A stretch of DNA of 50,831 nucleotides, from positions 1-50,831 of the forward strand of contig JAHBWG010000072.1 in the NCBI GenBank assembly GCA_019637095.1. Reading direction: 5' to 3'. This DNA is from Sandaracinaceae bacterium. Its GTDB lineage: Bacteria; Myxococcota_A; Polyangia; Polyangiales; Sandaracinaceae. Shown here one piece after another: positions 1 to 50,831 of the stretch; within the stretch, counting starts at the first letter, position 1, and every line of letters begins with the position of its first letter. The notes below the pieces were generated by a model. The model did no database searches and had not been told where the DNA came from. It worked only from the letters and a program-made list of their open reading frames with translations. The position numbers and the translations under genes were made by a program.

Positions 1-69
1 TGTAGAGGAGCCGGCCGACGATCAGCGGCGCGGTCCCCGCGTCAGCGCGATCCCCCGCACCGATTCGAT
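1..69 (-). other. Left window edge, possible gene fragment
   Basis: No gene is supported here. One minus-strand frame stays open to the window edge and reads DAGTAPLIVGRLLY near its end, which looks protein-like. It has no start codon I can justify. The sequence to the left would decide this. Confidence 0.2.
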
Positions 70-1335
70 TCAGAGCGCGTCGAGGCCGGACACCTCGAGG
101 AGCGCGAGGAGCACCGCGCCGAGGCCGTAGGGCAGGTCGTCCGCGCGCGGGACGCCGGCGTAGTATTCGTAGGTGCCCACCGTCGTCGGGCCGGAGATGT
201 CGCCGACGATCGGCCCCTCGCCTTCGTCGCGGATCGCGCCGACGACGCCGGCGAGCGCGGCGATCGCCGCGTCACGCGCGTCCTCGCCCAGCCACCCGTA
301 GCGGTACCCGCGCGCGAGGCCGGTGGCGAAGAGGGCCGTCGCGCTCGTCTCGAGGTAGGTCTCGCCCGGCCGGTTCAGCACGGTCCAGAAGCGGCCGGTC
401 GCCGGGTCCTGCGCGGCGATCACCGCGGCGCTCAGCCGCTCCGCGGCGCGCACGAGCGCGGCGGGCGGCGCCTCGCCGCGCACGCGGTGGATCCGCAGCA
501 GCTCGAACATCGCGAACAGGACCCAGCCGTTGCCGCGCGCCCAGAACGTGCCGGGCGTCTGATCGGACTCGAGCGGGTAGGCGTGCACCAGCCAGCCCGA
601 GGCCTCGTCTTGCATCGTGTCGGCGAAGATGGTCGCTTGCGTGCTCGCTTCCCCGATCCACGCCGGGTCGTTGGCGAGCTCGCCCCAACGCGCGAGCGGG
701 ACCGCCACCATCATCAGCGAGTCGAGCCACTGCCGCGGGCTGACGCGCCCGAAGCGACCGAGGTGGCCGACGCCGCCCTCCGCCGTGCGCGGCGCGTCGA
801 CGTAGTAGCCGAGCACGTCCTCGACGATCCGCAGCCAGCGCAGCTCCCCACGCTCGGCGAAGAGCGGGATCGCGGAGAGCATCGGCGGGCAGTGATCGCT
901 CCACGCGATGTCGTAGCCCGCTTCGACGTGGACGCCGAGCCAGTCCGCGGCGTAGTCGAGCAGCGCGGGGTCCTCGCTCACGCGCGCGAGCTCCGTCAGC
1001 GCGAACACGAGGACCGCGTCGACCCAGTCCCAGCCGAGGCGCGTGGCCGCGTGGCGGGCCATCCAGCGCTCGGCGATCGCCGACGCGAGCGCGATCGACG
1101 CCGAGCTCGGGTCGCGGCGCGCGCGCCAGCACGCGGCGTCCGGCGCCTGCCCCTCGACGCAGCGATCCGGGAACGCCTCGATGGGGCCCGGCGGCACGCC
1201 GCCGTCGCGGGCGCCGAGGCCTCCGTCGTCTCCCGCGTCGGCCGCGCCCGCATCCGGCGCGCGGCCCGCGTCGAGCGGCGCCGCGCCGTCGCACGCGGCG
1301 AGCGCGATCGCCAGCGCCGCGAGCGCCCGCCTCAC
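70..1335 (-). CDS. Lipoprotein glycoside hydrolase, GH105 (unsaturated rhamnogalacturonyl hydrolase-like)
   Basis: Predicted surface lipoprotein of 421 residues that should remove unsaturated uronic acids from pectin-like oligosaccharides, as GH88/GH105 enzymes do. The GTG at 1335 gives a signal ending in lipobox LAAC (Cys15), then an Asp-Ala-Gly-rich linker to about residue 50. Family marks follow: QWLDS around Asp205, WARGNGWV at 265-272 (the GH105 hallmark) and TYLETSATALF at 326-336. The length suits one (alpha/alpha)6 barrel plus linker. The start overlaps the stop of the upstream methyltransferase by 4 bases (GTGA), so the two are probably co-translated. The substrate is inferred; no pectinase or sugar transporter lies nearby. 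Confidence 0.85.
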   Translation of the reverse strand: MRRALAALAIALAACDGAAPLDAGRAPDAGAADAGDDGGLGARDGGVPPGPIEAFPDRCVEGQAPDAACWRARRDPSSASIALASAIAERWMARHAATRLGWDWVDAVLVFALTELARVSEDPALLDYAADWLGVHVEAGYDIAWSDHCPPMLSAIPLFAERGELRWLRIVEDVLGYYVDAPRTAEGGVGHLGRFGRVSPRQWLDSLMMVAVPLARWGELANDPAWIGEASTQATIFADTMQDEASGWLVHAYPLESDQTPGTFWARGNGWVLFAMFELLRIHRVRGEAPPAALVRAAERLSAAVIAAQDPATGRFWTVLNRPGETYLETSATALFATGLARGYRYGWLGEDARDAAIAALAGVVGAIRDEGEGPIVGDISGPTTVGTYEYYAGVPRADDLPYGLGAVLLALLEVSGLDAL

Positions 1336-2345
1336 GCGGGCCGCCGCGCGGTGAAGAGGTAGAGCTCCTCCGCGGGGAGGATCCGCTCGGGCGCGTCCGG
1401 CGCGAGGCCGGCGCCGCGCAGCGCCTCGAGCACAGCGTCGCGCTCGGGCAGCGGGCCGGCGCCGCGCACGCTGCCGAACCAGAGGTCCATCATGTTGTTC
1501 GCCAGCGTCCCACCGCGGCACGAGCTCGCGAGGAGGAGGACGCCCCCGGGTCGCACCCAGCGCGCCGCGCGCGCGATCACGTCCGCCCGCTCGGCGGGTG
1601 GGAAGTAGTAGATCAGGTTGAAGAGCGTCACGACGTCGAAGGTCGCCTCGAGCTCGAGTGATCGCAAGTCACCTTGCACGAGCCGCGCGCGGTCGGAGAC
1701 GCCCGCGCGACCGAGCTCGCGGCGCCCCTGCGCGACGAGCGCCTCGTCGAGCTCGACGCCGACGGCCTCGAGGCGCGGGCGCTGCGTCGCGGCGTTGCGC
1801 AGGTGCCGCGCGCTCCCGGCGCCGAGCTCGAGCAGCTTCGTCGGCGTCTCGATCGGCACCTGTCGCAGGATCGCCTCCTCGAGCGCGGGGGCGAGCATCT
1901 CGGCGACGCGGGCGACGAGGGCGGGGTCGAGCGCGTCGCTCGCCCGGCGCTCGCGCAGGTGGTCGAGGGCGCCGTACACCGCCGGGACGTGGATGCGCAC
2001 GAGCGCCTCCGCGAACGCGGCGAGCTCGGCGTGCGCAGGGTCGGCCATGTGCTTGGCGAGCCGGCCGGTGAGGCGGTAGCGATCGCCGTCCTCGGAGATC
2101 TCGCCGAGGAGACAGCCGTGGCGCAGCCAGGCGCGCAAGAGCTCGCGACCCTGGGGTCCGGCGTCGAGCGCCTCGGCGAGCTCGTCGAGGTCGCGCGGAC
2201 CGAGCCGCATCGCTTCGAGCACGCCGTGCTTCACCGCCGCGGCGAGCCACGCGGCGCGGTGGATCGGCGCGAGCAGGCGCATGGCGCCCACGTACGTGGG
2301 CGCGGCGGTGCCGCCGAGCATGGTGAGCATCGTCCGGAGCTTCAT
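1332..2345 (-). CDS. Class I SAM-dependent methyltransferase
   Basis: A 337-residue methyltransferase. The N-terminal 110 residues look like the helical winged-helix dimerisation part of O-methyltransferases. The Rossmann domain shows motif I LELGAGSAR (172-180), the acidic ELD ending strand 2 (198-200), GDL (225-227) and DVVTLFNLIYYF (237-248). A small-molecule substrate is likely, but the sequence does not show which one. It overlaps the downstream glycosidase gene by 4 bases. ATG at 2345 is the natural start. Only 24 bases separate it from the small basic protein gene upstream, so 2933 to 70 may be one transcript. Confidence 0.88.
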   Translation of the reverse strand: MKLRTMLTMLGGTAAPTYVGAMRLLAPIHRAAWLAAAVKHGVLEAMRLGPRDLDELAEALDAGPQGRELLRAWLRHGCLLGEISEDGDRYRLTGRLAKHMADPAHAELAAFAEALVRIHVPAVYGALDHLRERRASDALDPALVARVAEMLAPALEEAILRQVPIETPTKLLELGAGSARHLRNAATQRPRLEAVGVELDEALVAQGRRELGRAGVSDRARLVQGDLRSLELEATFDVVTLFNLIYYFPPAERADVIARAARWVRPGGVLLLASSCRGGTLANNMMDLWFGSVRGAGPLPERDAVLEALRGAGLAPDAPERILPAEELYLFTARRPA

Positions 2346-2369
2346 CGCGTGCCTCGAAGGGTCATGGTG

Positions 2370-2933
2370 TCAACGTCGCTTTCGTTTCTTCTTGCGTCGC
2401 CGCGCGTCGCCGGGGCGCGGCTGCGGCGCGCCCGCGGGGGTCTGGGCGCCCGCGGGGCTCTGGGCGCCCGCCGGCTCGGCGTGCGGCAGGTCGTTCGAGA
2501 GCTGCGGCGGCGCCTCGCGCACGGCGGCCTCGGACGTGTCGGCGTGGAGCACCTCGGCGACCACGCGCGTCGTCACGTCCTCGAGGTAGGTGCGCAGCGT
2601 CGCGCTGAGCGCCTCGAACTCCGGCCAGAGCGTCTCGTCGACGAAGCGCTTCGGCACCTTCGCCATGACCGTCGTGTAGCGCTGGCCCGAGTAGCGGTAC
2701 GGGTGGAGGTCGTAGCGGCGGAGCAGCGCCACGAACACCCGCCGCGACCACATGTCGGGCATCGAGAAGCGGTATTCCACCGGCGGGTCGGTCGCGCTCG
2801 CGGCGCGCAGGCGCTCGAGGATGCGCTCGCGCGCGTTCGCCGCCGCCGCGCGCTCCCCCTCGGACCCCGGTCGGCCGAAGAGCGCCTCGATCGCGCGGAG
2901 CTTCTCGATCAGCCGCGCCGTGTCGTGGTCCAT
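2370..2933 (-). CDS. Hypothetical protein, DUF2786-like N-terminus, basic tail
   Basis: I do not recognise a confirmed family. The 187-residue product starts with a helical segment (IEKLRAIEALF, then ANARERILERL) resembling the DUF2786 pattern, followed by a conserved-looking middle with many aromatic residues (RYDLHPYRYSGQRYTTVMAK). The last 45 residues are low complexity: three PAGAQ/PAGAP units, then a run of Arg and Lys (RRRKKKRKRR), suggesting nucleic-acid or ribosome contact. The gene is first in the minus-strand run leading to the methyltransferase and is divergent from the beta-glucosidase. Confidence 0.72.
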   Translation of the reverse strand: MDHDTARLIEKLRAIEALFGRPGSEGERAAAANARERILERLRAASATDPPVEYRFSMPDMWSRRVFVALLRRYDLHPYRYSGQRYTTVMAKVPKRFVDETLWPEFEALSATLRTYLEDVTTRVVAEVLHADTSEAAVREAPPQLSNDLPHAEPAGAQSPAGAQTPAGAPQPRPGDARRRKKKRKRR

Positions 2934-3006
2934 CGCCGCCGGAGCTTACCGCGTGCCGCCGCTTCGGCGCGCACACGCGAGGCGCGACTCGTTCTACCCT
3001 GCGCGC

Positions 3007-4302
3007 GTGACCGCGTTCCCCGCACGGTTCCTCTTCGGCTCGGCCACCTCGTCGCACCAGGTCGAGGGCGGCAATCACCACAACGACTGGTGGGACTGGG
3101 AGGCGCGTCCGGGCGCGATCGCCGACGGCGAGCGCTCGGGTGACGCGGCCGGCTGGTGGGCGGGCCGCGCCGAGGAGGACCTCGCGCGCGCCGCCGCGCT
3201 CGGCCAGAACGCGCACCGCATGAGCCTCGAGTGGAGCCGGCTCGAGCCCGAGCCGGGCCGCTTCGACCGCGCCGCGTTCGATCGCTACCGCGCGATCCTC
3301 GACGCGGCGCGCGCGCTCGGGCTCGAGGTCGCGCTCACGCTCAACCACTTCACGCTCCCCTCGTGGGCCGCCAAGCTCGGCGGCTGGACGCACCCGAACC
3401 TGCCGGCGCTGTTCGAGGGCTTCGCGGACCGCGCGGCGCGCGAGCTCGGCGATCGCGTCGCGCTCTGGGCCACGCTCAACGAGCCGAGCGTTCTCGCGTG
3501 GATGGCGTACGCGGGCGACCGCTGGCCTCCGGGCGAGAAGCGCCTTCCGTCTGCGTTCGTCGCGATGCGCCACATGCTCGAGGCGCACGCGCGCGGCTAC
3601 GAGGCGGTCCATCGCGTGCTCCCGCACGCGGAGGTCGGTCTCGTGCTCAACATGCCGTGGTTCGTCCCCGCCGACCCGTCGCGCCGCCTCGATCGCGTCG
3701 CGGCCTCCCTCCAGGACTGGGCGTTCAGCGGCGCGATGCTCCACGCGCTGCGCCACGGCGAGCTGCGCTTCCCGCTCTCGTGGACGCGCCGCCGCGCGCC
3801 CTCGCTCGCCGGACGGCTCGACTGGGTCGGCCTCAACTACTACGGCCGCTTCGACGTGCGCTTCGATCCGCGCGCCGCCGGCTCCGCGTTCGGACGCCAC
3901 GTACAGGAGCCGACGGTGAAGACGGAGCACAACGACTGGGGTCGCCCCTCGCCCGAAGGCATGGTCGCGCAGCTCGAGCGGCTCGCCGCGCTCGGGGTCC
4001 CGCTGTACGTGACCGAGAACGGGATGTTCGATCCCGACGACACGCGACGCCCGCGCTACCTCGTCGAGCACGTCGAGGCGCTCGAGCGCGCGATCGCGCG
4101 CGGGCTCGACGTCCGCGGCTACTTCGTCTGGTCGCTCGTCGACAACTTCGAGTGGGCGGAGGGCTGGTCGACGCCGTTCGGCTTGTACGCGCTCGACCGC
4201 GCGAGCGGCGCGCGCACGCCGCGTCGCAGCGCGGAGGTCTACGCCGCGATCTGCCGCGCGCGCGAGGTCCCCACGGCGCTGCGCACGGCGCGAGCGGACT
4301 GA
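3007..4302 (+). CDS. Family 1 beta-glucosidase
   Basis: A 431-residue GH1 enzyme, probably cytoplasmic because there is no signal peptide, hydrolysing beta-glucosides with retention of configuration. The acid/base Glu159 lies in ATLNEP and the nucleophile Glu337 in YVTENG. GSATSSHQVEG near the N-terminus is the family's glycone-binding Gln segment, and FVWSLVDNFEW near the C-terminus is the conserved sugar-binding loop. GTG at 3007 was chosen because FLFGSATSSHQ begins at about residue 8, as usual in GH1. Extending upstream would run into the promoter region of the divergent gene. Length is a little short of the 440-480 typical. Confidence 0.93.
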   Translation: MTAFPARFLFGSATSSHQVEGGNHHNDWWDWEARPGAIADGERSGDAAGWWAGRAEEDLARAAALGQNAHRMSLEWSRLEPEPGRFDRAAFDRYRAILDAARALGLEVALTLNHFTLPSWAAKLGGWTHPNLPALFEGFADRAARELGDRVALWATLNEPSVLAWMAYAGDRWPPGEKRLPSAFVAMRHMLEAHARGYEAVHRVLPHAEVGLVLNMPWFVPADPSRRLDRVAASLQDWAFSGAMLHALRHGELRFPLSWTRRRAPSLAGRLDWVGLNYYGRFDVRFDPRAAGSAFGRHVQEPTVKTEHNDWGRPSPEGMVAQLERLAALGVPLYVTENGMFDPDDTRRPRYLVEHVEALERAIARGLDVRGYFVWSLVDNFEWAEGWSTPFGLYALDRASGARTPRRSAEVYAAICRAREVPTALRTARAD

Positions 4303-4398
4303 TACAGCGGACGTTTCCGGTTCCACGGTCGGAATTCGGGATCAGGGCGTTTACGGCCAGGTTCCGGCTGCCGGGGTTCTCCCTTACGCTCGGGGGCG

Positions 4399-4995
4399 AT
4401 GAGCGCTCGGGAAGTGATCGAGCTTTCGGAAGCCTACGTGGAGGTCGAGGCCCGGCCCGGGTATCTCTTCGTCGTCGAGACCGGACAGCTCACGCGGCTG
4501 AGCGAGGTGAAGCGCTACACCGCGCGCCTCGACGCGATCGCGCGACGGCTCGAGCGCACCAAGGCGCTCATCGACGCGCGCGGCGAGGTGGGCGATCCGC
4601 CCGCGGACGTGCGCGAGGCGATGTGGTCGTGGCTCACCTCGTCGGAGCGTGCGTTCGACAGCATCGCGTTCGTGCTCGCGACGGAGATGGCGGTCGCGCG
4701 CGTGAACATGATCGCGCTCTCGCGCCGCGCGCCGCTGCGCGCGTTCGACGCCGTGCAGGCGGCGCAGCGTTGGCTCCTGCGGGACCCGAAGCTCAGCGGC
4801 AACCTCACCGAGCCACGGATCTCGAGCTCCTCGCCGCCGCCGCCCTCGTCGAGCGTCCCGCCGGCGCCGCCTCCGCTCTCGGAGGTCCGCCGCTCTGCCC
4901 GGCCGAGCCCGAGCGTGTACCGCTCGACGGACGCGCCCTCCGACCACGTCCCGCGCCCCGGCGATCGACGCGGTGGGGGCTCGCAGTCCGCCTGA
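4399..4995 (+). CDS. Hypothetical protein, possible STAS/SpoIIAA-like fold, Ser/Pro-rich tail
   Basis: A 198-residue protein without signal peptide. Residues 10-130 (VEVEARPGYLFVVETG, then KALIDARGEV) have the strand-helix pattern of SpoIIAA/STAS-like domains, which bind partner proteins and often take part in signalling. This is a weak resemblance. The last 60 residues are rich in Ser and Pro and look disordered. It stands 21 bases before the thioredoxin gene and may be co-transcribed with thioredoxin and the EVE protein. The 96-base gap upstream holds no clear promoter motif. Confidence 0.7.
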   Translation: MSAREVIELSEAYVEVEARPGYLFVVETGQLTRLSEVKRYTARLDAIARRLERTKALIDARGEVGDPPADVREAMWSWLTSSERAFDSIAFVLATEMAVARVNMIALSRRAPLRAFDAVQAAQRWLLRDPKLSGNLTEPRISSSSPPPPSSSVPPAPPPLSEVRRSARPSPSVYRSTDAPSDHVPRPGDRRGGGSQSA

Positions 4996-5016
4996 GCGCG
5001 CGCTAGATCCCGCCGC

Positions 5017-5397
5017 ATGGGCTTCTTCGGCAAGTTGCTCGGGCTGACCCCCGAGAAGAACCCGCTCCACGTCGACGACGCGAACTTCCAGGAGGAGGTC
5101 GTGCGCTCGAAGGTCCCCGTCATCCTCGACGTGTGGGGCCCGAACTGCCAGCCGTGCAAGCAGCTCGAGCCGGTCATCAAGTCGCTCGCCGCGACCTACG
5201 ACGGGCGCGTCAAGGTGTGCGAGATGAGCACCATGCTCGGCCCGCGGGCCGCGGCGGGGCTGCGCATCAAGGGCACGCCGACGGTCGTCTACTTCAAGGG
5301 CGGCCGCGAGGTCGAGCGCATCGTCGGCATGCGCAGCAGCCTCTACCACGAGGAGACGATCGCGGACGTGTTCGGCATCCCCAAGGAGCCCGCCTGA
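5017..5397 (+). CDS. Thioredoxin-like protein
   Basis: A 126-residue single-domain thioredoxin fold, cytoplasmic. The redox site is CQPC (in WGPNCQPCKQ), with Gln-Pro in place of the usual Gly-Pro. This changes the predicted redox potential but keeps both cysteines. The cis-proline motif is KGTPTVVYF. About 20 extra residues precede the domain (GFFGKLLGLTPEKNP). Its stop overlaps the start of the EVE gene by one base (TGATG), implying translational coupling. Confidence 0.9.
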   Translation: MGFFGKLLGLTPEKNPLHVDDANFQEEVVRSKVPVILDVWGPNCQPCKQLEPVIKSLAATYDGRVKVCEMSTMLGPRAAAGLRIKGTPTVVYFKGGREVERIVGMRSSLYHEETIADVFGIPKEPA

Positions 5398-5885
5398 TGG
5401 CGCGGCGCGCGCGCGCGTACTGGCTGTTCAAGAGCGAGCCCGACGTCTACTCCATCGACGATCTCGCGCGCGACCGCCGCACGATGTGGGACGGCGTGCG
5501 CAACTACCAGGCGCGCAACCTCATGCGCGACTCCATGGCGGTCGGCGACCTCGGCTTCTTCTACCACTCGAACGCGAGCCCCCCGGGCGTCGCAGGCATC
5601 GTGCGCGTGTGCTCGGCGCCCTACGCCGATCCGTCCCAGTTCGATCCGGCCAGCGACTACCACGACCCGACCTCGCGCGTGGACGAGCCGCGCTGGATGC
5701 TCGTCGACGTCGAGCACGTCGAGACGTTCGACGCTCCCGTCACGCTCGACACGCTCAAGGCGCGCGCCGCCGAGCTCGAAGGGCTGATGGTCATCGCGCG
5801 CGGCAGCCGCCTGAGCGTGCAGCCCGTCGAGCGCGCCCACTTCGTGAAGATCGCGAAGTGGGCCGGCGCGCGCACCAAGGTCTGA
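5397..5885 (+). CDS. EVE domain protein
   Basis: A 162-residue stand-alone EVE domain, a PUA-like fold related to YTH readers and known or predicted to bind modified nucleic-acid bases. Diagnostic segments are YWLFKSEPDVYSIDDL, WDGVRNYQARN and GDLGFFYHSN, with DPRW-like DEPRWMLVDV in the middle. ATG at 5397 overlaps the thioredoxin stop. No restriction or modification gene is nearby, so a housekeeping RNA or DNA role is as likely as defence. It converges with the metallophosphoesterase gene with only 3 bases between. Confidence 0.92.
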   Translation: MARRARAYWLFKSEPDVYSIDDLARDRRTMWDGVRNYQARNLMRDSMAVGDLGFFYHSNASPPGVAGIVRVCSAPYADPSQFDPASDYHDPTSRVDEPRWMLVDVEHVETFDAPVTLDTLKARAAELEGLMVIARGSRLSVQPVERAHFVKIAKWAGARTKV

Positions 5886-5888
5886 CGC

Positions 5889-7571
5889 TCACTCGATCGA
5901 CGCCGCGTCGCGCGTCGCCGAGCGGATCGCCGGCTCGGCGCGCGGCTGCTCGCCGAGCCACAGCGCGCGCTCGTCGTCGAGGAGCCAGTGGACGCGCAAG
6001 AGGCTCCGCGGCGCGCAGTCGATCACACGCACGCGCACCTCGTCGGCTCCGGCGCGCTCGACCGGGAGCGGCGCCTCGAGCCCGGTGCCGAGGTCGGTGA
6101 CGCTCCCGAACGCGGTGGCCGCGCGCGCGCCGAGCCCGCGCACGATCAGCGCCGCGCGCTCGGCCTGGTAGCGGTTCATCAGCGCGGCGCGCCCGAAGGG
6201 CGCCGCCTGCCGGCCGCCGACGCGCACCGCCTCGGCGACCGTGCGCGGGCTCGCCCCGAAGAGCGCGTAGCGCGTCGCCTCGGACGGATCGATCGCGATC
6301 TCCGCCGGCACCGCGCGTTCGTGCTCGCCCTGCCGCAGCCGCGCGCCCGGCGGCCCGTGCACCGTCTCGACGTACGGCTGCGCCCCGCCCGCGAAGCGCA
6401 CGCGCCGCGTGACGACCGCGTCGAAGCGCGCCGCGTCGCTCCCCTCGAAGAGCTCGTGCACCGCCTCGTTCGCCAGCAGGCGCGGCCCCGGCTCCACGGC
6501 GGACTCGCGATCGACGGGCATCGGGATCCAGCGCGCGCGCCGCCGCAGCGCCGACACCATCGGCCGCCGCGCGATCGACTCGGACACGTGCCGCCACCCG
6601 AACGCGATCTGCTCGACCTCGATCCAGTCGTGCTCGAGCTCCAGCACGTTGAACGACGGCCAGAGGCGCGCCGCGTCCTGCCCTTCGGGGCTCCACGTCT
6701 GCGCCGTGCCCGCGCTGCCGGCCGACACGATCAGCACGTCGCCGTGGCCGGGGCGCGTGCCCGACAGGAGCCGGCTCGTCGCGTAGTGCTTGTGGCCGTG
6801 GAGCACGATCACCGGCCGCCCCATCGCCTGCAGCGTCGAGAGCGCCGTGCCCGCGCCGAGGGCGGTCATGAACAGCTCCTCCCGATCGCCGTTCGCGAGC
6901 AAGCGCGGCAGCCCGTTCTCCACGAGCCAGCGCACGGGGCCTGGCGAGCGCACCTCGATCGGCCCGAGGTCGGTGAGCGGCGTCGGCACGAGGTGGTGGT
7001 GCAGCAGGAACAGCACCGGCCACGTCGGCTCGTGCCCATCGACGATCGACGCCGCGCGCAAGATGTCTTCCTGCCGCATCGCGCCGCCGGCCCCGATCGC
7101 CCCCTCGGGCAGGTGGTTCGAGTCGTACGCGATGATCCAGAGCGGCAGCCCGTGCACCTCGTGCGGCACCACCTCGGCCAAGCACGGACGGCCGCCGCCG
7201 AGGACCCACGCGCGCCCGCGCAGCGCCGCGCGCAGCGCCTCGAAGAGCCCCTCGTCGTGCGGCAGGAAGAGCCCGGCGCGCCGCCGATCGTGGTTGCCTG
7301 GCACGATCACGGTCGGCACCCGAGCGCCGAGCGCCTCGTGCATTCCGTCGAGCAGCGCGCCGAACGCCCGCGTCGCCGCCGCCTTGGGCAGCGTCGAGGA
7401 GTCGAACACGTCGCCGGTCAGGCAGACCAGCGACGCCTCCGTCCCGCGCCGCCGCCGCTCCTGCGCGAGCGCGCCGACGAGGCTCTCGAAGATCGTCGCC
7501 TGCTCCGCGGGGTGCCCGAAGAGATGCAGGTCCGAGAGGTGGACGATCCACCGCCGAGGTCCGAACGTCAT
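5889..7571 (-). CDS. Calcineurin-like metallophosphoesterase
   Basis: A 560-residue protein with an N-terminal metallophosphoesterase domain (residues 8-270) and about 290 extra C-terminal residues I cannot assign. All metal-binding motifs are present: SDLH (Asp14, His16), GDVFD (Asp54), GNHD (92-95), HHH (191-193) and GHKH (259-262). No signal peptide, so probably cytoplasmic; the substrate is unknown. The C-terminal half contains mixed beta segments and may be a regulatory or binding domain. It is divergent from nothing and ends 3 bases from the EVE gene. Confidence 0.88.
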   Translation of the reverse strand: MTFGPRRWIVHLSDLHLFGHPAEQATIFESLVGALAQERRRRGTEASLVCLTGDVFDSSTLPKAAATRAFGALLDGMHEALGARVPTVIVPGNHDRRRAGLFLPHDEGLFEALRAALRGRAWVLGGGRPCLAEVVPHEVHGLPLWIIAYDSNHLPEGAIGAGGAMRQEDILRAASIVDGHEPTWPVLFLLHHHLVPTPLTDLGPIEVRSPGPVRWLVENGLPRLLANGDREELFMTALGAGTALSTLQAMGRPVIVLHGHKHYATSRLLSGTRPGHGDVLIVSAGSAGTAQTWSPEGQDAARLWPSFNVLELEHDWIEVEQIAFGWRHVSESIARRPMVSALRRRARWIPMPVDRESAVEPGPRLLANEAVHELFEGSDAARFDAVVTRRVRFAGGAQPYVETVHGPPGARLRQGEHERAVPAEIAIDPSEATRYALFGASPRTVAEAVRVGGRQAAPFGRAALMNRYQAERAALIVRGLGARAATAFGSVTDLGTGLEAPLPVERAGADEVRVRVIDCAPRSLLRVHWLLDDERALWLGEQPRAEPAIRSATRDAASIE

Positions 7572-7701
7572 GCGCGTCGCGCGCAGGTGTGCCGCAGCGA
7601 TGGATCGCCCCCGTGACGCCCGCCGATCGACTCCGTGTCAGCCATGCGTGAGAGCGCCAGGAGCGTCGACGCTCGGCGCCGCGCGACGTCCGAGCCGACA
7701 T

Positions 7702-8190
7702 TCAACGCACGCCGGCGGAGAGCCGGACCTGTTCGAATGGGCCGCGGATGGCGTCCATCGCGGCGACGAGGTCGGCGTAGGGCACCATCGGGTCGGCGCT
7801 CAGCGTGACGGCGCGCTCGCGCGGGTGGGCGGTGCGCGCGCGGGCGAGGGCGACGCCGAGCGCGGCGAAGTCGTAGGCGCCGTCGGGTGCCCGCGGGACG
7901 GTGGCGTGCCGTCCGCTGCGGCCCGCGAGGACGAGGCCGGTGTCGGTGACCGTCACGCTGAGCGCCTCGCCGGGGACGCTCCCGCAGCGCGCGCCGGGAC
8001 AGAGCGGCGGGAGCTCCGTCTGGACCTCGGCGATCGCGATCGTCGCGGCGCTGGTCGCGAGCAGGAACAGCATCAGGTTCACGACGACGTCGAGCAGCGG
8101 GACGACGTTGAGCTCCCCGGGGGTCTCGGAGGGGTCCGCGTCGAGGGAGCGGGTGGCGCGACGGATGGCGAGGCGCTGGCGCGGCGTCAT
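7702..8190 (-). CDS. ExbD/TolR family biopolymer transport protein
   Basis: A 162-residue ExbD/TolR: short cytoplasmic tail, one membrane segment (about 31-52, LLDVVVNLMLFLLAT) and a periplasmic domain. Asp34 in PLLDVV is the conserved intramembrane proton-path residue. ExbD works only with an ExbB/TolQ partner, which would power TonB- or Tol-type envelope processes. None is next to it, so the partner must be encoded elsewhere. The periplasmic part contains CPGARCG, a likely disulfide. ATG at 8190 is selected because upstream codons run into the divergent gene. Confidence 0.86.
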   Translation of the reverse strand: MTPRQRLAIRRATRSLDADPSETPGELNVVPLLDVVVNLMLFLLATSAATIAIAEVQTELPPLCPGARCGSVPGEALSVTVTDTGLVLAGRSGRHATVPRAPDGAYDFAALGVALARARTAHPRERAVTLSADPMVPYADLVAAMDAIRGPFEQVRLSAGVR

Positions 8191-8238
8191 GCGCTCTGGG
8201 ACACCCGAGCGCGGCCCCGGTTCCGGTATCCTGCGCGG

Positions 8239-8973
8239 GTGAGAGTCGCCCTCCTCGCGCTCGCCTTCGCGCTCGTCGCTCCCCCCGCGCTCGCCCAGGA
8301 CGACGGAGAGCCGCCGCCGCTCCACGCGCGCCCGACGTCCGGTGAGGCCTCGCTCTTCTCCGGCCGCACCCTCGGCGTCGGCGAGACGATGGTCGCCGGC
8401 GGCGTCGGCTGGCCGGGCCTGTTCGCGATGTTCCAGCACGCGGTCACGTCGAGCTTCAACCTCGGCGCGCGCGCGGGGCTGACCTACGGCTCGCCGATGA
8501 TGGCGCTCGTGCCCGCCGTCGGCGCGGAGCTCGGGGCGCCGATCCGCATCCACCTCTACGGCGAGGGCGACGTGGACCTCGCGGCGTACCTCGAGCCCGT
8601 GCTCGCGCTCTCGGAGGGGGCCGCCGCGGGCGAGCTCGGCACGGTCTACGCGGGTGACCTCGGCTGGAGCTCGCGGCTCGAGCTCGGCGCGGTGCTCGGT
8701 CTACGAGTGCAAGAGCGCTTGACGCTGCTCGCCGGCGCCGGGGGCCACGTCGGCTTCGTCCACGTGCCGGCCGCGGGGGACCCGACGGTGGTCGGCGCGG
8801 CGCTCGCGCGCTTCGGGATCGAGGGGCTGATCTCGCGAGACACGATGCTCTTCGCCGTGATCGACGGAGGCATCGGCTTCGCCGCCGATCGGGGCCCGGG
8901 GGCGCCGGTCTTCGACGCGGGGCTCGTCTCGGGCCTCTTCCGCGTCGCGCTCGGGCTCGGGTACCTGCTGTGA
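8239..8973 (+). CDS. Putative outer-membrane beta-barrel protein
   Basis: A 244-residue exported protein. GTG at 8239 gives a clean signal peptide (VRVALLALAFALVAPPALA, cleavage before QDD). The mature part alternates Gly/aromatic strands (SFNLGARAGLTYG, LTLLAGAGGHVGF) and ends in GLGYLL, as small barrels do. No named family is recognised. It is the first of three overlapping genes: its stop overlaps the GT2 start by 4 bases. A glycosyltransferase placed directly behind an envelope protein suggests a surface glycan role, but that is inference. Confidence 0.75.
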   Translation: MRVALLALAFALVAPPALAQDDGEPPPLHARPTSGEASLFSGRTLGVGETMVAGGVGWPGLFAMFQHAVTSSFNLGARAGLTYGSPMMALVPAVGAELGAPIRIHLYGEGDVDLAAYLEPVLALSEGAAAGELGTVYAGDLGWSSRLELGAVLGLRVQERLTLLAGAGGHVGFVHVPAAGDPTVVGAALARFGIEGLISRDTMLFAVIDGGIGFAADRGPGAPVFDAGLVSGLFRVALGLGYLL

Positions 8974-9656
8974 TCGTCGACGTGGTGATCCCGGCCCTCG
9001 ACGAGGAGGCGGCGCTGCCGCGCGTGATCGCGGCGATCCCGCGCGCACGCGTCCGCCGCGTGGTCGTGGCGGACAACGGCTCGCGCGACCGGACGGCGGA
9101 GGTCGCCCGCGCGGCCGGCGCGGAGGTGGTGCACGAGCCCGCGCGCGGCTACGGCGCGGCGTGCCTCGCGGGGCTCGCGCACCTGCGCCGCACCGGGCCG
9201 CCGGAGATCGTCGTGTTCCTCGACGGCGACGGAAGCGATTACCCCGAGGAGCTGCCCGCGCTGCTCGCGCCGATCGAGGCGGGCCGCGCGGCGCTCGTGA
9301 TCGGCTCGCGCGCCGCCGGCCGCGCCGCGCGCGGCTCGCTCACGGTGCAGCAGCGCGTGGGCAACGCGATCGCGTGCGTCGCGCTGCGCCGCCTCTACCG
9401 CGTGCGCTACACCGACCTCGGGCCGTTCCGCGCGATCCGCTGGGACGCGCTCGAGCGGCTCGGCATGCGCGATCGCGACTACGGCTGGACCGTCGAGATG
9501 CAGGTGCGCGCCGCGCGCCGCGGGCTGCCGTACGAGGAGGTGCCGGTCTCGTATCGCCCGCGGATCGGCGCGTCCAAGATCAGCGGGACGATCCGCGGGA
9601 CGCTCGGCGCGTCGACGAAGATCCTGTGGACGCTGGGGCGCCATGCGCGCGGGTGA
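8970..9656 (+). CDS. Family 2 glycosyltransferase (DPM1-like)
   Basis: A 228-residue GT-A glycosyltransferase. It starts VIPALDEEAALP, has VVADNGSRDRT and the metal-binding FLDGDGSDYPEE (Asp85, Asp87), and later YTDLGPFRAIR as in dolichyl- or polyprenyl-phosphate sugar synthases. There are no membrane helices, so it acts at the cytoplasmic face. GTG at 8970 overlaps the preceding stop (GTGA). Its end overlaps the DUF2064 gene by 14 bases. GT2 plus DUF2064 is a recurring pair (the TIGR04283/TIGR04282 type), annotated elsewhere in arsenosugar-type pathways; whether that applies here is not shown. Confidence 0.9.
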   Translation: MIVDVVIPALDEEAALPRVIAAIPRARVRRVVVADNGSRDRTAEVARAAGAEVVHEPARGYGAACLAGLAHLRRTGPPEIVVFLDGDGSDYPEELPALLAPIEAGRAALVIGSRAAGRAARGSLTVQQRVGNAIACVALRRLYRVRYTDLGPFRAIRWDALERLGMRDRDYGWTVEMQVRAARRGLPYEEVPVSYRPRIGASKISGTIRGTLGASTKILWTLGRHARG

Positions 9657-10290
9657 GGCGCCGCTCCTCGTGTTCGGCCGCGCGCCGCGGCCGGGGACGA
9701 CCAAGACGCGGCTGATCGGCGCGCTCGGCGCCGCGGGCGCGGCGCAGCTCTCCGCGGCGTTCCTCGCCGACGTGCTCGCGACGAGCGCGCGGGTCGCGCC
9801 GGCCGTCGAGCTCTGGTGCCCGCCCGAGGACGTCGAGGAGATGGAGGGCGCGCGCCCGCAGCGCGGCGACGATCTGGGCGCACGGATGACGCACGCGCTC
9901 GCCGACGCGCTCTCTCGCGCGCCCGCGGCGCTCTTGATCGGGAGCGACGTGCCGACCCTGCCGGCCTCGCACCTCGCCGCGGCGCTCGACGCGCTCGCGC
10001 GCCACGACGTGGTGCTCGGGCCGTCGGCGGACGGCGGGTTCTACCTGATCGGCGCGCGCGGCGAGGTCCCCGATCTCGGCGGGCCGATCCGGTGGTCGAG
10101 CCGCCACGCGCTCGACGACGTGCGCGCGCGGCTGCGCGGCCTGCGCGTCGGGCTGGCGCGTCCCTGGTACGACGTCGACACGGAAGAGGACTTGCGCCTC
10201 CTGCGCGCGCACCTCGCGCTCGACCCCCGGGCGGCGCCGCGCTCTGCCGCCACCTTGGCCGATTTTGACCGCATGCGGCGGGCAACGTAG
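9643..10290 (+). CDS. DUF2064 / TIGR04282-type nucleotidyltransferase-like glycosyltransferase
   Basis: A 215-residue GT-A-fold protein of the DUF2064 family. It begins LLVFGRAPRPGTTKTRL, the family's nucleotide-binding loop, and continues with LIGSDVPTLP (metal-binding Asp) and GPSADGGFYLIG. The substrate is not established for most members. Its ATG lies inside the GT2 gene, so the two are almost certainly co-translated and probably act in one pathway. The last codons overlap the predicted -10 element of the CRP-like regulator. Confidence 0.88.
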   Translation: MRAGEAPLLVFGRAPRPGTTKTRLIGALGAAGAAQLSAAFLADVLATSARVAPAVELWCPPEDVEEMEGARPQRGDDLGARMTHALADALSRAPAALLIGSDVPTLPASHLAAALDALARHDVVLGPSADGGFYLIGARGEVPDLGGPIRWSSRHALDDVRARLRGLRVGLARPWYDVDTEEDLRLLRAHLALDPRAAPRSAATLADFDRMRRAT

Positions 10291-10293
10291 GCT
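10265..10293 (+). promoter_or_regulatory. Putative sigma-70 promoter of the CRP-like gene
   Basis: TTGACC at 10265-10270 and TAGGCT at 10288-10293 are 17 bases apart and predict a start about 10 bases before the ATG at 10311. The -35 matches consensus at five of six positions; the -10 is weak. It lies in the last codons of the DUF2064 gene. Confidence 0.4.
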
Positions 10294-10310
10294 GTGTCCT
10301 TCGCGCACCC

Positions 10311-10964
10311 ATGGAACGAAGCGATCAGCTCTTCGCCCGATTCGGTCGGACCTGTGCGCCGGGGGAGGTCCTCTTCCGCGAGGGCGAGCCCGGCGATCTG
10401 ATGTTCGTCCTGCAGTCGGGCAGCGTGCGCATCACCAAGACCGTCAAGGGCGAGGAGAAGACGCTCGCCGTGCTCGGGCCGGGCGAGTTCTTCGGCGAGA
10501 TGGCGATCCTGAACGACAAGCCCCGCACGGCGACCGCGACGGTCGAGGAGCCGACGAAGGTGCTCGTGCTCGGCGCGCGCACGTTCGAGCAGATGGTGGT
10601 GAGCAACGCGGAGATCGCGGTGCGTCTCATCAAGCGGCTCTCGCGGCGCCTCGACTCGGCGAACGAGCTCATCGAGGTGCTGATGCACCGCGACCCGAAG
10701 GCGCGGGTGATCCTCGGGCTGAGCCGCGAGGCGCAGTACAACGGGCGCCCGCAGGCGGACGGCTCGGTGCGCGTGCCGCTCGGGGTCGAGGAGCTCGCCG
10801 AGCAGGTCGGGCTCGACCTCCCGAAGACACAGGAAGTGGTCAAGCGGCTGACCCGGCTCGGCATCGCCCGCCCCGAGGGGGACGCGCTGATCGTGACCGA
10901 CGTGGCGCGCCTCGAGGAGTTCTACGAGTTCCTCGAGATGCGCGAGAGGTTCGGGGACGCCTGA
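10311..10964 (+). CDS. CRP/FNR family cyclic-nucleotide-responsive regulator
   Basis: A 217-residue transcription regulator with an N-terminal cyclic-nucleotide-binding domain (15-110), a long dimerisation helix and a C-terminal winged helix (about 158-205, LAEQVGLDLPKTQEVVKRL). The phosphate-binding cassette FFGEMAILNDKPRTATA (60-76) keeps the Gly-Glu and the Arg-Thr (72-73) that contact cyclic nucleotide in true cAMP binders, so a real ligand is expected. Its stop overlaps by one base the start of a cyclic-nucleotide phosphodiesterase gene, which would lower its own ligand. Confidence 0.92.
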   Translation: MERSDQLFARFGRTCAPGEVLFREGEPGDLMFVLQSGSVRITKTVKGEEKTLAVLGPGEFFGEMAILNDKPRTATATVEEPTKVLVLGARTFEQMVVSNAEIAVRLIKRLSRRLDSANELIEVLMHRDPKARVILGLSREAQYNGRPQADGSVRVPLGVEELAEQVGLDLPKTQEVVKRLTRLGIARPEGDALIVTDVARLEEFYEFLEMRERFGDA

Positions 10965-11734
10965 TGGAGCTGTCGATCCTCGGCTGCCACGGCGGCGAGT
11001 CGTCCAAGCACAAGACGTCGAGCTTCCTCGTCGACGGCGTCATCGCGCTCGACGCGGGCGCGATCACCAGCATGCTCTCGCTCGAGGACCAGCGCGCCGT
11101 GCGTTCGGTCCTCGTGAGCCACGCGCACCTCGACCACGTGAAGGACCTCGCGGCGCTCGCGGACAACCGATGCCAGCAGGGCGGCCCGACGCTGCGCGTG
11201 TTCGGCGTGCCCGCCACCATCGCGATCTTGCGCGAGCACTTCTTCAACGACCTCGTCTGGCCGGACTTCACGCGGATCGCGACGCCGGTGGGCCCGACCG
11301 TGGAGCTCGTCACCGTCGAGCCCGAGGCGACGTTCGCGGTCGCCGACGGCTACGAGGCGCGCGCGGTGCTCGTGCATCACACGATCGACACGTGCGCGTT
11401 CGTCGTCGACACGCCGGCGGGCGCGATCGCCTACAGCGGCGACACCGGCCCGACGGATCGCTTCTGGGAGGTGCTCTCGGGCGCGGCCGACCTGCGCGCG
11501 CTCTTGATGGAGGTCTCGTTCCCGGACGAGCACCACGCGCTCGCGAAGGCGTCCGGTCATCACACGCCCGAGACGCTCGCCGTCGACCTCGACAAGCTCC
11601 ACGACCAGAACGGCGTGCCGACGCTGCTCTACCACATCAAGCCGGTGTTCGAGGCGGCGGTGGAGAAGCAGCTCGCGCGGATCCGCGGGCGCAACATGGA
11701 GATCTGCCGGCTCGGAGAGCAGTTCATCCTGTGA
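10964..11734 (+). CDS. Class II-type 3',5'-cyclic-nucleotide phosphodiesterase (metallo-beta-lactamase fold)
   Basis: A 256-residue MBL-fold hydrolase without signal peptide. The motif SHAHLDH (His53, His55, Asp57, His58) is the class II cAMP phosphodiesterase signature. Further metal ligands are expected in YSGDTGPTDRF (Asp) and the His-rich VHHTID and KASGHHTPE segments. Predicted to hydrolyse cAMP or cGMP in the cytoplasm. The residue after the motif is Asp (HVKD) where the PROSITE pattern expects Gly or Ser, so ligand preference may differ. ATG at 10964 overlaps the regulator's stop (TGATG), coupling the two. Confidence 0.88.
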   Translation: MELSILGCHGGESSKHKTSSFLVDGVIALDAGAITSMLSLEDQRAVRSVLVSHAHLDHVKDLAALADNRCQQGGPTLRVFGVPATIAILREHFFNDLVWPDFTRIATPVGPTVELVTVEPEATFAVADGYEARAVLVHHTIDTCAFVVDTPAGAIAYSGDTGPTDRFWEVLSGAADLRALLMEVSFPDEHHALAKASGHHTPETLAVDLDKLHDQNGVPTLLYHIKPVFEAAVEKQLARIRGRNMEICRLGEQFIL

Positions 11735-11748
11735 GCGTTCCGCCGGAG

Positions 11749-11763
11749 CCACCCTGACGGTGG
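11749..11763 (+). terminator. Small stem-loop after the phosphodiesterase gene
   Basis: CCACC and GGTGG pair around a 5-base loop 15 bases after the stop. There is no T-tract, so termination is uncertain. Confidence 0.25.
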
Positions 11764-11843
11764 TGTCGCGGTCTTCGCGGAAAACTTGCCCTCGGATCGC
11801 ACCTCGGGCCAAGCCTCGGGCCGAGGTGGCGTCGAAGGTGCGT

Positions 11844-11858
11844 TGGACCGAGCGTTGC
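11844..11858 (+). promoter_or_regulatory. Sigma-54 -24/-12 promoter of the TPR-like gene
   Basis: TGGACCGAGCGTTGC followed by A fits xGGxxCG-N4-TTGC(A/T) with exact GG-to-GC spacing. The predicted transcription start near 11870 leaves a leader of about 34 bases to the ATG at 11904. It matches five other sites in the window. Confidence 0.65.
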
Positions 11859-11903
11859 ACGGTCCAGCCCGAGAGGCGCCCTCACACGACGGGGGGGTGG
11901 ACG

Positions 11904-12200
11904 ATGATGCATCGAGACGACACGAGAGAGGACGTGCTGAAGCGGCGCGCCCGGCGCTTCGCGAAGCAAGGCGACTTTCGTCGTGCAGCCGTCGCGCTCC
12001 GCGAGCACGCCGCGATCACCGGCGACGCCGCGTCCTATGTCGCGCTCGGCGACATGCTCCGGCGCGCGCGCCGCGTGCCCGACGCGATCAGCGCGCTCAA
12101 GCAGGGCATGTACCTCCACCGCCGGTGCGGCGCGTCCGGGCGCGCTCAGACGGTCGCGCGGATGATCATCGCGCTCGACCCGTGGCAGCGCGCGAGCTGA
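11904..12200 (+). CDS. Small TPR-like helical protein
   Basis: A 98-residue cytoplasmic protein that is almost all helix. Two TPR-like helical pairs are visible: FAKQGDFRRAAVALREHAA and ALGDMLRRARRVPDAISALKQG. TPR units mediate protein contacts; the partner is unknown. Two consecutive ATG codons (11904 and 11907) follow a G-rich Shine-Dalgarno tract at 11891-11900. A sigma-54 element lies 46 bases upstream of the start codon. It converges with the zinc-ribbon gene 10 bases downstream. Confidence 0.72.
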   Translation: MMHRDDTREDVLKRRARRFAKQGDFRRAAVALREHAAITGDAASYVALGDMLRRARRVPDAISALKQGMYLHRRCGASGRAQTVARMIIALDPWQRAS

Positions 12201-12210
12201 AGCCCGAGCC

Positions 12211-12549
12211 TCAATCCTCGGGGGCGCCGCCGTAGAGCGGGACACCGCCACCCCCGTCGTCCGGCGGGATCCCGTAGGGCGGCGCGATCGCGCCGGCGTC
12301 GAACCCGGCGTCGACGCCGGCGTCGGTCGGCGTCGGGCCCGCGTCGTCCGTCGGCCCGTGCGACTCGCCGCACGCGCCGAGGCCGGCCGAAGCGACGGCG
12401 GCGCCGAACGCGAAGAGCGCGGCGCGCCCGAGCCGCGCGGTCGGCGAGGGGCGCGGCGGCGCCCCCGCGAAGGCGGCGCCGCAGAACGGGCACGCCTCGT
12501 CGTCCGCGCGGACGTGGCGGCCACAGCCGGTGCAGGGGGCGAAGTGCAT
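12211..12549 (-). CDS. Small zinc-ribbon membrane protein
   Basis: A 112-residue protein with an N-terminal zinc ribbon (Cys6-x2-Cys9 and Cys20-x2-Cys23, in CTGCG and CPFCG), one membrane segment at about 41-58 and an exported Asp/Ala/Gly/Pro-rich tail (PTDAGVDAGFDAGA). A cysteine just after the membrane segment (GACGES) resembles a lipobox but follows a cytoplasmic domain. No function is known for this layout; I infer an envelope-associated accessory protein. The DAG-rich tail matches the lipoprotein linkers of neighbouring genes. Confidence 0.75.
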   Translation of the reverse strand: MHFAPCTGCGRHVRADDEACPFCGAAFAGAPPRPSPTARLGRAALFAFGAAVASAGLGACGESHGPTDDAGPTPTDAGVDAGFDAGAIAPPYGIPPDDGGGGVPLYGGAPED

Positions 12550-12597
12550 CGCGAGACAGCGTAGCGGACGCCCGACCCCGGAGGAAGGCGCGTCCCG

Positions 12598-13983
12598 TCA
12601 GCGGCCCTGCAGGACCTCCATCGCGTCGCCGTGCGCGGAGCGGATCACCGCGGCCGGTGGGCGCGGGCTCGGAGCCTCGGAGGACTCCGCGTCGTAGCTC
12701 GGGCTCGGCGCCGCGCTCATCGCCGGCAAGGCGCGGCTGAGCGAGCGCATCTGGTCGGCCTGCGCCCGCAGCGCGTCGTCGCTGCGCGCCTCGGCCTCGG
12801 CGCGGGCGCGCGCCTCGGCGAGCGCGAGCGCGCGGCGCGCCGCCTCGATGTCGCCCTCGCGCGCCACCTCGATCGCCGAGATCGTGGTCGCCGCCGCGAG
12901 CATGCGCGCCGCCGCGCTCTCGACGTCGCGGTTGCGCGACGCCTCGATCTCCGCGTCGTCGGCGCTCGCGCGCGCCCCGAGGTACGCGCGCCGCTCGAGC
13001 TGGCCGGCGTTGGCCACCGCGTCTTCGAAGCGCAGCACGGCGTCGAGCAGCTCGACCGCGGCGCCGGGCCGGCGCGGGCTCGCTTGCATCCGCACGATCA
13101 CGTCGCGCTCCTCGCCCTCCGACAGGTCGCCGAGGGTCACCATGACGTGCCCGTTCGAGAGCGGCGTGATCTGTTGCCCGACGACGCCGTCGATGTGGAC
13201 GCCCGGCCCGGGGCGCAGCTCCATTTGCAGGTTGCGCGCGAGCAGCCGCTCGAAGCGCAGCACCTCGTTCGCGAACACGCCCGCGACCATCGAGGACTCC
13301 TCGACGAAGTGGAAGCGACCGCCCGAGCGCTGCGCGACGTGCGCGAGCAGCGTCTCGTCGAAGTCGAGCCCGAGCCCGAGCGCGGTGATGCGGATCCCGC
13401 GCTCGCCCGCCGCCTGTGCGAGCGGGAGCACCGGCGACGCGTCGTTGGGGACGCCGTCGCTCAGGAGCACGAGGCGGTTGATGCCCTCGGGCTCGAAGTG
13501 CCGCACGACCTCCTCGAGCCCGGCGCGCAGGCCACCGCCGAGGTCCGTCGTGCCGCGCGCCTGCATCCGGCCGATGCGTGTGCGCAGCTCGCCGAGGTCC
13601 GCGCCCTCGAGGCGCGTCGACTCGAGCAGGACCTCCGTCTCCGAGTGGAACGCGATCACCGCGAGCCGGTCCTCGGGCCGCAGCGTGTCGAGCAGCGAGA
13701 GGCTCGCCGCGCGCGCGTCGGCGATCGGCGCGCCCTCCATCGAGCCCGACGTGTCGACCACGAGGGCGAGGTTGATCGGCGGCCGCGGCGCGTTCTGGAG
13801 CGCCGTCGTGCGCACGCGCAGGCGCGTCACGACCTCCGTCGTCGCCTCGGCGCTCACGAGCCCGTTGCCGAGCTCCGCCTCGAGCAGGACCACCTCGGGG
13901 TCGCGGGCCTCGCCCGCCGTCCCCACACCACCACAAGCGCACGCGCCCAGCGCGAGCCAGAGCCAAGTCGACGTCCGTCGCAT
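12598..13983 (-). CDS. VWA domain lipoprotein
   Basis: A 461-residue predicted lipoprotein. ATG at 13983 follows an excellent ribosome site (GAAGGGAG, 13990-13997) and gives a lipobox LGAC (Cys15). The von Willebrand A domain (about 70-250) has a complete MIDAS: DTSGSM (Asp77, Ser79, Ser81), Thr in RGTTDLGGG (145-146) and LLSDG (Asp176), so it should bind a metal ion and a protein partner. A beta-rich part follows, then a long Ala/Arg/Glu helix (about 375-425) likely to be coiled coil. No MoxR ATPase is adjacent. Confidence 0.88.
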   Translation of the reverse strand: MRRTSTWLWLALGACACGGVGTAGEARDPEVVLLEAELGNGLVSAEATTEVVTRLRVRTTALQNAPRPPINLALVVDTSGSMEGAPIADARAASLSLLDTLRPEDRLAVIAFHSETEVLLESTRLEGADLGELRTRIGRMQARGTTDLGGGLRAGLEEVVRHFEPEGINRLVLLSDGVPNDASPVLPLAQAAGERGIRITALGLGLDFDETLLAHVAQRSGGRFHFVEESSMVAGVFANEVLRFERLLARNLQMELRPGPGVHIDGVVGQQITPLSNGHVMVTLGDLSEGEERDVIVRMQASPRRPGAAVELLDAVLRFEDAVANAGQLERRAYLGARASADDAEIEASRNRDVESAAARMLAAATTISAIEVAREGDIEAARRALALAEARARAEAEARSDDALRAQADQMRSLSRALPAMSAAPSPSYDAESSEAPSPRPPAAVIRSAHGDAMEVLQGR

Positions 13984-14302
13984 CGCATCTCCCTTCGCGA
14001 GTGCCGGGGTTCGACGCGCGAGGGCGGCCGACGATCTTCGATGATCTTCGAACGCGCGCGGGATTCGAGAAAGACGAGAGCGGCGACGGGCTCGCGCCCG
14101 CGCCGCTCTCCACTCGGAACCACTCGGAGGGGGCGTCAGCTCGTGAGGCTCACCTCCCGCCGCTGATCCCGAGCGTGGATACACGAACCGTAGGTGCTGT
14201 CAGATATCACGTAGCGATCCTCCTCCGACGGAGCCGGCGTCCCGGGGCGTCTGTCCGTGTCGACGGGCCAGCCCTCACCAGGACGTTCCAAGGGGGGAGC
14301 GG

Positions 14303-14320
14303 CCGGCACCAGTGCCGGCG
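14303..14320. repeat. Perfect 8-bp inverted repeat
   Basis: GCCGGCAC and GTGCCGGC flank a CA dinucleotide. With so short a loop it may be a dimeric operator rather than an RNA hairpin. It lies in the divergent VWA/YceI region. Confidence 0.45.
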
Positions 14321-14456
14321 CTCGCGTCGAGAGCGGCGCGATCCCCGAAGGAATTCACACCATCGTGGGGTAGCGATCCCATCTGCCGCTCGTCGGGGGC
14401 AGGATAACATGCGGATCGCGGCGCACCGCTCACGCTGCGCAAAAAGCGGACTGAGG

Positions 14457-14478
14457 CGCGGGGTCCGGAGACCCCGCG
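14457..14478. repeat. Stem-loop with 9-bp stem and CGGA loop
   Basis: CGCGGGGTC pairs with GACCCCGCG. No T-run follows on either strand, so a classical terminator is unlikely; a structured leader or operator is possible. Confidence 0.45.
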
Positions 14479-14530
14479 TCACGCGTAAATCACTGGAAAC
14501 ACTAGGAATATCGCGATTCGACGCCGATCG

Positions 14531-14579
14531 GCGGGGCATCGGCTGGACGGATCCGTCCCGGCGTTCGATGATGCCCCGC
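14531..14579 (+). promoter_or_regulatory. Nested leader hairpin covering the YceI translation start
   Basis: GCGGGGCATC (14531-14540) pairs with GATGCCCCGC (14570-14579), and a 14-base perfect palindrome, GGACGGATCCGTCC (14545-14558), lies in the loop. The 3' arm ends one base before the ATG at 14581, where a ribosome site would be. The structure could therefore block initiation until opened. Confidence 0.5.
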
Positions 14580-14580
14580 G

Positions 14581-15078
14581 ATGCCGAGCTACGACGCCAC
14601 GAGCGCCCGCTGCGCCGTCTTCACGTTCAAGGAGGGCCTCTTGAGCGCGGTCGCGCACGACCTCGAGCTCGAGGTCGGCCGCTTCACGGTCGAGGTCTCC
14701 GACGACGGCGCGTCGATCCGCGCGCGCTTCGAGGCGGGCTCGCTGCGCGTGGTCGAGCCGATCGTCGATGGGCGCCGCGCGCCGGGCACCCTGAGCGACA
14801 AGGACAAGCGCAAGATCGAGGAGAACCTGCGCGACGACGTGCTCCACGCCAAGCGCCACCCCGAGATCGTGTTCGAGTCGACCGAGGTGACCGACACGCG
14901 CGTGGTCGGCCGGCTGACGATGAACGGCGCCACCCGCGAGGTCCGCTGCACCCGCGACGGCGAGCGGGCGAGCGCGACGCTCCACCAGCCGGACTGGGGC
15001 ATCAAGCCCTACTCGGCGATGCTCGGCACGCTCAAGATCAAGCCCGACGTCCGCGTCGAGCTCGCGCTCACACGTTGA
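14581..15078 (+). CDS. YceI family protein
   Basis: A 165-residue YceI-like protein, a lipocalin-like barrel that binds isoprenoid or other amphipathic ligands. Typical elements are [19 protein letters not shown] at the start (family pattern xHxLxG), [20 protein letters not shown] and the closing [15 protein letters not shown]. No signal peptide is present, unlike periplasmic YceI, so it is predicted cytoplasmic. No Shine-Dalgarno sequence is visible, and a long-range stem ends just before the start codon. It converges with ychF, overlapping by 11 bases. Confidence 0.82.
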
Positions 15079-16177
15079 AGCGGAAGTGCATCACGTCGCC
15101 GTCGCGCACGACGTACTCCTTGCCTTCGATCCCGAGCTTGCCGGCCGCCTTCACCGCCGCCTCCGAGCGCAGCGTGACGAGGTCCTGCCAGAAGATCACC
15201 TCGGCGCGGATGAAGCCGCGCTCGAAGTCGCTGTGGATCTTGCCGGCCGCCTGCGGCGCCTTCGTGCCGCGCATGATCGTCCAGGCGTGCACCTCGGGAT
15301 CGCCCGCGGTGAAGAACGTGATCAGGTCGAGCACCTCGTAGCCGGTGCGGATCACCTGGTGCAGCCCTGGCTCCTCGAGCCCGACCGACGCGAGGAACTC
15401 GCCGCGCTCCTCCTCGGGGAGCTGCATGATCTCGGCCTCGATCTTCGCGCTGATCACGACGACGGGCGCGCCGACCGCCTGCGCGCGCGCGCGCACGGCG
15501 CCGACGTTCGCGTCCGTGTCGAGCGCGCCGAGCTGCTCCTCGGAGACGTTGCAGACGTAGAAGAGCGGCTTGTCCGTCAACAGGAAGAGCTCGCGCAGGA
15601 TCGCGCGCTCGTCCTCGTCGAGGGCGTCGCGCGGGAAGGCGGCGGCGAGCGCGCCGCCGTCGAGGTGGCGCACGAGCCGCTCGCACAGCTCGGCCGCCTT
15701 CTTCTCGATCGGGTTGGGCCCCTTGGACGCGCGCCGCGCGCGGTCGAGCCGCTTCTCGGTCGTCTCGAGGTCCTTGAGCACGAGCTCGGTCTCGATCGTC
15801 TCGATGTCGGCGATCGGGTCCACGCGGTGATCGACGTGGACGATGTTGTCGTCCTCGAAGCAGCGCACGACGTGCGCGATCGCGTGGGCCTCGCGGATGT
15901 TCGCGAGGAAGGCGTTGCCGCGCCCCTCGCCCTTGGAGGCGCCGCGGACCAGCCCGGCGATGTCGACGAAGTCGACGGTGGCCGGGACGACCTTCGCCGG
16001 AGAGAACAGGGCGACGAGCGCGTCGAAGCGCGGATCCGGCACCGGAACGACCCCGACGTTGGGCTCGATGGTGCAGAACGCGTAGTTCGCCGCTTCCGCC
16101 TGTTTCTTGGACAACGCGTTGAAGAGCGTGGACTTCCCGACGTTGGGGAGCCCCACGATGCCGACCGACAGCGCCAT
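15068..16177 (-). CDS. ychF: Redox-regulated ATPase YchF
   Basis: A 369-residue Obg-family P-loop NTPase. The P-loop GLPNVGKST is at 9-17, the switch region is [14 protein letters not shown], and the G4 position reads NVSE instead of NKxD, which explains YchF's ATP preference. The C-terminal TGS domain contains [16 protein letters not shown]. YchF binds ribosomes and is implicated in translation initiation and stress responses. I start at the ATG at 16177 ([11 protein letters not shown]), as in most homologues; an ATG 12 bases upstream is possible. Ordinary housekeeping gene. Confidence 0.95.
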
Positions 16178-16214
16178 GCGCGCCCCCATAGCACGGCCGG
16201 CGCTTCTTGCCCCC

Positions 16215-16232
16215 GTGACACGATTCGGTCAC
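16215..16232. repeat. Inverted repeat between ychF and the response regulator
   Basis: GTGAC and GTCAC are separated by 8 bases, 40 bases upstream of the response-regulator ATG. A regulator binding site is possible. It does not fit the CRP consensus because the half-site spacing is wrong. Confidence 0.3.
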
Positions 16233-16271
16233 AACGCCGTTGCCGAGGCGGGTGATCCTCCGGCACCACGA

Positions 16272-16958
16272 ATGTCCGAGCGAATCCTCATCGTCGACGA
16301 CGAGCCCGACCTCGTCGAGCTCCTCGAGTACAACCTCCGTCAGTCTGGCTACACCGTGACGACGGCGCGCGATGGGGCCTCGGCTTTCGCGGAGGTGCGG
16401 CGCCAGCCGCCCGATCTGATCCTGCTCGATCTCATGCTGCCCGACGTGTCGGGCACCGAGGTCTGCCGCCGGCTGAAGAAGGACGCCTCGACCGAGGGCA
16501 TCCCGGTCCTGATGATCACGGCGCGGAGCGAGGAGATCGACCGGGTGGTCGGGTTCGAGCTCGGTGCCGACGACTACATCACCAAGCCGTTCAGCCCGCG
16601 CGAGGTGGTGCTGCGGGTGCAAGCCGTCCTGCGCCGCGCGCGGCCGCGTCACGAGTCGAGCGAAGACCGGATGGTGTTCGGCACGCTCGAGATCGACGTC
16701 CCGCGTCACCGGGTGCTCGTCGACGACGAGGAGGTCCCGCTGACCGCGCTCGAGTTCAAGCTCCTCTACGATCTCGCCTCGCGCCGCGGGCGGGTACAGA
16801 GCCGCGACGCGCTGCTCGAGCGCGTGTGGGGTTACGCGCCGGGGATCGAGACGCGCACGGTGGACACGCACGTGAAGCGCCTGCGCGAGAAGCTCGGCAG
16901 CGCGCGCGACACGATCGAGACGGTGCGCGGCGTCGGCTACCGCATGCGCGACGCTTGA
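16272..16958 (+). CDS. OmpR/PhoB-type response regulator
   Basis: A 228-residue two-component regulator. The receiver domain has acidic DDE (9-11), phospho-acceptor Asp53 (LLDLMLPD), Thr83 (MITARSE) and Lys105 (ITKPFSP). The C-terminal winged helix has [19 protein letters not shown] and [13 protein letters not shown], closest to PhoB. All phosphorylation residues are intact. No histidine kinase is adjacent: ychF lies upstream on the other strand and a serine/threonine kinase follows 69 bases downstream. ATG at 16272 gives the usual start just before the first receiver strand. Confidence 0.92.
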
Positions 16959-17027
16959 GGCCCTGCCCGGGCCCGTCCCGCACGGCAGGCGACGCGGGGC
17001 GGCGCGCGAGCTACCCTTTCGTCAGCG

Positions 17028-18947
17028 ATGGGTGAACGGGCAGTGCCGATCCAGGCCTCGGGCGAGACCCCGCTCGGGCCCAAGCTCCCCCTCCGCCTCG
17101 GCCGCTTCACGCTGTGCGCCGAGCTCGGGGCGGGCGGCATGGCGACGGTCTACCTCTCGCGCATGCAGCTCGCGGCCGGCCTCGAGCGGCTCGTCGCGCT
17201 CAAGACGATCCACCCGCACCTCGCGAAGGAGCGGGCGTTCATCGACATGTTCCTCGACGAGGCGCGCATCGCCTCGCACGTGACGCACCCGAACGTGTGC
17301 TCGACGCACGACTTCGGCGAGGTCGACGGCGTCTACTACCTCGCGATGGAGTACCTGCTCGGCGAGCCGGTCTTCGACGTGATCAACCGGCTCGTCGAGC
17401 GCTTCGACGACGTGCGCGAGGTGCTGCCGTACCTCGCGGCGCGCATCGTCGCCGACGCGTGCGAGGGCCTGCACGCCGCGCACGTCGCGCGCGGGCCCGA
17501 CGGCGAGCAGCTCCACATCGTCCACCGCGACGTGTCTCCGCAGAACCTCTTCCTCACGTACGAAGGGTCGGTGAAGGTCGTCGACTTCGGGTGCGCGAAG
17601 GCGGCCGAGCGCGTCGCGCACACCTCGACCGGGGTCGTGAAGGGCAAGGTCGGCTACGCGGCGCCCGAGCAGATCAAGGGGCGTGCGTGCGACGCGCGCG
17701 CGGACGTGTGGGCCCTGGGCGTGGTGCTCTGGGAGACGCTGACGCTGAGCCCGCTCTTCACGCGCGAGACGGCGGTCTCGACGGCGATGGCGGTGCTCGA
17801 TGACGAGATCGAGCTCGCCTCCGACGGGCGCGACTGGGTGCCGCGGGAGGTCGCCGAGATCGCGCAGAAGGCGCTCAGCCGCGACGTCGCGGGCCGCTAC
17901 CAGAGCGCGCGCGATCTCGGGCGCGTGCTCCGCAAGTTCATCGCCGACAGCGGCTACACGCTCGAGTCGGCCGAGCTCGCCGAGTGGATGGACTTCCTCT
18001 TCGAGGAGCAGAAGAGCGCGCGCATCGAGGAGGCGCGCCGCGTCCGCGAGATGGACGTGTCCGCCGTCGCGACGGCGCGGCTGCGGGAGGTCACGGAGGC
18101 GGACGTCGAGTCGCTCGGGCCGGCGGAGCGCACCGAAGCCGTCGTGCTGCCGGACGACGCCGACGACGACGAGGTCGCGGTGCCGGAGGTGTCCGGGCCG
18201 ATGCCGCGGCAGCGCCGCGCGCTCCACGTCGCCGAGCCGACGCCGCTGCCCGTCGCGCCGCGGAGCCACCTCGGGCGCTGGCTCGCGCTGATCGTGCTGC
18301 TCCTCGGGCTCGCGGCGGGCGGCTACTACCTGCACCTGCACTACGAGATGGCGCCGTGGTTCCTCGATCTGATCGGGCGCGACGCGCCGAGCCCGGGCGA
18401 CGGCGAGGCGGCCGAGGGAAGCGAGCGCGCGGGCCGGCGAGGCCGCGGGGATCGCGCCGCGCGGACCGGCGACGAGCGCGCGGGCCCCGAGGCGCCGGCG
18501 CCCGACGCGGTCGCGGATCCCGCGAGCGCGCCGAGCCCATCGACCGAGGCCCCCACACCCGCCGCGGTCGCCGAGGGTCCGACCGAGCCCGCGCCTCCGG
18601 AGGCGCCCGCTCCCGCGCCGCGACGGCGGAGCAGCAGCGGCGCCGGCGTCGTGACGACGGTGATCTCGGGCGGCGGGACGACGTACGTCACCGAGCCGCC
18701 GCCAGCGCCGGTCGCGCCGCGCGCGTCGACGGGTCGGCTCTCCATCCGCACGACGTCGGGCTGGGCGGAGATCTACCTCGATGGCCGCAGCCTCGGCCGC
18801 ACCCCGATCGATCGCGAGGTCCCCGAGGGGACGCACCGCATCCGCGTGCTGCCCTACGGCCGCGCGGACGGCGCCGAGACGATGGTCGTCGACGTGAGCG
18901 CCGCGGCCGTCGAGCGCATCACCCTCGACGTCGACGCGTCCCCCTGA
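17028..18947 (+). CDS. Transmembrane serine/threonine protein kinase with PEGA domain
   Basis: A 639-residue eukaryotic-type kinase. The kinase domain (26-300) has the glycine loop GAGGMATV (34-41), Lys59 in VALKT, HRDVSPQN (166-173) and DFG (186-188). Ser replaces the Lys of the usual HRDLKPxN, as is common in myxobacteria, so activity is expected. One membrane segment follows (about 415-435, WLALIVLLLGLAAGG). The periplasmic part is an Ala/Pro/Glu linker ending in a PEGA domain (EIYLDGRSLGRTPI). The juxtamembrane piece has AERTEAVVLPDDADDDEV, loosely like the motif repeated in the nearby pseudokinase. Confidence 0.92.
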   Translation: MGERAVPIQASGETPLGPKLPLRLGRFTLCAELGAGGMATVYLSRMQLAAGLERLVALKTIHPHLAKERAFIDMFLDEARIASHVTHPNVCSTHDFGEVDGVYYLAMEYLLGEPVFDVINRLVERFDDVREVLPYLAARIVADACEGLHAAHVARGPDGEQLHIVHRDVSPQNLFLTYEGSVKVVDFGCAKAAERVAHTSTGVVKGKVGYAAPEQIKGRACDARADVWALGVVLWETLTLSPLFTRETAVSTAMAVLDDEIELASDGRDWVPREVAEIAQKALSRDVAGRYQSARDLGRVLRKFIADSGYTLESAELAEWMDFLFEEQKSARIEEARRVREMDVSAVATARLREVTEADVESLGPAERTEAVVLPDDADDDEVAVPEVSGPMPRQRRALHVAEPTPLPVAPRSHLGRWLALIVLLLGLAAGGYYLHLHYEMAPWFLDLIGRDAPSPGDGEAAEGSERAGRRGRGDRAARTGDERAGPEAPAPDAVADPASAPSPSTEAPTPAAVAEGPTEPAPPEAPAPAPRRRSSSGAGVVTTVISGGGTTYVTEPPPAPVAPRASTGRLSIRTTSGWAEIYLDGRSLGRTPIDREVPEGTHRIRVLPYGRADGAETMVVDVSAAAVERITLDVDASP

Positions 18948-19451
18948 GCGGGACCGACCGAGCGTCCGAACCGCGACAGTGGCTACGCCACCCAAGGCTG
19001 GCCGGCGGCCGCTCACGCGGGTCCGCACCCGTACACGACCTCGTCGCTCGACTCGACTCTCGTCCCGCAACCCACGGATCTCGTCGTGTGGCGCTCGCGC
19101 GACGACGCGACGCGAGCGCCGTCGTCCAGGGACGAGGCGCTCGTTCGAGCGTGGGTGCGCTCGTGCCCGTTGCGAAGCGCGAGCTCATCGACGAAACGGA
19201 AGGGCCGTCGCGCAGCGCGGGGCCCCACGTCGGTTGGTCGAGAGGGCACGTGGCCGACGGCTAGTCGAGAGCCGTACGTGGCCGACGGCGCTACTCGAGG
19301 CCAGGCCACCGCGCAGCGATGGCCGTTGGCCGAGGGGGCCCCATCGCGCCGCGATGGTCGAACGCGGCTCCGCCGCGCTCGCACTGGGATGGGGGCCCCG
19401 CTGCGGCTCTGCGGCAGCGGTGGAGGGGTGCGAAGCACCCCTCCAGCCAAC
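18948..19451. repeat. Repeat- and hairpin-rich convergent junction A
   Basis: A 504-base non-coding junction between convergent genes. It holds: a stem with TAC loop (18979-18991); CCACCCAAGGC (18988-18998), also in junction B; a 10-bp inverted repeat (19090-19099 with 19111-19120); a roughly 28-bp imperfect tandem repeat ending ACGTGGCCGACGGC (19248-19261 and 19276-19289); stems built on CCATCGCG/CGCGATGG and CGAACGCGGC/GCCGCGCTCG; and the terminal hairpin at 19421-19445. The same units recur at 34728-34867. Confidence 0.65.
19421..19445. terminator. Perfect 11-bp stem with GAA loop
   Basis: TGGAGGGGTGC and GCACCCCTCCA pair around GAA, 7 bases from the stop of the minus-strand gene. There is no clear T-tract; probably a bidirectional terminator or mRNA 3' end for the convergent pair. 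Confidence 0.55.
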
Positions 19452-19946
19452 TCAGCGCTTCTTGCCGCCGCGCTTGGCGCCACCGCCGCCACCCGCGCTC
19501 GCGGGGTAGTAGCGGGTGTGGCTCTTGACGCCGTCCTTGTAGACGTCGCCCGACGCGATCAGCTTGCTGAGCGGACGGGTCATCTCGCGCGTGGCCATCC
19601 CGAGGACGCCGCCGAGCTCGAGGGCGGTCTTGCCGGGGTTCGCGGCCACGTACTCGCGCAGGACCTCGAGGTCCCTGATCATCTGCTCGCTGGTGCGGCG
19701 CGTCCCCTTCGGACGCGGCTTGCGCTTACCACCGGCCGCGGGGGCCGCTGCCGCCTTGGGCGCCGCGGGGGCCGCCGCCTTGGGCGCCGCCGCCTTGGGC
19801 GCCGCCGCCTTCACCGCCGCGACCTGCATCCCGGCGCTGCGGAACGCCTGGTCGATGGCCTCGTGCGCGGCCTCGCCGATGAGGGCCCGAAGGTCCTTGG
19901 TGAAAGCCCTGACTCGCTCTTCGATACGTGCGTCGATGTCGCTCAT
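19452..19946 (-). CDS. Histone H1-like DNA-binding protein with PKAAA linker
   Basis: A 164-residue basic protein. A short acidic coiled coil (3-38) leads into a lysine/alanine/proline linker (46-80) with repeats of APKAA like the C-terminal tail of histone H1. A winged-helix-like domain follows (84-148, SEQMIRDLEVLREYVAANPG, then YYPA), and the protein ends in GGGGGAKRGGKKR. I infer a nucleoid-associated protein that binds DNA through the winged helix and neutralises charge with the tails. The ATG at 19946 is preferred over one 18 bases upstream because MSDIDARIEE starts the helix. Confidence 0.82.
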   Translation of the reverse strand: MSDIDARIEERVRAFTKDLRALIGEAAHEAIDQAFRSAGMQVAAVKAAAPKAAAPKAAAPAAPKAAAAPAAGGKRKPRPKGTRRTSEQMIRDLEVLREYVAANPGKTALELGGVLGMATREMTRPLSKLIASGDVYKDGVKSHTRYYPASAGGGGGAKRGGKKR

Positions 19947-20025
19947 GGGTCGCAACCATGGCACGGCCTAGGCACGCTCGTCGAGCCCTATCGTACATTT
20001 GGGTTAATTCTCGACCCGGGATCTC

Positions 20026-20049
20026 GCTTGACACCGTAGCTGGTCAAGC
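20026..20049. promoter_or_regulatory. Inverted repeat upstream of the H1-like gene
   Basis: GCTTGAC and GTCAAGC are separated by 10 bases, about 80 bases upstream of the H1-like ATG. On the minus strand it includes TTGACC, a good -35 hexamer, so a repressor bound here would compete with polymerase. No convincing -10 is seen at the right distance. Confidence 0.35.
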
Positions 20050-20084
20050 ACCCTGAGAGGTGGCTCAACGCCCGATCGGCGGCC

Positions 20085-21518
20085 TCACTCCTCTTCGTCG
20101 TCGTCCTCGGGCTCGTCGAGCCGCAGCCGCGCGACCTCGGATTCGTCGAGGAACTCGGTCTTCGCGGTCGAGAGCCCCATCGGCCTGCGCAGCGCGGGTG
20201 GGCTAGGGGGCTCGACGGTCAGCCGATCGACCTCGCCCTCGTCGAGGAACTCGGTCTTCGCCGCGCCGAGCCCGACGGGCCTTCGCGGCTCGGTCACGGT
20301 GAGGCGATCGACCTCGCCCGCATCGAGGAACTCGGTCTTCGCGGGCGCGAGCCCCGCGGGCTTGCGCCTGCCGAGCACGAGCGGCAGCGCGATCGACTCG
20401 TCGTCGGCGAGCCCGCGCCCCGGCAGCGGCGGCGGCGCGGTCGCTTCGATCGTCTCGTCCGTCTCGCCGCCCGGAGCGTCGTCGGGGATCGGCCGCACCG
20501 ACTCGAGCCGCGTGAGCTCCGACTCTGCGACGTGCATCGTACGCTCGGAGGGAAGCCCCACCGGGCGCTTCGCGCTCGTCGGCTCGGCGCCGGCCATGCG
20601 CGCGACGGTCGCGGCGAGCGCGGCGGGCCCTGGTCCCGTCTTCGCGAAGCGCGGCGCGCGCCCGCGCGCGGCGCGGACGGCGCGTCCGAGCGCGGCGGCG
20701 TCGACGGGCGTCTGCTCGGCGTGCAGCAGGCGCTCGAGCGCGCGCGCCATCTCGTCCGCCGACTCGAACCGATCGCCGGGCTCGGGGCGCAGCGCGCGCT
20801 CGACGAGCGAGACGAGGAGCGACGGAAGGTCCTTGCGCAGCGCGCCGAGGTCGCGTGGCTCGGCGAGCGCGTCGTCGTGGAACGCGGGCACGCCGGCGAG
20901 CGCCGCGAACGCGAGCGCCCCGACGCCGAAGACGTCCGTCGCGGGCGTCGCGCCGCGCCCTTCGAGCAGCTCGGGAGCCGCGTGCCAGAGGCCCGCCTCG
21001 ACCGCGTCCGCGCGCCCCTCGCCGGTCGCGGCGAGCGCGGCCGCGACGCCCGCGCGGGTGATCTTGACGGCGCCATCGATCGACAAGCGGACGGCGCGCG
21101 CGCCGACGCCGCGATGCACGTACGGAGGCTCGATCGTATGCAGCCGGTGCAGCCCGTCGCACAGGCCGACGAGCGCGCGCGTCACGAGCGTCCACGGCGC
21201 GTGCTCGTACGTGGCGACGAAGTGCTCGAGCGACAGTCCGTCGATCCACTCGGCGACGTAGAGCACGCGATCGCCGTCGAGCACGAGGTCGATGGGCTCT
21301 TCGAGGTGCGGGCTCGGCCGCGCGGCGATCCCGGTCGCGACGGCGGCGAAGGTCCCGACGAAGCGCGCGTCCTTCGCGTAGCGCGGCGCGAGCACGCGGA
21401 TCGCAACGGGGCGTGAGAAGCCGGCGCCGCCGTCGAGCCGGCCTTCGTGGAGTGTCGCGATCGGGCCGTCGGTGACGCGCCGACCGATCGTGTAGCGAGC
21501 TCCGTCGAAGGTTCCCAC
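20085..21518 (-). CDS. Serine/threonine pseudokinase with four repeated TEFLD-type motifs
   Basis: A 477-residue protein with a kinase-like fold (about 8-275) lacking every catalytic residue: VAIRVL puts Arg41 where Lys is needed, the loop reads HRGVGARAV instead of HRDxxxxN, and DFG is TRAG (154-157). ATP phosphotransfer is therefore not expected; it should act as a scaffold. The C-terminal third carries three near-identical units at about 389, 416 and 448, each RxPxGLxxAKTEFLD followed by xxEVxRL. A fourth, degenerate unit near 321 (GLPSERTMHVAESELTRL) aligns without gaps. GTG at 21518 is preferred because a TATACT box (21527-21532) lies just upstream; GTG at 21569 is the alternative. Confidence 0.85.
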   Translation of the reverse strand: MGTFDGARYTIGRRVTDGPIATLHEGRLDGGAGFSRPVAIRVLAPRYAKDARFVGTFAAVATGIAARPSPHLEEPIDLVLDGDRVLYVAEWIDGLSLEHFVATYEHAPWTLVTRALVGLCDGLHRLHTIEPPYVHRGVGARAVRLSIDGAVKITRAGVAAALAATGEGRADAVEAGLWHAAPELLEGRGATPATDVFGVGALAFAALAGVPAFHDDALAEPRDLGALRKDLPSLLVSLVERALRPEPGDRFESADEMARALERLLHAEQTPVDAAALGRAVRAARGRAPRFAKTGPGPAALAATVARMAGAEPTSAKRPVGLPSERTMHVAESELTRLESVRPIPDDAPGGETDETIEATAPPPLPGRGLADDESIALPLVLGRRKPAGLAPAKTEFLDAGEVDRLTVTEPRRPVGLGAAKTEFLDEGEVDRLTVEPPSPPALRRPMGLSTAKTEFLDESEVARLRLDEPEDDDEEE

Positions 21519-21589
21519 GGCGAGGGAGTATACGCGCCCCGTGCGGCCTTCGCGCACGGAGACGGTCACGCGTTTGATATGGTTCGCGC

Positions 21590-22549
21590 GTGCCGAAGCT
21601 GCCTCGCGCGCTCCTGGGTCTCTTCGTCGTCGCCTGCTCCGGCAGCGCGCCGCCGCCCGCGCCGGCGCCCGCGACGTCGGTCGTCGAGCAGGCGCAGCGC
21701 GAGGACGAGGCCGAGGACGAGGTGGCGGCGTACGCCGACGTCGAGGACGAGGCGCCCGACGGCGCCGCGTGCGATCACGGCTCCGATTGCGCCGCGGGCG
21801 AGCACTGCCGCGGGCCGGCGGGCTGCAACGCGTCGTGGGCGTGCGGGCCGGCGCGCGAGTGCGGTGAGGAGCGCGTCGGCTGGTGTGGCTGCGATGGCTT
21901 CACGTTCTACGCGCCGACGAACTGCCCCGGGCGCCCGTATGCGCACGCGGGGCCGTGCGCGGCCCTGGGCGAGCTCGACGAGGAGCCGCCCGAGGAGGTC
22001 GAAGGCAACACCGTCTGCCAGTCGAGCGACGACTGCCCGAGCGGCTTCGTCTGCGCCGGCAGCGAGGGCTGCTCGACGCTCTGGACGTGCGTGCGCCGCA
22101 CGCGCGTGCGGCCTCGGTGTACGCGCGAGGTCGCGGCGTTCTGCTCGTGCGATGGGGACAGCTTCGAGGGCGCGCGCACGTGCCCGGGGCGCCCGTACCT
22201 GCACCGCGGCTACTGCGACGGTGACGAGCCGACCGACGTCGCCACCGCCGACGCGACCGCCGACGCGGGCGTGGTGGCGCGAGACACCGGCGTCGCGCCG
22301 CCGCGCCGCCCGGACGAGGGCGAGGGGCCGCGCGTCTGCGTGCGCGACCGCGACTGCCCGCGCGGTCTCATCTGCACCGGGACCGAGGGGTGCACGTCCG
22401 ACTGGTACTGCGCGCGCCCGCGGCAGCGCTGCATCGCCGACACGCAGTACTTCTGCTCGTGCGGCGGCGAGACGTTCACCGCGTCGATGACGTGCCCTGG
22501 TCGGCCGCACCGTCACCGCGGCGCGTGCACCCCCGACGAGCGCCGTTGA
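21590..22549 (+). CDS. Lipoprotein with three ten-cysteine repeats
   Basis: A 319-residue lipoprotein (lipobox VVAC, Cys16). An acidic spacer precedes three tandem repeats of about 63 residues, each with ten cysteines and the pattern C-x5-C-x5-C, then WxC, FCxCDG and CPGRPYxHxGxC. The FCxCDGxTF part resembles the C-terminal half of Kazal-type inhibitors, but no full Kazal domain is present. Repeats are separated by Glu- or Asp/Ala-rich linkers. Presumably a disulfide-rich surface protein, perhaps a protease inhibitor or binder. GTG at 21590 lies 20 bases from the longer start option of the divergent pseudokinase, and the leader is very short. Confidence 0.85.
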   Translation: MPKLPRALLGLFVVACSGSAPPPAPAPATSVVEQAQREDEAEDEVAAYADVEDEAPDGAACDHGSDCAAGEHCRGPAGCNASWACGPARECGEERVGWCGCDGFTFYAPTNCPGRPYAHAGPCAALGELDEEPPEEVEGNTVCQSSDDCPSGFVCAGSEGCSTLWTCVRRTRVRPRCTREVAAFCSCDGDSFEGARTCPGRPYLHRGYCDGDEPTDVATADATADAGVVARDTGVAPPRRPDEGEGPRVCVRDRDCPRGLICTGTEGCTSDWYCARPRQRCIADTQYFCSCGGETFTASMTCPGRPHRHRGACTPDERR

Positions 22550-22553
22550 TGGG

Positions 22554-23729
22554 TCAGATGGTGCGCTCGTCGGTCGTGAAGTTCCGTGCGACCCACTCGT
22601 CGAACGCGGGCACCCCGAGCCGGTCGAGCAGCGGCAGGAACGAGCGCTCCACGCGGTCCTCGCGCACGATCTCCGAGAACGGACGCAGCCCCACGTCGTG
22701 CGCGCCGAGGATGTAAGGCATCACCTCGCTCTGTCCGCGCTCGAAGGCCTGGAAGAGGATCGACGTCTTGATGTAGGCGGCCGAGACGTCGGCGAAGCCC
22801 GGCCGCACGCCCCGCAGGTAGCGCGAGAACGGCTCGGCGATGACGCGCTTGCCCGCTCGATCACGCAAGCCGAATTGCTCGAGCTGCCGCTTGAGCCAGT
22901 GGCTCGCCGAGGGACGGTCCGGCAGCGCGGCCCGCGTCTCTTGCTCGTAGCCCTCGGCCACCACGACGAGCGCCATCTCCGCCGCAGCGAGCGCGCGCGC
23001 GAGATCCTCGAGCACGGCCGCCGGAAAGTGGAAGAACGGCAGCACGACCAGGTGCGCGCGCGCCGCGACGCCGCAGTGGAGCGCGTGGCGGCCCGAGCGG
23101 TTGCCCATCATCTCGAGCAGGTAGGTCCGCTTGTGCGTGTACGCGTCCTCGTAGAGCCCGCGCGCGACGGTCGAGCCGGCCTCGACGCCCGTGAGGAAAC
23201 CGATCGCCCGATCCCCGGCGACGTCGTTGTCGACCGAGACGTTGATGAAGCCCATCGCCGGCCGGTCGTCCCCGAACACGTCGAGCCACGCCTTCGCGCC
23301 CTCGAGCGTGCCGTTGCCCCCGACGCAGATCACGTGCGTGAAGCCCTGCTGGCGGAACGTCTCGGCCGCCTCGCGCCGGCGCTCCACGTCGTGGAAGCCG
23401 ACGTAGCGCTCCGAGCGGAAGTCGCTGCCGGGGTCCTGGACACGCCGCCCCATCGAGCGCGCCGGGATCCCGGCGGCGAGGAGCTGATAGCGTTCCTTGC
23501 GATGGACGGTCAGCCGCTCGAAGTGGAGCTCCGCCTGCGCGTCGCGCGTGAGCGAGCGGAAGCCCTCCGTGGCCGCCCACAGCTCGTAGCCGTGGCGCGC
23601 GGCCTCCTCGGTGATCGCGACCGCGACCGACGAGTAGCCGGGGGCGTTGCCGCCGTCGAAGATCGCGAGCACTCGCTTGTCCGAGCGCGGCGCGCGGCTC
23701 GGGCGCAGGAACGGGAGCGCGTTCGTCAT
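22554..23729 (-). CDS. Divergent 6-phosphofructokinase-like protein
   Basis: A 391-residue protein with the PFK fold: GGNAPG (27-31), GGNGTLEGAKAW (137-148), SVDNDVAGD (165-173) and EMMGNRSGRHAL (206-217). Compared with classical PFKs, the first GGD is GGN, the metal-binding Asp of GGDG is Asn139, TIDND is SVDND with its catalytic Asp kept, and the MGR arginine is Asn210. An insertion of about 40 residues precedes GGNG. It could be a PPi- or alternative-substrate kinase or a regulatory paralogue. ATG at 23729 is chosen; GTG at 23747 is possible. It converges with the ten-cysteine gene, 4 bases apart. Confidence 0.8.
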   Translation of the reverse strand: MTNALPFLRPSRAPRSDKRVLAIFDGGNAPGYSSVAVAITEEAARHGYELWAATEGFRSLTRDAQAELHFERLTVHRKERYQLLAAGIPARSMGRRVQDPGSDFRSERYVGFHDVERRREAAETFRQQGFTHVICVGGNGTLEGAKAWLDVFGDDRPAMGFINVSVDNDVAGDRAIGFLTGVEAGSTVARGLYEDAYTHKRTYLLEMMGNRSGRHALHCGVAARAHLVVLPFFHFPAAVLEDLARALAAAEMALVVVAEGYEQETRAALPDRPSASHWLKRQLEQFGLRDRAGKRVIAEPFSRYLRGVRPGFADVSAAYIKTSILFQAFERGQSEVMPYILGAHDVGLRPFSEIVREDRVERSFLPLLDRLGVPAFDEWVARNFTTDERTI

Positions 23730-23749
23730 GGGCGGAGCGTAGCTCACTC

Positions 23750-24325
23750 GTGAGTTTCGTCGCGCGGCTCGTGCACGTCCTCGTGCTCGCGCTCGCCGCG
23801 GGCTGCGGGGCGCCCCCGCAGGCGCCGCGCGAGGCCGCTCGAGACGCGCCGCGCGTGCTCGGCCTCGTCGCGGAGGGTGGGCTCGTCCGGCTCGAGGGGC
23901 CGCCGCCCGCGGCGATCACCGTCGTCGGGCCCGAGGGCGCGTGTGTGTCCGAGGCGCTCTCGCTCGTCTCGGGAGGCGTGCGCGCGCGCTGCGAGGGCGT
24001 GGCGCTCGCGGGGGCGCACCCCGACGCTCGCCTCGCGCCCCTCGTGATCGGTCCGCTCCGAGGCGGCGGCACCGTCGGCAGCGCCGGAGCGTGGACGGTG
24101 ACCCTCGTCTACGGCCCGGACGAAGCCGACGGTCCGGGCCTCCCCGGGCACGTCCAGGTGAAGCGAGGGGCGCAACCCGTCTTGCGTCAGAACACCTGGT
24201 TGCGCGTGGAGCGCTTCCTCCTCGTCGAGGCCGGGGAGCACGCGTGGCTCGTCCTCGACGCCGGCGCGCGCGGGGAGGCGTACGCGCTCGACGGGAGCGC
24301 GCGGCGCGTCGCGTGGGGGCAATGA
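23750..24325 (+). CDS. Hypothetical lipoprotein
   Basis: A 191-residue predicted lipoprotein; GTG at 23750 starts a signal ending LAAGC (Cys19). The mature part is beta-rich with two cysteines (ACVSEALSL and ARCEGVAL) likely to form a disulfide. I recognise no family. It is divergent from the PFK-like gene, only 20 bases apart, so both promoters must be inside or very close to the coding regions. Confidence 0.65.
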   Translation: MSFVARLVHVLVLALAAGCGAPPQAPREAARDAPRVLGLVAEGGLVRLEGPPPAAITVVGPEGACVSEALSLVSGGVRARCEGVALAGAHPDARLAPLVIGPLRGGGTVGSAGAWTVTLVYGPDEADGPGLPGHVQVKRGAQPVLRQNTWLRVERFLLVEAGEHAWLVLDAGARGEAYALDGSARRVAWGQ

Positions 24326-24396
24326 CGGGGGGCGCCCGCGCCGCGGTGACACGCTCCGGCACACGCGCGCCTCCCGCTTCCGTGTAGGATCTTCTC

Positions 24397-24411
24397 GGGC
24401 CCGCGGCTTGC
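24397..24411 (+). promoter_or_regulatory. Sigma-54-like promoter of the CNYGW-repeat gene
   Basis: GGGCCCGCGGCTTGC followed by T has GG and TTGC at exact -24/-12 spacing and CG at the conserved place. It is nearly identical to the element at 39894 (xGGCCCGCxGCTTGCT). The predicted start near 24423 is 13 bases before the ATG. Confidence 0.5.
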
Positions 24412-24435
24412 TGCACGGGGCCTCGAGGTTCTCCG

Positions 24436-25122
24436 ATGACCCACTTCCGCCACGCCCTCGTCTCGACCGCGCTCGTCGTGCTCGCGCTCTCCGCCACCGG
24501 CTGCGCGGGCGGGGCCGCGTGGGGCGGCGCGCTCGCCGCGTTGCTGAGCCTCTCGCTCCTCTTCGCGGCCGGCTGCAACCAGTCGCACTCGGCCGGTGAC
24601 GACGCGGGCACCGTCGCTCGCGACGGCGGGGGGGCCGACGGCTCCGCCGACGCGGGCGGGTACTGGGAGCGGTGCTGCGTCGACGGGCGCATCGACTCGT
24701 GCTTCTGCCCCGGCGGCCACGCCTGCAACTACGGCTGGTTCACCGACTGCGGCGGTGGGACCTGCAGCTTCGGGCCCGAGGGTTGCGGCGACGCGGGCAT
24801 GCCCGATGGCGGCGGCACGTGGGAGCCGTGCTGCAACGACGGCGTGATCGACGTGTGCTTCTGCCCCGCCGACGCCGAGTGCAACTACGGCTGGTACACG
24901 GACTGTGGGGACGGCACGTGCGCCTACGAGGCCGGCGCGTGCGCCGACGGCGGCGTCGCCACCGACGCGGGCACGCCGGACGGCACGTGGGAGCCGTGCT
25001 GCAACGACGGCGTCATCGAATCGTGCTTCTGCCCCGCGGGGGTGGCCTGCAACTACGGCTGGTACACGGACTGCGGCGGCGGCACCTGCGTCGGCCCGGT
25101 CGAGACCTGCCCGGCGCCCTGA
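24436..25122 (+). CDS. Cysteine-rich surface protein with three CNYGW repeats
   Basis: A 228-residue exported protein. Three tandem repeats of about 42 residues share CCxDGxIxxCFCP, CNYGWxTDCGxGTC and a final Cys, eight cysteines each. The N-terminus has two lipobox-like ends, ATGC (Cys23) and AAGC (Cys47), separated by a second hydrophobic stretch; which one is processed is unclear. An Asp/Gly linker follows. No named domain is recognised. It ends 2 bases before the ferritin-like gene, so the two are probably co-transcribed from the sigma-54-like element upstream. Confidence 0.82.
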   Translation: MTHFRHALVSTALVVLALSATGCAGGAAWGGALAALLSLSLLFAAGCNQSHSAGDDAGTVARDGGGADGSADAGGYWERCCVDGRIDSCFCPGGHACNYGWFTDCGGGTCSFGPEGCGDAGMPDGGGTWEPCCNDGVIDVCFCPADAECNYGWYTDCGDGTCAYEAGACADGGVATDAGTPDGTWEPCCNDGVIESCFCPAGVACNYGWYTDCGGGTCVGPVETCPAP

Positions 25123-25124
25123 CC

Positions 25125-25925
25125 ATGGCGCGCCGACTCCTCCACGCCACGGGCGTCTTCGCCGAGCTCCACCGCGCGCGCTTCGGCGAGCGCGTGGACC
25201 TCTCGGACTTCGATCCCTCCGCGCACCCCGAGCCGCGGCTCGCGCTCGCGCGCCGCGTCTGGCAGGAGCGCCTGCGGACGGAGCTGCGCTCGGTGCAGAT
25301 CATGACGCGCTTCCTCACGGAGGTGGTCGGCGCGGGCGACCCGCTCGAGGTCTACGCGGCCGCGCTCGAGCTGGTCGAGGACGAGATCCGGCACGTCGCG
25401 CTGTGCGCCGGCTTGTGCGAGGCGCTCGGCGCGGAGCCGCTCCTGCCCGAGCCGGTCGAGCTGCGCGACCCGCCGAAGTATCTCGAGCAGCCGATGATCG
25501 AGCGCGCGCTCGCGACCGCGATCCAGATGCTCGCGATCAACGAGACGATCTCGGTCGCGTTCATCGAGGACCTCGAGGCCCGCTGCGGGGATCCGGCGGT
25601 GCGGCGCGTGCTCCACGCGACGTGCGCGGACGAGGAGGGCCACCAGGAGCTCGGCTGGAGCTACGTCCGCACGTCGCTGGCGCGCTTCGGCGAGGGGACG
25701 CGTCCGTCGTGGCGCCACCTCGTCGCGTCGACGCTCGCGCCGCACGACGAGAACGCGCGCGCGATCCTCGCCGGGCTCTCGCCGGCGCAGCGCGCGCTCG
25801 AGGCGCACGCCGAGCCGGACCTCGCCGCGCTCGGCCTCTTCTCGCCGGCGCGGCAAGCCCTGGTCTACGAGCGGGTGCGGCGCGAGAAGCTCGAGCCGCG
25901 CCTGCGCGCGCTCGAGCTCCTGTGA
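25125..25925 (+). CDS. Ferritin-like di-iron domain protein
   Basis: A 266-residue all-helical protein with ferritin-like metal motifs: ELVEDEIRHVALC (ExxH), INETISVAFIEDL and CADEEGHQELGW (ExxH). These place the four carboxylates and two histidines of a di-iron site in a four-helix bundle. Substrate or redox role unknown; relatives include uncharacterised myxobacterial ferritin-like proteins and di-iron oxygenases. No signal peptide. ATG at 25125 begins 3 bases after the stop of the CNYGW gene. Confidence 0.8.
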   Translation: MARRLLHATGVFAELHRARFGERVDLSDFDPSAHPEPRLALARRVWQERLRTELRSVQIMTRFLTEVVGAGDPLEVYAAALELVEDEIRHVALCAGLCEALGAEPLLPEPVELRDPPKYLEQPMIERALATAIQMLAINETISVAFIEDLEARCGDPAVRRVLHATCADEEGHQELGWSYVRTSLARFGEGTRPSWRHLVASTLAPHDENARAILAGLSPAQRALEAHAEPDLAALGLFSPARQALVYERVRREKLEPRLRALELL

Positions 25926-25952
25926 GCGCCGGGTCGGCGCGTCAGCGGCGCG

Positions 25953-26810
25953 CTACTTGAGCATCGGCGACTTCGCGCGCATCACGCGGCCGCCGAACAT
26001 CGGGTACTCGGACCACTCGCCGTTCTTGGCCTTGCCGAACTGCAAGAGCGGCAGGACGATCGCCGCGAAGAACAGCAGCGCGTTCAGGATGCCGAGGAAG
26101 CTCACCAGCGAGCCCAGCGTGGGCGAGATCATCCCGAGCCCGAAGGACAGCACGTTGACCACGATCGCGATCGCGAGGTTCGCCCCCCAGAGCACCAGCT
26201 GCGTCTGGAACGCCTGGTTGATGTGGAACTGCGCGAACGGGCTCTTGGGCGACTCCTTGTAGAGCATGTTGCTCACGAAGGCGCCGAGGACACCGCCGAG
26301 ACCGCAGGCCCAGCAGCCGAGGAAGACTCCGCCGGCGGCGAGCAGGTGCGCCATCGACGCGGCCTTCTTCGCCTCTTCGCTGATGGGCTCGTTGCGCGCC
26401 TTGGCCTGCTCGAAGAAGCCCTCGCCGGGCGCCGCCATCTGCGGCGCGCCGCCGAACTGCGGCGCGACGAGCCCGCCGGGGCCGCTCACCGCGCCGGCGA
26501 ACGCGTTGGCCGCGTCGGCGACGCCGCCCGCGACCTGGTGCGCCGCCTGCTCGAACTGCTGCTGCTGCGGCGCGGGTTGGTAAGGCGCGGCCTGCGCCTG
26601 AGGCTGCTGCGGCGCGGCCTGGAACTGCGGCTGCGGCGGCGCGGCCGGCTGCGCGAACGGCGGGTGCGCGCTCAGCGGCTGCCACGCCTGCGCTCCCTCC
26701 GCGCAGATCTGCGCGTTCGGCATGATCTCCCCGCGGCCGATCATGCCGACGATCGTCGGCTCGTCGAAGGGGCCTTCGGCGGTTCCGGTTCGGTTGAGGT
26801 ACCAGCGCAT
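25953..26810 (-). CDS. GYF_2 domain membrane protein with DUF4870-like C-terminus
   Basis: A 285-residue protein. The first 48 residues are a GYF_2 domain (WYLNRTGTAEGPF, then WQPL), a proline-peptide-binding module. A long Gln/Pro/Ala linker follows to about 130. The C-terminal 130 residues have three or four membrane segments (LLAAGGVFLGCWACGLGG, LVLWGANLAIAIVVNVL, ILNALLFFAAIVLPLL) and the FHINQAFQTQ element of DUF4870-like proteins. I infer an inner-membrane protein with a cytoplasmic adaptor domain. It converges with the ferritin-like gene. Confidence 0.85.
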   Translation of the reverse strand: MRWYLNRTGTAEGPFDEPTIVGMIGRGEIMPNAQICAEGAQAWQPLSAHPPFAQPAAPPQPQFQAAPQQPQAQAAPYQPAPQQQQFEQAAHQVAGGVADAANAFAGAVSGPGGLVAPQFGGAPQMAAPGEGFFEQAKARNEPISEEAKKAASMAHLLAAGGVFLGCWACGLGGVLGAFVSNMLYKESPKSPFAQFHINQAFQTQLVLWGANLAIAIVVNVLSFGLGMISPTLGSLVSFLGILNALLFFAAIVLPLLQFGKAKNGEWSEYPMFGGRVMRAKSPMLK

Positions 26811-27069
26811 CGAGTCGTCCTTTCGCGCGGGAGCCTACCACCTCGCGGGGGATTGCAAGCGCCCCGTCGATCTCTTCCGGGCCCGGCGCTACATTGGGGG
26901 CGCCCTCGCTTCGGTGGTGCCCTTGTTCGCAGTCCCTGGTTTTGGTACCGTCCCCAGCTCTCTCCCCCCCTCGAGGCCCCACGTGTGTGCCGCGCAGAAT
27001 CCCCTCGTCCCGAGGACCGTCGAACCGCCACCAGCCGCTCGCCGGGGGAAGCCGCAGGCCTAGCGTCCC

Positions 27070-29223
27070 ATGGTCAGGCTCACCGACATCGTCGAGAAGG
27101 TCACCCGTTACCATCCGGATGCCGATGTCGATCTGATCAACAAGGCCTACGTGTACTCGGCGAAGATGCACGACGGCCAGCTCCGCAAGTCGGGCGACCC
27201 GTACTTCATCCACCCCGTCTCCGTCGCGCACATCATCGCGGACATGCGGCTCGACCCGGCCAGCATCTGCGCCGCGCTGCTGCACGACGTCGTCGAGGAC
27301 ACGCCGGCGACCAACGAGGAGATCGAGGAGCTGTTCGGCAAGGAGATCACCTTCCTCGTCGACGGCGTCACCAAGCTCGGCCAGATCAACTTCACCTCGA
27401 AGGAGGACCAGCAGGCGGAGAGCTTCCGCAAGATGCTCGTCGCGATGGCGGCGGACATCCGCGTCCTGCTCGTCAAGCTCGCGGACCGGCTCGACAACAT
27501 GCGGACCCTCGAGCACATGCGCGAGGACAAGCAGGAGCGCATCGCGCAGGAGACGCTCGACATCTACGCGCCGCTCGCGGGCCGCCTCGGGATCTACTGG
27601 CTCAAGAGCGAGCTCGAGGACCTCTCGTTCAAGTACCTCCACCCGGAGACCTACGCGGAGATCGCGCGCAAGAGCAAGCGGCTCGCGAAGGACCGCGACA
27701 AGTACATCACCGACGTCACGCGGCGCCTCAAGGCGATGCTGATCGAGCGCGGCTTCGCCGTCGACGTCGGCGGGCGCATCAAGCACCGCTACTCGATCTG
27801 GCGCAAGATGCGCACGAACAACTGCGAGTTCGAGCAGGTCCACGACTACGTCGCGTTCCGCGTGATCATGGAGAACGTGGCCGACTGCTACGCGGCGCTC
27901 GGCGTCGTGCACTCGCAGTGGACGCCGATCCCGGGGCGCTTCAAGGATTACATCGCGCTGCCCAAGCCGAACATGTACCAGTCGCTCCACACGACGGTCA
28001 TCGGCCCGGGGCAGCGGCGCATCGAGGTGCAGATCCGCACCCAGGACATGCACCGCACCGCGGAGCTCGGCATCGCGGCGCACTGGAAGTACAAGTCGCG
28101 CACCGGCGGGCTCGACGCGAAGGACGCCGCGCAGTTCGCGTGGCTGCGCCAGCTGATGGAGTTCCAGAAGGAGGTCGCCGATCCCGCCGAGTTCCTCGAC
28201 TCGGTGAAGGTCGACCTCTTCTCCGACGAGGTCTACGTCTTCACGCCGCGCGGCGAGCTGAAGGTCTTCCCGCGCGGCGCGACGCCGATCGACTTCGCGT
28301 ACTCGATCCACTCCGAGGTCGGCGAGCACTGCGCGGGCGCGCGCGTCAACGGCGCCATCGTGCCGCTGCGCTACAAGCTCAAGAACGGCGACACGCTCGA
28401 GATCATCACGAGCCCGCAGCAGCAGCCGAGCAAGGACTGGCTCGAGTTCGTCGCGACCGCGCGCGCGCGCTCGCGCATCCGCACGCACATCCGCGCCGAG
28501 GAGCGCAAGGGCGCCGTCAAGCTCGGCCGCGAGCTGATCGAGCGCGCGTTCCACAAGAAGGACCACTCCTTCTCGCGCTGGCTCAAGAGCAAGGGCGACC
28601 ACGAGGCGGTCCTCAAGAAGTTCAAGGTCTCGGCGCTCGAGGAGCTCTTCGCGCAGGTGGGCTACGGCCGCGTGAGCGCCACCGAGGTGTACGAGGGCGC
28701 CGTCGCCGCGAAGGACCCTGCCGCGCGCGAGGACCTGCGCCCGAGCTTCTTCGAGAAGACGGTCCGCAAGGTCACCGGCAAGGACGGCCACGAGGGCATC
28801 CGCATCGACGACGTCGACGACGTGCTCGTGCGCTTCGCGCAGTGCTGCAACCCGCTGCCCGGCGACGCGATCACCGGCTGGATCACGCGCGGCCGTGGCG
28901 TGAGCGTGCACCGCCGCGAGTGCCCCAAGGCGATGGAGCTCGACCCCAACCGTCGCATCGACGTGAGCTGGTCGGACGCGGTCAAGGTGGACCGGCCCGT
29001 CTCGCTGCGCGTCGCGACCGCGGACCGGCCGGGCATCCTCGCGAACGTGAGCGCCGCCTTCACCGAGAGCGGCGTGAACATCCGCGAGGCCAACTGCCGC
29101 GTCGAGACGGACGGCAGCGCCGTGAACCTCTTCCAGTTCACCGTCAGCGACGTCGCGAAGCTCCGCACGCTGATGCGCAAGATCTCGCAGATCGACGGGG
29201 TCTACGAGGTCCAGCGCACCTGA
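27070..29223 (+). CDS. Bifunctional (p)ppGpp synthetase/hydrolase RelA/SpoT
   Basis: A full-length 717-residue Rel/Spo protein. The hydrolase domain has HD at 72-73 and ED at 76-77 (HDVVEDT), so hydrolysis should be active. The synthetase domain contains GRFKDYIALPKPNMYQSLHT. TGS (about 390-450, TPIDFAYSIHSEVG) and a C-terminal ACT domain (about 645-717, RPGILANVSAAF) complete the standard layout. It makes and degrades the stringent-response alarmone; in myxobacteria this triggers starvation development. No second rel gene is in the window. The 259-base upstream gap holds no promoter I can defend. Confidence 0.96.
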   Translation: MVRLTDIVEKVTRYHPDADVDLINKAYVYSAKMHDGQLRKSGDPYFIHPVSVAHIIADMRLDPASICAALLHDVVEDTPATNEEIEELFGKEITFLVDGVTKLGQINFTSKEDQQAESFRKMLVAMAADIRVLLVKLADRLDNMRTLEHMREDKQERIAQETLDIYAPLAGRLGIYWLKSELEDLSFKYLHPETYAEIARKSKRLAKDRDKYITDVTRRLKAMLIERGFAVDVGGRIKHRYSIWRKMRTNNCEFEQVHDYVAFRVIMENVADCYAALGVVHSQWTPIPGRFKDYIALPKPNMYQSLHTTVIGPGQRRIEVQIRTQDMHRTAELGIAAHWKYKSRTGGLDAKDAAQFAWLRQLMEFQKEVADPAEFLDSVKVDLFSDEVYVFTPRGELKVFPRGATPIDFAYSIHSEVGEHCAGARVNGAIVPLRYKLKNGDTLEIITSPQQQPSKDWLEFVATARARSRIRTHIRAEERKGAVKLGRELIERAFHKKDHSFSRWLKSKGDHEAVLKKFKVSALEELFAQVGYGRVSATEVYEGAVAAKDPAAREDLRPSFFEKTVRKVTGKDGHEGIRIDDVDDVLVRFAQCCNPLPGDAITGWITRGRGVSVHRRECPKAMELDPNRRIDVSWSDAVKVDRPVSLRVATADRPGILANVSAAFTESGVNIREANCRVETDGSAVNLFQFTVSDVAKLRTLMRKISQIDGVYEVQRT

Positions 29224-29325
29224 GCCGCCTGGAGGGGCCGCTCCGAGACGCCAGGGTTCGGGCGCGAGCGGGTTGTCGTCGCGTTGCGTATGGCCGGCGC
29301 GGGCGCGCGCCGCCTACCGTGGGCC

Positions 29326-32196
29326 ATGCGGTTCGGGCGCGCGTGCGCGGGTTGGCTCTCGGGGCTGGTGGGGATCGTCGCGCTGGGGTGCTCGCCCGGC
29401 GACGGGGCGGAGACGAGCACGCGCGCGGCGATCGTGGGCGGGCTCGCCGACGAGGTCCCCGAGCTGTATCCCGGGGTCGTCGCGCTCGTCGGCAGCGACG
29501 CCCCGGACACGCCGTTCTGCACCGGGACCCTGATCGCGGCCGACGGGGCGAGCCGGCGCGGGGTCGTCCTGACCGCCGCGCACTGCGTGGCCCCGACGGT
29601 CTACGCGGGCTTCACGCTCCGTCGCTCGATGGCGCCGAGCGACGTGCAGGTGGCGGTCGGCGCGCGGCCCGCGACGGGCCGGCTCCTGACCGTGCGGGAG
29701 ATCCACTACGCGCCCGATGCCGCGAACTGGACGCGCCCCGAGGACGCGCGGTGGGAGGACTACGGGATCGCCGCAGACGACGTGGCCGTGCTGGTCGTCG
29801 AGGGCGTCACCCTCGCGGACGAGGCGCTGGTGATCCCGCTGCTGGGTCGCGGCGAGCCCGCACCGAGCGCTGGCGACGCGGGCGTGATCGTCGGCTTCGG
29901 CGCGACCAACGCGATCCCGACGGCGCCCGCCATGGTGCGGCAGCGCCTCGCGACGAGGATCGAGCACGTGATCGACGCGCCGGGCGCGTTCGTGCTCCCC
30001 TCCGGCGCGTGCTTCGGCGACAGCGGCGGCCCGCTGGTCGTGCTCGCGCTCGACGGGAGCCCGCGCGTCGTGGGCGTCTCCTCGTCGATCGGCGTATCGA
30101 ACCCGGACGCGCAGTGTGACGCGCGCACCATCGCCATCTACGTCGCGGTGACGTCGGTGCTCGCGTCGCTGATCGAGCCGGTGCTCGCGGGCGACCCGCC
30201 GGATCCGCCGCGGAGCTGCCGCGCGTGCGAGGTCTCCGCCGTCGCGCCGGGTGCACCGTGCGGAGGCGCGCCGACCGACGCCGAGCAGCGGTTCGCGCAA
30301 TGCGTCCAGCGCGCGGGGCCGCGCGCGTGCGCGATCGAGGAGCCGGCGGGCGCGGCGGCGGCAGAGGCCCACGCGTCGTGCATCGAGGCCCAGTGTCCGA
30401 GCTGTGGTGCGGCGGCGCGCGCGCTGCCGATGTGCGGCGCCGCTTCGGGCGTCGAGGCGTGCGACGCCTGCCTCTTCGCGAGCTGCTGTGAGGCGTTCCG
30501 CGCGTGCGCGAACGACCTGGGGTGCCGCGTCTGCCTCGACGACTTCGTCGACGGGTGCGCGCGCCTCCCAGCGTACGTCGACGCGATGGCGTGTGCGCAG
30601 GCCGACTGCGCCGGTCCCTGCGCGCACTCGCTCGCCGGCCACCCGCCGACCAGCCCGTTCGACGCCGGCGTGTTCGACCCCGGATCGATCGAGACCCCGG
30701 TGCGAGACGACGACGTCGAGATCGTGCCCTTCGGCACGCTGCGCGGCCGCCGCGCCGAGGCTGGCGACGAGTTCGGCTCCTGCGTCGCGTTCTCCGACCG
30801 TGGTGAGCGCTTGATCGTCGGGGCGATCGAGGGCCCCGTCGCCGCGCTCGGGCGGATCGAGATCTTCGAGCCCAACGCCACGACCTACGGCCACGTCGAG
30901 ACGCTGGTGGCGGGCGACCCTCAGGCGGGCGTGGGCGGGTTCGCGGCGATCAGCGGCGACGGCCTGCGCGTCGCGTTCGCCGCGCGCCTGGCGCGCCGCG
31001 TCCACGTGTACGGTCGCGGCGGCGGGTCTTGGCGCGAGGAGGCGCGGCTCGTCCCCGACGTCCCCTCGTCGGACTTCTTCGGGCGCGGGATCGCGTTCGA
31101 CCGCGAGGGGCGCGTGCTCGCCCTCGGCGCGCCGTACGAGTCGCCGGCGGACGCGGTGCAGGCGGGCGCCGTCTACCTCTTCGAGCGGATCGGCGCCTCG
31201 TGGGAGCGCGTCGCGAGCGCGCGCGTGGAGCCCTCCACCAGCGCCGATCGTTTCGGCTGGACGCTCGCGCTGACCGACGACGGGCGCCGCGTGCTCGCGA
31301 GCGTCCCGCGGCGCGAGAGCTCGAACGGCCTCAACGCCGGCGCGATCGTGGAGCTCGAGCGCGGCGCGGGAGGGTTCGGCGCGCCGCGCGCGTCGACGGT
31401 CGACGACGGGCTGTCCCTCGATCAGCTCGGCTTCTGGCTGAGCGCCAGCCGCGACGGGTCTCGCGCCGTCGTGTCGGTCAACCAGCCGCGCCCGGAGGCC
31501 GGCGTCCGTCGGAGCCGCGTCTATCTCCTCGAGCGCGGCGCCGACGGGACCTCGCGGTTTCGCCCGCTGCGCGCGCCGCCCGGCGCGGCGGCGGTCGGGA
31601 GCTTCTGGTCGCCGGCTCCGACGATCAGCGGCGACGGCGCGCGGATCTTCACCCAGACGCGGGTCAGCGTGTCCGCTCGAACGGAGTTCTTCGTGCACCT
31701 CCACGAGGAGCGTGGCGGTGAGCTCGTCGAGGTCGCGCGTCTGCGCCTCGGATCGCCGCGCGGCTTCAACCTCGCGCTCGCGACGACCTTCGACGGCTCC
31801 CTCCTCGCGGTCGGCCAGCGCGACGCCGAGGGGCGCGCGGCGGGCTCGGGCATCGTGCACCTCTACCGCGTCGGCCGACCGCGCGGTGGCGCGTGCGACG
31901 ACTCGAGCGCCTGCGCGACCGGCTTCTGCGCGGACGGCGTCTGCTGCGACAGCGCGTGCGCCGAGCCCGATCGCGCGTGCTCGGCGGCGATCACCGGCGG
32001 CGTGGACGGCGTGTGCATGGCGCGCCCCGGGCTCGACGCCGGGGTCGAGCCCCCCGACGCCGGGCCGCCTCCTCCCATGGAGGACGGGGGCTGCGACTGC
32101 CGCGCGGGCGCCTCTCGCGCGCCTCGCGGCGCGCGCTTCGCGGGGCTCGCCCTCGCGCTCGCGGCGTGCGTCCGTCGCCGCCGCGCCCGGGCCTGA
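29326..32196 (+). CDS. Secreted trypsin-like protease fused to FG-GAP repeats, MYXO-CTERM-like tail
   Basis: A 956-residue exported protein. ATG at 29326 gives lipobox ALGC (Cys22). A trypsin (S1) domain follows with activation site AAIVGG (35-39) and triad His86 (TAAHC), Asp152 (DDVAVL) and Ser233 (GDSGGP). A cysteine-rich middle (about 300-440) leads to at least four FG-GAP-like beta-propeller repeats, for example FFGRGIAFDREG and RFGWTLALTDDG. Near the end are a Cys-rich piece, a DAG/Pro linker, CDC, a short hydrophobic segment and RRRRAR, like MYXO-CTERM anchors. Having both a lipobox and a C-terminal anchor is odd. Confidence 0.88.
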   Translation: MRFGRACAGWLSGLVGIVALGCSPGDGAETSTRAAIVGGLADEVPELYPGVVALVGSDAPDTPFCTGTLIAADGASRRGVVLTAAHCVAPTVYAGFTLRRSMAPSDVQVAVGARPATGRLLTVREIHYAPDAANWTRPEDARWEDYGIAADDVAVLVVEGVTLADEALVIPLLGRGEPAPSAGDAGVIVGFGATNAIPTAPAMVRQRLATRIEHVIDAPGAFVLPSGACFGDSGGPLVVLALDGSPRVVGVSSSIGVSNPDAQCDARTIAIYVAVTSVLASLIEPVLAGDPPDPPRSCRACEVSAVAPGAPCGGAPTDAEQRFAQCVQRAGPRACAIEEPAGAAAAEAHASCIEAQCPSCGAAARALPMCGAASGVEACDACLFASCCEAFRACANDLGCRVCLDDFVDGCARLPAYVDAMACAQADCAGPCAHSLAGHPPTSPFDAGVFDPGSIETPVRDDDVEIVPFGTLRGRRAEAGDEFGSCVAFSDRGERLIVGAIEGPVAALGRIEIFEPNATTYGHVETLVAGDPQAGVGGFAAISGDGLRVAFAARLARRVHVYGRGGGSWREEARLVPDVPSSDFFGRGIAFDREGRVLALGAPYESPADAVQAGAVYLFERIGASWERVASARVEPSTSADRFGWTLALTDDGRRVLASVPRRESSNGLNAGAIVELERGAGGFGAPRASTVDDGLSLDQLGFWLSASRDGSRAVVSVNQPRPEAGVRRSRVYLLERGADGTSRFRPLRAPPGAAAVGSFWSPAPTISGDGARIFTQTRVSVSARTEFFVHLHEERGGELVEVARLRLGSPRGFNLALATTFDGSLLAVGQRDAEGRAAGSGIVHLYRVGRPRGGACDDSSACATGFCADGVCCDSACAEPDRACSAAITGGVDGVCMARPGLDAGVEPPDAGPPPPMEDGGCDCRAGASRAPRGARFAGLALALAACVRRRRARA

Positions 32197-32208
32197 TACG
32201 CTGTCGGC

Positions 32209-33159
32209 GTGCGCCGGCTCCTCGCGATCCTCTGGCTCCTCGCACCGGTGAGCGCGCACGCGCAGCCCGAGCCGATCGCCATCGAGCACGGCTTCACGCC
32301 GGACCCGGCGCGGCAGACCGGCCGCACCGCGGGGGCGCTCGCGCTCTCGACGCGCGCGCCCTCGTGCCGCGGCTACGCGGGGGAGGCGCCCGATCACCTC
32401 CTCGAGCTGCGCGAGGACTTCGCGTTCCTGCGCTTCTTCGTGCTCGCCGCGCAGGACGTGACGCTCGCGGTGCGCGCGCCCGACGGCGGCTGGCGCTGCG
32501 TGAGCGCGCGGGGCGAGGTCGCGGCGCTGCAGGAGGGCCGCTTCGCCGCCGGCCGCTACGAGGTGTTCGTCGGCGGTCCCACGCAAGGCGAGCGCGTGTT
32601 CTACGAGCTCGTCGTCACCGAGTTCCGCAGCGTGGGCCCGCGCGAAGAGCGCGAGGCCGCGACGTCGAGCGCGCGCGCGGAGGTCGGCCTCGAGGTCGAG
32701 CGGCCCGAGGGGACCGGGCGGGACCGCCGCATCCGCCGGGGCTTCTTGCCCGATCCGATCGAGGACCGCGGCGCGGCCGGCGGCGCCATCGACGCGCGCG
32801 CGCTCGGCGCGAGCTGCCGCGGCTTCGTCGCCGCGGGGCCGACGCACGTCCTGACCCTGCGCGACGAGTTCGACTACCTGCGCGTGCAGCTCGGCGGCGC
32901 GCCCGGCCTCGCCACCCTCGTGCTGCGCACCCCGGGAGGCCGCTACCTCTGCTCGGCGCCCGAGCAGGGCAACGCGTTCATCGACCAGGACGTCTGGCCC
33001 GAGGGCGTCTACCGCATCTGGGTCGGCGCGAGCGTGGCCGACGCGCAGGTGAGCTACCGCATCTGCTACACCGAGGCGCGCCTCTCCGAGGCCGCCGCGA
33101 CCTGCGGTCGCGACCTCGCGCCCGGCGAGGCGCCGCCGCCCCCGCGCGAGTACGATTGA
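32209..33159 (+). CDS. Secreted protein with a duplicated domain
   Basis: A 316-residue exported protein; GTG at 32209, signal peptide ending AHA before QPE. Two copies of one domain of about 115 residues are visible (about 27-140 and 185-297). Both begin GFxPDP, share SCRGF/Y, HxLxLRxxFxxLR and a closing YRIWVG/YEVFVG then YEL/YRI. Each copy has two cysteines at matching places. The fold looks like a beta-sandwich of the bacterial pre-peptidase C-terminal type, but I cannot confirm that. It starts 12 bases after the protease gene and may be its partner. Confidence 0.75.
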   Translation: MRRLLAILWLLAPVSAHAQPEPIAIEHGFTPDPARQTGRTAGALALSTRAPSCRGYAGEAPDHLLELREDFAFLRFFVLAAQDVTLAVRAPDGGWRCVSARGEVAALQEGRFAAGRYEVFVGGPTQGERVFYELVVTEFRSVGPREEREAATSSARAEVGLEVERPEGTGRDRRIRRGFLPDPIEDRGAAGGAIDARALGASCRGFVAAGPTHVLTLRDEFDYLRVQLGGAPGLATLVLRTPGGRYLCSAPEQGNAFIDQDVWPEGVYRIWVGASVADAQVSYRICYTEARLSEAAATCGRDLAPGEAPPPPREYD

Positions 33160-33235
33160 GCCCGCGCGTCGGTTGGACTCGACCCGACGCGCATGGCAGA
33201 TCGATGGCTTCGGCTCTTTCGCAGCGAGGCCTCCA

Positions 33236-34720
33236 GTGACCCAGCTCGTGAACCTCCCCAAGGCGCTCATCGTCGGCAAGAACCTCATCGGCGGCGAGTG
33301 GCAGGACCCCTCGAACGGCGCGCGCATCGACGTCGTCAGCCCGTACACCGGCGAGGCCATCGGGACGGTGCCCATGTCCGGCGCCTCCGACGTCGACCGC
33401 GCCGTCGAGGCCGCCAAGAAGGCGCAGAGGGCGTGGGGAGCGACGCCGATCCGCGAGCGCACCGAGGTGCTCTTCCGCTTCCGGCAGCGCTTGCTCGAGC
33501 ACATCGACGAGGTCTCGCACCTCGCCGCCGCCGAGTGCGGCAAGACCGTCGGCGAGGCGAGGGCGGGCGTGCTCAAGGGCGTCGAGATCATCGAGTTCGC
33601 GGCGAGCCTCCAGAACATGGACGACGGCGCCGTCCTCGAGGTCAGCCGCGGCGTGACGTGCGAGACGCGCCGCGAGCCGCTCGGCGTCGTCGCCGGCATC
33701 GCGCCCTTCAACTTCCCGGCGATGGTCCCGATGTGGATGTTCCCGATCGCGCTCACGCTCGGGAACGCGTTCGTGCTCAAGCCGTCGGAGAAGGTCCCGC
33801 TCACGTCGGACGTCCTCGGGCGCCTCTTGCTCGAGGCGGGCTACCCGCCCGGCGTCTTCTCGATCGTCCACGGCGGCCGCGAGGTCGTGGAGGCGTTCTG
33901 CGACCACCCGGGCATCGAGGCGGTCGGCTTCGTCGGCTCCACGCCGGTCGCCAAGGCCGTCTACACGCGGGCCAGCGCGGCGGGCAAGCGCGCGCTCGCC
34001 CTCGGCGGCGCGAAGAACCACTTCATCGTCGTGCCCGACGCGGACCCGGAGATCACCGTCGACGGCGTCGTGCGCTCGTTCACCGGCTGCGCCGGCCAGC
34101 GCTGCATGGCCGCGAGCCTCATGGTCGCCGTCGGCGACTGCGACGCGCTGATCCAGAAGATCGCGGCGCACACCAGGTCGCTCGTGCTCGGCGTCGACAT
34201 GGGCGCGATCATCGAGAAGCCCGCGCACGATCGGCTGCGCGCGGACCTCGAGCAGGCGGTGCGCGACGGCGCGAAGCTCCTCGTCGACGGCCGCGGCGTG
34301 CCCGCGCCCGAGGGGTACGAGGGCGGCTACTGGCTCGCGCCGAGCATCATCGACGGCGCGACCTTCGACATGGAGTGCGCCAACCGCGAGCTCTTCGGGC
34401 CGATCCTCTCGATCGTGCACGTGAGCACCCTCGACGAGGCGATCGCGCTCCAGAGCAAGTCGCCTTACGGCAACGCGTACAGCGTGTTCACGACGCGCGG
34501 CGCGACCGCCCGCTACGTGATCGAGCGCGCCGAGGCGACGATGGTCGGCGTGAACGTCGGCGTCCCGGTCCCGCGCGAGCCGTTCAGCTTCGGCGGCGCG
34601 AAGGCGAGCAAGTTCGGCAGCCACGACATGACCGGCTGGGGCGGCGTGGAGCTCTGGAGCAAGCAAAAGAAGATCACCAGCAAGTGGTCGCTCCAGCCCG
34701 ACGTGACCTGGATGAGCTGA
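33236..34720 (+). CDS. mmsA: Methylmalonate-semialdehyde dehydrogenase (CoA-acylating)
   Basis: A 494-residue aldehyde dehydrogenase. Cys290 in GQRCMAAS is the nucleophile. LGGAKNH (256-262), with Asn where other ALDHs have the general-base Glu, and PFNFPAMVPMWMFP (157-170) are signatures of the CoA-acylating MMSDH/IolA subfamily, which converts methylmalonate or malonate semialdehyde to propionyl- or acetyl-CoA in valine and inositol breakdown. GTG at 33236 is preferred over an upstream TTG because homologues begin near this point. No other valine or inositol genes are adjacent. Confidence 0.92.
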   Translation: MTQLVNLPKALIVGKNLIGGEWQDPSNGARIDVVSPYTGEAIGTVPMSGASDVDRAVEAAKKAQRAWGATPIRERTEVLFRFRQRLLEHIDEVSHLAAAECGKTVGEARAGVLKGVEIIEFAASLQNMDDGAVLEVSRGVTCETRREPLGVVAGIAPFNFPAMVPMWMFPIALTLGNAFVLKPSEKVPLTSDVLGRLLLEAGYPPGVFSIVHGGREVVEAFCDHPGIEAVGFVGSTPVAKAVYTRASAAGKRALALGGAKNHFIVVPDADPEITVDGVVRSFTGCAGQRCMAASLMVAVGDCDALIQKIAAHTRSLVLGVDMGAIIEKPAHDRLRADLEQAVRDGAKLLVDGRGVPAPEGYEGGYWLAPSIIDGATFDMECANRELFGPILSIVHVSTLDEAIALQSKSPYGNAYSVFTTRGATARYVIERAEATMVGVNVGVPVPREPFSFGGAKASKFGSHDMTGWGGVELWSKQKKITSKWSLQPDVTWMS

Positions 34721-34727
34721 GCTTGCT

Positions 34728-34867
34728 GGAGGGGTTGTTCCAACCCCTCCCCCCATGCGGCAAGCCGCATGGGGCCCCCCACCCAAGGCGAACGCGGCGG
34801 AGCCGCGTTCGACCCCATCGCGGGGCGATGGGGCCCCCTCGACCGACGCCTGTCGCTACGCGACAGG
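34728..34867. repeat. Hairpin array, convergent junction B
   Basis: Five perfect hairpins in a row between convergent genes: 34728-34750 (10 bp, TTC loop), 34751-34774 (11 bp, AA loop), 34789-34811 (10 bp, GGA loop), 34813-34833 (9 bp, GGG loop) and 34849-34867 (8 bp, TAC loop). Several stems share sequence with junction A. The first sits 8 bases after the mmsA stop. They probably end transcription in both directions; several stems in a row suggests a repeat family rather than one terminator. Confidence 0.7.
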
Positions 34868-34898
34868 CTGGTCTCGAAGGTAGCCGCCCCTCGCGTGC

Positions 34899-35480
34899 TC
34901 ACTCGCAGCGCGAGCTGAGCTCGGCGCAGCCGTCCTCGTCGGAGCCGTCGTCGCACTGCCAGTTGCCGTCGCAGCGCGCCGGGCGGGCCGAGCGGATCAC
35001 GCTCCCGCTCCGGCACGCGTGCTCGAAGCAACCGAGCTCGTCCGAGCCGTCCGCGCAGTCGCGCGTGCCGTTGCACGCGCTCCACTCGCTGATGACCGAT
35101 CCGTCGCCGCACCGGAACACGCCGGGCATCCTCGTCGTCGCGCAGCCCGCTTCGTCTTCGCCATCCGCGCAGTCGGAGAAGCCGTTGCAGACCCGCTCGA
35201 GGCCGACGAGCGCGCCGTCGCGGCAGCGGTAGGCGCAGCGCTCGTCGCACTCGAGCCGCAGCGCGATCGATCGCCCGCACACCGTATCCGTCAGCGCCTC
35301 GCAGCTCGCCGACGCGAGGCAGCGCTCGTAGCAGTCGCTCGGCGCGTAGAAGCTGCGTGTGAGCCGCGGGCCGTGCACGCCCTCGGTCGCGAGGCCGCAG
35401 TCGTCGAGGCGGTCGGCGAGCGAGCCGTGGCAGCCGCCGGCGAGACAGAGCAGCACCGCGTGCGCGAGAGCTCGGAGCAT
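34899..35480 (-). CDS. Lipoprotein with three LDL-receptor class A-like repeats
   Basis: A 193-residue lipoprotein (LAGGC, Cys17). After a Cys-rich N-terminal part it has three tandem LDLa-like repeats ending SDCADGEDEAGC, RDCADGSDELGC and WQCDDGSDEDGC, each with the acidic calcium-binding box. In each repeat the cysteine of the CxxGxCI position is replaced (GALV, GSVI, GSVI), so the canonical C1-C3 disulfide is missing while C2-C5 and C4-C6 can form. Presumably a calcium-dependent binding protein at the cell surface. ATG at 35480 starts the signal; divergent from the first DUF2330 gene. Confidence 0.85.
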   Translation of the reverse strand: MLRALAHAVLLCLAGGCHGSLADRLDDCGLATEGVHGPRLTRSFYAPSDCYERCLASASCEALTDTVCGRSIALRLECDERCAYRCRDGALVGLERVCNGFSDCADGEDEAGCATTRMPGVFRCGDGSVISEWSACNGTRDCADGSDELGCFEHACRSGSVIRSARPARCDGNWQCDDGSDEDGCAELSSRCE

Positions 35481-35494
35481 GCGCGAACCGTAGC

Positions 35495-35509
35495 GCAACG
35501 CGCGTGCCG
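35495..35509 (-). promoter_or_regulatory. Sigma-54 promoter of the LDLa gene
   Basis: On the minus strand the site reads CGGCACGCGCGTTGC, identical to the sigma-54 consensus TGGCACG-N4-TTGC except for the first base. The predicted start lies about 3 bases before the ATG at 35480, so the message may be almost leaderless. Confidence 0.6.
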
Positions 35510-35578
35510 TGCGTCGAGGCCGACGAGCGCGTCAGCGCGGCGCGGTCGCGAGCGATCCCGCGCGGCGCGCTTGTGCCT

Positions 35579-35591
35579 CGTTGCGCCAACG
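35579..35591. repeat. Inverted repeat between divergent sigma-54 promoters
   Basis: CGTTG and CAACG flank CGC between the LDLa and DUF2330 promoters. It is a candidate shared activator site, centred about 59 bases before the predicted DUF2330 start. Confidence 0.3.
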
Positions 35592-35617
35592 CTCGCGCAG
35601 CGCGCGCGGCCGCGCGC

Positions 35618-35632
35618 TGGCTCGGGCCTTGC
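35618..35632 (+). promoter_or_regulatory. Sigma-54 promoter of the first DUF2330 gene
   Basis: TGGCTCGGGCCTTGC matches TGGCACG-N4-TTGC except T for A at one place, with exact spacing. The predicted start near 35644 leaves a 26-base leader containing the Shine-Dalgarno sequence GGAGGG. Confidence 0.72.
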
Positions 35633-35669
35633 GGCGCGGCGACCGGGGCTCCGCACCGGAGGGACGCAC

Positions 35670-37394
35670 GTGACGCAGACGAACCACCTCGGGCTCGCGA
35701 CCGCGGGCCTCTTCGGCGCGCTCGCCGCGCTCGGGCCGAGCGCGCCCGCCGCCGCCTGCGGCGGCTTCTTCTGCGACCAGACCCAGCCGGTCGAGCAGGC
35801 GGCCGAGCGCATCATCTTCCACCGCGGCGGGGACGGCACCGTCACCGCCGTGATCCAGATCCGCTACGCAGGCCCGGCGGAGGAGTTCGCGTGGGTGCTG
35901 CCCGTCGCCGGGCGCCCCGCGGTCGGCGTGTCGTCGGACCTCGCGTTCACCCGCCTCTCGAATGCGACGAGCCCGCAATACATCTTGACGACCACCGTCG
36001 ACGGTGCGTGCTACGTGGATCCGCCGCCCTCGCTCCAAGACGGCGGGTTCGCCGCCGCCGACGCGTCGGCGGGGCCGTCGGGCCCGGACCCCGGCGAGGT
36101 CACCGTCGTCGACTCCGGCGCGGTCGGCCCGTACGACTACGTGATCCTCTCGCTGACCCCGGGCGCGCCGGAGCCGGCGAGCGTGGCGGTCGAGTGGCTC
36201 CGCGAGAACGGCTACCAGATCGATCCGAGCGGCGCCGCGCGCCTCGCGCCCTACCTCGAGGGCGGCATGAACCTGCTCGCGTTCCGTCTCACCAAGGGCA
36301 CCGACGCCGGCTCGATCCGCCCCGTCGTCCTGGGCTTCGGCGCGGGCCTCGCCACGATCCCGATCCGCCCGACCGCGGTCGCCGCCGTCGCGGACATGCC
36401 GATGATCGTGTGGGTGCTCGGCCCGCACCGCGCGATCCCCGTGAACTACCGCGCGCTCGAGCTGAACGAGGCGCTGATCGACTGGCTCGACCCGACGACC
36501 ACCTACGACGCGGTCGTGACCGAGGCCGCGAACCAGGCGGGCGGGCAGGGCTTCGTCACGGAGATGAGCGGGCCGGCGGGTGAGCTGAGCACGGTCGTCT
36601 TCTCGGACGGCGAGGAGGCGCGCTGGGCCTCGCTCACCGATCGCGCGACCTGGGAGGCGCCGTGGTGGCGCGTCACCGACGCGATCGGCGACTTCCGCCG
36701 CTACGACGGCATGGGCGACGTGATCGCGGCGACGGTGCCGCTGCCCGACGGCGTCGACGCGGACCAGCTCGAGGCGTGCCCGTGGTGCTTCTCGGAGCCG
36801 GAGGGCTTCGCGGACGCGTTCGACGTGGACGCGTTCCTCGCCGCGATGGAGGCGCTCGTGATCGAGCCGATGCGCGTCACGCGCCGCCTCTTCGACACGT
36901 CCTCGGTCGTCACGCGCTTCTACACGACGATGAGCGCCGACGAGATGACGCGAGACCCGTCGTTCGCGTTCAACCCCGACCTCGCGCCGATCGACCGGAC
37001 GCGGCGTGCGCGCCGCGTGATCGAGTGCTCGCCCGACGTGCGCCTGCCGGACGCGCCGTGGCGCGTGGTGCTCTCGAACGGGCTCGTGGTGCGCGGCCGT
37101 GGCAACCGCTGGCCCTACCGCGCGGGCGCAGGCATGCCCGCCAACGCGCGCATCCTGCGCTACGGGACGGAGGGGCAAGGCGACGTGCTGATCGACAACT
37201 CCGCCGCGATCGCCGCCGCGCTGCCCCACCGTGACGAGCGGCTCGCGAGCCCGCCGTCGACGCCGCCGCCGGGCTCGGGCGGGCTCATGGAGGCGATGGG
37301 CTGCCACGCCGCGCCCGGCGGGTCGGGCGGCGCGTGGGCGCTCGCCCTGCTCGCCTTCGCCGCCCTCGGCCGGCGGTCTCGCGGGCGCGGCTGA
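35670..37394 (+). CDS. DUF2330 surface protein, MYXO-CTERM-like tail (copy 1)
   Basis: A 574-residue exported protein of unknown function. GTG at 35670 has a good ribosome site (GGAGGG) and starts a signal ending AAA before CGGFFCDQTQPVEQAAERI, the DUF2330 opening with paired cysteines. The body is beta-rich. A Pro/Gly/Ser linker leads to MGCHAAPGG, a hydrophobic stretch (WALALLAFAALG) and RRSRGRG, a MYXO-CTERM-type anchor. About half of the residues match the next gene, including a 45-residue block around ENGYQIDPSGAARLAPYLEG. Confidence 0.88.
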   Translation: MTQTNHLGLATAGLFGALAALGPSAPAAACGGFFCDQTQPVEQAAERIIFHRGGDGTVTAVIQIRYAGPAEEFAWVLPVAGRPAVGVSSDLAFTRLSNATSPQYILTTTVDGACYVDPPPSLQDGGFAAADASAGPSGPDPGEVTVVDSGAVGPYDYVILSLTPGAPEPASVAVEWLRENGYQIDPSGAARLAPYLEGGMNLLAFRLTKGTDAGSIRPVVLGFGAGLATIPIRPTAVAAVADMPMIVWVLGPHRAIPVNYRALELNEALIDWLDPTTTYDAVVTEAANQAGGQGFVTEMSGPAGELSTVVFSDGEEARWASLTDRATWEAPWWRVTDAIGDFRRYDGMGDVIAATVPLPDGVDADQLEACPWCFSEPEGFADAFDVDAFLAAMEALVIEPMRVTRRLFDTSSVVTRFYTTMSADEMTRDPSFAFNPDLAPIDRTRRARRVIECSPDVRLPDAPWRVVLSNGLVVRGRGNRWPYRAGAGMPANARILRYGTEGQGDVLIDNSAAIAAALPHRDERLASPPSTPPPGSGGLMEAMGCHAAPGGSGGAWALALLAFAALGRRSRGRG

Positions 37395-37418
37395 ACGGGC
37401 GTTCCTGCGACGCCTCGT

Positions 37419-37437
37419 CACGGCCCGGTCGGCCGTG
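37419..37437. repeat. Inverted repeat between the DUF2330 genes
   Basis: CACGGCC and GGCCGTG flank CGGTC, 25 bases after the first stop and about 82 bases before the predicted start of the second gene. It could be a terminator stem or the upstream activator site of a sigma-54 promoter. Confidence 0.4.
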
Positions 37438-37483
37438 TGTGCCCCGCTGCGCCAGGTCCCCGTTCGTGCTGCGGTGCGCGCGC

Positions 37484-37498
37484 TGGAACGTCTCTTGC
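37484..37498 (+). promoter_or_regulatory. Sigma-54 promoter of the second DUF2330 gene
   Basis: TGGAACGTCTCTTGC fits TGGCACG-N4-TTGC with A for C at the fourth base and exact spacing. The predicted start near 37510 gives a 34-base leader with GGAGGA at 37534-37539. Confidence 0.68.
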
Positions 37499-37543
37499 GC
37501 CGGATGCCCCACGGGCGTCTCTCGTGGCGCCCCCGGAGGACCG

Positions 37544-39238
37544 ATGAGCAACAAGAGCCACCTCGCGCTCGCGGGCAGCGCGCTCGCCGTCGCGCTCGCT
37601 GCGGCCGCGCCCGCCGCCCCCGCCGCCGCCTGCGGCGGCTTCTTCTGCGACGCCGCCCAGCCCGTCAACCAGGCCGCCGAGCGCATCGTCTTCGCGCGCG
37701 AGCCGGACGGATCGGTCACCGCCGTGATCCAGATCCAGTACGCGGGCGCCGCGGAGGAGTTCGCGTGGCTGTTGCCCGTCGCGGGGAGCCCCGAGGTGCG
37801 CGTCTCGTCGAACGAGGCGTTCCGCCGCCTGCAGCAGGCGACCAACCCGCAGTACCTGCTCAACACGATCGTCGAGGGCAACTGCCGCGACGACCGGCTC
37901 GCCTTCGGCCCGAGCGACAGCGCGGGCGGCGGCGGCGCGGACGCGGGCGCCCTCGCGCCCGGCCCGGGCGGCGTGACGGTCGTGAACCAGGGCTCCGTCG
38001 GTCCGTACGACTTCGTCGTGATCTCGGTCGATCCCGAGCTGCCGACGGCCTCCGACGTCGCGGTCGAGTGGCTGCGCGAGAACGGCTATCAGATCGACCC
38101 GAGCGGCGCGGCGCGCCTCGCGCCCTACCTCGAGGGCGGCATGAACCTGCTCGCGTTCCGGCTCACCAAGGGCAACGACACCGGCGCCATCCGCCCGGTG
38201 ATGCTCGGCTTCGGACCCGGCCTCGCGACGATCCCGCTGCGCCCCACCGCGGTCGCGGCGGTCGACGACATGGGGATCATGGTCTGGGTGCTCGGCCCGC
38301 ACCGCGCGGTGCCCGTCAACTACCGTTCCCTCGAGCTGAACGAGGCGCTCATCGACTGGCTCAACCCGAACCGCAACTACAACGCGGTGGTGACCGAGGC
38401 CGCCAACCAGGCGGGCGGGCAGGGCTTCGTCACGGAGATGAGCGGTGAGGCGCGTCCGCTCGCCGACACGATCTTCGCGGATTGGGAGCTGAGCCAGTGG
38501 GCCGCCGCGTCCGACCTCTCGAGCTGGGGCGACGTGCGCGGCCGGCTCGTCGACGTGCTCTCGACGTTCGGCTCGCACGACGGCATCCGCGAGGTGGTGG
38601 ATCGCACCGTGCCGCTCGCGCCGGGCGTCGACGTCGACGCGTTCCTGTCGTGCCTCGGGTGCGACGGCCAGCTCGGCTCGCTCGACGCGTTCGACGTCGG
38701 CGCGTTCCTCTCCGCGATGGAGGCGCAGGTCATCGAGCCGATGCGCCAGACGCGGGCGCTCTTCGAGCGCTCGCCGACGGTGACGCGCTTCTACACGACG
38801 ATGAGCGCCGACGAGATGTCGGTCGACCCGTCGTTCGCCTTCAACCCGGATCTGCCGCCGGTCGCGGCGCTGCGCCAGGCCGACCGCATCATCGAGTGCT
38901 CGCCGGGCATCAGCCAGTTCGAGGCGCCGTGGCGCGTCGTGCTGCCGAACGGGCAGACCGTGCGCGGCATGGGCAACACGTGGCCCTTCACCGTCGGTGA
39001 GGAGGGCGGCCTGCCCGCGAACTTCCGCATCCGCCGCGTCGGCACCGAGGGGGAGGGCGAGGTGATCGTCGACAACGGCGCGCTCATCGCCGCCGCGCTC
39101 GCCGACCACAACGCGCGCGCGCCGCGCCTGCGCACGTCGGCGTGCAGCGTCTCGCCGGTCGCGAGCGGCGGCGCGCTCTTCGGGCTGTTCGCGCTCGGCG
39201 CGCTCGGCGCGCTCGCCTTCCGCCGCCGCCGGAGCTGA
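37544..39238 (+). CDS. DUF2330 surface protein, MYXO-CTERM-like tail (copy 2)
   Basis: A 564-residue paralogue of the preceding gene with its own sigma-54 promoter and ribosome site. The signal ends AAA before CGGFFCDAAQPVNQAAERI. The cysteine pairs, the ENGYQIDPSGAARLAPYLEG block and FYTTMSADEM near the C-terminus match copy 1; the linker with DAGALAPGPGG differs. It ends TSACSVSPVASGG, a hydrophobic segment (LFGLFALGALGALAF) and RRRRS. The two probably form a related surface layer or complex. A small lipoprotein gene follows 4 bases later. Confidence 0.88.
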   Translation: MSNKSHLALAGSALAVALAAAAPAAPAAACGGFFCDAAQPVNQAAERIVFAREPDGSVTAVIQIQYAGAAEEFAWLLPVAGSPEVRVSSNEAFRRLQQATNPQYLLNTIVEGNCRDDRLAFGPSDSAGGGGADAGALAPGPGGVTVVNQGSVGPYDFVVISVDPELPTASDVAVEWLRENGYQIDPSGAARLAPYLEGGMNLLAFRLTKGNDTGAIRPVMLGFGPGLATIPLRPTAVAAVDDMGIMVWVLGPHRAVPVNYRSLELNEALIDWLNPNRNYNAVVTEAANQAGGQGFVTEMSGEARPLADTIFADWELSQWAAASDLSSWGDVRGRLVDVLSTFGSHDGIREVVDRTVPLAPGVDVDAFLSCLGCDGQLGSLDAFDVGAFLSAMEAQVIEPMRQTRALFERSPTVTRFYTTMSADEMSVDPSFAFNPDLPPVAALRQADRIIECSPGISQFEAPWRVVLPNGQTVRGMGNTWPFTVGEEGGLPANFRIRRVGTEGEGEVIVDNGALIAAALADHNARAPRLRTSACSVSPVASGGALFGLFALGALGALAFRRRRS

Positions 39239-39242
39239 GCCC

Positions 39243-39734
39243 GTGCGCGCCGTCTCCCTCGCCCTCTTCGCGCTCCCCGCCCTCGCGGGCGGCTGCGCGT
39301 CGGTCGCCGACCCGGGCGAGGGAGATCCGCGCATCGAGGTCGGCACCGGGACGTGGCGCTACGAGCCGCTCGAGGACGGCGACGGCGTGCCGCTCGTGTT
39401 CGGCGCGCAAGGGGGCTGGCACCTCTGGGTCGCCGTGCGCGCGTACGACGTCGACGTGGATTTCGGGAGCCTCGAGGTCGTCCACCAGCCCGCCGACGAG
39501 CGCCTGCCCCCGAGCACCACGCGCATCGGCGTCACGCTCGACCCGCCCGACGCGACCGGCGGACGCGCGTACCTCGGCTGGCCCGCGATCCTCGCCGACC
39601 CCGCGTGCTCGGTCGGCGAGCTCCATCGCCTGCAAGTGACGTTGACGCCCGCGAGCGGCGGGCGGCTCACCGCGGAGCGCTACGTGCGCGTCCTGGGCGG
39701 CGAGCACCCGCCGCCGCCCTGCGGCGCCGAGTAG
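39243..39734 (+). CDS. Small hypothetical lipoprotein
   Basis: A 163-residue lipoprotein; GTG at 39243 starts a signal ending LAGGC (Cys18). The mature part is a single beta-rich domain (LVFGAQGGWHLWVAVRAY) with cysteines in ADPACSVGE and PPPPCGAE that may pair. No family recognised. It starts 4 bases after the second DUF2330 stop and should share its sigma-54 promoter, so I infer a partner of the DUF2330 proteins. Confidence 0.72.
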   Translation: MRAVSLALFALPALAGGCASVADPGEGDPRIEVGTGTWRYEPLEDGDGVPLVFGAQGGWHLWVAVRAYDVDVDFGSLEVVHQPADERLPPSTTRIGVTLDPPDATGGRAYLGWPAILADPACSVGELHRLQVTLTPASGGRLTAERYVRVLGGEHPPPPCGAE

Positions 39735-39893
39735 CGCTCGCGCCCGTCTGCGAGAGCGCCCGCCACGCGACCCGTGGGCGCCGGCGCAAGCTCGTTTGCG
39801 GGCGACACGTCGCACACGCGCCCGTGATCCACCTCGACACACCCGCGTGTGCCACCGCATGCCGCGAACACTACGAGCCCGCGGCGCGCGCGG

Positions 39894-39908
39894 CGGCCCG
39901 CCGCTTGC
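39894..39908 (+). promoter_or_regulatory. Sigma-54-like promoter of the beta-propeller gene
   Basis: CGGCCCGCCGCTTGC followed by T has exact -24/-12 spacing and differs at only two bases from the site at 24397. The predicted start near 39920 favours the ATG at 39935 over the one at 39923. Confidence 0.48.
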
Positions 39909-39934
39909 TCTCGTCGCCTCTCATGCCTCCTCTC

Positions 39935-42922
39935 ATGAGAGATCGACTGCCGCTTGGTTCGCTCGTGCTCTGGCTCGCCTGCGTCGCGCTCGTCGCGTGC
40001 GGAGAGCCGCTCCCCCCTGGGTACGAAGGTGACGACTTCGAGTCCGCGGGCTGGGCTGGCTCGAGCCCGATGGGCTCGCCGGGCTCGGGTGCCGACGCTG
40101 GCGCCGCCGCCCCTGGACCGGACGGCGCCGAGGATCTCGGCGCGCCGCGCGAGGTCGAAGAGGCCGACCTCTACCGCGTCGCCGGCGACCGCCTCTACGT
40201 CCTCAATCAGTACCGCGGCCTCTACGTCTTCGACCTCACCGACCCGGATCACCCGCGCGAGCTCGGCCGCATGCCGCTCAGCGGACACCCGGTCGAGATG
40301 TACATCCGCGGCGATCGCGCGTACGCGATCCTCAGCGACTACTTCACCTACTGGTACGACGAGACCCGCCCGCGCGACGCCGGGCTCAGCCCGTACTTCG
40401 GCAGCCGCATCGTCGCGATCGATCTGTCCGACCCGAGCGCCCCCGAGGAGCTCGGCGACGTCCTGCTCGACGGCTACGTCGCGGACACGCGCCTCGTCGG
40501 CGACGTGATCTACGCCGTCGCCAACCGCTACGCGTGGTGGAGCCACTGGGGCGTGAGCCCCTCCGAGACGCGCGACCAGACCGTGCTCACCTCGATCGAC
40601 ATCGCCGATCCGGCGCGCATCACGCAGGTCGCGCAGCTCACGCTCGAGGGCAACGGCTGGTTCGTCCACGCGACGAGCGACGCCTTCATCCTGGCGGGCA
40701 ACGACTCCTCGCCCGGCTCCTGGGAGTCGCAGACCGAGGTCCGCTACTTCGACATCTCGGATCCGCGCGGCGCGATCGCGGCGCGCGGTGCCCTGCGCCT
40801 GGGCGGCTGGATGCGCGACGACACCGCGCTCCACGTCCACGAGGGCCAGCTCCGCGTGCTCACGCGCAGCTCGAACGGCGTGACGACGCACGTCCGCATC
40901 TTCGACGCGACGCAGCCCGACACGCTGCCGATGCTCGGCCAGCTCGACTACGACTACGAGGGCTCCGTCTTCGGTACCACGTTCGACGGTGACCGCCTCT
41001 ACATGATCCACTACATGACGATCGACCCGCTCGAGGTCGTCGACCTCTCGGATCCGACCGCGCCCTACATCGCGGGGATCCTCGAGATGCCCGGCTGGGT
41101 CGAGCGGATCGCCGCGCGCGGGGATCGGCTCGTCGGCCTCGGCGTCGACGACACCGACGGCACGCAACGCACCTCGCTCACCCTCTTCGACGTCAGCGAC
41201 CCGAGCGACCCGCAGCTGCTCGCGCGCGAGAACGTCGACGCGGAGTGGTCGTGGTCGGCCGCGACGTGGGAGCGCAAGGCGTGGACGGTCGACTGGCGCG
41301 AGGGCCTCGCGCTCTTCCCGTACTCCGGCTACAGCACGACGCCCGACGGATGGGGCGGCTACCACCACGCGCTCTCGATCGTCGAGGTCGGTCGTGACTC
41401 GCTCACGCGCCGCGGCACCGTCGAGTCGCCCTCGCCCGTCGAGCGCGGGTTCTTCCACGCGGGCCGGGTGTACTCGCTCTCGCTGACGACCCTCCAGGTC
41501 GTCGACGTCCGCGACCGCGCGCGCCCCGTCGCGACGGGGACCGTCGAGCTCGCCCGCAACCTCGCCGACTACACGCGCACCGCGCGCGCCGGCGTCGAGC
41601 TGATCCGGCCGATCGAGTACTACGACCAGGGGGGCACCACGCTGCGCACGACGCCGCTCGGCGCGCCGGACGGCTCCGCCGAGCTCGGCCGCGTGACCCT
41701 CGACCGCGCCGCGGACCGCGTCCTCGCGCACGGTGACCTCGTGCTCGCCGTCGGGACCGGCCGCTGGGGCTGGAGCGACGCCACCACCGGCGCGGGCGTC
41801 GCCGTCGTCGACGTCCGCGACGCGGCCGCGCCGCGCGTCGTCGCCGACCTCGCGCTGCCCGACGTCGCCCCGCTCGATCGCTACGCGCGCGACGGCTACG
41901 CGTACCGCCACGCGAGCTGGCGCGCGAGCTACGGCGCGCCCTACGGGACCGAGTCGGCGGGCGCCCCGCTCCTCGACCTCGGCGGCGGCCGCTTCGCCAT
42001 CGTGCGCACCGTGGGCACCTCTTGCGGTGGCTACGGCGACTCCGTGCGCGAGCTCTGCCGCTCGCTCGAGATCGAGCCTCGTGGCCACACCGAGCGCTAC
42101 GACTACGGCTACGGCTACGGCTACGGCGAGACCTACTACCACGGCACTCGCTTCGACAACGATCTGTTCGTCATCGACGTCTCCGATCCCGCGCGCCCCC
42201 TCGTGCGCGGCCCCTTCTCGATCGGCGAAGGTCGCGTCGAGCAGCCCTTCGTCTCGGACGGCGCGCTCGTCCTGTCGCACGCGCTCCCCTCGCGCGTGGA
42301 CGAGACCGGCCGAACGTGGGTGCGCTGGTTCTACGAGCGCTGGACGCTCGCCGAGGACGGCACCCCGCGGCGCGCGAGCGCGATCAACGTGCCCGGCATC
42401 GTCCTGAGCGTGCGCGCGGACGGCCTCGTCACCCTCGATCAGCAGTGGGCGCGTGACGGCGGCGAGGCGCGCAACACCCTCAACGGCGTCACCGTCGCCG
42501 CGGACCGCGCCACCCGGCGCTCACACGTGGAGCTCGGCGACGGCTGGCTCCCCGCGCTCGCCGTCCGCGGCGATCGCGCCTACGGCCTGCGCGTGCGCCA
42601 GGACTACGGCGCGGACTACTGGCGCACGGCGGCCACGATCGAGGGCGTCGACCTCTCCGATCTCGCCGCGCTGCGCGTCACCCGCTCCACGCCCGTCGGC
42701 GACGGCGCGTGGGCGATCCTCGGCCTCTCCGATCGCACCCTCGCGATCAGCGGCGGCTGGGGCGGCGGCGTCGGCCTCTTCGACCTCTCCGACGACGGCG
42801 GCGTCCGCTTCCGCCGCTACGTCCGCAGCTTCGGCTGGGGCACGCAGATCCATCAGACCGAAGGCACCATGTACCTCGCGGGCGGCCCCTACGGCCTCAC
42901 CACGATCCGCCTCGACGAGTAG
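39935..42922 (+). CDS. Large beta-propeller lipoprotein (LVIVD-like repeats)
   Basis: A 995-residue lipoprotein (lipobox LVAC, Cys21). After a Gly/Ser/Asp linker, at least twelve copies of a xxDLSDPxxPxxxG motif occur across the protein (DLTDPDHPRELG, DLSDPSAPEELG, DVSDPSDPQLLA, DVSDPARPLVRG and others), the pattern of LVIVD-type blades and of the C-terminal beta-propeller family. Twelve blades could form two six-bladed propellers. A YGYGYGYG run (nucleotides 42106-42126) comes from a TACGGC microsatellite that could vary in length. ATG at 39935 is chosen from the promoter position; 39923 is possible. Likely a surface binding protein. Confidence 0.86.
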   Translation: MRDRLPLGSLVLWLACVALVACGEPLPPGYEGDDFESAGWAGSSPMGSPGSGADAGAAAPGPDGAEDLGAPREVEEADLYRVAGDRLYVLNQYRGLYVFDLTDPDHPRELGRMPLSGHPVEMYIRGDRAYAILSDYFTYWYDETRPRDAGLSPYFGSRIVAIDLSDPSAPEELGDVLLDGYVADTRLVGDVIYAVANRYAWWSHWGVSPSETRDQTVLTSIDIADPARITQVAQLTLEGNGWFVHATSDAFILAGNDSSPGSWESQTEVRYFDISDPRGAIAARGALRLGGWMRDDTALHVHEGQLRVLTRSSNGVTTHVRIFDATQPDTLPMLGQLDYDYEGSVFGTTFDGDRLYMIHYMTIDPLEVVDLSDPTAPYIAGILEMPGWVERIAARGDRLVGLGVDDTDGTQRTSLTLFDVSDPSDPQLLARENVDAEWSWSAATWERKAWTVDWREGLALFPYSGYSTTPDGWGGYHHALSIVEVGRDSLTRRGTVESPSPVERGFFHAGRVYSLSLTTLQVVDVRDRARPVATGTVELARNLADYTRTARAGVELIRPIEYYDQGGTTLRTTPLGAPDGSAELGRVTLDRAADRVLAHGDLVLAVGTGRWGWSDATTGAGVAVVDVRDAAAPRVVADLALPDVAPLDRYARDGYAYRHASWRASYGAPYGTESAGAPLLDLGGGRFAIVRTVGTSCGGYGDSVRELCRSLEIEPRGHTERYDYGYGYGYGETYYHGTRFDNDLFVIDVSDPARPLVRGPFSIGEGRVEQPFVSDGALVLSHALPSRVDETGRTWVRWFYERWTLAEDGTPRRASAINVPGIVLSVRADGLVTLDQQWARDGGEARNTLNGVTVAADRATRRSHVELGDGWLPALAVRGDRAYGLRVRQDYGADYWRTAATIEGVDLSDLAALRVTRSTPVGDGAWAILGLSDRTLAISGGWGGGVGLFDLSDDGGVRFRRYVRSFGWGTQIHQTEGTMYLAGGPYGLTTIRLDE
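42104..42126 (+). repeat. TACGGC hexanucleotide microsatellite
   Basis: About four tandem copies of TACGGC code for the Tyr-Gly run in the beta-propeller protein. Unit gain or loss keeps the frame, changing the protein by two residues at a time. Confidence 0.6.
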
Positions 42923-42988
42923 CTCGCTCCCGCGCGTTCGCCTCGAGGGGGCCCGGGCGCCGACGCACCGCGCTACTCTCTCTTCGTC

Positions 42989-45160
42989 TTGACGCGCTCC
43001 CTGCGCCTGACCGTCGCGTGCTCGATCGCGCTCGCCGTCGCGTGCGAGGGAACGCTTCCCTCGCACGACGGCGGCGCGCCGAGCGCATTCGTTCGCTTCG
43101 CCCCGTCGGACGCGGCGCCGCTCGCGTGGGGCTCCGTCCCGTTCCCGAGCGACCTCTACCTCGATGACGACGGGCACCCGCGGATCGGTGCGCTCCCCAC
43201 GCGCCTCACCGGCGACCCGCGCTTCGAAGGCATCCGCGCGCTCGTCGGCGCGCGCCGCGGTTTCTGCGGCACCTGCAACGTCTATTTCGCAGTCGAGGGC
43301 GCGCTCGACTCCGCAAGCGTGCCTCCGAGCGCCTCGCCCCACGACCTCGCCTCGGCCGCAGACGCCATCGTGCTCGCCGACGTCGATCCCGCCTCACCCG
43401 AGCGCGGCCGGTTCTTCCCTCTGCGCGTCGAGCACCACGCCGGCCGGGGAACGCTCGCCGTCCGCCCCGCGCGCGGCTTCGTCCTGCGCCGCGGGCGCCG
43501 CTACGCGGCCGCGCTCACCACGTCGCTCCGCGGCGCGGACGGCTCCCCGCTCGCGTCCTCGCCGGACTTCGTCGCCTTCCGCGACGGGGTAGGCCAGGAC
43601 TCCGAAGGCGTGCGCCGCGCACGCGACGTCCTCGGCCCCGCGCTCGACGCGCTCGTCGCGCTCGGGGTCGCGCGCGAGCGGATCGCCGCCTTCACCGCGT
43701 TCACGGTCGGCGACCCGACGCTCGATCTCCTCGACGTCCGCCGCGCGGTGCACGCCGCGCCCGCGCCCATCGCACGCGTCGATCGCGTGTGGTCGACGCT
43801 GGACGAGATCGACGCGCTCCTCGGCGTGCCCTCCGAGGACCGACCCGGCATCGACGTGCCCGCTCGCGCCTCGGGCGAGCACGCCGTCCGGCACGCGAGC
43901 GTCGCGCTCGTCGTCACGGGCTCCTTCTCGTCGCCGCGCTTCGTGAGCGGCAGCGGCACCGAGACCGGCACGCCCGTCCGAGACGCGGGCGGCCTCGCGC
44001 CACGGGCCACCGAGGACGTCCCCTTCCTCCTCCTCGTGCCGGCGGGCGTCGACCTCGCGCGCCTCCCGGTCGTCGTCCACCACCACGGCTTCAACGCGAG
44101 CCGCGTCACCGGCTTCGTCCTCGCCGACACCGCCGGTCGCGCCGGCGCGGCCGTCCTCTCGGTGGACGCCTTCCAGCACGGCGAGCGCGCGCACGAGCGG
44201 AGCGACCGTATCCACAATGTGCGCGGCCCGCTCGTCGTGGGCGCGGACGGCTTCGCCGAGACGGAGACCTTCGCGCTCTCCGCCCGCGTCTTCGCGCTCA
44301 CGGGCACGCCCGCGGGGATGGAGCTCTTTCCCGGCTACGCCTTCGGCGCGTTCCTCCAGTTCGTGGGCGACGTCATGGCCGCCGTGCGCCTCGCGCGCGA
44401 GGGCGATCTCGCGGCGCTCCGCGGCGCGCACCCCGAGCTCGCGTCGCTCGCCTTCGATCCCGAGCGCATCCTCTACGCAGGCAACTCGCTCGGCGCCGTC
44501 ATCGGGGCTGGCGTCCTCGCCGCCGAGCGCGACGTCGCCGCGTACGCCCTCGACGTCCAGCCCGGCTCGATCGTCGAGTCGCTCGCCGAGGGCGCCGAGT
44601 TCCGCCCGCTGACCGAGAGCGTCTTCCTCCCCCCGCTCGGCGTCACGCCCGGGTTCGACGACGACACGCGCGCGATCGTCTTCGATCCCACCGTCGACCT
44701 GTTCCGCTGGGTGCTCGAGCCCGTCGACCCGCTCGGTCTCGCGCCCTACCTCCTCCTCGACCGCGTCGTCGAGGGCGCGCCGCCCGACGTGCTCATCCAG
44801 CTCGCGAGCCTCGACCAGCTCGCCGCGCCACCCGCGGCGCAAGCGATGATCGCCGCGGCCGGTATCCCCGGCGTCGGCATGCTCGACCTCGCGCCGATCG
44901 CGCGCGCGCTCCCCCCGCTCTCGGCGAACCTCGACACCCCGCGCGGCGTCGTCACCGCTGCGGCGTACCGCTTCGACCCGGCCGCCCACGGCATGCTCGA
45001 GCTGATCGCGCAGTCTTCGACCCACGAGCTCCCGCTCGTCCCTCCGCTCGTGCCGCGACCGAGCGCGATCCCCGTCACGAACCCGATCGCCGACGTCCAC
45101 GCGCAGCTCGAAGCGTTCTTCCGCTCTCGCATCGAGCGCGGCCGCGCCGAGGTGCGCTGA
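42989..45160 (+). CDS. Lipase-like alpha/beta-hydrolase lipoprotein
   Basis: A 723-residue lipoprotein (signal ending AVAC, Cys19) starting at TTG 42989; no ATG or GTG gives a signal peptide. The C-terminal half is an alpha/beta hydrolase with oxyanion segment HHHGFNASR and nucleophile elbow AGNSLGAV; the catalytic His is probably HG near AAHGMLELIAQ. The N-terminal half is a beta-rich domain. The layout resembles extracellular lipases of the Pla-1/cef type, so the substrate may be lipid, but this is uncertain. It lies 66 bases after the beta-propeller gene without a sigma-54 site of its own. Confidence 0.78.
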   Translation: MTRSLRLTVACSIALAVACEGTLPSHDGGAPSAFVRFAPSDAAPLAWGSVPFPSDLYLDDDGHPRIGALPTRLTGDPRFEGIRALVGARRGFCGTCNVYFAVEGALDSASVPPSASPHDLASAADAIVLADVDPASPERGRFFPLRVEHHAGRGTLAVRPARGFVLRRGRRYAAALTTSLRGADGSPLASSPDFVAFRDGVGQDSEGVRRARDVLGPALDALVALGVARERIAAFTAFTVGDPTLDLLDVRRAVHAAPAPIARVDRVWSTLDEIDALLGVPSEDRPGIDVPARASGEHAVRHASVALVVTGSFSSPRFVSGSGTETGTPVRDAGGLAPRATEDVPFLLLVPAGVDLARLPVVVHHHGFNASRVTGFVLADTAGRAGAAVLSVDAFQHGERAHERSDRIHNVRGPLVVGADGFAETETFALSARVFALTGTPAGMELFPGYAFGAFLQFVGDVMAAVRLAREGDLAALRGAHPELASLAFDPERILYAGNSLGAVIGAGVLAAERDVAAYALDVQPGSIVESLAEGAEFRPLTESVFLPPLGVTPGFDDDTRAIVFDPTVDLFRWVLEPVDPLGLAPYLLLDRVVEGAPPDVLIQLASLDQLAAPPAAQAMIAAAGIPGVGMLDLAPIARALPPLSANLDTPRGVVTAAAYRFDPAAHGMLELIAQSSTHELPLVPPLVPRPSAIPVTNPIADVHAQLEAFFRSRIERGRAEVR

Positions 45161-45172
45161 GGCACGGCTCGA

Positions 45173-45200
45173 GACCATGATTGCTCGACCATGATTGCTC
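45173..45200. repeat. 14-bp perfect tandem duplication
   Basis: GACCATGATTGCTC is present twice in direct succession, 13 bases after the lipase-like gene. A slippage product in a small non-coding gap. Confidence 0.85.
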
Positions 45201-45272
45201 GATCCAGGCATGTTCGCTTCACCGCTCGAAGCGCGTCCTCCCGGCGACGAATGGAGCGCCTTGGCTGTGCCG

Positions 45273-45308
45273 CGCGCCGTCGAGGACGCTCGCGCCGTCG
45301 AGGACGCT
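45273..45308. repeat. 18-bp perfect tandem duplication
   Basis: CGCGCCGTCGAGGACGCT is present twice in direct succession, touching the stop codon of the frameshifted minus-strand gene at 45309. Confidence 0.85.
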
Positions 45309-45973
45309 TCAGTTGCCTCGGGCCGTGAGCTGCCATTGACCGTCCGGCGGGCACGGTCCGTCGATCTGCCGGATCTCGAACGCGAGTCGCCCTCGCGCCG
45401 ACGGAAGGCAGGTTCGTCGCTGTCGTCGACATCCACGGCGGCGCTCGACGCCGCCTCGCCGCGCACCCAGCCGTCCCCCGTCCGCTCGTACGGCACGAGC
45501 GCCTCGTTCGGATCGAGCAGCCAGCCGGCGAGCTCGGGCAGGTGGCGCAGGAACCCCGGCGCGAGCGGGTGGGGCTCCCTCGCGGCGCCGCGCAGCGTCA
45601 GCTCGCGCACCCGCGCCTTGCGTGCTTGGAATCGGATCATCTCCGGACGAGACGCCGCCCACAGGCGCAGCCCGTCCGCGAGGCTCACCGGGCGCAACGC
45701 CTCGAGCGCGCGCGCTGGGTCTACGAGCGCGGCGTCGACGAACGCGCGCCCGCGCAGGATCGCGGCGTGGGCCAGCACGCCGAGGTCGAACCACGGCTCC
45801 GGCGCCGCGGTCCGCTCGAACGCGCTCGCGAGCCGCCACGCGACGCGCGCGCACAGCGGCTCGAGCGCGAGCCGCTCACCCGGCTCGAGGTGCGCCAGCT
45901 CCGCTTCGAGCCGCGCGAGCGCCTCCTCGGCTCGAGCTCCGCCATCGCAGCGGGATGCACCAGCCCTCGCCAC
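45309..45973 (-). pseudogene. Frameshifted hypothetical gene
   Basis: Unknown family. From GTG 45973 the frame gives a helical protein (EEALARLEAELAHLEPGER, then GRAFVDAALVDPARALEAL) through GDGWVRGEAASSAAV. It then turns into Arg/Ser-rich sequence with no stop until deep inside the next gene. The neighbouring frame supplies a natural ending, GRLAFEIRQIDGPCPPDGQW then LTARGN and stop at 45309. The total of 665 bases is one short of a whole number of codons; a single missing base between about 45390 and 45440 would restore about 221 residues. This may be a true mutation, an assembly error or a programmed -1 shift. Confidence 0.6.
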
Positions 45974-46026
45974 GGCTCACCCCACGGGACGTGAGCCGCC
46001 CCCGCCTGCGCGTGCATCCCCGCCCG

Positions 46027-47079
46027 ATGACGGACCTCGCCTACCGCCAGACCACCAGCCCCGAGCCGCATCGCGAGCGACGCAAGCGCATCCTGAGGGC
46101 CCACCCCGAGATCGTGAAGCTCTTCGGCTACGACACCCGCCCCGTCTGGCGCATGGCCCTCGTCCCTGCCCTCCAGCTCGCGATCGCCGCCGCCATCTCC
46201 GCGCTCGCCACCTCGGCCTCCGCGTGGTTCACCGCCCTCGTCCTCATCGCCGTCGTCTGGACCCTCGGCGCGATGCTCAACCACTACGGCGTCGTCGTCA
46301 TCCACGAAGCCTCCCACAACCTCTGCGCCCGCACCGAGACCCAGAACCGCGGGATCGCCATCTTCGCCAACCTCCCCAAGGTCCTCCCCTACGCCATGAC
46401 CTTTCGCCGGCACCACCTCGCGCACCACCGCGACATGGGCGTCGTCGGCGGCGACAACGACCTCCCCCTCGCGCTCGAGCGCCGCGCCGTCGGCAACGGC
46501 CCCCTGCGCAAGCTAGCCTGGCTCTTCCTCTTCCCCCTCTTCGGCGCCCTCTGCCGCGGCTTCCTCCACCGCCCCGACCGCTGGGAGGTCGCTCAGTGGG
46601 CGACTCAGCTTCCCCTCAACGCCCTCCTCGTCGTCTTCCTCCTTCCTCCTCGTCCTCCGCGGCCCATGGGCCCTCGCCTGCCTCGCGCTCAGCACCTGGT
46701 TCAGCGCCGGCCTCCACCCCATCGCCGCCCACTTCATCCACGAGCACTACCCCTCTGGGACGAACGCCAGGAGACCTACTACTGCCCCCTCAACGCCCTC
46801 ACCGAGAACCTCGGCTACCACGTCGAGCACCATGACTTCGTTGCCGTCCCTGGCACCCGCCTCCCCGAGCCCAACGCCATCGCCCGCGACTTCTACGCCC
46901 CCCTCGTCTCCCACCGCTCGTGGACCGCCATCCTCCTCTGCTTCGTCACCGACCCCCGCCTCTCCCACTTCAGCCGCTTCGTCCGCCCGCACCGCCAAGG
47001 CACCCACCCACACCCCAGCACCTGCTGGGTCGATCCCGAAGACCCACGTGAGCTCACTCGCTTGACCCAATTGGGTTAA
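46027..47079 (+). CDS. Dihydroceramide/sphingolipid delta-4 desaturase-like protein with out-of-frame core
   Basis: A 350-residue fatty-acid-desaturase-family membrane protein most like sphingolipid delta-4 desaturase (DES1). Histidine boxes HEASH (93-97), HHLAHH (129-134) and HVEHH (265-269) are present, with FANLPKVLPYAMTFRRHH and GYHVEHHDFVAVPG as in DES1. Residues about 206-245 are Pro/Arg nonsense in this frame; the next frame reads GLHPIAAHFIHEHYPSG, the DES1 segment expected there. A 7-bp duplication (CTTCCTC, 46635-46648) shifts the frame, and a one-base loss near 46751-46768 restores it. As read, the enzyme is probably damaged. Sphingolipid synthesis fits myxobacteria. Confidence 0.85.
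   Translation: MTDLAYRQTTSPEPHRERRKRILRAHPEIVKLFGYDTRPVWRMALVPALQLAIAAAISALATSASAWFTALVLIAVVWTLGAMLNHYGVVVIHEASHNLCARTETQNRGIAIFANLPKVLPYAMTFRRHHLAHHRDMGVVGGDNDLPLALERRAVGNGPLRKLAWLFLFPLFGALCRGFLHRPDRWEVAQWATQLPLNALLVVFLLPPRPPRPMGPRLPRAQHLVQRRPPPHRRPLHPRALPLWDERQETYYCPLNALTENLGYHVEHHDFVAVPGTRLPEPNAIARDFYAPLVSHRSWTAILLCFVTDPRLSHFSRFVRPHRQGTHPHPSTCWVDPEDPRELTRLTQLG
46635..46768 (+). other. Out-of-frame segment in the desaturase gene
   Basis: CTTCCTC occurs twice in tandem (46635-46641, 46642-46648). Removing one copy makes the frame read VVFLLVLRGPWALAC and on to HPIAAHFIHEHYPSG. The original frame resumes at QETYYCPLN after the GGG at 46757-46759, where one extra base would join the two parts. 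Confidence 0.7.
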
Positions 47080-47118
47080 TACAAAGGGTTGAGGTCGCGC
47101 ACATCGCTACAGCGATGT
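47065..47118. terminator. Two palindromes after the desaturase gene
   Basis: ACCCAATTGGGT (47065-47076, 12 bases, perfect) overlaps the last codons. ACATCGCT/AGCGATGT with an AC loop (47101-47118) follows 22 bases after the stop. The second shares TCGCTAC-GCGA with a stem of junction B. Terminator function is plausible, but there is no T-tract. Confidence 0.4.
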
Positions 47119-47137
47119 AACCCCGTCGCAACCTTTC

Positions 47138-47167
47138 TTGCTTCCATTCGCCTCCCGATCCTGTAGT
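47138..47167 (+). promoter_or_regulatory. Weak sigma-70-like promoter before the four-gene cassette
   Basis: TTGCTT (47138-47143) and TGTAGT (47162-47167), 18 bases apart, in an A/T-richer stretch. The fit is poor and the leader to 47265 would be about 90 bases. Confidence 0.25.
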
Positions 47168-47264
47168 GTGTCAACCTCGTGGGAGACGCGATGAGGGGAT
47201 CGCAGGGCACCAGCGCCACGCGGCTCGCCGTTCATCCACGGAGGCGCGAGAGCAGGGGGGATCG

Positions 47265-47954
47265 ATGTCAGGGGATTTGGTTCAAAGCATCACGGATTGG
47301 ATCTTGGCGGCGGCAGCGCTAGGGACCGCGGCTTTCGGTGTCGTCGAGGCCCTGCGAGGTACGTTCGTCGGGATCCTCGGGGTCGGGGTGCTGAGGAGGG
47401 CTCTCGGAGACGAGGGCATGAAGGCGCTCGACGCGGTCTACGGGCCGGCGGGAAAGGAAGCGCTACTCGAGCAGTCGTTCCGGCGCGGCCGCGAGGAGGT
47501 GGTCGCGCACTTGAAGAACGGTCTGCGGATGGCGCTGTCGAGCACCGCGGGCGGTGCCTTTGCGGCTCACCTGGGGCAGGAGGCGGAGACGCTGAGCGCC
47601 GCCATCGCGAAGCTCCATGATCCGAAGCAGGACCCTGATCAGCTCGTCGCGGAGCGAGCGCTCCTGATGCGCGCGGAGATGGCGATCGACGCGCGCGTCG
47701 ACGCTGCGGTGGCCGCCGCTTTCGACCGGAACGGCACGTGGCTGCGGAGCATCGCGATGTTCCTCGCCGTGGGCGCGGGCATGATCGTAGGTGGGGTCTT
47801 GGAGCGCGAAGGGAGTGCCTCCGCGATCGGCGCAGGAGTCGGGTACGGGTTCCTCGTGGGGCTCGCCGCTGTTCCGATCGCTCCGATCGCGCATGACCTG
47901 GTGCGTCTCCTCAACAGCGCGCGCCAGGCGCTAGACCGAAGGCAGCCATCGTGA
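47265..47954 (+). CDS. Hypothetical three-helix membrane protein (cassette gene 1)
   Basis: No family recognised. The 229-residue product has a hydrophobic N-terminal region (about 8-42, ITDWILAAAALGTAAFGVV), a helical soluble middle (50-160) and two C-terminal membrane segments (WLRSIAMFLAVGAGMIVGGV and GVGYGFLVGLAAVPIAPI). ATG at 47265 follows the ribosome site AGGGGGGA; the upstream extension has no conserved look. Its stop overlaps the next start by 4 bases (GTGA). Codon third positions hold more A and T than in genes to the left, which suggests recent acquisition. Confidence 0.75.
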   Translation: MSGDLVQSITDWILAAAALGTAAFGVVEALRGTFVGILGVGVLRRALGDEGMKALDAVYGPAGKEALLEQSFRRGREEVVAHLKNGLRMALSSTAGGAFAAHLGQEAETLSAAIAKLHDPKQDPDQLVAERALLMRAEMAIDARVDAAVAAAFDRNGTWLRSIAMFLAVGAGMIVGGVLEREGSASAIGAGVGYGFLVGLAAVPIAPIAHDLVRLLNSARQALDRRQPS

Positions 47955-48832
47955 GCCGCGCCGTCGTCCTCGACTTCCGTGCGCTGGAGGTCGGCGGTCC
48001 CGCCGTGGCGCCGTCGCTTTGGGCTCATGACGGGAGCCGACTTGGCGTCGAGGCGCTGCGTGCGCTCGGAGGCGAGCAGGGGCTGACGTTCCTCATCCAC
48101 GGGTTCAACAACTCCCGCTCCGTGGGTCGCGCCTCGGGGCTGGAGTTCGCGAGCCTGATGAGGGCCTCCTCGGGATCGGACCGTCTCGGCTGTGTGGTGG
48201 TGGTTCTTTGGCCGGGAGACCATAGGCTCGGCGCCCTGACGTACTCCTTCGAGGAGCGCGACGCGGACCGCACCGCAGCGGAGCTCGCGCGCACGATCAC
48301 GCAGAGGATCGCGCCAGGTCCCGCGGCGAGCTTCGTCGCCCACTCGCTCGGGTGTCGAGTAGCGCTCGAGACGATGCGACGCTTACACGGCGAGGGCGTG
48401 GCGAGCCAGGAGGTCGTGCTCATGGCGGGCGCGGTCGATGCGGATGCGCTCGCCCGCTCGAGCCGGTACGCGGGGGGCGTGCGTGCCGCGCGTCGCGTCG
48501 CGACGGTCGCGTCGAGGCATGACCGGGTGCTCCAGTTCGCCTTCCCCGCGGGCAACGCGATCGCCGGACTGCTCTACGGCGGGTACAGGCAGGCGGCGCT
48601 CGGATGGGCTGGTCCCACGGCCGCACGGCGACCGCGACCAGAGCCTCTCCCGCCCACGGTGCTTCCGCTCTCGGTCACCAACCATGGCGTGGGTCACGGC
48701 GACTATCTGCCGGGTCGCGGACCGACTGGGCCCAAGCACGAGAGCGCGGCTCACTTCACCGCCGAAGTGCTTCGGGGTCTGCCCACGCCGCGCTACCCAA
48801 CCCCGGGGAAGGCCGGGCAGCCGCAGCCATGA
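47951..48832 (+). CDS. DUF900-like alpha/beta hydrolase (cassette gene 2)
   Basis: A 293-residue serine hydrolase without signal peptide. IHGFNNS (49-55) is the oxyanion loop and FVAHSLGCRV places nucleophile Ser132. The acid is probably in AGAVDADAL and the histidine in NHGVGHGDYLP. This matches DUF900-type hydrolases, whose substrates are largely unknown but include lipids and esters. It is translationally coupled to the membrane protein before it. The C-terminus (PTPGKAGQPQP) is low complexity. It may act on phospholipid at the membrane beside gene 1. Confidence 0.82.
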   Translation: MSRAVVLDFRALEVGGPAVAPSLWAHDGSRLGVEALRALGGEQGLTFLIHGFNNSRSVGRASGLEFASLMRASSGSDRLGCVVVVLWPGDHRLGALTYSFEERDADRTAAELARTITQRIAPGPAASFVAHSLGCRVALETMRRLHGEGVASQEVVLMAGAVDADALARSSRYAGGVRAARRVATVASRHDRVLQFAFPAGNAIAGLLYGGYRQAALGWAGPTAARRPRPEPLPPTVLPLSVTNHGVGHGDYLPGRGPTGPKHESAAHFTAEVLRGLPTPRYPTPGKAGQPQP

Positions 48833-48863
48833 GCGATCGATGGGGGGAAAGTGAGAGGCGCCG

Positions 48864-49172
48864 ATGAAGGGAAGGCTCGAAGCACGAAAGAAGTGCGAGG
48901 TGTCGATCGAGGCGCCCACGACGAACACCGAGCTCGTCACGATCGACATCACCTGGACGGTGCAGCCGCCGGCTGGGAGCAAGCTGATGGCCGCCCCTGG
49001 GGGACGCGACGCGTACTCCGCGGTCGCCGCGGTGGCCAAGAAGGCGATGACGCTACGTCTTCGAATCGAGGGGACGGACACCGCGTCCGTGAAAGTGATC
49101 TCCGATGGGAAGGTGGTCACTGACGAGACCGCGAGCGCGGCGGACAAGGTATGGACTTACGCCACGCGGTAG
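48864..49172 (+). CDS. Small hypothetical beta-rich protein (cassette gene 3)
   Basis: A 102-residue protein without signal peptide or membrane segment, unrecognised. It is mostly beta (CEVSIEAPTTNTELVTIDIT, then VKVISDGKVV) and looks like a small immunoglobulin-like or TssJ-like sandwich, without proof. ATG at 48864 follows GAGAGG. Its last 22 bases overlap the start of cassette gene 4, so the two are coupled. Its size and place between an enzyme and an exported protein would suit an accessory or immunity protein. Confidence 0.65.
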   Translation: MKGRLEARKKCEVSIEAPTTNTELVTIDITWTVQPPAGSKLMAAPGGRDAYSAVAAVAKKAMTLRLRIEGTDTASVKVISDGKVVTDETASAADKVWTYATR

Positions 49173-50596
49173 GGGTACTTCTCGGGGCGACCTTGGTGGC
49201 CACGGCGGCCCGCGCCCAACCCCCGGCGGACGGGCCCACCGAGGAGGTGATCGACACGGTGCGCCAGGAGGAACCCGGGGTGCCGCCACCGTCGCCTCCG
49301 GAGCCGACGCCTGCCCACCCGACCCCAGATCAGCCGCCGCTGGCCGCGAGCGCCGACGGACGCTGCGCGCAAGCCGCAGCGGCGGTCTTCCCGAGCAGGC
49401 TGGTGCAGTCGGAGAACTGCCACGAGCTCGCGCTGGTGCTTCGAACGCGGCTGGCCGAGCGACACATCGCAGGTCTTCGGACCGAGCGCTCCGCCCCGTT
49501 GCCGTGGGCGCCCGACGCTCCGGGCGGCTCGGGCTCACCCGCACAGCTCGCTGCCGCCCCTGCCGTCACGCCGGTTCCGCTCGTCGGCGCCGCCGCCAGC
49601 TTCGTGGGCGCCCCATCGGGGCCGCGGGCGGTCGCCGCCCTCGCGCTCAACCCCGGAGCCCTCGCAGCGAACGCGCTCGACGACCGCGCTGCCCTCTCGG
49701 TCTGGTCGCGAGCGTGGGACGTGTCGGTCGTCCTCCCGTTCCCCCTCACCGACTCGGGCGCGACGTACAACGTGGACTTCGTAGGTGTGCGTGTGCGAGT
49801 GAACGCTCTCGCCCCCGTCTCCGCCGAGACCGCGGCCGAGCAACATCGCAGCCTTGCACAGACCGGAGCCTACGAGGCCGAAGTGGACGAAGGATTCCGG
49901 GCGCTCTTGGAAGGCGCTCGGGACACTGTCGCATGCACCCGAGCGCTCGAACGGGCCATTCGGGACGACGAGCCGAGCGACGAAGCCGTTCGACGGGCGT
50001 GTGGAGCCGTGTTCCCGAGCCGCGCTCGACGGTGGCGAGACGTCGAAGCGGTCCTGGCGGACATCGACCAACGAGTGCGCCAGGAAGCCGACCGGTTCTA
50101 TCTCGGATTCGACCTACGGTACGATTACGGCGATCGAGCGCTCACCGGCGAGCCCGCCGCGGCGCGCGCCTCGACGCTCCTCGCAGCGGTTGCCGCCGGA
50201 GCGCGTGTCGTGACGGAGCCGTCGCTGAACCTTCGAGTGCGCGGACGCGCGGGCGCGCACTACTCGCACGTCCCGGGGGGTGACCCTTCCGAGAGTGACC
50301 TCAACCCCATCTCCCTCGACGCCGCGGCCGCGATCGAGCTCGAGCTTCCACTCGTGGGCGAGCTCTTTCGAGCAAGCGTTGGCATCGAGGGCCGCGGCAT
50401 CATCGAGGGTACCGACGTCCCCGTCGCCGGGACGAACCGAGTCACCGACACCGAGTTCCTCGAGCTGCGCCTGGCGGTGCTCGTGCCCGTCGGCGGTGGC
50501 CCGGGCCTCGGGATCGATCTCGCGGTCCCGCTCCTCGGCGCACACCGGAGCGTGCAAGTCGCCGTGAGCGGCGACTTCAGCCTGTTCGAGCGGTAG
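49151..50596 (+). CDS. Exported protein, possible outer-membrane protein (cassette gene 4)
   Basis: A 481-residue exported protein; signal peptide MDLRHAVGVLLGATLVATAA ends before RAQPP. A long Pro-rich spacer (25-65) is followed by two CxxAFPSR-like sites (CAQAAAAVFPSR and CGAVFPSR). The C-terminal 180 residues alternate hydrophobic strands (RFYLGFDLRYDYGDRAL, SLNLRVRGRAGAHYSH, RASVGIEGRGI) and end with VAVSGDFSLFER, ending close to an aromatic as outer-membrane barrels do. No named family. It is probably the envelope component of the cassette. Confidence 0.75.
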   Translation: MDLRHAVGVLLGATLVATAARAQPPADGPTEEVIDTVRQEEPGVPPPSPPEPTPAHPTPDQPPLAASADGRCAQAAAAVFPSRLVQSENCHELALVLRTRLAERHIAGLRTERSAPLPWAPDAPGGSGSPAQLAAAPAVTPVPLVGAAASFVGAPSGPRAVAALALNPGALAANALDDRAALSVWSRAWDVSVVLPFPLTDSGATYNVDFVGVRVRVNALAPVSAETAAEQHRSLAQTGAYEAEVDEGFRALLEGARDTVACTRALERAIRDDEPSDEAVRRACGAVFPSRARRWRDVEAVLADIDQRVRQEADRFYLGFDLRYDYGDRALTGEPAAARASTLLAAVAAGARVVTEPSLNLRVRGRAGAHYSHVPGGDPSESDLNPISLDAAAAIELELPLVGELFRASVGIEGRGIIEGTDVPVAGTNRVTDTEFLELRLAVLVPVGGGPGLGIDLAVPLLGAHRSVQVAVSGDFSLFER

Positions 50597-50759
50597 CTGG
50601 CGTCCTCACGCGAGAGCTACGGGCACCAAGAGGCGTCCGCCGATCCCTCCTCGCCTACACAGCAGATGGCGCGGCGCCCCGTAGATCGTCGAGGCCAACA
50701 ACACACTTCACAACCGCAAAATGCGTGCATTGAACCCTTCGGTATGCCACGCTCGTAGC
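50597..50759. other. Intergenic region with possible promoter
   Basis: No gene. TTGAAC (50730-50735) could be a -35 box, but no good -10 follows at 17 bases. ATGCGTGCAT (50721-50730) is a short palindrome, and GCATGC occurs twice near the final start codon. Confidence 0.3.
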
Positions 50760-50831
50760 ATGCTGAACGCATGCGCAGCGCCTCCCTCGCCCACTCCGTG
50801 TTTCATGGGGATCGACATGGACGCAGCCGAA
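50760..50831 (+). CDS. Start of a gene cut by the window edge
   Basis: An open frame from ATG 50760 runs to the edge (MLNACAAPPSPTPCFMGIDM, then DAAE); an in-frame ATG at 50805 is an alternative start. Too short to identify. Confidence 0.3.
   Translation, partial: MLNACAAPPSPTPCFMGIDMDAAE

Follow-up and report, generated by a model that had tools for sequence, protein, structure and literature searches.

Ser/Thr kinases and FHA proteins are both very numerous in myxobacteria, and few of the links between them are known. Among the systems that can be compared with the locus described here, MviN is a pseudokinase fused to a lipid flippase. In the MviN (Rv3910)–PknB–FhaA system of M. tuberculosis, MviN is a dead Hanks-type kinase that depends on an active transmembrane kinase, and its C-terminal tail is a phospho-acceptor, being phosphorylated by PknB and recruiting the FHA protein FhaA (PMC12599244). 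The juxtamembrane domains of StkP and PknB have several Thr sites in a flexible linker and are proposed as docking sites, that of PknB binding FhaA (PMC12077195); both kinases are active, and no tandem repetition of a single motif is described for their sites. The nearest catalytic relatives of the protein studied here (~30–37%) are active soluble kinases of the same subfamily and order (e.g., L002, L005, and L029), some of which end in IPLTRKK and some of which have a TExLD stretch in the tail. They differ in being catalytically intact and in lacking the GL-x4-T frame described below, and their TExLD likeness fails a profile test.

The locus lies in a 50,831-nucleotide stretch of Sandaracinaceae DNA (the window, that is, the whole stretch analysed), and encodes a soluble pseudokinase with a repeated Thr motif in its tail (Table 1). 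Orthologues have three or four copies of this motif, as putative phospho-sites, whereas no tandem motif is described for MviN in PMC12599244. Furthermore, a MurJ/MviN flippase domain is absent from the N-terminus of the protein, which begins with the kinase domain. The pseudokinase is probably a multi-site docking platform in signalling. A clade-specific, conserved Thr motif on a dead kinase, together with one active kinase, would make a compact case of kinase, scaffold, and reader; if true, it would extend the MviN–FhaA example to a multivalent form.

Table 1. Features of the pseudokinase locus, in window coordinates.
Feature	Position	Strand	Remark
Pseudokinase gene	20085..21518	-	possible earlier start 21569
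Catalytically dead Hanks-type kinase domain	20670..21512	-	residues 20-300 counted from 21569
Conserved helix GPAALAATVARM	20589..20627	-	immediately precedes unit 0
Unit 0, conserved RTMxV subtype, KRPVGLPSERTMHVAESELTRL	20502..20570	-	
ESIALPLVLGRR segment	20367..20402	-	like C-terminal IPLTRKK ends of active relatives
Unit 1, RKPAGLAPAKTEFLDAGEVDRLTV	20295..20366	-	
Unit 2, RRPVGLGAAKTEFLDEGEVDRLTV	20214..20285	-	
Unit 3, RRPMGLSTAKTEFLDESEVARLR	20121..20189	-	
Intact transmembrane PEGA-domain Ser/Thr kinase	17028..18947	+	convergent neighbour, kept in 4/4 pseudokinase genomes
Small gene, weak HTH match	19452..19964	-	between PEGA kinase and pseudokinase

The reading frame at 20085–21518 proved to be a real gene, read on the minus strand from a GTG at 21518; the earlier note had the same ends and gave no strand. 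An alternative GTG start lies upstream, at 21569. The N-termini of the orthologues fall near the 21518 GTG, in agreement with the start in that note.

Pfam recognizes a Pkinase domain (PF00069) in the protein (5.4e-10; 39.5 bits vs. a curated cut-off of 31.7). Alignment with 37 active relatives bears out the catalytic losses first read from the sequence (Lys to Arg41, HRD to HRG, DFG lost). The VAIK Lys is replaced by Arg (VAVK to VAIR; Arg41 counted from 21518, Arg58 from 21569), the HRDxxxxN segment reads HRGVGARA, so that both the HRD Asp and the catalytic Asn are gone, and DFG is RAG; thus, the VAIK Lys, HRD Asp, and DFG Asp of active Ser/Thr kinases are here Arg, Gly, and Arg, respectively. 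The alpha-C Glu is also gone, the glycine loop is degraded, and APE and the F-helix Asp, which are structural, are retained. The catalytic residues are gone in 5/5 aligned pseudokinases of the clade, with Arg in place of the DFG Asp in each. A structure model was built on a 42-sequence alignment, an earlier four-sequence model being too poor for use. The model has pLDDT mostly >90 in the kinase core and mostly <50 in the tail, and among PDB structures it is closest to PknA (TM 0.81, normalised by target) and PknI. Judged by alignment and model together, the protein is a pseudokinase, having a kinase fold without the catalytic motifs that is conserved in the orthologues, and it is predicted to consist of a folded kinase domain and a disordered tail.

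The tail contains three TEFLD units and a gap-free fourth unit, exactly as the earlier note gave them. Compared with itself without gaps, the tail reaches a score of 89, whereas 100 shuffled versions never exceeded 45. Scored against each of the other three, the fourth copy has a mean of 44; among 300 shuffled proteins, no best 22-mer scored above 33. The units are 72–81% alike in nucleotides with many third-position differences, which rule out a recent DNA duplication as their source. The copies share the frame GL-x4-T-x2-[LVI]-x4-[LV]-x2-L, the +3 class of which was widened to I after sister pseudokinase L113 (see below) had been seen, a small post hoc step. Five positions are invariant in 11/11 aligned copies (P-8, G-6, L-5, Thr, and L+11); in the same copies +3 is always L or V, and +1 and +2 vary. 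The central Thr, reported beforehand for all copies in the window, is thus invariant in the homologues as well. The fourth copy (unit 0) had been called degenerate; because the RTM-x-V copy is present in orthologues, it is instead a conserved second subtype and not a product of decay.

Orthologues of the pseudokinase were found by whole-genome search in three other genomes of the family (G002, G005, and G008), at 44–48% identity; a search of the genome contigs gave remote kinases only. The G002 orthologue has four copies (KIPVGLPEDRTMAVSVSELQEL, KRPEGLAPARTEFLDDLQVDQL, KAPTGLGAARTEFLDDSQVDRL, and KAPTGLAPARTEFLDEDEVDRL), and those of G005 and G008 have three (GLSAQRTMHVDAEELSEL, GLTPAKTEFLDEDQVDAL, and GLSPAKTEFLDEDQVDSL). 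Between orthologues, identity is 55–68% in the units, 45% in the kinase domain, and 36–39% in the linkers. A helix with the pattern GPAALAA[TS]-x3-M (20589–20627) stands directly before unit 0 and occurs in all pseudokinase orthologues.

Within the window, the frame matches the four copies only, and among the 706 reading frames fetched it matches every copy of the clade and nothing else. A motif profile gives E <1e-9 in these orthologues only (184 order genomes, 318 class genomes); no convincing match occurs elsewhere in the 318 class genomes, all others having E of 0.001 or worse. Three of the weak matches (L096, L097, and L099; E 0.001–0.02) look like chance and were rejected, and another, L098, is a kinase linker. 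Likewise, the exact AKTEFLD-coding pattern is confined to these orthologues within the family. The earlier note had conceded that the motif might be absent from homologues or amount to generic low complexity; it is conserved in homologues, with an invariant Thr, and is clade-specific. Its suggestion that the motif might cluster in FHA proteins found no counterpart, as the profile detected no copy in FHA proteins and placed the motif only in the pseudokinase clade across the 318 class genomes. An encapsulin targeting peptide, considered for its RLTV likeness, was rejected, there being no PF04454 match in the genome (~96% complete).

A general TExLD tail motif in the active subfamily was also considered and rejected: a hand-made pattern matched 6/24 tails in the source set and 2/26 held-out tails (P 0.063), and active-subfamily tails showed no overall signal when scanned with a profile of the pseudokinase copies (combined P 0.35). 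The TExLD likeness is therefore suggestive only, and we claim no ancestral tail. A C-terminus of the form [S/A]-I-P-L-T-R-K-K is conserved in many active relatives (L026, L029, L027, L124, and L117), and the pseudokinase has an IPLTRKK-like version internally (20367–20402), just ahead of the TEFLD units. In a different, active PEGA-type kinase (L193 in G034, L190 in G023, and partly L192 in G029), the juxtamembrane linker contains four acidic Thr motifs that are conserved: DEPTxFFD, DExTAFFDG, xEKTEFLADDEL or AERTEYLGADAL, and EDATHIFFNK. Repeats of the type Thr-x-x-[F/L] in kinase linkers seem to have arisen more than once.

The genome of the window also has a sister pseudokinase, the paralogue L003, with counterparts in two of the other genomes, G005 and G008 (L113 and L116); all three are dead kinases that have lost catalytic residues in similar fashion. 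Each has at its end a single cognate copy of the motif, GLSADATDQLDLTDLQRL or GLKQESTDQINLEELGTL, in the same frame; the chance of a frame match at these C-termini is about 2 to 5e-5 per tail. In a maximum-likelihood tree, the two pseudokinase types form one clade with support of 100/100, to be taken with some caution because of the long pseudokinase branches. The sister type differs in having a single copy, at the extreme C-terminus, and other genomic neighbours. The simplest history is that the ancestor probably had one C-terminal copy, which was amplified later in the branch of the window.

We consider it quite possible, and adopt as a tentative reading, that the protein is a non-catalytic scaffold, the Thr residues of which are phosphorylated in trans by the adjacent kinase and read by an FHA protein in a multivalent manner; phosphorylation, the identities of kinase and reader, FHA reading, and multivalency are what we infer. 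The dead kinase domain of the soluble protein would serve as a binding module, and the disordered tail would display the three or four copies, each as an extended Thr segment and then a short helix. Phosphorylation of the invariant Thr in trans would fall most plausibly to the neighbouring transmembrane PEGA kinase; the phospho-Thr with its hydrophobic +3 would then be read by one of many FHA-domain proteins, yielding a multivalent, signal-dependent platform. The genome has 68 FHA matches, none of them in the window, and no single FHA reader stands out among these. In M. tuberculosis, the Thr sites that depend on PknA are enriched in hydrophobic residues (Leu, Val) at +3 (PMC7164672), and a hydrophobic +3 can also be accommodated by FHA domains (PMC4037201). 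The constantly hydrophobic +3 of the units, beside a variable +1 and +2, agrees with what a bacterial kinase prefers and with what FHA domains tolerate. MviN–PknB–FhaA offers a precedent for such an arrangement. Against a phospho-platform, the partner PEGA kinase lacks the motif, and PknA-dependent sites are enriched in acidic residues before the Thr, which the units here do not have. The earlier note had already proposed a platform for docking or phosphorylation; the disorder of the tail and the conserved active-kinase neighbour fit that proposal, whereas the related stretch that it saw in the neighbouring kinase is not conserved, and no copy of the motif turned up in FHA proteins.

It is also possible, with more doubt attached, that the units are phosphorylation-independent docking peptides, amphipathic segments (a GL anchor, TEFLD, and a short helix with V+8 and L+11) that would bind a folded partner, with the Thr having a structural role such as a helix N-cap before the acidic segment. 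Every copy has hydrophobic residues at -5, +3, +8, and +11, a short helix follows the Thr segment in both structure models (after the Thr of units 1 and 3 in the 42-sequence model), and TEFLD leads into D/E and then the helix. The GL at -6/-5 and the hydrophobic residues at +8/+11 exceed a usual FHA or kinase site, a pattern which suggests that the units may really function as a longer docking peptide. However, Ser, Asp, and Asn, the usual alternative N-caps, never replace Thr in any copy seen.

The pseudokinase adjoins, convergently, an intact transmembrane PEGA kinase in 4/4 genomes. The PEGA kinase orthologues in G005 and G008 have 69% identity, or 72% over 454 residues; that of G002 is cut by the contig end, and its best match is the window kinase (17028–18947). 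In G005, the ends of the two genes are 14 bases apart, and the small gene that lies between them in the window (19452..19964) was not found at this position in the other genomes. Among family genomes, PEGA kinase orthologues were found solely alongside the pseudokinase: the six without a pseudokinase have no clear orthologue, and at best 45–51% paralogues. This co-occurrence comes from only four genomes, all in one family, and may reflect no more than their common descent. The AERTEAVV...DDEV stretch of the active kinase, previously singled out as loosely similar to the repeats, is present there and is not kept in the orthologues of that kinase, and was rejected as a related motif.

A kinase neighbour conserved in this way would also suit a pseudosubstrate or allosteric regulator, in which the tail motif would bind the dead domain in cis, or the cleft of the neighbouring kinase in trans, and inhibit or activate it. 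We regard this as unlikely. The TxxL resembles a kinase substrate site, and the block of the last unit has a mean pLDDT of ~67, higher than most of the tail (<50), but no contact can be read from the structure model, and inhibition in cis needs no multiple copies with unequal linkers.

It is very improbable that the protein is just a paralogue in decay whose repetitive tail means nothing: it has a long branch, has lost catalysis, and sits in a genome with many kinase paralogues (83 kinase matches), but the tail motif is better conserved than the kinase domain, copies are kept in 4/4 orthologues, and dN/dS between two close genomes is 0.24 (five changes only).

The scaffold reading can be taken further, in a form that we find rather doubtful: amplification of a C-terminal motif would have produced a multivalent array of phospho-Thr sites in tandem, its two conserved subtypes (TEFLD and RTMxV) possibly having different readers, under the control of a dedicated convergent transmembrane kinase; the result would be a bacterial multi-site phospho-scaffold.

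The divergent neighbour of the pseudokinase (21590–22549) is lipoprotein-like and Cys-rich; this gene contains three similar repeats, has no match in Pfam, and has relatives ~7 kb or less from the pseudokinase orthologues of G002 and G005. In G005 and G008 (L092:5273-8044 and L093), a divergent gene upstream of the PEGA kinase encodes a small protein with peptidoglycan-binding domains. Additionally, the sequence WEPCCNDGVIxxCFCPxxxxCNYGWYTDCGxGTC occurs three times, almost unchanged, in the reading frame at 24436–25122, which encodes a Cys-rich repeat protein of secreted type.
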